NCBI GenBank assembly: GCA_947600145.1
Contig: CANQGA010000005.1
Span: 1 to 39,979 of the forward strand
DNA from: an uncultured Lachnospiraceae bacterium
GTDB lineage: Bacteria; Bacillota; Clostridia; Lachnospirales; Lachnospiraceae
Direction of reading: 5' to 3'
DNA: 39,979 nt
Below are positions 1-39,979 of this stretch, one piece after another. The notes beneath the pieces were generated by a model. It made no database searches. It was not told where the DNA came from and worked only from the letters and a program-made list of their open reading frames with translations. The stretch's first letter is position 1. The number at the start of each line of letters is the position of its first letter. The translations under genes were made by a program, and so were the position numbers.

Positions 1-14
1 CGCCGCGCCGGCCT

Positions 15-671
15 CTACGCCTCTTCCGAGGCGCCGGGGACTCCCACCTTCGGGCAGATATCCTTCAGCACGCATTTGCCGCAGTACGGCTTCGTCCGGG
101 CCGTGCAGACGTCGCGGCCGTGCATGACAAGACGATGGCAGAAGTCGCTGCCTTCCTCCGGCGGGATGATCTTCCAGAGGGCCATTTCCACCTTCTTCGG
201 ATCTGTGGTCCCGTCCACCAGCCCCATGCGGTTGGTCAGGCGGATGCAGTGCGTGTCGGTGACAATGGCCGGCTTGCCGAAGACGTCTCCCATGATCAGA
301 TTGGCGCTCTTGCGGCCCACGCCGGGCAGCTTGAGAAGCTCGTCGAAATCATCCGGCACCCTGCCGCCGTACTGGTCGCGCAGTACGCGCATGCAGGCGC
401 TGATGTCCCGGGCCTTGCTGTGGCCCAGGCCGCAGGGCTTCACGATGGCCTCGATCTCCGCCGGGTCGGCGGCCGCCAGGCTTTCCACATCCGGAAATTT
501 CGCGTACAGCTCCTGCACGACCACATTGACACGGGCGTCGGTGCACTGGGCGGCCAGACGGACGCTGACCAGCAGCTTCCACGCCTGATCATAATCCAGC
601 GTACACTCCGCCATGGGATATTCCTGTTTAAGACGCCCGATGATCTCAAGCGCCAGCTCTTTCTTCGTCAT
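15..671 (-). CDS. nth: Endonuclease III (HhH-GPD DNA glycosylase/AP lyase with 4Fe-4S cluster)
   Basis: ORF 218 aa; LPGVGRKSANLI helix-hairpin-helix, VDTHCIRLTNRMG-type catalytic region, C-terminal C-x6-C-x2-C-x5-C (CTARTKPYCGKCVLKDIC). Confidence 0.96.
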   Translation of the reverse strand: MTKKELALEIIGRLKQEYPMAECTLDYDQAWKLLVSVRLAAQCTDARVNVVVQELYAKFPDVESLAAADPAEIEAIVKPCGLGHSKARDISACMRVLRDQYGGRVPDDFDELLKLPGVGRKSANLIMGDVFGKPAIVTDTHCIRLTNRMGLVDGTTDPKKVEMALWKIIPPEEGSDFCHRLVMHGRDVCTARTKPYCGKCVLKDICPKVGVPGASEEA

Positions 672-728
672 ATCGGTATCCTCCGCGTTTTTTCTGAATG
701 ATCGCCGTATTTCCCGCGCAGCGGCCGC

Positions 729-861
729 GTCAGTTGTTATTCTGCAGACACTTCGGTGTCAGCTGCTCTGCAAACACTCCGACGTCAGCCGTTCTGCAGA
801 CACTCCGGCGTCAGCTGTTCTGCAGACACTTTGGCGTCAGTTGTCCTGCATGCACTCCGGC
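729..861. repeat. 26-bp tandem repeat, about 5 units (first is 29 nt), overlapping the 3' end of the P1 peptidase gene
   Basis: Units begin at 729, 758, 784, 810, 836: gtcagctgctctgcaaacactccgac / gtcagccgttctgcagacactccggc / gtcagctgttctgcagacactttggc / gtcagttgtcctgcatgcactccggc. The last unit contains the stop codon of the CDS. Confidence 0.9.
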
Positions 862-1910
862 ATGAACTCCGCCAGGCTGTAATAAACTTTTCCGTCACGC
901 GCGACGGCCCGCTCCGCGCAGACCATGGAATTCAGGATCGCCTCATTGGCGGCCTCAGCCGCCGCCTGAAACGCCTGATTGATCAGATCCTCGTGGATCA
1001 CCGTCTGCGTCAGCAGGGCGCCGGCGGGCCCGGCGTCCTTCGGCACACGGTTGGCCGTAGTAAAGCCGATCATCACCTCGCCGCTGCCGTGGCCCGTATA
1101 AGCGCCCGTCCGGGCGATCCCGACGCCGGTGCGGCGGATGATCCGGTACAGCTGCCGGTCGGATACCGGCAGGTCGGTAGCCACGATCGTCATGATCGAT
1201 CCCTGGTCTTTCCTCGAGACAGCCATATCATTTCTCGTCTCGCGGAGCTTTAAGATCCGTTCCCCCGCCGGCACGCCGCCGATGGTCAGATCCACGGTTG
1301 AGCCGAAATTGCTCTGGACCAGAACGCCGAGTGTATATTTTTTTCCGTCAATGTCGATAACGCGGGACGCGGAGCCGATGCCGCCCTTCAGGCCGTAGCA
1401 GATGGTTCCCGCGCCTGCGCCCACGTCGCCCTCATCGAACTCCCCGCCCGCTTCTGCGATGGCGGTCAGCACGTCCTCCTGCCTCACGGCCCGCGACGTG
1501 ATCTCGCTGAGGCGGCTGTCGTTGCATTCGCCCACGACCGGATTGATACTGGACGCCGTCACTCCCTCCGTGCGGCAACGGTCTACCGTATACTGAACCA
1601 GACCGTCCCAGACCAGCCCCACATTCAGCGTGTTAGTCAGGGCGATGGGCGTCTCAAGCGTCCCCAGTTCCCGGATCTGCACCAGACCGGCGCTCTTGCC
1701 GAAACCGTTGTGCACATAGCAGGCGGCGGTATATTTCTCCGTAAACGCGTTGTCCGGGCCGGGGACAATGACCGTGACGCCGGTCCGGTGCGTGTCATCT
1801 TTGATCGTGACGTGGCCCACTTTCACTCCCGGCACGTCGGTGATCTTATTTTTCGGGCCGGGCTTCATACGCCCGACGTTGATTCCGTAATCACGAATTC
1901 TCTTCTGCAT
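837..1910 (-). CDS. P1 family peptidase (DmpA/ornithine acetyltransferase-like, S58 family)
   Basis: 357 aa; GPKNKITDVPGVKVGHVTI and TGVTVIVPGP..., Asn-rich/Ser region SSINPVVGECND, GAGAGTICYGLKGGIGSAS typical of the DmpA-like family. Confidence 0.9.
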   Translation of the reverse strand: MQKRIRDYGINVGRMKPGPKNKITDVPGVKVGHVTIKDDTHRTGVTVIVPGPDNAFTEKYTAACYVHNGFGKSAGLVQIRELGTLETPIALTNTLNVGLVWDGLVQYTVDRCRTEGVTASSINPVVGECNDSRLSEITSRAVRQEDVLTAIAEAGGEFDEGDVGAGAGTICYGLKGGIGSASRVIDIDGKKYTLGVLVQSNFGSTVDLTIGGVPAGERILKLRETRNDMAVSRKDQGSIMTIVATDLPVSDRQLYRIIRRTGVGIARTGAYTGHGSGEVMIGFTTANRVPKDAGPAGALLTQTVIHEDLINQAFQAAAEAANEAILNSMVCAERAVARDGKVYYSLAEFMPECMQDN

Positions 1911-1985
1911 TTTCTCTCACTTTCTGTAACTCCCTGCGCCGCGTGCAGCTTCCGCGCTCCGCATCCGCTGCGCGCATTCTGCCCC

Positions 1986-2828
1986 TCAGCAGTTTTCCAC
2001 CTCCGCCAGATACATTTCCCGTAGCTTCTGTACGGCAGCCGCGTTCTTCATGCCCACGGGCGTGCCGTCGATCTCCCGAACCCGCATGCTGGGATGGCTG
2101 GTGCTGGACATGAGGATCTCATCCGCGCTTTTCAGCTCCTCCAGCGTAAATGCCCGCTCTTCCACCGGGATGCCGAGCTGCCCGCAGTACGCGATCAGGT
2201 GCTTCCGCTCCACGCCGGGCAGGATCAGGTTGTCCGCCGGGTGCGTGACAAATACGCCGTCTTTGATCATGGACACGTTGGAATGGGAGCCCTCCGTCAC
2301 GATGCCGCTGCGGACGAACACCGCTTCCTGGCAGCCGTTTTCCTTCGCTGTCTGCGCCGCCAGCACATTTAACAGAAGATTCAGCGTCTTGATGTTGCAG
2401 TTTAAAAAGCGGGTGTCCTCCACGCTGACCAGCCGGTAATCGTCCGACATCTCGACACCGGGCCAGGGCTTGCTGTAGACGTAAAGGTTGCTGGGCGTCC
2501 CTGCCGGGAACAGATGATTGCGGGGCGCCGTGCCCCTGGTGATCTGCCAGTAAAGGAACTGACAGTCGCTCTCCACCCGGTCCGCCAGCTGCCTGAGAAG
2601 CTCTCCGATCTCGTTCCGGGGCATCGGCAGTCCGATGCGCACCAGCGCCGCGCTGTTCTCCATCCGGTCCAGATGCTCCTCAAGCGCGAATATCTTCCTG
2701 TGAAATACCATCGCGACCTCATAGATCCCGTCGCCGAAATAGAAGCCGCGGTCGCCGGCCGGGATCATCATGTCCGCGATCCTCGTGATCGTTCCGTTAT
2801 AATATGCAAGGTCCTTCATTTTTTCCAT
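1986..2828 (-). CDS. Class IV aminotransferase, D-amino-acid aminotransferase-like
   Basis: MEKMKDLAYYNGTITRIADMMIPAGDRGFYFGDGIYEV; LTEGSHSN-type motif (IVTEGSHSNVSMIKDG), LPGVERKHLI. ATG at 2828 with an upstream GAGGAGGGA-like RBS preferred over the longer ORF start at 2888. Confidence 0.9.
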   Translation of the reverse strand: MEKMKDLAYYNGTITRIADMMIPAGDRGFYFGDGIYEVAMVFHRKIFALEEHLDRMENSAALVRIGLPMPRNEIGELLRQLADRVESDCQFLYWQITRGTAPRNHLFPAGTPSNLYVYSKPWPGVEMSDDYRLVSVEDTRFLNCNIKTLNLLLNVLAAQTAKENGCQEAVFVRSGIVTEGSHSNVSMIKDGVFVTHPADNLILPGVERKHLIAYCGQLGIPVEERAFTLEELKSADEILMSSTSHPSMRVREIDGTPVGMKNAAAVQKLREMYLAEVENC

Positions 2829-2854
2829 AACTGCCGATTCCCTCCTCTGCGGGC

Positions 2855-2893
2855 GAAAGGTGTGCGGGGCTTCATTCCTTCCGCACACCTTTC
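2855..2893. other. Perfect 13-bp inverted repeat (stem-loop) between the DA1-like peptidase gene and the aminotransferase gene
   Basis: gaaaggtgtgcgg (2855-2867) and ccgcacacctttc (2881-2893) are exact reverse complements; 13-nt loop; no long T-run on the minus-strand side. Confidence 0.85.
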
Positions 2894-2907
2894 ATCTGCG
2901 TTCCGCC

Positions 2908-4095
2908 CTAAAGCGGAGTCGTTACATCTTCAAATGGAGTACTTCCGTCCAGATGGGTCTCGACCGACAGCGGATATTTGGCCGCGTATTTGCAGAAGCC
3001 GGTACCGTAAGCGTCCTGGCGGGCTCTCGCCGATATCTCCTCCCGCTTGGCCGTCTCCGGCTCGCCGATCAGGTACGCGTACTGGATCTCGGTCCATTTG
3101 GCCATGCCCTCGTAGACCTCAAGTTCCTGCTCTTTGCCGTACATCTGGCGGATCGCCTTGGCATCCCAGTTTACATACTGCCAGACATGGGTCAGTTCAT
3201 GGGCAATGGTCATGGCCGACGCCAGACGCGGCGAACCGTTCTCCAGAAGGAGCGCGTAATCGTTCCTGCCGCTCTTGATCGCGACGCCCACGACGCGTCC
3301 GTCGCTCTTGCCGGTCGGGATAAATGTTTTCCCGAGGCGGCTGTGGAGCTTCTTGGCATTCACCATCTGCACCTTCACGGGAACCGTGATCTTCGCGCCG
3401 AAGAAGGACTCCAGATTCTGCTTCACTTCCGTGTAGATCCGCTCGAATTCTTCCACAGTGCGGACCGCGGTCCGGCTGCAGTTCGTGCAGCGCTCGCGGC
3501 CGTCTGCCAGCACATCATATTCCGTGCCCGTCAGTTCAATGCCGCAGAAATCGCAGTAATGGACGCCGGGCTTGTTGGGCGCGAAATTCTTCTCGATCAG
3601 GTCCGCCGCGTTCTTGCCCTTTCGGGCCTGTTTCAGCGGGCCGTTGTCGAACCCGTAGCCTTTCAGGAATTCCAGCGTTCCCTTCAGGTCCATCTGTTTC
3701 GGGACCTCCGCCCCGCCGTACAGCAGGTAGTATCTGTCATAATACGGAGCGCGCTCGGGCGGTTTCATAGGCTTGACTGCCTTCGCCGGCTCGAAGACGA
3801 ACTGATCCGTTTCCGGCGGCTGAGCCGCCGGTTCGGCGGCTGCTTCTGCCGGTTCGGCAGGTGCGGCTGCCTCTTTTTCCGGTTCGGCTGCCGGTTCCGC
3901 CGTTGCTTCCGGTACAGCGGATTGTGGTGCGGCTGCCGCTTCCGGCTCCAGGGCAGCGGGTTCCGGTTCGGCTGCCGCTTCCTCCTCTGCTTTCATCGGT
4001 TCCTCCCGGAGGGAGTCTGTTTCTTCGGGAGCCGCATTTGCATTCGACGCAGGAACTTCTACACTGTAAAGCCGCCGGATACTCTGATGCATCAC
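2908..4095 (-). CDS. LIM-like zinc ribbon + DA1-like HExxH metallopeptidase with Ala/Glu/Pro-rich N-terminal region
   Basis: CDFCGIELTGTEYDVLADGRERCTNC (C-x2-C...C-x2-C, 3478..3555) followed by IAHELTHVWQYVNWD (HELTHVWQ at 3178..3201) and a downstream EGMAKW (candidate third ligand Glu). Same order and spacing style as plant DA1 family proteins. ATGA overlap with the upstream gene. Confidence 0.75.
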   Translation of the reverse strand: MMHQSIRRLYSVEVPASNANAAPEETDSLREEPMKAEEEAAAEPEPAALEPEAAAAPQSAVPEATAEPAAEPEKEAAAPAEPAEAAAEPAAQPPETDQFVFEPAKAVKPMKPPERAPYYDRYYLLYGGAEVPKQMDLKGTLEFLKGYGFDNGPLKQARKGKNAADLIEKNFAPNKPGVHYCDFCGIELTGTEYDVLADGRERCTNCSRTAVRTVEEFERIYTEVKQNLESFFGAKITVPVKVQMVNAKKLHSRLGKTFIPTGKSDGRVVGVAIKSGRNDYALLLENGSPRLASAMTIAHELTHVWQYVNWDAKAIRQMYGKEQELEVYEGMAKWTEIQYAYLIGEPETAKREEISARARQDAYGTGFCKYAAKYPLSVETHLDGSTPFEDVTTPL

Positions 4096-7000
4096 CTTGC
4101 CTCCCTCCCCTCTGAACCGTCTTCCGTTAACTCATCGTTAAAACTGTCGGCAGGATCCATGTCCGGATCATCCGGCGCCGCGCCTTCCGCGGCAGCGGTT
4201 TTCTCGGATTCCGCGTTCGGTTCCGGAGCCGCAGTCTCCGCTTCCGCAGAGTTCTCAGCCGCCTCCGGGGTCTCGGCCTCTGTTGCCGCGGGATTCTCAG
4301 CCGCCTCCGGTACCTCGACATCTGCTTCCGCGGCATCCTGCACTGTTTCGCTCACCAATTCCGCCGGTTCCGCCTCCGCAGCGTCCTCAGCCATTTCCGG
4401 CTCCGCAGCCGCCACATTCACAGCACCCTCGACCATTTCCGGCTCCGCAGCCGCCGCCTCCACAGCACCCTCAACCGTCTCAGCCGCCGCAACTTCCGCC
4501 TCCACAGCGCCCTCGACCGTATCCGGCGTCGCAGTTTCCGTCTCCGACGTTTCAGCAGCCGCCTCCGCAGCAACCTCAGCCGTCGCTCCCGCTGCGGCCT
4601 CAGCCGTTGCAGCCTCCTGCGCCGCTTCGCCTACCGGTTCTGCTGCCTCCGCTTCCGCCCCGCTCTTCTTTTTCCTGTCTTTTTTCTTCTTCTCTTTCTT
4701 TGGTTTCTCTTTTTTGTTCTTCCTGCCGAAGATTCTGCCGAAGAGTTCCTTCAGGAACGAGAACGGCCCTTTCTTCTTCGGCTTCTCTCCTTCCGGAACC
4801 GGCGGCGCCTTGAAGTCCGGCGTCTCCGGCTTCGGCGGCGGGTTCAGGCTCTCGTCAAGCGTTTCCAGATGCCAGTCCAGATAATCGCAGACGATCGAGA
4901 AGATCCGATACAGGTTTCTCTCAACCGCGACCAGCAGACCGATATCCAGCTGGCTGTCCTCGATCAGATAGATCGCGTTCCTGTCCGGCTCGAACCGGAC
5001 GGCGCCTTCCGCGTTCTCAGGATCGCCGCTCCCATCAGCCCCTCTCAGGCCGTAGGTCAGCGGAACGCCCGGCTCGCCGGCCGTGACGGCCACGATGTAG
5101 CTCTGGTTCTCCGCGAACAGCGTCCGGAACACCTCATTGAACAGAACGGTCAGCGTATAGCGGATCTCATCCGTGAAGCCTTCCTGCGCGGACGGGAAAT
5201 CAAGCCGCAGCACCTGCTTATTATAGTATTCCCTCTCCGGGATCCCGTTGATCGTCACTTTCTTGGCGTTGGCGAAATCATTGTAGCTGCCCATCTGCCA
5301 GTAGGCCGGCGTCTTCACGCGGAAATCCGCGTACTGCCGGGTGACCCTAATGCCGCCGATGTCACGGCATGCGCCCATTTCCGGGCAGTCCTCGGCGCGG
5401 CTCATCACATACTCGCGCACCTGGCGGTAGCTGGGCCGCCCCACGATATGGTCGGCCGCGCGGCGCACCTGCACCTGTCCGTCCGGAGTGACCGAGATCA
5501 TTTCATAATATTTGCCGTTAAATGTCAGGAACTGACCCGGCAGATATTTCTGATAGATATGCCCTCTGAGCTCTGTTCCGAGATAATGGTTCTGCCTGTC
5601 CTCGTCCTCAGCGATATACCGCGCGTTCTGCAGGTCATTTAACATGACCCTCTTGAACCGCTCGCCGACGATCGTATACAGCGTCTCCATCCGGCCGGTC
5701 TCGATCGAGTAACGGCGCTTCATCTGGATCACGGAGCGGCTGAAGACATAGCTGCGCTTCTCCGCGAAGCGGGTCAGAACGACCTCGCCGGATTCGTCCT
5801 TGCCGACCTTGCCCACATGGCGGCCCCACGTGCAGATCTCATCCCACAGACGGTCCAGAAGATTGTCCGTATCCACGTGGACCAGCATCAGCTCCCGCTT
5901 GAGCTCCTCTTCACGCAGATAGCCGGAGCTCATCCGCAGGCACAGTCGGAACGCCACATTTCTCCGGGTCCGGGCATAGTCCGCCACGATATAGGGGATC
6001 GCTTTCGGGTCCGTATTGAAGATCCCGTCGTTCTCCGTCATATAGTCGCGGAGCAGATATTCCGGGGAGATCACATTGATAAAGCTCTGCTCTGTCGCAC
6101 GGGTCGCGAAATTCCGTTTCAGCTCGAACAGGTTGTACGATTCATCCTCGATGGTCAGATAGCTGACCTTTCTCTGCCGCTCATTCCACAGATTCTGCGA
6201 TACGACAAAGCATTTATCGATCATTTCCTGATGCAGAGGCAGGTTCGCGTAGTGCAGCAGGTCATAGTAGTACTGCTTCACGATCCAGTGCATATCCGCC
6301 ACCGGGAACGCGTCGCCGCCGTACCACATGGTCCGGGACACCTGATTCTTAAGCGCCACGAAGGACAGCTCGGTTCCCACGCCCAGGTACCTGGATACAT
6401 TGGGCAGCATCCGGTGCTGGAGATACTCCTGGTCCGGGGCCCAGCACATGTAGGTGCACGTGCCCTTGTGATGGTTGGTCGCGGAGACCTCGGTCAGATT
6501 CGTCATCAGGATGTGGGACAATGCGTCCACCAGTCCGTCGCAGTTCTTGTCGACCGAGCAGAACGTCACGTCCTTCTTCGGCCCGCGGCAGTGGCGAACC
6601 ACGGAATTTAAGCCTACCTGGGCCGTTGTGACCAGCTTGGACGGCTCGATGATCATCACGAACTCCACCATTTCAAAGAACGGGTGGTTCTTCTCATGCA
6701 TCCGCAGGTCGTGAACGGCGGAGCGGCTGATAATACCGACATCCGGCATCTCGTCATAGCGGCTCAGTTCCGCCACACGCCACAGATCCGGCACATTGGA
6801 GATGGACTGCAGCCCCTCCCTGCACCAGGTGATCACGTCCTCTTCGATCCCGTGGCGGCCCAGCACCACCAGCACCTTCTTATGGCGTAGCAGGGTCCGG
6901 TCCATCGCGTAGAACGCGTAGGGGATCAGATCGTAGTAGAACGGATCGTTAAATAAAATGCTCTTGCCCAGCAGCAGGTCGCGGCCGGAGCTTAAGTAAT

Positions 7001-7991
7001 TCTGATCCAGCTCCATGCCTTCCAGCATGCGCCTGCGCATGTAAATGGAATACGCTTCCTGGCGGGTATCGCCGCTGCGCGCCATTGCCGTCAGCAGTTC
7101 GTCGTTCGTCGAACTGTTCATCACATCGCTGGTGACGGTCGTGTCGTCCGCGGTCAGCTTGTCTCCGAAGAGATCCTTGAGGATCTGGCGCAGCAGCACG
7201 TAACGGTGCATACTGCGGGCCTTCTCGTCCTCTCCGCCCAGGCTCCCCTCCAGTTCTTCCTTCGTAAGCCCGCCCAGCAGGAAATAGATCTCTCCCACCA
7301 TAATGATCGCGAACACCGGATGGAAGGGCGCCGCCAGGTAATGCAGCTGGTACAGCCGCACGGACGCGAACATGGCCGCCATGGCAATGACCACCGCCGC
7401 CCGGTAAAACGTCATCAGATACGTTCTGGCCTGTCCGAAATGCGGTTTCAGATACCAGACGTCCCTCTCGTAATCATAATCATAGAACAGCTTCGCGGCC
7501 AGTTCGTAAAGGCTGCTGCCGTTTTTGAACGCTCTTTTCATAATGGCCAGAAGGATCTTCTTGACCACAAGATAAGCCGCCAGGATCGCCGTATTGACGC
7601 ACACCAGCGCCGTAAGGACCACATCGGTCCTGCGCAGGAACGCGTCCAGCCGGTCGCCCCACTGACCGACGGCAAAGCCAAGGTCCCTGATCCGGCCGGC
7701 CATGTCGGCCCCGAGTCTGGCCCCGGCTTCTTCGGCGGCCGTCGTCTTCAGCCACTCTTCCGCACGCCCCAGCAGATAGGGGATCCGGTTCACCAGGTCC
7801 AGGCACCATTCACTGATCCGGCCGACCAGCAGCATCGTGACGACACATCCGATGACCGCCGCGACCGGCATCAGGAACTGACGGCTGCGGACCGGTTTCT
7901 TCAGATTGACCTTACTGTCCAGAAGGAGCAGCACGAGGAACGGCAAAAATGCCAGGAGAACGCCGCTTAATCTCATAATCGTCTCAATCAT
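4092..7991 (-). CDS. Large multi-TM membrane protein of unknown function; central region possibly a degenerate SF2 helicase-like core; Lys-rich then Ala/Glu-rich C-terminal tail
   Basis: 1299-aa ORF; hydrophobic segments near the N-terminus (GVLLAFLPFLVLLLL, FLMPVAAVIGCVVTMLLV, VVLTALVCVNTAILAAYLVV, AAVVIAMAAMFASVRL, FAIIMVGEIYFLLGG). Starts 8 nt before the stop of the upstream gene. Confidence 0.8.
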   Translation of the reverse strand: MIETIMRLSGVLLAFLPFLVLLLLDSKVNLKKPVRSRQFLMPVAAVIGCVVTMLLVGRISEWCLDLVNRIPYLLGRAEEWLKTTAAEEAGARLGADMAGRIRDLGFAVGQWGDRLDAFLRRTDVVLTALVCVNTAILAAYLVVKKILLAIMKRAFKNGSSLYELAAKLFYDYDYERDVWYLKPHFGQARTYLMTFYRAAVVIAMAAMFASVRLYQLHYLAAPFHPVFAIIMVGEIYFLLGGLTKEELEGSLGGEDEKARSMHRYVLLRQILKDLFGDKLTADDTTVTSDVMNSSTNDELLTAMARSGDTRQEAYSIYMRRRMLEGMELDQNYLSSGRDLLLGKSILFNDPFYYDLIPYAFYAMDRTLLRHKKVLVVLGRHGIEEDVITWCREGLQSISNVPDLWRVAELSRYDEMPDVGIISRSAVHDLRMHEKNHPFFEMVEFVMIIEPSKLVTTAQVGLNSVVRHCRGPKKDVTFCSVDKNCDGLVDALSHILMTNLTEVSATNHHKGTCTYMCWAPDQEYLQHRMLPNVSRYLGVGTELSFVALKNQVSRTMWYGGDAFPVADMHWIVKQYYYDLLHYANLPLHQEMIDKCFVVSQNLWNERQRKVSYLTIEDESYNLFELKRNFATRATEQSFINVISPEYLLRDYMTENDGIFNTDPKAIPYIVADYARTRRNVAFRLCLRMSSGYLREEELKRELMLVHVDTDNLLDRLWDEICTWGRHVGKVGKDESGEVVLTRFAEKRSYVFSRSVIQMKRRYSIETGRMETLYTIVGERFKRVMLNDLQNARYIAEDEDRQNHYLGTELRGHIYQKYLPGQFLTFNGKYYEMISVTPDGQVQVRRAADHIVGRPSYRQVREYVMSRAEDCPEMGACRDIGGIRVTRQYADFRVKTPAYWQMGSYNDFANAKKVTINGIPEREYYNKQVLRLDFPSAQEGFTDEIRYTLTVLFNEVFRTLFAENQSYIVAVTAGEPGVPLTYGLRGADGSGDPENAEGAVRFEPDRNAIYLIEDSQLDIGLLVAVERNLYRIFSIVCDYLDWHLETLDESLNPPPKPETPDFKAPPVPEGEKPKKKGPFSFLKELFGRIFGRKNKKEKPKKEKKKKDRKKKSGAEAEAAEPVGEAAQEAATAEAAAGATAEVAAEAAAETSETETATPDTVEGAVEAEVAAAETVEGAVEAAAAEPEMVEGAVNVAAAEPEMAEDAAEAEPAELVSETVQDAAEADVEVPEAAENPAATEAETPEAAENSAEAETAAPEPNAESEKTAAAEGAAPDDPDMDPADSFNDELTEDGSEGREAR

Positions 7992-10062
7992 ACAGCTCCT
8001 CCAATCCCACCGTGATGCGCTTCACGAAGTCCACGGGAACATAGATCGTACTGCCGGCCTTCATATACTCAATCTGCCGCTTCTCGCCCTCGGTGAAGGG
8101 CATCGGATAATCGAAGTCAGCCGGACTGCTGTAATCATAGAGATAGGGGCCCGTCAGCTGCTCGTCTACGAACGAAAGGTCTGTCATATAAGGTCCGAAG
8201 ACGGCTGTGATCTCTTCCCGGTACCTGCGGATATCATCCATGTGCTTTCTTCTGATACGGATCTGAAGCGTATCCGCGTCGTCATGCTCGTTGAAGTAAT
8301 TGATAATGGAAGTGCCGCGCATCACATTGCAGGCCATGCTCAGATAGCGTGAGAACTGCTGCATGGCGCCGTCGATCTCGCCGCGTATTCCTCCCATTAC
8401 TCCGTTAAAATCGCTTATCCTCTGTTTCAGGGCGCCGCGCAGGCAGTAAAGGCAAATGATCCCCACCAGCAGCATCAGAAGCAGAGAAGCCCCCACGACC
8501 GCCGAACTGGCTCCGAGATAGGAACCTGTACTGCTGTTGCCCATAAACAGCGGCACAAACCCGACCAGGAACACCGCGAGGACGGCAATGCCCGTCGCGA
8601 TCGTTGTGATCCTGGTCATTCGGGCGTCGATCTTCTCGCGGACGACCTTGTCCTCTTCCTCCATCGTCTTTCGGAACGGACCGGCGTCGCTGACATCCCG
8701 GGTCTGCACCTCTACCATGCGCAGCTCCGAATCCGCCACAAATTCTTTCACATCTTCAACCTGGAATGAGTTCATCTGCTTCGCCCTGGACGCGTCCAGG
8801 CTGTCCATGGCATGGAAGCTCTCCACAGACTTGCGCAGACCGCGGTGCACCTGCTTAAGCAGCCGGTACAGCGTCCGCTCCGACTCCAGATAGTCCGTCT
8901 CCCAGGCGTATTCTTCATTCTTCGGACAGTCAAACGAAAGCCCGATACCCTTCTTGTCCGCATAAAGTCCGCTGTCGTCAAAAGCAGCGTCCACCGTTAC
9001 GGGAACCGTGACCTGAGTGCAGTATTCCGCCTCTACATCATGATCCGTGATCTTCGCCTTTGTCTTGGATTCCAGATTCCTGATCTCCGCCTCAATGACC
9101 TCCTCCGTCGCGGCAAGCTTCGCGCTGTAGGACACCATCATCCTGCGGAGCGCATCCTCGTCATTGACGCAGTCCAGCCGGTACACCCGGTTCGGCCGCA
9201 GGCTGTCCGCCGGCACGTCGTTGCTCGCGAACAGCAGCGCCGCGTACAGAAAACGGATATAATCAAAGGTATAGTTCTGATGATCCTTCGGCAGGATATC
9301 AAAGATCAGATACCGCATCTTGTCAAAATACAGGTTCCAGTCATAGAACCGTGAATACTGGTGGGAGCTGTAGGAAGACCACGAGTAATCGATATCGCAC
9401 TGCGCGTCGCTGTAAGTGCGCATCGCGATGCAGTATACCTCCGCCGGCATATGGATCCCCAGCGACTCTTCGCCTATGATCTCCTTCTCGCGGATCTCCT
9501 CCTTGCATCTTGCCTCGTCCAGATACCCTTTAAATTCCGGGTCGCTCGCGGCCAGATTATTGTGACCCCCTGACACGACCGGCGGCTCGCAGAAATGCGT
9601 GACCAGCCGAACCAGAGGTTCCGACGCCGCCTCGCGGAAGGCGGCCGTCTTCGCCTCAAGCACAGCCTTATAGTATTCCTGTACCTTTATCCGGTACTCT
9701 TCTACGGCCTCGTCATAGGCCTTCTGCGCAGCGGCCCTGTCGTCGTCACTGTCCGATGCGGGCTTTACCTTTTTCGGCGCTTCCGGCTTCTCGGGCGCCG
9801 TATACTTCACCCGTTCAAACGGATTCCTCTGCTCAATGCCTTCCTCATCGCAGAGGATGACGACGCGCCACTGCTCATGGCGCGCCACCGTCCTCACCAG
9901 CTCCGGCACGGCGTCCCTGATCGTCTTCGCCTCACGATCCCACTGGCAGAACGCGACCTTGTCCTTATTCACGAAGGGCTTCAGAAAGATGTTATACTCA
10001 TGTATACTGTCCAAATGCGGTTTCTCCGCGATCATTACAGTAAACACTTGGTCTACCTCCAT
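7984..10062 (-). CDS. Conserved-type hypothetical protein with two adjacent TM helices and coiled-coil-like segments
   Basis: 692-aa ORF; IATGIAVLAVFLVGFVPLFMG and GASSAVVGASLLLMLLVGIICLYCL; sits between the tubulin-like and 1299-aa genes with minimal spacing. The start is uncertain (a GTG at about 10047 has the better-placed GGAGGT). Confidence 0.75.
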   Translation of the reverse strand: MEVDQVFTVMIAEKPHLDSIHEYNIFLKPFVNKDKVAFCQWDREAKTIRDAVPELVRTVARHEQWRVVILCDEEGIEQRNPFERVKYTAPEKPEAPKKVKPASDSDDDRAAAQKAYDEAVEEYRIKVQEYYKAVLEAKTAAFREAASEPLVRLVTHFCEPPVVSGGHNNLAASDPEFKGYLDEARCKEEIREKEIIGEESLGIHMPAEVYCIAMRTYSDAQCDIDYSWSSYSSHQYSRFYDWNLYFDKMRYLIFDILPKDHQNYTFDYIRFLYAALLFASNDVPADSLRPNRVYRLDCVNDEDALRRMMVSYSAKLAATEEVIEAEIRNLESKTKAKITDHDVEAEYCTQVTVPVTVDAAFDDSGLYADKKGIGLSFDCPKNEEYAWETDYLESERTLYRLLKQVHRGLRKSVESFHAMDSLDASRAKQMNSFQVEDVKEFVADSELRMVEVQTRDVSDAGPFRKTMEEEDKVVREKIDARMTRITTIATGIAVLAVFLVGFVPLFMGNSSTGSYLGASSAVVGASLLLMLLVGIICLYCLRGALKQRISDFNGVMGGIRGEIDGAMQQFSRYLSMACNVMRGTSIINYFNEHDDADTLQIRIRRKHMDDIRRYREEITAVFGPYMTDLSFVDEQLTGPYLYDYSSPADFDYPMPFTEGEKRQIEYMKAGSTIYVPVDFVKRITVGLEELYD

Positions 10063-10086
10063 CCATTCTTTAGTCAGACTTCGTTA

Positions 10087-13000
10087 TCATGACTCCGATG
10101 CGTTATCCTCTGTTCTGTTGATCCTGGATTCATTGATCAGTTCCCTGAGGTGCATAAGCACATCCTCAAAATCATCCGGCTCCGGCGTAATGCTCATGGC
10201 GTTGCGGATCTTGCGGTAGATCAGGTTGATCACTTCATTCTCCGACGCCTCGACGCCCATATTGAGCATCTTGTTCTTCTCGTAATTCTTCAGGAACTTC
10301 TCAAACTGCTTCTGAAGCTCGGTGCACAGCAGGAACTTGGCGTCCTGCGGCTGCTCCCACATATTCAGCTCGTCGCGCAGCACGTCGATGACCGCCTCTA
10401 CCATGGCAGCGATCTCGGACAGGAACCTCTGGCTGTTGGGCAGCGTGTTGTAGTATCCCATCGGGATCACGAACAGGCTGGCGTTGTTCTCGTTCAGGAT
10501 CGATACTTTGAAATGCTCCACCGCCTTGGCAAACATCGTGTCCTTGTAGTTGGACTTGTGGATCATGTCGCGCCTGCGGTTCTTCTCCTTGATCTTATCG
10601 ATGTCTTCCACAATGGCGGAGCTGATATACAGCGCGTCAAGCACCTCGAAGAACTCATCGCACGGCGTTCCGTTGGAGACGATCATCTCCTCCTCGCGCT
10701 CGTCGGAATTCTCATACTTGAAGACCATCTTGCCGTTGGCGGCGGCGGACAGCTTCCGGTAGCTGATGGCGTCGTAGATCAGGCCGTAGATCATCGCCTT
10801 GTGGATCTTCATGATCCGGCGGTTCTGGTAGTCGAAATCCAGCTCCGGCATCACGGCCACGGAATCCCACCTCTTGTCGATATGGGTGGAGATCATCATA
10901 TTCTTCGTGGAATCCGGCCCGATATGTCTCGAGTAGCTGGTGTAAGCGGTGTGGTAAAGGCCGGCGTTCTTCTTGCCTGTCTCCGTCTTGAGCGGGCTCG
11001 CGAACTTGTTCAGCTTGTCCGGTGTCAGGTTGTACAGGGCGTTGAAGAAATGCAGCTCATACCGGGAGATCGTGTCTACCGGTTCGCCCTTGGGGATCAG
11101 ATCGCGGATCCGGAAGGTCCTCATTCCCAGCAGCTCGCGGTTGTAAGCGCAGAGCTTGATCTCGCGGGCCTCCTCGTTGGTGATCCGCTGGATGCCGGGC
11201 GCCGAGAGGCGCTCGCCCATGGCGATCATCTCCAGGATATGGCGCTTGTTGTCCTCCGCGGTCACCTTGTCGTAGAGCTGGCCGCCCTCATCTCCCTGCT
11301 CCTCGCGCATCTTGATGCGGGCCTGCAGGCGGTTCTCCATGGCGATGGCGTCCACGATGTTGCAGTCGATCGAATCGCAGTTGGAGCGCACGCTGCTGCG
11401 GAAATACTCAAGCAGGATATCGTCAAAGATATCGATGCGTCTGTCTTCCTCGATGACGTCCGCCAGACGCACCTCGCGCTGGAAGGCGACGTTGGACTTC
11501 ACCGCGTCGAAGATCTTGCCGTTTAACTCGGAGTCCAGCAGGGCTCCCTCCTCGCTCTTGCTCCTGGTGGAATTGCTCAGTTCCTTTAAGAGATCTCTTC
11601 CGGAGCACACGTTGAAGACGGAATCGCCTTTCACAAACTGCAGGCTGTCTACCAGGTCGTCCTGTCTGCGGAGCAGGGCGGATACCTTCTCGCCGAAGGT
11701 CTGATAGAAGTCTTCAAACATCTTGTTCAGCTCACCCACGTACTCAGCGCCCAGGCGGTACGCCTCCAGTTCGGCCATCGCGTCGCCCAGGTTGGTGATG
11801 GTGCTGTAGTAATCCGTGAAGCAGGAGTTGATCGTATCGTAGATCTTCTCATAACCGCCGAGCTTCTCAAGGATATTGGGATCCTGGCCCGCGGCCTTCT
11901 CCGCCTCGCACAGCTCCTGCAGGTTCTTCTCTTTCTTCTTGCGGCTGTAGCCCGCGTCGAAGGTGCCCGCGTCGTTGGCGTCGGGAGCATACAGGTCGAG
12001 GTTGGGCATGATGATATCGTTGATCTTCGTCTGGGTGCTGATCACCCGCTTGTCCATCTCATTCTTCACCATGTAAAGGACATAGCGGGCCGCGTTGGGA
12101 TGGCAGATCTCGCCGTAGCTGTTCTTTAAAAGCGCCTCCAGCGTATATTCCTTCTTCTCATTGATCGTCTTGGATTCATTGAAGAAGATGGCCTCGGCCA
12201 TATTCTCGCCGGCCTTCTTGGCGCACATCTGGACCGCGCTCTGATAGGTCTGGAGGTTCCTGTAGTTCTCCAGCGCCTTGCCGCGCTCTTCCGGATTGTT
12301 CTTGTAGTCGATCTCCTCGGCCAGATGGTTCACTTCGTTTCTCGCGCCCAGCACCATCGTGTTCTCGCTGACCGCCTTGTGCATCTGCTCCGCCAGGGCG
12401 TTAAAATACCGCGTGACTCCCTTATTGGCGTCTTTCAGGAATTTCGCTTTCAGGTCCTTGGAGAAGGTGTCCTGAGAGGAATTCATCTTGTCAATATATA
12501 CCTCGGATCTCTTCGGGCTCTCGCTGGCGGCCAGGCCTTTCTTGCGGGCTTCCTTGATCTTAAGCTCAAACTCATTGTCATACTTGGACCACTTGGCGGC
12601 CTCTCCCTCGCCGCCGATGCTGGCCATCGCCCAGTCGTAGGCGATATAATCGGCGATATCCTCATACGGATAGCGGATCACGCCGGCGCCGATGCCGCCG
12701 AAACGGTTGCGGCCGTAGTTGCCGGGGTTGGACATCTCCTTGATGATATTGTCCTCTACGGAGAACGCCTTCTTCTGCATCGGGCCGATGTTCTGCTCAT
12801 ACAGGGCCTGGGATGCCTGCTTCTCGTACTGGCTGACGCTGATCATCGTGCTGTCCTCGGCGTTCTGTCCATCCATCAGGAAGCAGAAATCGAACGGCAG
12901 CAGGGAAAGGGACTTCAGCTCCGTGGTTCCCGGATTGGCGAAATCCATATGCAGTCCGCTGTAGCGCTTCAGATCCTCGTCGATATCCAGGAAACCGGAG

Positions 13001-13683
13001 CCCTTCATCATGAACGCGTTGATCTCCTTGATCGTAGCGTAGGCGTTGCGGCGCTGGCTCTCACGTTCCGCCATGGAATCGATCACGCTGTCCAGAGTCT
13101 CCGGCAGCAGGATCAGGGAGCGGACGATCAGGCTGGTGTTGGGATATTTCTTATTCACGTAATCCCGGATAAACATGGCAAGCGGAAGCACGATGCCGGA
13201 ACCGGTTCCGCCGGAAGCCGTGGAGACCATGACGCAGCGCATGGCCTGCTTCATCTCCTTGCCGGATTTGCGGAACAGATCGTCGACGGCGTCATACAGA
13301 CGGCTGATCTTGCCGGTCTTGATGGTGGAATTCAGCGCCAGTCTGGAGATCGCGCGCACCTGGCCCGCGCCCTCCGAGACGGTCTTATCGTACAGGACCG
13401 CGTTCTTGGGGAACCAGTTGTCAAGAGCGTCCTTGTCATAGTCCAGATAGTTGCCCACAGTCTGGGTATTGGACGTCTGCACATAGTAGATGTTCGCGCC
13501 GCTCTTGGCTACATTCGACAAGTCGTTCACATTGGTGTCCAGACAGAGGAAGTTGACGTTCTCCGACTCGCCCTTGCGGCACATCTCCGCCACGCCCTTT
13601 ACGATGCGGCTTCCGGTGCCTCCGACGCCCACAAACAGCGTCGGCGCTTCCACGACATTGTTCTTCAGGTTTTCCTTGGTCAT
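10087..13683 (-). CDS. Tubulin/FtsZ-like GTPase domain protein (Tubulin_2-like), about 1200 aa
   Basis: N-terminal APTLFVGVGGTGSRIVKG (FtsZ-type first glycine loop) and MVSTASGGTGSGIVLPLA (tubulin/FtsZ signature GGTGSG). The ATG at 13683 is preceded by GGAGGG; the ORF-track start at 13698 is GTG. Confidence 0.85.
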   Translation of the reverse strand: MTKENLKNNVVEAPTLFVGVGGTGSRIVKGVAEMCRKGESENVNFLCLDTNVNDLSNVAKSGANIYYVQTSNTQTVGNYLDYDKDALDNWFPKNAVLYDKTVSEGAGQVRAISRLALNSTIKTGKISRLYDAVDDLFRKSGKEMKQAMRCVMVSTASGGTGSGIVLPLAMFIRDYVNKKYPNTSLIVRSLILLPETLDSVIDSMAERESQRRNAYATIKEINAFMMKGSGFLDIDEDLKRYSGLHMDFANPGTTELKSLSLLPFDFCFLMDGQNAEDSTMISVSQYEKQASQALYEQNIGPMQKKAFSVEDNIIKEMSNPGNYGRNRFGGIGAGVIRYPYEDIADYIAYDWAMASIGGEGEAAKWSKYDNEFELKIKEARKKGLAASESPKRSEVYIDKMNSSQDTFSKDLKAKFLKDANKGVTRYFNALAEQMHKAVSENTMVLGARNEVNHLAEEIDYKNNPEERGKALENYRNLQTYQSAVQMCAKKAGENMAEAIFFNESKTINEKKEYTLEALLKNSYGEICHPNAARYVLYMVKNEMDKRVISTQTKINDIIMPNLDLYAPDANDAGTFDAGYSRKKKEKNLQELCEAEKAAGQDPNILEKLGGYEKIYDTINSCFTDYYSTITNLGDAMAELEAYRLGAEYVGELNKMFEDFYQTFGEKVSALLRRQDDLVDSLQFVKGDSVFNVCSGRDLLKELSNSTRSKSEEGALLDSELNGKIFDAVKSNVAFQREVRLADVIEEDRRIDIFDDILLEYFRSSVRSNCDSIDCNIVDAIAMENRLQARIKMREEQGDEGGQLYDKVTAEDNKRHILEMIAMGERLSAPGIQRITNEEAREIKLCAYNRELLGMRTFRIRDLIPKGEPVDTISRYELHFFNALYNLTPDKLNKFASPLKTETGKKNAGLYHTAYTSYSRHIGPDSTKNMMISTHIDKRWDSVAVMPELDFDYQNRRIMKIHKAMIYGLIYDAISYRKLSAAANGKMVFKYENSDEREEEMIVSNGTPCDEFFEVLDALYISSAIVEDIDKIKEKNRRRDMIHKSNYKDTMFAKAVEHFKVSILNENNASLFVIPMGYYNTLPNSQRFLSEIAAMVEAVIDVLRDELNMWEQPQDAKFLLCTELQKQFEKFLKNYEKNKMLNMGVEASENEVINLIYRKIRNAMSITPEPDDFEDVLMHLRELINESRINRTEDNASES

Positions 13684-13710
13684 GTTCTTACCCTCCACGT
13701 TTCTTAATTA

Positions 13711-16293
13711 TTATGAATATTTTAAAGCCACCACCATAGTGAAAGTGGCTGATCCTCCGTCTCCGCTTGCGACCTCGCCCGTGATGGTGCAGACGCCGCG
13801 GTTCGTCACGCGGATGTCAAGCGGCGTGTTCGCGCGTCCTCCGGACCTTACAAGCCCTTTGCCGTCCGGGCTGCGCATGAACAGAACGCTTCCGATCTTG
13901 GCGGAATTGACCGCGTTGATGTTGCTGGCCGTAACCTTTTTGACGCTGATCGCCCGCGAGGCCGACTTGGTGATCCGGGGGCTCGCGGCCTCCAGTTCCA
14001 TCAGGACGCCGCCTTTGATCATCGGGTTCGGCGGATACTTGGGAACGCTGATCTGCAGGCTTCCCTTCTTCTTGTTGCCGCCGGAATAGGACACCGGCAC
14101 CTTGCCTTTGGTCGGCATTCCGTCCACCGTGAAGACCTTCAGCTCCGCGCTGATCGCCTTCGGGAGCCGTTTCGCGTTCAGGTAGCGCCAGATCACGAAG
14201 GCCACCAAAAAGACGATCAGGAGTCCGCAGAGGATATAGACCCATCTGGGCAGCATCTGCAGCTCTACGCTGCCGCCTCCTTCCGCCGAGATCTCACGTC
14301 CGACCACGTCCTCCGCGGCGGCCGCGGCCTTGAAGCGGAATTTGCCGGTGGTCTTCTCCCACGCCGGATCCGCGGCGATCCGGTACGCCGACTGGCCCGG
14401 AAGAAGCTCCGCTTTCAGCCCTATCTGATCGGCGACGACATCGAACCGGACCTGCTCCATCTCAGCGTCGGTCATGTCCCGGCCGTCCAGACTCAGATGA
14501 ACGACGGCGACATCCGCGTCGTCCAGCTGCGACAGGGTGAAGTATTTCTTATCCTGCTCCACTTCCATCGTCAGCACATTGGTCACGTCCTCGAGCATAA
14601 ACTGAACGCTCTCCGTGCCGGACTGGGCCGTCTGATCGTTGTCATTGACATAGGAGGCGGACACATGGATCGTGTATGGACCGCAGTCCGTATCCTGGGC
14701 GCTGCCCGCGTACTTCAGGTTCAGCGCGTAGCCGTCCGTCCCTTCGGACAGGTCACAGACGGCGTTTCCGCCCTCCAGGGAAACATTGACGTCGGTACGG
14801 TCCAGCTTATCGCCGGTGATCTGTTCTCCTTCATAGAAAATGCCGATCTGATAGCTGCCGGCCTCCTCCAGCTCCGGAAGCTGATAGACATCCTTTCCCC
14901 CCGAGACCCGGATCGACAGGTTCCCGATGGGACGCTGCGTGACGGAAAAACCGCCGGAAGGCCATCCCAGCTGCGTGCCGGTCTTGCTGATCCGGTAGCC
15001 GCTTAAGAATGTCACCTCCGCCGCGGCGTCAAGACTGTCGCCCTCCGCCAGCTCCAGCTCCAGCCCGCCGGCCTCGTAGACATGCTCGGTCTTTTCCTCG
15101 CCGTTCTTTATGTAAGTGATCACATAATCCGTTTTGCCCAACAGCGGCGAGTTCGTGGTATTGCCGCCGCTGTCCACCATGCCGTAGACGATGCGGTAAG
15201 TGCCCGGATAGAACTGGGAGCTGTCCGTTACCTGGCTGCCCTCCTCGTCAAGCAGCTTTACGGACAGATCCACATCCGGCTCGTAATACGCCGTGATGCT
15301 GCTGGCGCTGCCGGTATAGCTCAGATCATAGGTCCCTGCCGGGCAGTTCGTGTAGGTGACGATCCTGCCCTGCAGCGCCGTGTCAGCGACACATTTGCCC
15401 GTGTAGTTGCCTCCGGCGCCGTTCTCGCTGTAATGGGGCGAATAGGAACCGGTCTCCTGGCCCGCCGTATTGCCCGCGGCGTCGGTCAGCGTCACATTGT
15501 CCAGATTCTCCCCCTGGACGAACACGATCAGCTTGCTCAGCGGAATGTCGAACGTCAGCTGGCCGTTCTGCTGATTGGCCTGGGGCAGCTCGTCGCGGCC
15601 GAAGATCAGGTTGCACATGCCGCTTAAGGCCGACGGGACCTGCTGGGAGGTAGCCGTTATCCCGGAATAGAGATTCCTTCCGGCGACCTCCGGGACCTCG
15701 CTGGCATTCACGTCGATGCCCAGATAAAGGACGTTGACCTCCTGATTATACTCGGTAAGAAGCTCGGACAGCCGGGACTTCGTGTCGCCCGCCAGAGTGA
15801 GGCCGTTCTCATAGAACACCTCGCCGTCCGTCAGGACGATGAGCCATTTCTCATCCGTGTCGGCGCGAAGCAGCCCGTCGTAGGCACGCATGACCGCCTC
15901 GATATGGGTGTCGCCGGCCCTCGGCGTATAGATATCCTGGATATACCGGGCGTCCGAGGTATCGCTGATCACAAGGGGGTTTTCTTTCGTATAAGAAAGC
16001 GCGCCCACCTCGATATCGTTCATGGGATACACCTGCAGCGTATCCCCCTGATTCATCATGGCCGCGAATACCTCGATCGCATATGTAGCCTGGCACCAGG
16101 CCTTCTTTCCTCTTTCATACATGGAACCGGAATTGTCGAACACGATCGCGATGGCGTGGGTGGTATTTGCCTTGGAAATTCCGCCCGCCGCGCGGGCCGG
16201 TACAGATACCGACGTCAGGACTGCCGCCACCGCGATCCACAGACTTAACAGACTTCTTATCCTCTTATGTCCATTTCTCACTGACTTATCCAT
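13711..16293 (-). CDS. Secreted/membrane-anchored VWA domain protein with C-terminal TM and cytoplasmic tail
   Basis: Signal peptide (SLLSLWIAVAAVLTSVSVPARA), VWA MIDAS IAIVFDNSGSMYE (DxSxS), WLIVLTDGEV; TM WVYILCGLLIVFLVAFVIWRYL, followed by an approximately 120-aa tail. Confidence 0.9.
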   Translation of the reverse strand: MDKSVRNGHKRIRSLLSLWIAVAAVLTSVSVPARAAGGISKANTTHAIAIVFDNSGSMYERGKKAWCQATYAIEVFAAMMNQGDTLQVYPMNDIEVGALSYTKENPLVISDTSDARYIQDIYTPRAGDTHIEAVMRAYDGLLRADTDEKWLIVLTDGEVFYENGLTLAGDTKSRLSELLTEYNQEVNVLYLGIDVNASEVPEVAGRNLYSGITATSQQVPSALSGMCNLIFGRDELPQANQQNGQLTFDIPLSKLIVFVQGENLDNVTLTDAAGNTAGQETGSYSPHYSENGAGGNYTGKCVADTALQGRIVTYTNCPAGTYDLSYTGSASSITAYYEPDVDLSVKLLDEEGSQVTDSSQFYPGTYRIVYGMVDSGGNTTNSPLLGKTDYVITYIKNGEEKTEHVYEAGGLELELAEGDSLDAAAEVTFLSGYRISKTGTQLGWPSGGFSVTQRPIGNLSIRVSGGKDVYQLPELEEAGSYQIGIFYEGEQITGDKLDRTDVNVSLEGGNAVCDLSEGTDGYALNLKYAGSAQDTDCGPYTIHVSASYVNDNDQTAQSGTESVQFMLEDVTNVLTMEVEQDKKYFTLSQLDDADVAVVHLSLDGRDMTDAEMEQVRFDVVADQIGLKAELLPGQSAYRIAADPAWEKTTGKFRFKAAAAAEDVVGREISAEGGGSVELQMLPRWVYILCGLLIVFLVAFVIWRYLNAKRLPKAISAELKVFTVDGMPTKGKVPVSYSGGNKKKGSLQISVPKYPPNPMIKGGVLMELEAASPRITKSASRAISVKKVTASNINAVNSAKIGSVLFMRSPDGKGLVRSGGRANTPLDIRVTNRGVCTITGEVASGDGGSATFTMVVALKYS

Positions 16294-16305
16294 AGGTACC
16301 CCCTG

Positions 16306-16325
16306 AAAAGTTCATAAAAGTTCAT
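16306..16325. repeat. Exact 10-bp direct repeat AAAAGTTCAT x2 in the VWA gene leader
   Basis: aaaagttcat aaaagttcat (16306-16315, 16316-16325), between the -10 element and the VWA start codon. Confidence 0.85.
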
Positions 16326-16331
16326 AAAATT

Positions 16332-16360
16332 ATTATAAATAGCTTTTTGATATTTTACAA
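16332..16360 (-). promoter_or_regulatory. Predicted sigma-70/A promoter for the VWA-tubulin operon
   Basis: Minus strand TTGTAA (16360-16355), 17-nt spacer, TATAAT (16337-16332); about 40 nt upstream of the VWA ATG; AT-rich island in a GC-rich region. Confidence 0.75.
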
Positions 16361-16384
16361 GTAATATTTTAGCGTTTTAACGCG

Positions 16385-18190
16385 TCATACATCGTCCTTG
16401 GTCTGCTCCTCCTCCGGCAGCCGGTCAAACGGCACCAGCAGGGGATGAAGCCTGGCCAGGTCGCTGCGGACGGGCGAGTAGCTGTACCCCTCCGTTCGCA
16501 TATAGGCGTTCCAGCCCACATGTTCCACAAGCTGGATCCCGCGGCGCTCCTCGGCCGTCCGCCCGGCAAGCGGCTTATCGGCCGCCGGCACATGCATCTT
16601 CACGCGGATACTGCGGCGGATCTCTTTCGCCACAGAGGAACGGTAATAATAATCATACCGGTCAAACTCGCGCTTTTTGGACCACTGTTCCTCCTCCGGG
16701 GCGAATCTGCTCCAATACTCATGGTTCTCTCTTCCCGCGCGCTCCAGCTCCGATTTCATGATCACTTCCCAGGAATAATTCTCCCTGACATCCCCGATGA
16801 ACTCGATCCCGTACGGCTCCTTCCGGCAGTTTTTCAGCTCATATTTGCCGAGGGCCTCATTCTTGACGGAACCGGCCACCACCGCGGTGATCTTCACATC
16901 GGGCTGTCCCTCCCTCAGGAAGATCTCCCTTAAGCGGATCGCCGTCTCGATATTTAAGTCGTCGTCTCCCAGCGCCACGAACACGCGCGAAAATCTGCCG
17001 GCCTTCTCAAGTTCATCCTGGAACGCCTTCGTGCGCACGTCGAAGCCATGGTCACCGTCCCTGCGGTGAAAACAGATCGTGTAGCGGGCCTCGCCGTCCT
17101 CGACCAGACCGTTCCGCGCCATCAGCTCCGGGCACGCGCCGGCAAACCGCTCTTCCACGCCCGGATCCAGGTCAAACACATGGACCGTCAGATGATAGCC
17201 CGGCATCTGCCCGCACCAGACCATCGCCTTCAGGAATTCGATGCCGATGCGTCCGGCGCCGATCACAGCCGCCCGGATCTGCCTGACGCCGTCCTCTTCC
17301 GATACCGGCGCGGCAAATACGTCCTCGCGGTACAGATAGCTGTACACCAGCGACTGGGGCACGTCGATCCGGCGCACCCGCATCACCATCTCGTCCGTCA
17401 TCACGGACGCCATCAGAGCCGCCCCGACGGCGGTGGAATTAAAGAAATATATGGATCCGTTCTCATGCTTTCCGTATTTCTCCGCCAGGCCAAGCATCAG
17501 CTGGATGTTCTCATTGTCGTCCGCCCCCATGAGGAAGAAATGCACCCGCTTCCCGCCCCACCACCGGATGGGCAGTTCAAGGAGATCTCTCCTTACGCAG
17601 ATGCCGGGCACTTCGGTGCCGGCAGGCAGGGCTTCGCCGCTTTCATCCCGGCCGGTAGCAAACACCGCCTTCGGCTTAAACGGCCAGACCCTTACCGGGG
17701 AATTCTTCAGGCAGTCTGCCGCCAGCAGGACGGAGCGTTCATTCAGCTCAGAAAAGACGTAGAGATCCGAATACAGTCCCAGAGCCAGCGCGATCTGCCC
17801 GGTAAAATAGCTGAGGATCGCGGCGATCGCGCCGACGGTTATGACCGGCGCGATCCCGTGAAAGACAGCTCCGAGGATCAGATAGGCGTTGGCGGCCGCC
17901 TGCGGCAATTCGGGAACACCCGCCCGGAAGCTGTCGTAGTCTCCATCCAGGCTGAACACCTGCATCGTGTTCTGCAGACTGATAAAGACAGCCTTCCAGA
18001 AGGCTCCCGCCTCGCCGGCAAAATCGGTCAGGTGGACCGGAAAGATCAGCGCGAACGTGCCGGCCGCCGTCAGGCCCATCGCCCACCAGACGACAGAAAA
18101 CCTGACTTTGATAAAGAAGCGGCAGATAAGCTGCAGCACGAACAGCAGGATGCATCCGAACGCAATGGCCAGACAGATATTCCAGATCAT
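16385..18190 (-). CDS. 4-TM membrane protein with tandem RCK/TrkA-N-like Rossmann regions and C-terminal RyR-like domain
   Basis: N-terminal hydrophobic helices; SDLYVFSELNERSVLLAADCL; RAAVIGAGRIGIEFLKAMVW (GxGxxG); C-terminus EHVGWNAYMRTEGYSYSPVRSDLARLHPLLVPFDRLPEEEQTKDD (16388..16543) matches the RyR-domain pattern (EH..W......GW.yG....d....HP.LvpY..L...E...D). Confidence 0.75.
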   Translation of the reverse strand: MIWNICLAIAFGCILLFVLQLICRFFIKVRFSVVWWAMGLTAAGTFALIFPVHLTDFAGEAGAFWKAVFISLQNTMQVFSLDGDYDSFRAGVPELPQAAANAYLILGAVFHGIAPVITVGAIAAILSYFTGQIALALGLYSDLYVFSELNERSVLLAADCLKNSPVRVWPFKPKAVFATGRDESGEALPAGTEVPGICVRRDLLELPIRWWGGKRVHFFLMGADDNENIQLMLGLAEKYGKHENGSIYFFNSTAVGAALMASVMTDEMVMRVRRIDVPQSLVYSYLYREDVFAAPVSEEDGVRQIRAAVIGAGRIGIEFLKAMVWCGQMPGYHLTVHVFDLDPGVEERFAGACPELMARNGLVEDGEARYTICFHRRDGDHGFDVRTKAFQDELEKAGRFSRVFVALGDDDLNIETAIRLREIFLREGQPDVKITAVVAGSVKNEALGKYELKNCRKEPYGIEFIGDVRENYSWEVIMKSELERAGRENHEYWSRFAPEEEQWSKKREFDRYDYYYRSSVAKEIRRSIRVKMHVPAADKPLAGRTAEERRGIQLVEHVGWNAYMRTEGYSYSPVRSDLARLHPLLVPFDRLPEEEQTKDDV

Positions 18191-18234
18191 ACTCGTTTCC
18201 TCTCCTTGCTTATACTGATTTCAGGAACGGCCTC

Positions 18235-19008
18235 TCAGGCCTTCTTCGGCGTGATCGCCAGGACCCGGGCCGGAAGTCCCGTCGCGCCCTCTATCCGCGG
18301 CCAGGATGCGATCAGGACCGCTCCCGCCGGCGCGACCCTGTCCAGGTTGTCCAGCACCTCGATCTGCAGTTTCCCGTGGGAGAGCACATAGCGCTCGCAG
18401 GCCAGGTCTCCGGCCGCGGCCGCCAGCGCCGACGCGTCCGTATCCAGGGTCTCGTGCCCGTTGGCCGCGGCGTGCCTTACCTCGTAGATATACTGAAGCG
18501 CTTCCGGCGACCATCCCGGGAAGTTCTCGCTTCCGTCCTCCGCGATTCCGGAGAGCGCGTCCATATCCGGCCAGCGCTTCCCCCATCCGGTATAAAGCGC
18601 CACGAACGCCCCTTCCGGGATCGGCCCGTACTGGGCCTCATAGGCCTTGATATCGTCCACCGTCACCGCGTAGCGGCAGTCCTTCTCCACCTGGGCGGTC
18701 ACGTCGATCACGCAGAGCGGGAAGACCATGCTCTCCGCGCCGTACTCCTCGGAAAGCGCCATCCCCTTTACAAAATGTCCCGGAAAATCGATATGGGTCC
18801 CGAACTGTCCGGGGAACTTAAAGGTCTGGATCAGGCAGTCCAGCATCGGATTGCCCCAGTCATAGCAGACGGTTCCCAGCTCCACAGAGCCCTCCGGGAT
18901 CCCCGCCCAGTAAGGGCTGTCATTGTTCAGGGAATGGGACAGTTCCACCCACTCGTATTCCTCCGACTTCAGCCGGCCAAGCATTTCCCACAACGCGTAA
19001 CTCATCAT
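18235..19008 (-). CDS. Cyclase family protein (kynurenine formamidase-like metal-dependent hydrolase)
   Basis: 257 aa; THIDFPGHF (HxDxPxH) motif, LSHSLNNDSPYW N-terminus. Confidence 0.88.
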   Translation of the reverse strand: MMSYALWEMLGRLKSEEYEWVELSHSLNNDSPYWAGIPEGSVELGTVCYDWGNPMLDCLIQTFKFPGQFGTHIDFPGHFVKGMALSEEYGAESMVFPLCVIDVTAQVEKDCRYAVTVDDIKAYEAQYGPIPEGAFVALYTGWGKRWPDMDALSGIAEDGSENFPGWSPEALQYIYEVRHAAANGHETLDTDASALAAAAGDLACERYVLSHGKLQIEVLDNLDRVAPAGAVLIASWPRIEGATGLPARVLAITPKKA

Positions 19009-19129
19009 ATCGTCCTCCTTATAAAAATCTGAAAACCGTCCCCATGGCGCGCGCCATGCCGGACATCATATATGTTTCACAGACAGTTTAGCACGAATCC
19101 GCCGGAAAGTAAAACATAAATGCGCATAT

Positions 19130-19166
19130 AAAAAACCGGAAGTCCTGGACCGCCAGGAACTTCCGG
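19130..19166 (-). terminator. Rho-independent terminator downstream of tRNA-Ser
   Basis: ccggaagtcctgg (19136-19148)/ccaggaacttccgg (19153-19166) hairpin followed on the minus strand by TTTTTT. Confidence 0.88.
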
Positions 19167-19179
19167 CTCTTGTGAAAGC

Positions 19180-19268
19180 GGAGATGAAGGGATTCGAACC
19201 CTTGTGCCGGGATGAACCGACAAACGCATTTCGAGTGCGCCGCGTTACGGCCGCTTCGCTACATCTCC
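19180..19268 (-). tRNA. tRNA-Ser(CGA)
   Basis: Minus strand GGAGATGTAGCGAAGCGGCCGTAACGCGGCGCACTCGAAATGCG...GGGTTCGAATCCCTTCATCTCC; acceptor ends pair, anticodon CGA, long class II variable arm, T-loop GGTTCGAATCC; CCA not encoded. Confidence 0.95.
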
Positions 19269-19383
19269 GTAAAAACACATTTATTATCATATCCGATATC
19301 CCGCGGATTGTCAACTGTACTTTTTCACACAAAATGCGTCCGCACCGCCTTCTGTACGGTCTCCGTCCGCCGGGCCGAAGAAA

Positions 19384-19408
19384 GGGCCCGGGCTTTCCGC
19401 CCGGACCC
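19384..19408 (-). terminator. Terminator hairpin of the ABC importer operon
   Basis: gggcccgggc / gcccggaccc hairpin, followed on the minus strand by CTTTCTTC. Confidence 0.7.
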
Positions 19409-19469
19409 CAGGTCGTTTCAAATGACTTTTTGGACACCCTCCATGTAAAAATTCAGTTACGGATCCCTG

Positions 19470-20309
19470 TCATCCCTTCACCCCGCTGGATATCACCATT
19501 TTCTCAAAATATTTCTGCAGGAAGATATACAGCAGCACGCAGGGCAGGATCGCCATCAGGGTGCCCGTCATCGTCAGGCTCCAGTCTATCTGCCATTCCG
19601 TCCGGAAGAATGAGAGCCCGCCCGTGACCGTCATTTTATTGATATCGCTGATATAGACCAGCGGTCTGGAAAAATCATTCCAGCTCGTCATGAACGACAG
19701 CAGCACCATCACCGCCAGATAGGGCTTCGTCAGCGGCAGATACACCTGCAAAAACACCTGCAGCGGATTTGCGCCGTCCACATACGCCGCGTCCGACAGG
19801 CTCATGGGAACCTGCAGAAACGCCTGCCGCAGGAGGAAAATGCAGACCGCCCCCGTCACGTCCCCGAAAAAGGCGGGGACGACCAGCGCCCAGATCGTGT
19901 TGACCAGCTTCAGCTTCGACATGACCAGAAACAGCGGGACCATCTGCACCTGGAACGGAAGCATCATCGTCGCCAGCAGAAATCCAAGGATCAGACCTCT
20001 CCACCGGTACCGGAAATGGGTAAGGGCATAGGCCGTAAACGTGCAGGATATGAACTGTCCCAGCGTATAGAGAGAGGTCACCGTTACCGAATTGCGGAAC
20101 CAGTTCACAAACGGATACGCGTCAAAAATCCTCCTGTAATTTTCCAGCGTAGGCTGCGACGGCCACAGGGCAGATCCCGAAGTATAGACCCTCGCCTCCG
20201 ACGTAAAGCTGATCACGATCACGGTCCATATGGGCATAAGAAACAGGGCCGCCCCGCACATCAGCAGAATATAGAGAATAACTTTGTTTCGCATTTTACT
20301 CGTTCTCAT
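19470..20309 (-). CDS. Carbohydrate-type ABC transporter permease (MalG-like)
   Basis: 279 aa, 6 TM; EAA-like loop (SDAAYVDGANPLQVFLQVYLPLTKP). Confidence 0.93.
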   Translation of the reverse strand: MRTSKMRNKVILYILLMCGAALFLMPIWTVIVISFTSEARVYTSGSALWPSQPTLENYRRIFDAYPFVNWFRNSVTVTSLYTLGQFISCTFTAYALTHFRYRWRGLILGFLLATMMLPFQVQMVPLFLVMSKLKLVNTIWALVVPAFFGDVTGAVCIFLLRQAFLQVPMSLSDAAYVDGANPLQVFLQVYLPLTKPYLAVMVLLSFMTSWNDFSRPLVYISDINKMTVTGGLSFFRTEWQIDWSLTMTGTLMAILPCVLLYIFLQKYFEKMVISSGVKG

Positions 20310-21171
20310 AATACACCCACTTGTTCTGTCCGAGAAAATAGATTCCTGTAAGCAGCAGAATGATGATCAGCAATACCCAGCTCTGCGCCGAGGCCCTGCC
20401 TACCTGGTTGTCAATGAACGCCGTATTGTAGATCAGGAGTCCCGTCGACAGCGTGCTTCTCGCCGGGCCGCCCTTCGTCATCGTATAGGTCAGGTCAAAG
20501 ACCTGCCACGCCCATATCGTCGCGACCACAAGGCAGAAGAAGATCATGGAGCTCATCATCGGAAACGTCACATGGGTAAATTTCTGGAACCGGCTGGCGC
20601 CGTCCACCTTTGCCGCGTCGTACAGTTCATCCGGCACCGACTGCAGCCCCGCGATAAAGATCGTTGTATAATACCCCACGTTCCTCCACAGCGTGGCCGC
20701 GGCCACGCCCAGCATCGCGTACCTCGCGTCCGTAAGGACCGACGGAAAGTCGATATTCAGCAGATCCGCGGCCTGAGAGATAAACCCGAAGCCGGGGCTG
20801 AACAGCCAGCTCCACACCAGGCCGATGGAGATCAGCGACAGTACAAACGGCATGAAGATAACTGCCCGGAAAAACTTGGCGCCCCTGAATGTGTTCCTGT
20901 GCAGAAGCATGGCGATGAGAAGCGCGACGGCAATCTCTCCCGGCACGACCAGCACGGCGTAATACGCGGTGTTGACCAGGGATTTTCTGAATATGCTGTC
21001 ACCGAAGATATACTGATAATTCCCCAGGCCTACTATACTGCCTCCGCCAAACAGGCTCCTGCTGGTAAAGGATAAATAGAACGAGTAAAACAGGGGCGTT
21101 ATGATAAATACGCAGGCGCCTATCGCATATGGGGTCAGGAACAGGAATAACCATCGATTCTTTTTTCTCAT
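20296..21171 (-). CDS. Carbohydrate-type ABC transporter permease (MalF/UgpA-like)
   Basis: 291 aa; ELYDAAKVDGASRFQKFTHVTFPMM EAA loop; overlaps the next permease. Confidence 0.93.
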   Translation of the reverse strand: MRKKNRWLFLFLTPYAIGACVFIITPLFYSFYLSFTSRSLFGGGSIVGLGNYQYIFGDSIFRKSLVNTAYYAVLVVPGEIAVALLIAMLLHRNTFRGAKFFRAVIFMPFVLSLISIGLVWSWLFSPGFGFISQAADLLNIDFPSVLTDARYAMLGVAAATLWRNVGYYTTIFIAGLQSVPDELYDAAKVDGASRFQKFTHVTFPMMSSMIFFCLVVATIWAWQVFDLTYTMTKGGPARSTLSTGLLIYNTAFIDNQVGRASAQSWVLLIIILLLTGIYFLGQNKWVYYENE

Positions 21172-21199
21172 CGCCCGTTGCCCTCCTTAAGCTGTCAGA

Positions 21200-22588
21200 T
21201 CACTGGATCTCATCCAACAGTTTCTGCGCGTCCGCCTCCATTTTGACGATCGCGTCGTCAAGCGTCTCGTCGCCCGTTCTTACCAGGGAAAGCTCGGTCT
21301 GCACGACGGATGTCGCCGCGCCGGAGATCGCGCTCCACTTGGATGTAAACGGCTCCGCGACCGCACGTCCCTCAATAAATTCATTTACAAAATACTCCAT
21401 TCCGTCCGGGGCATCCGCGTCCAGATACTTATCGCCGCAGGCGACAGACAGAAGGGACGGGGCAGCGCCTCCCGCTTCGGCCATCACATTCTGCGCTTCC
21501 TCTCCGGCCAGGAAAAAGATATAGTCCAGGGCCAGCTCTTTATTCTTCGTGCCGTCATATACCGCCATTCCCTGCGTCCAGTAGCTTCCTCCCTGGTTCA
21601 CATCCTTCGGCCAGGGGGCGATCCCCCAGTTAAACTCCGCCGCTTCCACCGCCAGGACCTCGAAGCACATCGCGGACGCCATACCGATCTTATTGGTCAT
21701 AAACGGAGAGATGTTGGCCGGAAGCTGTTCCGGCGACGGCGCATATCCGTATTTTGTGACCAGTTCCGTCGTATACGTAAGCGCTTTCTTTACCTCCGGC
21801 GTGCTGAATGTGATCGTCTTTAAGTCATCGCTGTACAAGGCCCCGCCCGCCTGATAGACGAAGCTGACAAGGTCCGGCTGAGCGGTGCGCAGGTAACATC
21901 CGAACTCGCCCCTGGACGGATCCGTCAGTTTTCCCGCGATCTCCCTGAAATCTTCCCATGTCCAGTCCGGCGACGGATATTCTGCCCCCGCCGCGTCGAA
22001 CATGTCCTTATTGTACAGGATCGCGGATGTATTCAGCTCGTACGGCAGCACATAGGTCCTTCCCTCATAGGAAGAGTTCATCGGGTCGATCACGTAATCA
22101 TTCAGGTCCATCCCCCTTGCCGCGATCTCATCGGTCAGATCCATCAGCTGTCCGGTCTTTCCAAGCTCCGCGAACGACGCGCCGTTGATCATGAAAACAT
22201 CCCACGCCGACCCTGCTGCCAGTCCCTGTCCCAGCTGCGTATAATAATTGGCAAACGGGACCGACACGATCTCTACCGTGACGCCCGGATGCTTCTCCAT
22301 ATAAAGTTCCGCCTGTTTCTGAGCGACCAGGTCCCTGGCCGTGTCCGTATAGATGGCAAACCGGATGGTTCCGCTCAGCTCCCCCTCTTCCTGTCCGGCC
22401 GCCTGCTGTTCCGCCGTCTGCTGTTCCGCCTGCTGCCCTTCCGTCTGCGGGGCGTTTGTGCCCTGCGCATCTTCCTTCTGTCCGGAAGTCGTCTGCTCCT
22501 GCGTCCCGCTGCCGCCGCAGCCCGCGGCCGCGGCCATCGCACCGGCCAATACCATCGCTAAAAATAACGCCGTGATCCTCTTTTTCAT
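21200..22588 (-). CDS. Extracellular solute-binding lipoprotein (ABC transporter)
   Basis: MKKRITALFLAMVLAGAMAAAAGCGG lipobox; Gln/Thr-rich linker; SBP family 1-like body. Confidence 0.92.
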   Translation of the reverse strand: MKKRITALFLAMVLAGAMAAAAGCGGSGTQEQTTSGQKEDAQGTNAPQTEGQQAEQQTAEQQAAGQEEGELSGTIRFAIYTDTARDLVAQKQAELYMEKHPGVTVEIVSVPFANYYTQLGQGLAAGSAWDVFMINGASFAELGKTGQLMDLTDEIAARGMDLNDYVIDPMNSSYEGRTYVLPYELNTSAILYNKDMFDAAGAEYPSPDWTWEDFREIAGKLTDPSRGEFGCYLRTAQPDLVSFVYQAGGALYSDDLKTITFSTPEVKKALTYTTELVTKYGYAPSPEQLPANISPFMTNKIGMASAMCFEVLAVEAAEFNWGIAPWPKDVNQGGSYWTQGMAVYDGTKNKELALDYIFFLAGEEAQNVMAEAGGAAPSLLSVACGDKYLDADAPDGMEYFVNEFIEGRAVAEPFTSKWSAISGAATSVVQTELSLVRTGDETLDDAIVKMEADAQKLLDEIQ

Positions 22589-22605
22589 AGACTTCTCCTC
22601 CTTAT

Positions 22606-23715
22606 TCAGTCCTGATAACGAAATGTTTCCCCTTTTTCCGCCGAGCGGTAGATGCAGTCCGCGACGCGGGCCACGCTGCATATCATCTCCATCCCCTTCT
22701 GAGAGGCTTCCCCGCTCCTTATCGCGGAAAAAACCTTCTCCAGCTGACGTTTGTACGTGTCCCTCATGACCGTATCGCCCTCTGCCGTCACCGCCGGATA
22801 TTCAAAACGATACTCCCCTTTCTGATAATCCTCCGTATCGCTCCGAACCTGCAGAACGGCCCAGGAAGGGATCGGACACGCGGTCAGCGTTCCGTTTGTT
22901 CCGTAATATTCCATTCTCCAGGCATTGCACCATCCGGTGCTCTCCCACGCGGTGAAATCGAGCACCGCCAGCTTGTCCTGATACCGGGCAATTCCCACTC
23001 CCACATCTTCATACATCATGCCGCCCACCTGTACCTCTTTCGGCGGGTTTCCGGCTCCTTTAAACAGATCCGATGTCACGATGTCTGCGACCATCGTCTG
23101 TCCCGGCGCCAGCTTCACGGCACAGCCGGACACGGTTTCCGGATCTCCCAGCGTATCCAGCATCAGTTCGATCATATGGCTTCCCTCAATATATACCATC
23201 CCTCCCATCAGTTCCGGATCTTCCACCCATATCTCTGTGCTGCAGCCTATGGGGGAACCACCGTGGAATCTCGCCAGCGTGATCTGCCCCAGCACGCCGG
23301 AATCAATGATCTCCCTGCATCGGTCCGCCACCTGCAGATAATGCAGTTCAAATCCATGTTCAATGTACACCGGATATCCGCTCAGATCCTCCGCCAGCTT
23401 CCTGACCTTTTCAAACGTATGAGCCGTACATTTTTCCAGGATCATTGCCTTCACATGCGGAGCGGCCATTCTGGCATAATCCGGCGTCCTTGAGTCCATC
23501 GCCTCGATAATGCAGAGGTCCGGCCCCAGCGCGAGCATCTCTTCAGCGCTTTCGAACCGGCGAAAGCCTGTCCGCGCTTCAAAATTCTCCGCGAAATACG
23601 GATCTTCATCGTAAAATCCCCAGACGTCCGCGTCCTGACTCTTCTTAAGCAGTTCAACCCTGTGCCACATATGCGGATGCCTGACCCCTAAAAATACTGC
23701 CGATATCTTGTTCAT
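22606..23715 (-). CDS. Gfo/Idh/MocA family oxidoreductase
   Basis: 369 aa; ISAVFLGVRHPHMWHRVELLKKS..., YIEHGFELHYLQVADRCREIIDSGVLGQITLARFHGG. Confidence 0.85.
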   Translation of the reverse strand: MNKISAVFLGVRHPHMWHRVELLKKSQDADVWGFYDEDPYFAENFEARTGFRRFESAEEMLALGPDLCIIEAMDSRTPDYARMAAPHVKAMILEKCTAHTFEKVRKLAEDLSGYPVYIEHGFELHYLQVADRCREIIDSGVLGQITLARFHGGSPIGCSTEIWVEDPELMGGMVYIEGSHMIELMLDTLGDPETVSGCAVKLAPGQTMVADIVTSDLFKGAGNPPKEVQVGGMMYEDVGVGIARYQDKLAVLDFTAWESTGWCNAWRMEYYGTNGTLTACPIPSWAVLQVRSDTEDYQKGEYRFEYPAVTAEGDTVMRDTYKRQLEKVFSAIRSGEASQKGMEMICSVARVADCIYRSAEKGETFRYQD

Positions 23716-23766
23716 ATCTCCTCCGCCTTCTCCAGTGCCTTCGCGTACTTTCGGCTCTCTCCGCTT

Positions 23767-24903
23767 TCAGCCGGAACGTCCGAGATAAGCCTTTAACGCC
23801 GCCGCCACGATTTTCTCCTCCCCGGCCTTCAGCAGATAGGCGTTTACAAAAACGGTATGCGGTCTTCCGTTCTCCTTCTTGAAATATCCGATATCAACCG
23901 GCTGTTCAAACGCTCTGGTAAAACGATTGCAGTCCTCGCCTGTTCTGTCCCCCGGGAGCTCCACCAGAAGCAGCGGCTGCTCCGTCCCGAGCCTTCCCTC
24001 CGACTGGATGTGAAGCGAGATCCCCGGTATGCCCCGCAGCTGTTCCTCCACGTACCGCAGCATGTTCTCCTGCCTTGAATATTCCTTCTTCTCGTCCCGC
24101 CCCGTGAATAATTCCAGCGCCTTCAAAAATCCGGCGATCTCCTCCTTGCCGGTCTTGAAGACGCGGCCCAGCCGCGGGTTCGGGCACGCGAGCTGCCTGC
24201 AGTATTCCGTAAGCTCCTTCTTTCCCACGATCAGGCCTGTGGCCTGAGGACCCCCGATATGCTTTCCGCCGCTGAACACCGCCAGATCCGCTCCCAGCTT
24301 CTCTGTGTAATACCACAGATTCGAAACCGGCGGGAGCTGCGCGGCCGCGTCCGCGACAACGCGTACTCCTCTTCGTTTAAGCGCGGGAATGATCTCTTCG
24401 CAGGACGGGATCCCTTCTTCATACATCGGCGCCGGGAACAGGAATACCGCCGCCGTCTTTTCGCCGACCGCGTCCAGCATCGCCTTCCCGGACGGATCGA
24501 CGATCCGGATACGCGCCCCCGAGATCGCGGTCAGCTTCCAGTATTCGATCATGTCCAGATACTTCCCGCGGAAAATCAGGATCTCGTTCTTCTCCAGATC
24601 ATCCGTATGCGGAAGAAGTCCCGCCGTGTGTTTTTCCGCCGGGTTCGCGGCGCACATGCAGGCCGCGGCGGCCAGAACGACCCCCGCTCCCGCGCCGCTC
24701 GTGATAAACGCGCCTTCATTTCCCGTCAGCTGCGCGGCACGGTCAGACGCTTTCGCGATCAGTTCCTCCATATTCACGAAACTCCGCGACGCCTCTTCCA
24801 TCGCCTTTACAACTTCATCCGCCACGACAGATCCGCCGTTTCTCGTATATGGTTCGCTCGCGTTCACAAACGGTCTGATCCCCAGCTCCTCATAGATCGA
24901 CAT
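23767..24903 (-). CDS. PLP-dependent SelA-like/DgaE-type enzyme (aminotransferase V superfamily)
   Basis: MSIYEELGIRPFVNASEPYTRNGG; GNEGAFITSGAGAGVVLAAAACM; SGGKHIGGPQATGLIVG (PLP lysine). Confidence 0.85.
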   Translation of the reverse strand: MSIYEELGIRPFVNASEPYTRNGGSVVADEVVKAMEEASRSFVNMEELIAKASDRAAQLTGNEGAFITSGAGAGVVLAAAACMCAANPAEKHTAGLLPHTDDLEKNEILIFRGKYLDMIEYWKLTAISGARIRIVDPSGKAMLDAVGEKTAAVFLFPAPMYEEGIPSCEEIIPALKRRGVRVVADAAAQLPPVSNLWYYTEKLGADLAVFSGGKHIGGPQATGLIVGKKELTEYCRQLACPNPRLGRVFKTGKEEIAGFLKALELFTGRDEKKEYSRQENMLRYVEEQLRGIPGISLHIQSEGRLGTEQPLLLVELPGDRTGEDCNRFTRAFEQPVDIGYFKKENGRPHTVFVNAYLLKAGEEKIVAAALKAYLGRSG

Positions 24904-24907
24904 TCCA

Positions 24908-26497
24908 TCACCTCCGCCTTCTCAGGGCTCTCCCGGGAAGGATTCCGATTATATCGCCGTCCTCCATAACAACCTTTCCGTTCACGATCAGCGTATCGAT
25001 CCCGGCCGGGCGCTTCCTCGGCTCCTCATACGTCGCCAGATCCGCGACCCGTTCAAAGTCGAATATCGTCAGATCCGCCGCGTATCCTTTGGCCAGGACT
25101 CCCCTTCCCTTAAGCCCGTAAATGTGAGCAGGGAGGCTGGTCAGTTTTGATATGATCTTCTCCGCTGGCATCCCATGCTCCCTCGCCTGCCGGATGACTC
25201 TCGGGAACGTTCCGAATGTCCTGGGATGGCACCACTCTCCGGTGGGGATCGTATCGCTTCCGATGGTGTAACGGTCATTCTCAAACAGCTGGTATATATC
25301 CCTGAACAGCTGGCTTCTCACGGCCTCATCTTCCGGTTCCGTTCCGCGCCATCCCGCTTCCAGATCATTTTCCAAAAGCGTCTCCACGATCATCTCCGGG
25401 ACGGAAACTCCCATCATTTCCGCGGCCTCTTCGAACGTCTTTCCCAAAAATTCGGAATAAGGATCCTTCAGATGCGTGATCACTCCCGTCGTTCCCTTTC
25501 CCACGATCAGAGAACAGCGCTCTTCCATATCTTTCAGGATCCTCTGCCGCAGGTTCCGGTCTCCCAGCCGCTCCATGACCGCCGGATACCCGCCGTCCTG
25601 GACCCAGCCCGGAAGAAGGACCATCATATATCCGCAGCCCGCAAGATACGGATACAGTTCAAAGGTCACTTCCGATCCGTATTTCCGGCAGACGTCGAAC
25701 GGTTCGATCAGCTTCTCCGGCCGACCGATCGTGGCCGGATATTTCGTCCGATGATGGAGCATATGCATCCTGACTCCTGTCTCGGAAGCCACGCGGACCA
25801 TCTCCTGCAGGGGATCAAACTCAGAACCGATGATATTCAGGCGCAGATGTACACAGAAAACGCCGTCATATTCTTTCACGACCCTGCAAAGTTCAATAAG
25901 CTCTTTTGTATCGCTGTAAGTTCCGGGGTAATAACTAAGGCCGACGGAGAACCCTGCGGCCCCTTCTTCCATGGATCTTCTGAGATGCTCTTTCGCTTTT
26001 TCAAGCCTTTCCCCCACAAGCGGCGCCGAAGTAAATCCGGCTGCCATCTGCCGCACCGCGTTGTGGGTCACGTCGGATGCCACATTGACCGCGCACCCGT
26101 CCAGCAGATCGAGAAACTGTCCGAATGTCTCCCATCGGGGCAGATGACCGCTCACATTGGAGAAGATACCGGCGTTTACTTTCATGGCGTCCTCAAAACA
26201 ACATGGTTCCATGGGAGCAAATCCCAGTCCGCACATACCGGTGACCACTGTCGATACGCCCTGATACACCGCGTTTACATGCTGGCGGTTATTCATCAGA
26301 TTGATCTCCGAATGCGTATGACAGTCAATAAAACCGGGCGAGACGCATCTGCCCGACGCGTCGATCACTCTTCGCGCCTTCACATCCGTAAATTTCCCGA
26401 TATCCGTGATCGTATCACGCTCTACGAGAATATCGGCCGCATACGGCGGCGCGCCCGTTCCGTCAATGATCAGGCCGTTCTTTATTAAGAGTTCCAT
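24908..26497 (-). CDS. N-acyl-D-amino-acid deacylase (D-aminoacylase, amidohydrolase superfamily)
   Basis: MELLIKNGLIIDGTGAPPYAADILVE; CVSPGFIDCHTHSEIN; KGYAADLTIFDFERV; GSDTIPTGEWCHPRTFGTFPRVI. Confidence 0.92.
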   Translation of the reverse strand: MELLIKNGLIIDGTGAPPYAADILVERDTITDIGKFTDVKARRVIDASGRCVSPGFIDCHTHSEINLMNNRQHVNAVYQGVSTVVTGMCGLGFAPMEPCCFEDAMKVNAGIFSNVSGHLPRWETFGQFLDLLDGCAVNVASDVTHNAVRQMAAGFTSAPLVGERLEKAKEHLRRSMEEGAAGFSVGLSYYPGTYSDTKELIELCRVVKEYDGVFCVHLRLNIIGSEFDPLQEMVRVASETGVRMHMLHHRTKYPATIGRPEKLIEPFDVCRKYGSEVTFELYPYLAGCGYMMVLLPGWVQDGGYPAVMERLGDRNLRQRILKDMEERCSLIVGKGTTGVITHLKDPYSEFLGKTFEEAAEMMGVSVPEMIVETLLENDLEAGWRGTEPEDEAVRSQLFRDIYQLFENDRYTIGSDTIPTGEWCHPRTFGTFPRVIRQAREHGMPAEKIISKLTSLPAHIYGLKGRGVLAKGYAADLTIFDFERVADLATYEEPRKRPAGIDTLIVNGKVVMEDGDIIGILPGRALRRRR

Positions 26498-26514
26498 ATT
26501 TTCCCCTTTCCTAT

Positions 26515-26985
26515 TCATTCATCCTTCAGTTCGACGATCATCTCGATCTCGACAGGAGTCCCGAAAGGAAGCTCATTGGTTCCCAGGGCAGCTCTCGCGT
26601 GCTGTCCTTTCTCGCCGAACGCCTGTATCAGCAGCTCCGACGCGCCGTTGATCACATAAGGCTGCTCCCCGAATCCGGGCGCGCTGGCCACAAACCCGAG
26701 AACCTTCACGATCCTTTCCACCCTGTCCAGATCATGGATCTCATACTTAAGCGCGGCGAGACAGTTCAGGATCGACTGTCTCGCGCATTCGATCCCCTGT
26801 TCTACCGTAACCGTTTCCCCAAGTCTGCCCTTATAAGGCAGTTCACCGTCCTTCCGGCAGTCCTGGCCGGATACATAGACTAATTTTCCCAAAAAAGTAA
26901 CTGCCGGCAGATACGCAGCCACTGGCTTCGGACATCCCGGCAGTTTATAACCCATTTCCTCTATTCTTTTTTCAATTTGCCCCAT
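26515..26985 (-). CDS. RidA/YjgF family protein
   Basis: 156 aa; GKLVYVSGQDCRKDGELPYKGRLGETVTVEQGIECARQSILNCLAALK; PFGTPVEIEMIVEL. Confidence 0.9.
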   Translation of the reverse strand: MGQIEKRIEEMGYKLPGCPKPVAAYLPAVTFLGKLVYVSGQDCRKDGELPYKGRLGETVTVEQGIECARQSILNCLAALKYEIHDLDRVERIVKVLGFVASAPGFGEQPYVINGASELLIQAFGEKGQHARAALGTNELPFGTPVEIEMIVELKDE

Positions 26986-27646
26986 CAGTTCCCTCCTGAT
27001 CCTTTCCGCGCACCATATCCAGATAGTTGTATAAAGTGAACTTCGATATCTGCAGCAGCTCGCAGGCCCTGATCCCGGATTTCGATATCAAAAACGCTCC
27101 TTTTTTGTCAAGGTACCGAAGCAGCTCCAGCTTCTCTTCCCGCTTCATCTCTTCGGGGGCCTTTCCGATCATCTTCACCCCGTTCTGAAACATATGGTCA
27201 AAAAGCTGACTTACATTCTCTGCAAATATTTCGTTTTCCTGATGCTCTTCCGGCTCCATCTCATAGCGGTTCAGATTCTTCAGATACTCTTCAAAATGAA
27301 TGGTCTCCGTAATATCCAGGTTTACGCAGAGGGACCCGATCACAGTCCCCTCATCGTCGCGGATATAGATGGAAGAAGAGCGCAGGATCTTCCCGTCGCG
27401 GGTATGCGTAATGTAATTGTAGCGGTTTCCGTCTACATTACTGCCGCGGAGGACTTCCAGCCCCAGATTGCTGCCGCATCCGCCGATCTCCCGGCCAGTC
27501 AGATGCCCGTTACGGATATCTACAATTGTATGATTATAATCTTTTGTCAGATCATGCAGCACCACCTCACAGGAAGAGCCGAACTGTCTCTCCAGCATGT
27601 CCAAAATGCTCTGCAGCAAATCCCACTGCTCATAAATGTTTTTCAT
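26972..27646 (-). CDS. YheO-like PAS + HTH transcriptional regulator (DauR-like family)
   Basis: 224 aa; SSCEVVLHDLTKDYNHTIVDIRNGHLTGREIGG; C-terminal HTH GIRACELLQISKFTLYNYLD. Confidence 0.9.
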   Translation of the reverse strand: MKNIYEQWDLLQSILDMLERQFGSSCEVVLHDLTKDYNHTIVDIRNGHLTGREIGGCGSNLGLEVLRGSNVDGNRYNYITHTRDGKILRSSSIYIRDDEGTVIGSLCVNLDITETIHFEEYLKNLNRYEMEPEEHQENEIFAENVSQLFDHMFQNGVKMIGKAPEEMKREEKLELLRYLDKKGAFLISKSGIRACELLQISKFTLYNYLDMVRGKDQEGTDGAN

Positions 27647-27673
27647 ATCAACTGCCTCTCCTTATTCTATTGA

Positions 27674-27691
27674 TATCATACAGATATGATA
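27674..27691. promoter_or_regulatory. Palindromic operator candidate TATCATA-CAGA-TATGATA
   Basis: Perfect 7-bp dyad with 4-nt spacer overlapping the predicted -10 of the regulator operon. Confidence 0.65.
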
Positions 27692-27714
27692 ACATTTAGT
27701 TTGATTTCTTGCAA
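27686..27714 (-). promoter_or_regulatory. Predicted promoter of the YheO-regulator/D-aminoacylase/ABC operon
   Basis: Minus strand TTGCAA (27714-27709), 17-nt spacer, TATCAT (27691-27686). Confidence 0.65.
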
Positions 27715-27832
27715 GAGCATTCTTAATATTTAGTTATCTGGCCTTGTAATTCATGTATACCATAATTTTTGTCAGATGTCAAGCAATATATCAAACTTAT
27801 TTTAATATTTTGCGCGTTTCTCTTATTATTTT

Positions 27833-28678
27833 TCATTTATTTAAGACTCTTCGTTTGAACATGACAAAAGATCTGCCAGGAATCTCTGTAAAGAACCGGT
27901 CTATATTCCCGGTATCCGCCAGCGTTACATAGCAGGTTTTCCCGTCCGGTCCGCCAAAGGCGATGTTGGAGCACTTCTTCCCGCTCAGATATATCTCGGA
28001 AACCGGCTTTCCATCCGGGGAAAGGATCACGACCGTCCCTTTATCATAGCGCGTCACATACAGATTCCCTTCCGCGTCGCACCGCATGCCGTCCATCTGG
28101 AAATCCTCGAATTCATAAAACAGCCGTTTATTTTCAAGCTCCCGGCCATCCACGAGGTCGTAGGCCCAAATCCTGCGCTGCCGGGATTCATTGACGTAAA
28201 GCGTCTTTTCATCCGGGCTCACTTCGATGCCGTTGGTCGTTCCCATATGGTCCTCCATGAGATCCACCGAGCCGTCCGGACTGACGCGCCATAATTGGCC
28301 GGACAGTTCCTTCCACAGCGGGTCGGAAGCGAACACGACATCTTCGCTGGTGATGCAGATGTCGTTCGGCTGATTCATACGGTCTTCATGGGCCAGTACG
28401 GACAGCTCTCTCGTCTGCATATCGGCCTTCCAGATGTTATGCCCCGTGTAATCCGCGATCAGCATCTCGCCCCTGCTGTTAAACCGTATTCCGTTGCCGA
28501 TGCTGATACCGGGCAATTTCAGGAAAACGGAACACTCTCCGGAAGGAGTTACCTTACCAATTGTATGCTGCTCTCCATAATTGACAGCATATAAATTTCC
28601 TTCCCAGTCACATGCCGGTCCCTCTATTCCGAAGGTAAATCCCCCCGGCGGCGTAAAAACAGAACTTTTGTACAGCAT
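27833..28678 (-). CDS. SMP-30/gluconolactonase/LRE family protein
   Basis: 281 aa beta-propeller pattern: EGPACDWEGNLYAVNYGEQHTIGKVTPSG, GIRFNSRGEMLIADYTGHNIW, MGTTNGIEVSPDEKTLYVNES. Confidence 0.88.
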   Translation of the reverse strand: MLYKSSVFTPPGGFTFGIEGPACDWEGNLYAVNYGEQHTIGKVTPSGECSVFLKLPGISIGNGIRFNSRGEMLIADYTGHNIWKADMQTRELSVLAHEDRMNQPNDICITSEDVVFASDPLWKELSGQLWRVSPDGSVDLMEDHMGTTNGIEVSPDEKTLYVNESRQRRIWAYDLVDGRELENKRLFYEFEDFQMDGMRCDAEGNLYVTRYDKGTVVILSPDGKPVSEIYLSGKKCSNIAFGGPDGKTCYVTLADTGNIDRFFTEIPGRSFVMFKRRVLNK

Positions 28679-28794
28679 CCTGACACCTCCTTTATTTTCT
28701 TCATTTTAAAATTTTTTGTTTGATTTGTCAACAAATTTATTATTTTTAGTAATATTTTCCTGTACAGCATGTGTTTCTTCCTAAATACAAAATC

Positions 28795-28838
28795 CCCCGA
28801 ATCTGAAATCTTATCCCGTAAGCTTTCAGATTCAGGGG
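28795..28838 (-). terminator. Terminator hairpin downstream of the amidase gene
   Basis: ccccgaatctgaaa (28795-28808) / tttcagattcagggg (28824-28838), followed by T-rich sequence on the minus strand. Confidence 0.75.
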
Positions 28839-28896
28839 AAGCCTGTTCTACTATTCGCCTGTCTGCCGCGGCAGGCGCTGCGGGCCGACGGCCCTC

Positions 28897-30222
28897 TTAC
28901 TGTCCGAAGAACGCGTTCACGCCGGCCAGCAGGCCGTCCGCGATCGTCTCCAGCTTGCCGTCCGAGTAATCGGAGACCTTGTCGCCAAGCTCGATATCGA
29001 TGGACGGGACCGTGGAGTAGGAGGTCTGGGTCAGATCCATCTCCATGGAACCGCCGGAGAAGATCTTAACGCCCGCGTTCTTAAGCCCGCCGATCAGGCA
29101 CTCGCCCAAAGCGTTGTGCTCCTGCCAGTGGGACTTGACCGGTTCCATGCTGCGGTAAGAGGAAGTGCTGGGAACGCTCATATAGAACGCGCCCTTGTCG
29201 CTGGTCGTGGAATCCCAGTGAAGCGCGATGTGGCAGTCTGCCGCGTTGTTGGCGATGACGGTGCGGGCGATGTTGTCCAGCTGGACGTCGTCGCTCTCGC
29301 GGATCATCAGCACATCATAGCCTGCCGCCAGGAGCCTGGCCTTGAACTTTAAGGCCATGGCGAGCGTCACCTTCGGCTCCGGCGTGCCGTCCGCAAATGT
29401 CATGCCGCCGGATACGGCGGTCGCCCTGGTCGCGCCTGCAGCCGTGCTTCCGCCGGTCACCTTCGGTGTGCCGTCGGGATGGCACAGAGTCGTTACGGAG
29501 CTGCCTCCCTTGGTTCCGTGGCCGGCGTTGACGCAGACCGTGATCCCCTTGCGGTTCGCGGCGTCGGATTTATACAGAACGGCCGCTCCGGAATTGATCT
29601 TGGAGAATTCCGCGTACTTCCACTCCGGGTTCAGCCGCACCTCTCCCTCGGCGACAGCCGCCGCGGCCGCCCGGGTCTCAGGCTCTTCCAGGGACACAAA
29701 CTGCGAGGAAATGTAACATTCTTTGTCCTCGTAGATGACTTTGCTCCATTCATCGTTATAGCCGATGCGCTTCAAGGACGTTCCCCTGCTCACGTTCGCG
29801 ACCACCTCCGACTGCGTGTCGGAAGAGGCGCGCACATTCACATCGTCCCCGGTCACATAGACCGTCTCATCGGTCTCCGTATAGGCCGGCGTCGTCTCGG
29901 GCGCCGTCGTCTCTGCCTCAGCAGTCTGCGCGGCAGTCTCGTCCGCAGAAGGCGCTGCTGCCTGTCCCGGTCCTGCCGGAGCTCCGGGGCCCGCGGCCTG
30001 CGTTCCGCTCAGATTCTCCGCCTCTATCGCCGGACCCTGCGGCACTGTTTCCGCCTGCCCCTGCTGCGCCGCGGCAGCGCCGGGGCCTTCTGACGGCGCC
30101 GCGCTGGTCTCAATGGGCTGATACCGGTTCTGACATCCGGTTGCCAGCAGAAGGGCGGTCAGTACCGCCGCGGCAATCCTGCCCCCCGCATATCTTCCCC
30201 TGTTTTTCCCTTCCATCTTCAT
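28897..30222 (-). CDS. N-acetylmuramoyl-L-alanine amidase (Amidase_3) lipoprotein with SH3b domain
   Basis: Lipobox LLATGCQN; SH3b DDVNVRASSDTQSEVVANVSRGTSL; ITVCVNAGHGTKGG...; DCHIALHWDS; VPSIDIELGDKVSD. Confidence 0.88.
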   Translation of the reverse strand: MKMEGKNRGRYAGGRIAAAVLTALLLATGCQNRYQPIETSAAPSEGPGAAAAQQGQAETVPQGPAIEAENLSGTQAAGPGAPAGPGQAAAPSADETAAQTAEAETTAPETTPAYTETDETVYVTGDDVNVRASSDTQSEVVANVSRGTSLKRIGYNDEWSKVIYEDKECYISSQFVSLEEPETRAAAAAVAEGEVRLNPEWKYAEFSKINSGAAVLYKSDAANRKGITVCVNAGHGTKGGSSVTTLCHPDGTPKVTGGSTAAGATRATAVSGGMTFADGTPEPKVTLAMALKFKARLLAAGYDVLMIRESDDVQLDNIARTVIANNAADCHIALHWDSTTSDKGAFYMSVPSTSSYRSMEPVKSHWQEHNALGECLIGGLKNAGVKIFSGGSMEMDLTQTSYSTVPSIDIELGDKVSDYSDGKLETIADGLLAGVNAFFGQ

Positions 30223-31301
30223 ATGATAACTCCTCCGCCTAAAACATATTCCCCATCGTAGAACACTGCCGCCTGTCCCGGCGTTATGGCCCGCTGGGGT
30301 TCGTCAAACCGCACCTCGACCAGGTCCGGTCCGATCTCTCTGATCTCACAGGGCGCGCCCTTGTGGGCATAACGGATCTTCGCCGCCGCCCTTCGCGACT
30401 TCCCGCGCAGTCCGTCCGCCGCCATCCAGTTGACGCGGCTGCAGACCAGGCGGTCCGAATATACATCCTCCGCCTCTCCGATGACCACTTCATTGGTCCC
30501 GGGGCGGATCTCCGTCACAAACACCGGATGTCCCATCGCCAGGCCAAGGCCCTTGCGCTGGCCCACCGTATAATGGGTGATCCCCTGATGGCGGCCAAGC
30601 ACCCTCCCCTGCGCATCCACGAAATTTCCCGGAACCGGACTCCTTCCGGTGTCCCTGGCGATAAATCCGGCGTAATCCTGATCCGGCACAAAGCAGATCT
30701 CCTGGCTGTCCGGCTTGCGGGCGACAGGAAGATCAAGCTGCTCCGCCATAGCCCGGATCTCTTCCTTGTGGTAATGGCCCACCGGCATCAGCGTATGTCT
30801 GAGCTGTTCCTGGGTCAGATTGTAAAGCGCGTAGGTCTGGTCTTTCGCCGCGGTCACAGAGCTGCGGACGGCGCAGCGGCCGTTCGGCAGGCATTCCACC
30901 CGGGCGTAATGCCCCGTCGCGATGTAGTCGGCGCCGATATCCAGACTCCGCCTCAGAAGAGCTTCCCATTTGACATAACGGTTGCAGGCGATACAGGGAT
31001 TCGGCGTCCGCCCGTGCGTGTACTCATCGATAAAATAATCGATGACGTGCCTGCGGAACTCATCCCGGAAATTCATCACATAATAAGGGATCCCAAGCTT
31101 CCAGGCGACGCGCCGGGCGTCCTCCACGGCGCTCAGTCCGCAGCAGCCGCCGTTTGCCGCCTGGGTATCGCGGTCTTCCTCCTGCCAGATCTGCATCGTG
31201 ACGCCGACCACATCGTAACCCTGCCTCATAAGCAGCCAGGCAGCCACCGATGAATCCACGCCGCCGGACATGCCGACGACGACCTTTTCCTTTCTGCCCA
31301 T
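30219..31301 (-). CDS. mnmA: tRNA 2-thiouridine(34) synthase MnmA
   Basis: VVVGMSGGVDSSVAAWLL PP-loop; GCCGLSAVEDARRVAWKLGIPYYVMNF; TPNPCIACNRYVKW; SQEICFVPDQDY. Confidence 0.97.
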   Translation of the reverse strand: MGRKEKVVVGMSGGVDSSVAAWLLMRQGYDVVGVTMQIWQEEDRDTQAANGGCCGLSAVEDARRVAWKLGIPYYVMNFRDEFRRHVIDYFIDEYTHGRTPNPCIACNRYVKWEALLRRSLDIGADYIATGHYARVECLPNGRCAVRSSVTAAKDQTYALYNLTQEQLRHTLMPVGHYHKEEIRAMAEQLDLPVARKPDSQEICFVPDQDYAGFIARDTGRSPVPGNFVDAQGRVLGRHQGITHYTVGQRKGLGLAMGHPVFVTEIRPGTNEVVIGEAEDVYSDRLVCSRVNWMAADGLRGKSRRAAAKIRYAHKGAPCEIREIGPDLVEVRFDEPQRAITPGQAAVFYDGEYVLGGGVII

Positions 31302-31351
31302 ACGCAACCTTCTGCACCTTTTCGTGAACCGCTTTCAATCTCCGGATATTT

Positions 31352-31380
31352 ATTCTATACCATATTCGCGGCGACTGCAA
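31352..31380 (-). promoter_or_regulatory. Predicted promoter of mnmA-amidase unit
   Basis: Minus strand TTGCAG (31380-31375), 17-nt spacer, TAGAAT (31357-31352). Confidence 0.6.
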
Positions 31381-31446
31381 GGAAAAATTTCCGCGTCTTT
31401 GGCGCGTCTCCGCCGGACCGCCTGCAGACAGCGCGAACCGCCGGGC

Positions 31447-34400
31447 TCATTCCACCGTCTTCAGGCTTTCCACCATATCCACCTTCTTAAGCTTAAAATG
31501 GGCCGCGATGTTGACGATGACCGAGAAGAACACCGTCAGAACCGCCGCCAGCACATACGCGTAGGGCGGCGCGGTACGCCCGAACATGACCAGATTGACC
31601 TCTACCGTAAGGACCAGCCAGGAATGCAGAAAACGCCCCATGACCAGCCCCAGAAGGATCCCGAAGATCGTCAGGAAAATATTTTCGCGGTAGACGTAGG
31701 CTGTGGTCTCCCGGTCATAGAAGCCCAGAACCTTGAGCGTGGCCAGCTCCCGGGTCCGCTCGGTGATATTGATGTTCGTCAGGTTATAAAGAACCACAAA
31801 AGCCAGCGCGGCGGCCGCGATGATGATGATAACTACCGCATAGTCGATGGCCACCATACTGTCCGTGAAGCTGTCCCGGATCGTGGCGATGTAAGAGTAG
31901 GAGGTAACAGCGTCCATCTCCATCAGCTCCACCGACACCCGCTCGGACTGGTCCGCGCCGGCCCCGAAAGCATAGCGGAGCAGGAGCACATTGTCCTCCG
32001 GCTCCTCGCCGAACAGCTGCATGTAGACGCCCTCAGACAGATAGACGTAATGCCGGACGTAGTTTTCCGCGATATCGGAGACCACGGCCGTAACACGCGT
32101 ATCATCCTTCTCCAGCGTGATCGTGTCCCCCGCCCGGACGTCCAGAAGCTCCGACAGCTTCTCGGTAATGATGACGCCGTCATCCGGCAGGACCACCGGC
32201 TCGCTGTCCAGACGATGGCGGAGGTCGATGAATCTGGTAAATTCTTCCATATCCTTCACCGCGAACAGGAAGACGTCATAGGCCGGCCCATCCGTCGAAG
32301 CCTCGGCCATGGACTGCGAGGAGACCAGGTATTCCTCAACATTTTCATTGGCGGACAGGTAGCTTTCCACGGAGGCGGTCTCCGCGGGATCCGCGTCAGC
32401 GTCCAGACCTACAGACGCGTCGTAGAGCGAGATCTCGTCAAACTGGCGGTTCAGGATCGAGAAAATGGAGTCGTGCAGACCGAAACCGGTGACGATCAGG
32501 GCCGTGCAGCCGCCGATTCCGATCACGGTCATCCAGAAGCGCCTCTTATAGCGGAACAGGTTGCGCATCGTCACCTTCCATGTGAAGGAGAGCCTGCCCC
32601 AGAGCGGCCGTATGTATTCGAGGAAGACACGCTTGCCGGGCTTGGGAGCGCGGGGCCGCATCAAATTGGCCGGAGTATCCACCAATGTGGACAGACAGGC
32701 CCAGAGCGCCGCGCCGGTGGTGCAGAAGACCGCCGCCAGCACCGAGATCACATAAGTCGCCATCTGGTTCTTAAACCGCAGCGCGGGGATATTGTACATG
32801 ATGTTAAACGCGTTGGCGATCACGCCGGGAATCAGCGTACAGCCCAGCATCAGGCCAAGCACGCCGCCGATCAGGCTGGCCGCCAGGGCATAGCCGATAT
32901 ATTTTCTGGAAATGGACAGACGCGAGAAGCCCAGCGCCTTCAGGGCGCCGATCTGGGTCCTCTGCTCCTCCACCATCCTGGTCATCGTAGTCAGGCAGGC
33001 CAGCGCCGCAACCAGGAAAAAGATCACCGGGAAGATGTTGGCCAGATTGCCGATCCGCTCCGAATCCTGTCCGTAGCCCTCAAAACCGGCGTTCGTATTG
33101 CGGCCCAGCACATACCACTCACATTCGTCGATCTCAGCGAGCTCCTCCCTCGCGTCGTCCAGCTCGGCCTGGGCGTCGTCCAGTTTCTGCTGCGCGTCGG
33201 CGATCTTCTCGTCGGCTTCCTTCTTCCCGTCCTCATACTCTTCCAGACCGTCGGCATATTCCTGCTCGCCGTCAGTAAGCTCGGCAAGGGCGTCGTCCAG
33301 CTCCTTCCGGCCGTCGGCGCGGGCGTCCTCCAGTTCGGCCGCTCCGTCGTTATATTCCTCCCAGCCGTCAGCCAGCTCCCGCTCGCCGTCCTCGATCTCG
33401 ACGCGGGCGTCTTCCAGTTCTTTCCAGGCGTCGTCCAGTTCGGTACGGCCGTCGGCAAGCTCCTTTTCCGCGTCGGCAAGCTCGCTCTTCGCGTCCTCCA
33501 GCTCCCTGCGGGCATCTGCCAGCTGCGAACGGGCGGATTCGATCTCAGACTGGGCGGAAGACAGCTGGGACTGGGCGGCTTTCAGTTTTGCCTCATTTTG
33601 GGCCGCTTCAGCATATCCATAATTGATCTGCCTTTCCAGTTCTTCAAACGTATAAATCCAGGCGATCTGATTTCCTATGCTTGCAGCCATATTCCGAAGT
33701 TCATTCCGCTTTTCTTCCGCATTATGGATTTTCTGCGTCAATTCATCTCTTTTCTGAGCATTCCCCGGAGTTGCAGGACCGAGTCCTGCGAGTTCCGCCT
33801 GAAGCCCGGCCAACTCATTCTCCGTTCCCAGCAATCCAGCCTCCAGCTGTTCCCTTTGTGACAACAGCTCAGGCAACATAGCCTTACCTTTCTCATACTC
33901 TGACCTGTTTTCCTCCAGCTGCGCTTCACCAGCCTTTAATTCCGCCAGCTTCTGCTCATACAGCGCCAAGCCGTCGGCATACTCCCTCCGTCCGGCCTCA
34001 TAGGCCGACAATCCGCTGCTGTATTCCGACTGACCGTCCGCGTATTCCTTCTGTCCGTCTTCGTATGCCTTCCTGCCGTCCTCATACTCCTTCACGCCGT
34101 CCTCATACTCGGCAAGCCCGTCCTGGTATTCTTTCATTCCGTCGGCGTACTGCTGTTTGCCGTCCGCCAGCTCCCGCTCGGCGTCCAGAAGCTCCTGATG
34201 CGCGTCCGCCAGCTCTTTCTTTGCGTCCCGGATCTCCTCATCATAGGTATCCTGACCCTCACGGTAATCTTTCCAGCCGTCGTCCAGCTCCTGCCGCGCG
34301 TCCATAAGCTCCTGCCGCGCGTCCGCCAGCTCTTTCTCCGCGTCGTCCTGCGCGTCAGCCAGTTCTTCCCGGGCGTCGTCCAGTTCCGCCTGCGCGTCGT

Positions 34401-35244
34401 CGATCTCTTCCCGGGCGTCCCCGACCACCGACGCATAGCGAAGCCGGGCCCGCTCATCCGCCAGTCCGTCCAGACTGTCCAGGAGCGCGTCCAACCGGTC
34501 GTCGTATTCATCCCCATAGCTGTCCAGCTCCCGAAAACCTTCGCCGGTAAAATAAGCCATGGTATAGTAGTCGTAACTGAAATTCTCTTCCGGAACATAC
34601 ACGAAACCATCGACAGAACCGCCGCCCAGGGAAGAAGTTCCCCTGTCCGTACCCACATAGAGGGGACTGTTCACGACGCCTGTGATGGTATAAGACAGAT
34701 TCTCCAGATCGCCCTCATTGTCCTCGTCCAGGACCAGTTCCAGACGATCCCCCACATTCAGGCCAAGCTCGATCAGCAGAAGCCGCTCGGTGACGCACTC
34801 ATCGGCCTTCTCAGGCAGACGTCCTTCAACGGTCTCCAGCAGATTCAGCCGCCGCGGCATGGAACGGACGCTGACGATGGCGTCCTGGGCAATGGCGTCC
34901 ACCGACCAGATGCCTTCCGCATCCTCGATCCCCGCCTGGGCAGACAGCACATCCAGATCCTCATCCGTCAGTCCCAGCGTGGAGATCACATAACCGTCCA
35001 TCAGGTTCGTGCGGTCGTAATAGCCGTCGGCAGTATACTGCATATCCGGCGCAGTTGTCCGAAGACCCGCCAGAAATGCCACAGCCAGCCCGGACAGGAT
35101 CAGGATAGACAAAAAACGGCTGAATGTGTTTTTGACCTCCCGCAGCGCGTCGGTGGTCAGACGGTCCCTGTGAAGGCGCGGTCTGCCCGCGCGGCGCTTC
35201 GTCTTTTCATCATGACCGGCCGGTCCGGCCCCGCCGCCTACCAT
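31447..35244 (-). CDS. FtsX-like/MacB-type ABC transporter permease with very long extracytoplasmic heptad-repeat coiled coil
   Basis: 1265 aa; N-terminal TM, two FtsX-like blocks (FFLVAALACLTTMTRMVEEQRTQIGALKALGFSRLSI; IIAAAALAFVVLYNLTNINITERTRELATLKVLGFYDRE), central heptads (EYEDGVKEYEDGRKAYEDGQKEYADGQ). Confidence 0.92.
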   Translation of the reverse strand: MVGGGAGPAGHDEKTKRRAGRPRLHRDRLTTDALREVKNTFSRFLSILILSGLAVAFLAGLRTTAPDMQYTADGYYDRTNLMDGYVISTLGLTDEDLDVLSAQAGIEDAEGIWSVDAIAQDAIVSVRSMPRRLNLLETVEGRLPEKADECVTERLLLIELGLNVGDRLELVLDEDNEGDLENLSYTITGVVNSPLYVGTDRGTSSLGGGSVDGFVYVPEENFSYDYYTMAYFTGEGFRELDSYGDEYDDRLDALLDSLDGLADERARLRYASVVGDAREEIDDAQAELDDAREELADAQDDAEKELADARQELMDARQELDDGWKDYREGQDTYDEEIRDAKKELADAHQELLDAERELADGKQQYADGMKEYQDGLAEYEDGVKEYEDGRKAYEDGQKEYADGQSEYSSGLSAYEAGRREYADGLALYEQKLAELKAGEAQLEENRSEYEKGKAMLPELLSQREQLEAGLLGTENELAGLQAELAGLGPATPGNAQKRDELTQKIHNAEEKRNELRNMAASIGNQIAWIYTFEELERQINYGYAEAAQNEAKLKAAQSQLSSAQSEIESARSQLADARRELEDAKSELADAEKELADGRTELDDAWKELEDARVEIEDGERELADGWEEYNDGAAELEDARADGRKELDDALAELTDGEQEYADGLEEYEDGKKEADEKIADAQQKLDDAQAELDDAREELAEIDECEWYVLGRNTNAGFEGYGQDSERIGNLANIFPVIFFLVAALACLTTMTRMVEEQRTQIGALKALGFSRLSISRKYIGYALAASLIGGVLGLMLGCTLIPGVIANAFNIMYNIPALRFKNQMATYVISVLAAVFCTTGAALWACLSTLVDTPANLMRPRAPKPGKRVFLEYIRPLWGRLSFTWKVTMRNLFRYKRRFWMTVIGIGGCTALIVTGFGLHDSIFSILNRQFDEISLYDASVGLDADADPAETASVESYLSANENVEEYLVSSQSMAEASTDGPAYDVFLFAVKDMEEFTRFIDLRHRLDSEPVVLPDDGVIITEKLSELLDVRAGDTITLEKDDTRVTAVVSDIAENYVRHYVYLSEGVYMQLFGEEPEDNVLLLRYAFGAGADQSERVSVELMEMDAVTSYSYIATIRDSFTDSMVAIDYAVVIIIIAAAALAFVVLYNLTNINITERTRELATLKVLGFYDRETTAYVYRENIFLTIFGILLGLVMGRFLHSWLVLTVEVNLVMFGRTAPPYAYVLAAVLTVFFSVIVNIAAHFKLKKVDMVESLKTVE

Positions 35245-35948
35245 TCGATCTCCTCCACCGGAGTCGGATGATCATTCTGCTCGATGGCGGCCACCCGGCC
35301 GTTCTTCACATGGATCACCCGGTCGGCCATCGGCGTGATCGCCGTGTTGTGGGTAATGACCACCACGGTCATACCGCCCTGGCGGCAGGTATCCTGCAAA
35401 AGCTTTAAGATCGCCTTGCCGGTCACATAATCAAGCGCTCCCGTCGGTTCATCGCACAGCAGCAGCTTGGGATTCTTCGCCAGCGCCCTGGCGATCGCTA
35501 CCCTCTGCTGCTCGCCGCCGGACAGCTGTGCAGGAAAATTGCCCAGCCGGTCCCCCAGGCCCACATGCTCCAGCACGGTCTTCGCGTCCAGCGGATCGTC
35601 GCAGATCTGAGCCGCCAGCTCCACGTTCTCCAGGGCCGTCAGATTCTGGACCAGATTATAGAACTGGAACACGAAACCGATATCATGCCGCCGGTAAGCG
35701 GTCAGCTGCCGGGAATTATAGCCGCTGACTTTCGCGCCGTCCACGATGATCGTACCGCCGGAACAGGCGTCCATACCGCCCAGCATATTAAGGACCGTCG
35801 TCTTTCCGGCTCCGGACGGTCCTACGATCACGGCGAACTCACCCTTCTCGATGGCGAAACTCACGCCGTCCACCGCGTTGATGGTGACTTCACCCATCTG
35901 ATATATTTTCCTGACATCTTCGAATGATATGTAGCTCAAAAAGGTCAC
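35238..35948 (-). CDS. ABC transporter ATP-binding protein (LolD/MacB-type)
   Basis: Walker [13 protein letters not shown]; signature [15 protein letters not shown]; Walker [13 protein letters not shown]. Confidence 0.96.
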
Positions 35949-36014
35949 CGCCTGCCAATACTGTGCGCAAAATCTGCTATGCCTTATCCCCCGCTGTCAG
36001 CAGCAAGTATTATT

Positions 36015-36044
36015 ATCTTAGTCTCTCGAAGGTTTTATTGTCAA
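36015..36044 (-). promoter_or_regulatory. Predicted promoter of the ABC exporter operon
   Basis: Minus strand TTGACA (36044-36039), 18-nt spacer, TAAGAT (36020-36015). Confidence 0.6.
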
Positions 36045-36174
36045 GAATCGCGGAGCATATTTAACAGTTTTTTCATGATTACGTGACGGCATAGTTTCCG
36101 CGGCCGCGCCGCATACTATCCTCAGATTCAAAAATACCGGCGGCAGCCTCAGCAAAGGAAGGGGAAATACAGCT

Positions 36175-36417
36175 ATGCGTTACACTTTTTCAGCAAGAGA
36201 CAGTTTTGAGGACGAGGACGACAGTTGGGACGATCCGTTTGATGAAGACTACGGCGGGGATCCGTACAGATGCTTCATCGATAACAGCGCCATCGCAAAG
36301 AAGGCCGGCTCCTCCACGGACTGCACCGGCCTGATCCCGTCGCTTCCCAATTCCGACGAGGAACTGGAGTCCTACGCTCAGATGTATCATTATCCGGGAG
36401 ATATCCTGGAAGACTGA
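36175..36417 (+). CDS. Small acidic protein (80 aa), unknown function
   Basis: ATG preceded by AAGGAAGGGG RBS; Asp/Glu-rich N-terminus; followed by a strong plus-strand terminator hairpin. The overlapping minus ORFs lack such signals. Confidence 0.65.
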   Translation: MRYTFSARDSFEDEDDSWDDPFDEDYGGDPYRCFIDNSAIAKKAGSSTDCTGLIPSLPNSDEELESYAQMYHYPGDILED

Positions 36418-36440
36418 GCCCAGCGGAAACGGGCGGCGCA

Positions 36441-36501
36441 AGGATACCTGGCACAGGATACCTGACGCAGGATACCTGACGCAGGATACCTGGCACAGGA
36501 T
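36441..36501. repeat. 14-bp tandem repeat, 4 full units plus partial
   Basis: aggatacctggcac aggatacctgacgc aggatacctgacgc aggatacctggcac aggat; variant order A-B-B-A. Confidence 0.95.
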
Positions 36502-36515
36502 CCACGGCAAACCAG

Positions 36516-36537
36516 GGGGCCGGCTCACGCCGGCCCC
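36516..36537 (+). terminator. Rho-independent terminator after the small acidic ORF
   Basis: ggggccggc-tcac-gccggcccc hairpin followed by gcattttcg on the plus strand. Confidence 0.75.
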
Positions 36538-36599
36538 GCATTTTCGTCAATTCCGTCCGGGCGCAGCGCCGGCGACGCGCTGTCCGGATTCTCACAGGT

Positions 36600-37649
36600 T
36601 CACTGCTCTTTTGCGCTTTCGCGGATCAGTTCGACCAGATCCTCCACAAATGTCCCATTCCGGCTTCCGTCCGCCAGGCCCCGGTAAACGTCCGGGAACA
36701 GATAGCTTCCGTCCTCGTTTCTGCGGATCTGGGGGACATCCTCAAGCACCGGTTCCCAGACATCCCCGTGCCGGGTCAGCGGAAGCAGATAGGAGGCGCC
36801 CTGTACCATCTGCAGAGCGTTTTGTTCCGGCTCTGTCTCTTCCGCAGCCGGGATCTCGACCGTGAGCGTCCTCACGCCGGCAGGTTCCTTCCCGGCGGTA
36901 TCCTGCGCTTCGCCGGCGCTCTGCGCTCCTCCGGTATCCTGCACTCCCTCGGCGTCCTGAATTTCTCCGGCGTTTCCGGCGCTCCCGCCGTCCGCCTCAT
37001 AATAGACGGCGTCTACCAGAACTTCATACCGATACCGGGCCGGCTGTCCGTCTGCCGCTTCCACATACTGTATCTGCCGTACCGTCGCCTGACAGAGAAG
37101 CTGCGTGTTCCGGAGACGGGCTTCCGGTTCCGCAAACGCCCCCTCTGCGGCTGTCTCCTCCGACATGGCCTCCAGCATCGCCGGCATCGTCTCCGCGAAC
37201 GTCTCTCCCGCGGCCATCTTCCCGGGCGCTTCCTCTCCCGCCTCCGGCGCAGCAGCGGCAAACGTTCCCCCTCCGGCCATCTCCTCCGGCATGGCGTCCT
37301 CCGCTTCCATCATCTCCGTCACCGCAGCCGTCTCCGGCGCCGCCCCATCATAGGCCGCAGCTCCCGCCAGACTCTCCGCGCCCGATCCGCTGCCCATATT
37401 CTTCTCCATCAGTCCGGGAACCGCCAGGATCACCAGCACCGCGGCTGCCGCAGCAGCCGCGCCGTACAGTCCGCGCCGCGGAAACGTCAGGATCCTTCCG
37501 GCGTCCTTTCGCATCTCCCCGTCCGGCACGCCGGCTTCCGCCCGCCGCGGATGCTCGTTCAGTCCGCTCTCGATCCGGTTCCAGAGATCCGGCGCGGCCT
37601 GCGTCATTCTGTCCCGATATTCCTGTTCAAACAGTCTGTCCCGCTTCAT
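36600..37649 (-). CDS. Putative anti-sigma factor, single TM, with low-complexity extracytoplasmic region
   Basis: MKRDRLFEQEYRDRMTQAAPDLWNRIESGL; TM LYGAAAAAAAVLVILAVPGL; ATGA overlap with the upstream sigma factor gene. Confidence 0.7.
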   Translation of the reverse strand: MKRDRLFEQEYRDRMTQAAPDLWNRIESGLNEHPRRAEAGVPDGEMRKDAGRILTFPRRGLYGAAAAAAAVLVILAVPGLMEKNMGSGSGAESLAGAAAYDGAAPETAAVTEMMEAEDAMPEEMAGGGTFAAAAPEAGEEAPGKMAAGETFAETMPAMLEAMSEETAAEGAFAEPEARLRNTQLLCQATVRQIQYVEAADGQPARYRYEVLVDAVYYEADGGSAGNAGEIQDAEGVQDTGGAQSAGEAQDTAGKEPAGVRTLTVEIPAAEETEPEQNALQMVQGASYLLPLTRHGDVWEPVLEDVPQIRRNEDGSYLFPDVYRGLADGSRNGTFVEDLVELIRESAKEQ

Positions 37650-38167
37650 AACCGCACCTCTCTCAGCTTCCGGATCGCCGTCCGGTAACACCACGCCACC
37701 GTTCCCTGGGGCCGCCCCAGCATCGCCGCGATCTCGCGGAATGTCAGACCTCCCATGATCTTCAGGTTGATGATCTGTCTCTCATCCTCCTTAAGGCTCT
37801 CCAGCGCCTGCTGAAGACTGAGGGCGTTCACGGCCCGCTCGTCCACGGGCGTCTGCTTCCCGCCATCCTCCGGCAGCACCTCCACCGGTTCCTCCCGCCG
37901 CCGTTTACGCAGATAATCGATCGCCATATTCCGGGCGATCGTCAGCATCCAGGCGCGGTGGCCGTGCCCCGGCCGGTAAGTATCCGCCGCGTCCCACAGC
38001 CGGATGAAAAAATCGCTGGTCACATCCTCCGCGTCCTCCCGGCTGCGCAGAATCTCCCAGACCGCGGAGTAGATCAGGGGATTGTAATCCTCATAGATCC
38101 TCCTCAGTCCCTCTTTATCATTTCTGCAGATCTGGCTGATACTCTCACTGAATAGCTGTTCTGTCAT
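37646..38167 (-). CDS. ECF RNA polymerase sigma factor (sigma-70 family)
   Basis: Region 2 EDVTSDFFIRLWDAADTYRPGHGHRAWMLTIARNMAIDYLRKRRR; region 4 INLKIMGGLTFREIAAMLGRPQGTVAWCYRTAIRKLRE. ATG at 38167 preferred. Confidence 0.93.
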   Translation of the reverse strand: MTEQLFSESISQICRNDKEGLRRIYEDYNPLIYSAVWEILRSREDAEDVTSDFFIRLWDAADTYRPGHGHRAWMLTIARNMAIDYLRKRRREEPVEVLPEDGGKQTPVDERAVNALSLQQALESLKEDERQIINLKIMGGLTFREIAAMLGRPQGTVAWCYRTAIRKLREVRL

Positions 38168-38262
38168 GACGGGATCCTCTTTCGCTTCAGCCTTACAGTT
38201 TCTATACGTACCATCATACCACATTTATGGGCCTGTTCATACTTTTTTCATTTCTTTCCCGA

Positions 38263-38291
38263 TTGTTTTCTCACTTAATTTATGGTATAGT
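38263..38291 (+). promoter_or_regulatory. Predicted promoter for the dehydratase activator gene
   Basis: TTGTTT (38263-38268), 17-nt spacer, TATAGT (38286-38291). Confidence 0.6.
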
Positions 38292-38393
38292 GAGGTACGA
38301 AATAGATGACAGACAGCGGAAAGGCCGGCGGCTGACGGCCTTTCATGCGTGCCTGCGCAATGCAAAGGAGGCAGGGGTTCTTCCCCCGCAGAT

Positions 38394-39979
38394 ATGAAGC
38401 AGTACCTTTCACTTGGGATCGATATCGGTTCCACAACAGTCAAAGCCGTGATCGCCGGGCGCAATGAGACCGGCGAAGCGAAGACATATACATACGAGAT
38501 GCTGTTCTCCGACTATGAGCGCCACTACGCCAATATCCAGGAGACTCTGGCAGCTCTTTTAAAGAAAGCCCGCGCGCAGCTGGGGGCTGTCACCCTTCAT
38601 CCGATGATCACCGGTTCCGGCGGTCTGACTCTGGCAAAACATCTGGATATTCCGTTTATCCAGGAGGTTGTCGCAGTGGCTTCCTCCCTGCAGGACTATG
38701 CGCCGCGCACGGACGTTGCCATCGAGCTGGGCGGCGAGGACGCCAAGATCATTTATTTCACCGGCGGCATCGACCAGCGGATGAACGGCATCTGCGCCGG
38801 CGGCACCGGATCCTTTATCGACCAGATGGCCTCGCTTCTGCAGACCGACGCGGCGGGGCTGAATGAGTACGCCAAAGGCTACCGGATGATCTACCCGATC
38901 GCGGCCCGCTGCGGCGTATTCGCCAAATCGGACATCCAGCCGCTGATCAATGAAGGCGCCACCCGCGAGGATCTGTCCGCGTCCATTTTTCAGGCCGTGG
39001 TCAACCAGACCATCAGCGGCCTGGCCTGCGGCAAGCCCATCCGGGGCAACGTGGCGTTCCTGGGCGGCCCGCTCCATTTCCTGTCCGAGCTCCGCGAGGC
39101 GTTTATCCGGACGCTGCATCTGACCGGCGACCAGATCATCGCGCCGGAGCATTCGCATCTGTTCGCGGCCCTGGGCGCGGCGATGAACAGCGCAGACGAC
39201 ACGACCGTGGAACTGGACGCGCTGATCGACCGTCTGGAAAACGGCGTCCGCATGGCCACCGAGATCAAGCGGATGGACCCGCTGTTCGCCGATCAGGCGG
39301 AATACGACGAATTTCTGGCCCGCCACAGCGTTCACTGCGTAAAGAAAGCGCCGCTGGCAGATTACAAAGGCGACTGTTACCTGGGCATCGACGCCGGCTC
39401 CACCACCACGAAAGCCGCGCTGGTGGGCAGGGACGGCTCCCTGCTCTACGATTTCTACAGCAACAACAACGGCAGTCCGCTGGCGACGGCCATCCGCGCC
39501 ATGCGGGAGATCAAAGCCCTGCTGCCGGAGGGCGCGCGGATCGCCTACTCCTGCTCCACCGGCTACGGCGAGGCGCTTCTGAAGGCCGCGTTCCTGCTGG
39601 ACGAAGGCGAAGTGGAGACCATTTCCCACTACTACGCGGCCAAATTCTTCGAGCCGGAGGTGGACTGCATCCTGGACATCGGCGGCCAGGATATGAAATG
39701 CATCCGGATCAAAGACAACAGCGTGGACAGCGTCCAGTTAAATGAAGCCTGCTCCTCCGGGTGCGGATCGTTCATCGAGACCTTCGCCAAGTCCTTAAAT
39801 TACAGCGTGGAGGATTTCGCGAAGGAAGCGCTTTTCGCAAAGAATCCCACGGATCTGGGCAGCCGCTGCACCGTATTCATGAATTCCAACGTCAAGCAGG
39901 CCCAGAAGGAAGGCGCCAGCGTGGCCGACATCTCGGCCGGTCTGGCTTATTCGGTCATCAAAAACGCCTTATATAAAGT
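38394..39979 (+). CDS. 2-hydroxyacyl-CoA dehydratase activator/BadF-BadG-BcrA-BcrD ATPase family protein, 3'-truncated by the window
   Basis: Open frame to the window end, not in the supplied ORF track: [27 protein letters not shown]...[13 protein letters not shown]...[16 protein letters not shown]...[18 protein letters not shown]...[13 protein letters not shown]...[20 protein letters not shown]; duplicated ASKHA activator domains. Confidence 0.93.

Follow-up and report, generated by a model that had tools for sequence, protein, structure and literature searches.

A predicted zinc gluzincin that in most relatives is the tail of a membrane-anchored helicase-like protein beside tubulin, and probably the protein-cutting arm of a membrane complex

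The FtsZl1/VWA operons were named by Makarova and Koonin in 2010, and the accessible part of that paper places them in membrane remodelling (PMC2875224). It describes Tubulin_2, VWA and function-unassigned transmembrane (TM) proteins in one operon and lists kinases, GTPases and OmpA-like proteins; that part does not speak of any peptidase or helicase-like component. A text search of titles and abstracts found no evident experimental follow-up on FtsZl1 since the naming. Two further described systems bear on the locus reported here. The first is the plant DA1/DAR family (PF12315), in which the active site of DA1 is HEMMH-x15-EE and the C274Y substitution in its LIM-like domain abolishes both ubiquitylation and peptidase activity (PMC5322733). 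The second is the group of MrfA/DUF1998 SF2 helicases, whose fold recurs in the partner protein of the peptidase we describe.

A tubulin cassette with a predicted peptidase in gut and rumen Clostridia

The window (the whole 39,979-nucleotide stretch analysed, from an uncultured Lachnospiraceae bacterium) carries the genes collected in Table 1. A Tubulin_2 gene and a VWA gene lie together upstream of the peptidase gene on the same strand, by which the operon can be assigned from its sequence to the FtsZl1/VWA type, with the limit that the VWA_2 match (E 4.5e-4) is under the Pfam cut-off. The first-pass annotation had placed the peptidase in a cytoskeletal operon and this was borne out; the tubulin linkage recurs in the relatives.

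Table 1. Features of the operon and of the peptidase gene in the window
Feature	Position	Strand	Remarks
Zinc-ribbon gluzincin peptidase gene (predicted)	2908..4095	(-)	395 aa from GTG 4095, 394 aa from ATG 4092
EGMAKW, residues 329-334	3094..3111	(-)	E, G, M, W invariant
HELTH, residues 299-303, predicted zinc-binding/catalytic motif	3187..3201	(-)	H, E, H invariant
Four-cysteine treble-clef-type zinc ribbon (predicted)	3478..3555	(-)	C181xxC184-x18-C203xxC206; invariant in 24 homologues
Junction of the two genes	4090..4109	(-)	TGA 4092-4094 overlaps ATG 4090-4092; purine-rich ribosome site GGGAGGGAGG at 4100-4109
1299-aa membrane protein	4092..7991	(-)	Five predicted TM helices (5-239); pseudo-helicase region about 296-1085
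First RecA-like part of pseudo-helicase	6492..7106	(-)	NDPFYYD at Walker A position, IEPSKL at DEAD
692-aa protein	7984..10062	(-)	Two-TM hairpin (488-540); constant cassette partner
Tubulin_2/FtsZl1 protein, 1203 aa	10087..13698	(-)	PF13809, E 8.3e-52
VWA protein, 860 aa	13711..16293	(-)	Signal-like N-terminus, TM 684-702, cytosolic tail
Sigma-70-like promoter upstream of VWA gene	16332..16360	(-)	TTGTAA-17-TATAAT; consensus match alone
601-aa membrane protein	16385..18190	(-)	Weak C-terminal RyR match; recurrent neighbour, variable position

Relatives were gathered from one genome of the same family and by a profile scan of genome contigs with a two-sequence alignment, the latter yielding 23 peptidase loci whose titles name Clostridia, Clostridiales, Lachnospiraceae, Oscillospiraceae, Eubacterium, Roseburia or Ruminococcus MAGs, all of them gut or rumen Clostridia. 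The resulting alignment of 24 rows, in which the relatives are MAGs, reaches down to 36% identity, and the closest relative, L033, is 64% identical. Where the flanks suffice, the gene order is VWA, Tubulin_2, 692-type and 1299-type (with the peptidase), VWA being undetected in some loci; no locus with enough flank lacks a 692-type protein, and Tubulin_2 is present wherever the contig extends to it. A 601-aa-type protein is near in about six loci, upstream in the window and downstream elsewhere. The spread is patchy, with the peptidase in 2/145 relatives and the 1299-type partner in 5/341 of the class, and among 40 pattern stretches from viral contigs there was no relative of the peptidase family.

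The core cassette can do without the peptidase: genome G502 has Tubulin_2, a 678-aa ORF in the 692-type place and a 998-aa distant 1299-type protein (L069:8968-11964), with the peptidase absent, so that the peptidase was either added to a wider core or lost from one. In other Tubulin_2 loci of the relatives the 1299-type protein is absent.

Several observations concern the surroundings. One contig carries five tandem Tubulin_2 matches inside 20 kb (L028, G005:C14:1-20000). Upstream of the window operon lies an Rfam-confirmed tRNA-Ser(CGA) at 19178-19268 (-); a tRNA-Arg call at 3814-3903 (+), within the linker, was rejected, being without Rfam confirmation. By eye, the 1265-aa protein at 31447-35244 (-) resembles a permease of the FtsX/MacB type into which a long, D/E/A-rich coiled coil is inserted; an ABC ATPase-like gene (35238-35948) adjoins it.

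The peptidase and its likely kinship with DA1

The HELTH, EGMAKW and CxxC residues first read in this ORF are present in it (the ribbon reads CDFC at 181-184 and CTNC at 203-206), and E329, the predicted third zinc ligand, lies 25 residues past H303. All 24 aligned sequences share the four cysteines, the two histidines and the glutamate of HExxH, the residues of E-G-M-x-x-W and, further on, those of Y-G-x-G. In the AlphaFold model (pLDDT 81, pTM 0.75), which is confident and zincin-like, the finger is followed by a helix, then by a small sheet, and then by the helices bearing HExxH and EG, in that order; these two helices are neighbours, in a region where pLDDT is mostly above 90. Because these residues are invariant and so placed in the model, the motifs are not due to chance, and the initial proposal of a zinc ribbon with a gluzincin HExxH...EG behind it is supported. 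The ORF is accordingly classed, at the level of sequence and model, as a predicted zinc peptidase of the gluzincin (clan MA) type, having the HExxH helix and the downstream Glu ligand; as the motif residues do not vary among the relatives, we discarded the possibility that the enzyme is dead.

Database comparisons place the protein less directly. No Pfam domain scored above its cut-off, sequence searches of the PDB, by the protein itself as well as by the family profile, gave no meaningful match, and Foldseek with the model against the PDB and viral models gave none at E<=0.001, the weaker matches being largely gluzincins and other HExxH peptidases. For PF12315, whose gathering cut-off is 25 bits, the window peptidase has no match at E<=1; 5/24 members do (best E 0.007), none of them reaches the cut-off, and nothing passes it in 250 genomes of the phylum. 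By the Pfam standard, then, the peptidase is not a member of the DA1 family. A canonical LIM domain (PF00412), which the LIM reading would imply, is likewise unsupported, since no such match is listed and there are just two CxxC pairs. A bacterial DA1 relative in Roseiflexus was reportedly covered by Burroughs et al. in 2011.

The PF12315 model begins after the LIM-like finger of DA1, which lies outside it, and for this reason the family was compared with the DA1 sequence itself. For this we used what we take to be Arabidopsis DA1, a sequence that Pfam assigns to PF12315 (E 8e-97) and LIM (E 5e-9). With this one DA1 sequence, on which the whole comparison rests, hhalign gave E 2e-6 at a probability of 89.5% over 127 columns and 27% identity, and in an hmmsearch of 1,857 sequences with the family profile DA1 was the top non-family match at 28.3 bits (E 1.2e-7), as compared to at most 4.6 bits for 200 shuffles; it also ranked above unrelated ORFs. 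The match runs through ribbon, linker and HExxH in that order. On dissection the finger is required, HExxH is worth 7 bits, and shuffling the DA1 linker alone costs 8 bits of the score, which 6/500 shuffles reach, while the C-terminal part of DA1 contributes nothing to the family profile score. A C-terminal YGxGF likeness noticed by eye was dropped, being without statistical support. DA1 gave no match when searched against plasmids, and there was no DA1 structure in the PDB copy searched.

Like plant DA1/DAR, the family has a CxxC...CxxC finger right before a helix, a linker, HExxH and then EG; the active-site spacing, HELTH-x25-EG in the window, is of the same kind but longer. Unlike DA1/DAR it has one finger in place of DA1's four CxxC/H pairs and adds an N-terminal part and a membrane partner. 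Based on the score dissection and the Pfam result together, we consider remote homology to DA1 over the LIM-like finger, linker and HExxH to be likely from the sequence comparisons. Of the original DA1-like assignment, the remote similarity of the finger-plus-peptidase unit therefore stands and PF12315 membership does not; the DA1 order of parts is recovered from ribbon to HExxH, with no signal in the C-terminal part.

Alternatively, the peptidase core might have its origin among gluzincins on the side of DUF6055/DUF6782/BSP, the ribbon having been gained independently and the likeness to DA1 being convergent. DUF6782 is reached at E<=1 in 24/24 members (best 3.5e-4) and DUF6055 in 21/24 (best 1.3e-5), as compared to 5/24 for PF12315; the active-site surroundings, HELxHxxQ and EGxAxW, are shared with these metallopeptidases, and in short stretches around the active site DUF6055, DUF6782 and BSP match as well as PF12315 or better. 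The ribbon on its own, judged by eye, also resembles DksA/TraR-like and ClpX-like fingers. These are, however, short local matches under cut-off; no confident placement in an unrelated gluzincin family resulted, and over the whole protein DA1's 28.3 bits stand against at most 11.2 for DUF6055/DUF6782/BSP and at most 17.9 for unrelated ribbon and finger proteins. With the cost of shuffling the DA1 linker added, we regard a convergent origin as unlikely.

The membrane-anchored partner, fusion and fission

Pfam found no convincing domain in 17 members of the 1299-type protein. A model of residues 240-1085 of the 1299-aa protein, to be read with caution at pTM 0.48, matched MrfA in Foldseek (E 4.6e-18), along with numerous further SF2 helicases. 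Walker A and DEAD/DEAH motifs are absent from 17/17 1299-type proteins, so the resemblance to MrfA/DUF1998 helicases is one of fold; the 1299-type partner differs in being membrane-anchored and without these motifs. The TM loops carry net charges of +3.9 (loop 1), +3.1 (loop 3) and about zero (loops 2 and 4), from which the large C-terminal part would face the cytosol by the charge rule. An A/E/P-rich acidic linker follows the pseudo-helicase region in the 1299-aa protein, and the acidic-rich linker before the peptidase measures 89 to 304 residues.

Reading the frames, we found the peptidase fused to the 1299-type membrane protein in 19/23 readable loci (L033-L038, L040-L042, L044-L046, L050-L052, L054, L055, L070 and L071) and split from it in four, namely the window, L047, L048 and L049; L039, L043 and L053, in which the contig or the frame is cut, were left out of this count. 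The split state is scattered over the peptidase tree, needing 4 changes, at least 3 of them forced by supported branches. In a supported clade (L036, L039-L043 and L046) the frame continues past the peptidase. A scan of five of these seven extensions, omitting L039 and L040, placed Transglut_core over its cut-off in L036:11075-12280, L041:10955-12160 and L042:10850-12085 (E 6e-7 to 9e-6), and matched a transglutaminase-like core below cut-off in L043 and L046.

In the window the stop of the 1299-aa gene and the start of the peptidase gene overlap as TGATG behind GGGAGGGAGG, which looks like translational coupling of the two. The split might instead be an assembly frameshift in a gene that is truly one fused ORF, as the nearest relative is fused and the window's two frames lie one base apart in a low-complexity linker. 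Against this, the overlap carries a strong ribosome site, splits are seen at three more loci, in two of which the start is well formed, and the split loci do not group together as nearest kin; a frameshift thus appears distinctly unlikely to us.

The first-pass annotation saw in the protein a bacterial homologue of DA1, probably free in the cytosol, that could act on its neighbours, and it is true that the window peptidase is a separate ORF with DA1 profile similarity and, as confirmed here, no TM segment or signal peptide in its 395 aa. Yet most relatives bear the domain covalently within a membrane protein, L033 among them, and every member misses the PF12315 cut-off; the free-enzyme reading is unsupported because of the fusions to a membrane-anchored pseudo-helicase, and we hold it very improbable.

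Proposed function and meaning

In most relatives the domain forms the tail of a membrane-anchored helicase-like protein beside tubulin, and for this reason a role as the protein-cutting arm of a membrane complex is probable. Our preferred reading, to which we give a probability of roughly 0.6, is that the predicted zinc gluzincin is the C-terminal, cytosol-facing arm of a membrane-anchored scaffold in an FtsZl1/VWA complex. What we computed is the conservation of the motifs, the fusions and splits, the constancy of the operon, the lost helicase motifs, charge topology and the remote DA1 similarity; from these we infer that the protein binds zinc and is catalytic, that a complex forms, that FtsZl1 or a ligand exerts control, and what the substrate would be. 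For the window, where the peptidase is a separate chain, tethering would hang on non-covalent contact or a recent split.

In such a complex the 1299-aa scaffold would be held by about five TM helices and present an MrfA-type SF2-helicase-like fold that has lost its ATP-binding motifs. The peptidase module, a treble-clef-type ribbon followed by an HExxH-x25-E active site, would act as a zinc-dependent endopeptidase, and the long acidic linker would let it swing on the cytosolic side. FtsZl1 (Tubulin_2), the two-TM protein and usually the VWA protein would be its partners. Cleavage, the target being a protein close by in the cytosol or near the membrane, may be controlled by the assembly of FtsZl1 or by a ligand that the pseudo-helicase binds. 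The ribbon might gate the enzyme or dock its substrate, as proposed for the LIM-like domain of DA1; the loss of activity in DA1 C274Y (PMC5322733) makes such a role of the finger plausible.

A conflict or defence device, with the pseudo-helicase as a sensor of foreign nucleic acid that sets off proteolysis, seems to us a poor candidate: a possible helicase-fold sensor does adjoin the protease, a transglutaminase-like domain is appended in some members and the distribution is patchy (patchiness by itself not being evidence of defence), but PADLOC gave zero matches for the six operon proteins, the viral contigs held no family member, and the accessible part of Makarova and Koonin assigns these operons to membrane remodelling (PMC2875224).

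Returning to the membrane-complex reading, the recurrent predicted catalytic component offers a first assayable handle on the FtsZl1/VWA operons, and in these bacterial proteins a DA1-type unit of finger and peptidase may be open to study in the absence of ubiquitin. We would speculate, tentatively and with more doubt than confidence, that here a tubulin-based membrane complex uses a helicase fold devoid of nucleotide motifs as its membrane scaffold to position a DA1-related peptidase for limited proteolysis at the membrane, controlled by polymer or ligand and outside ubiquitin signalling.
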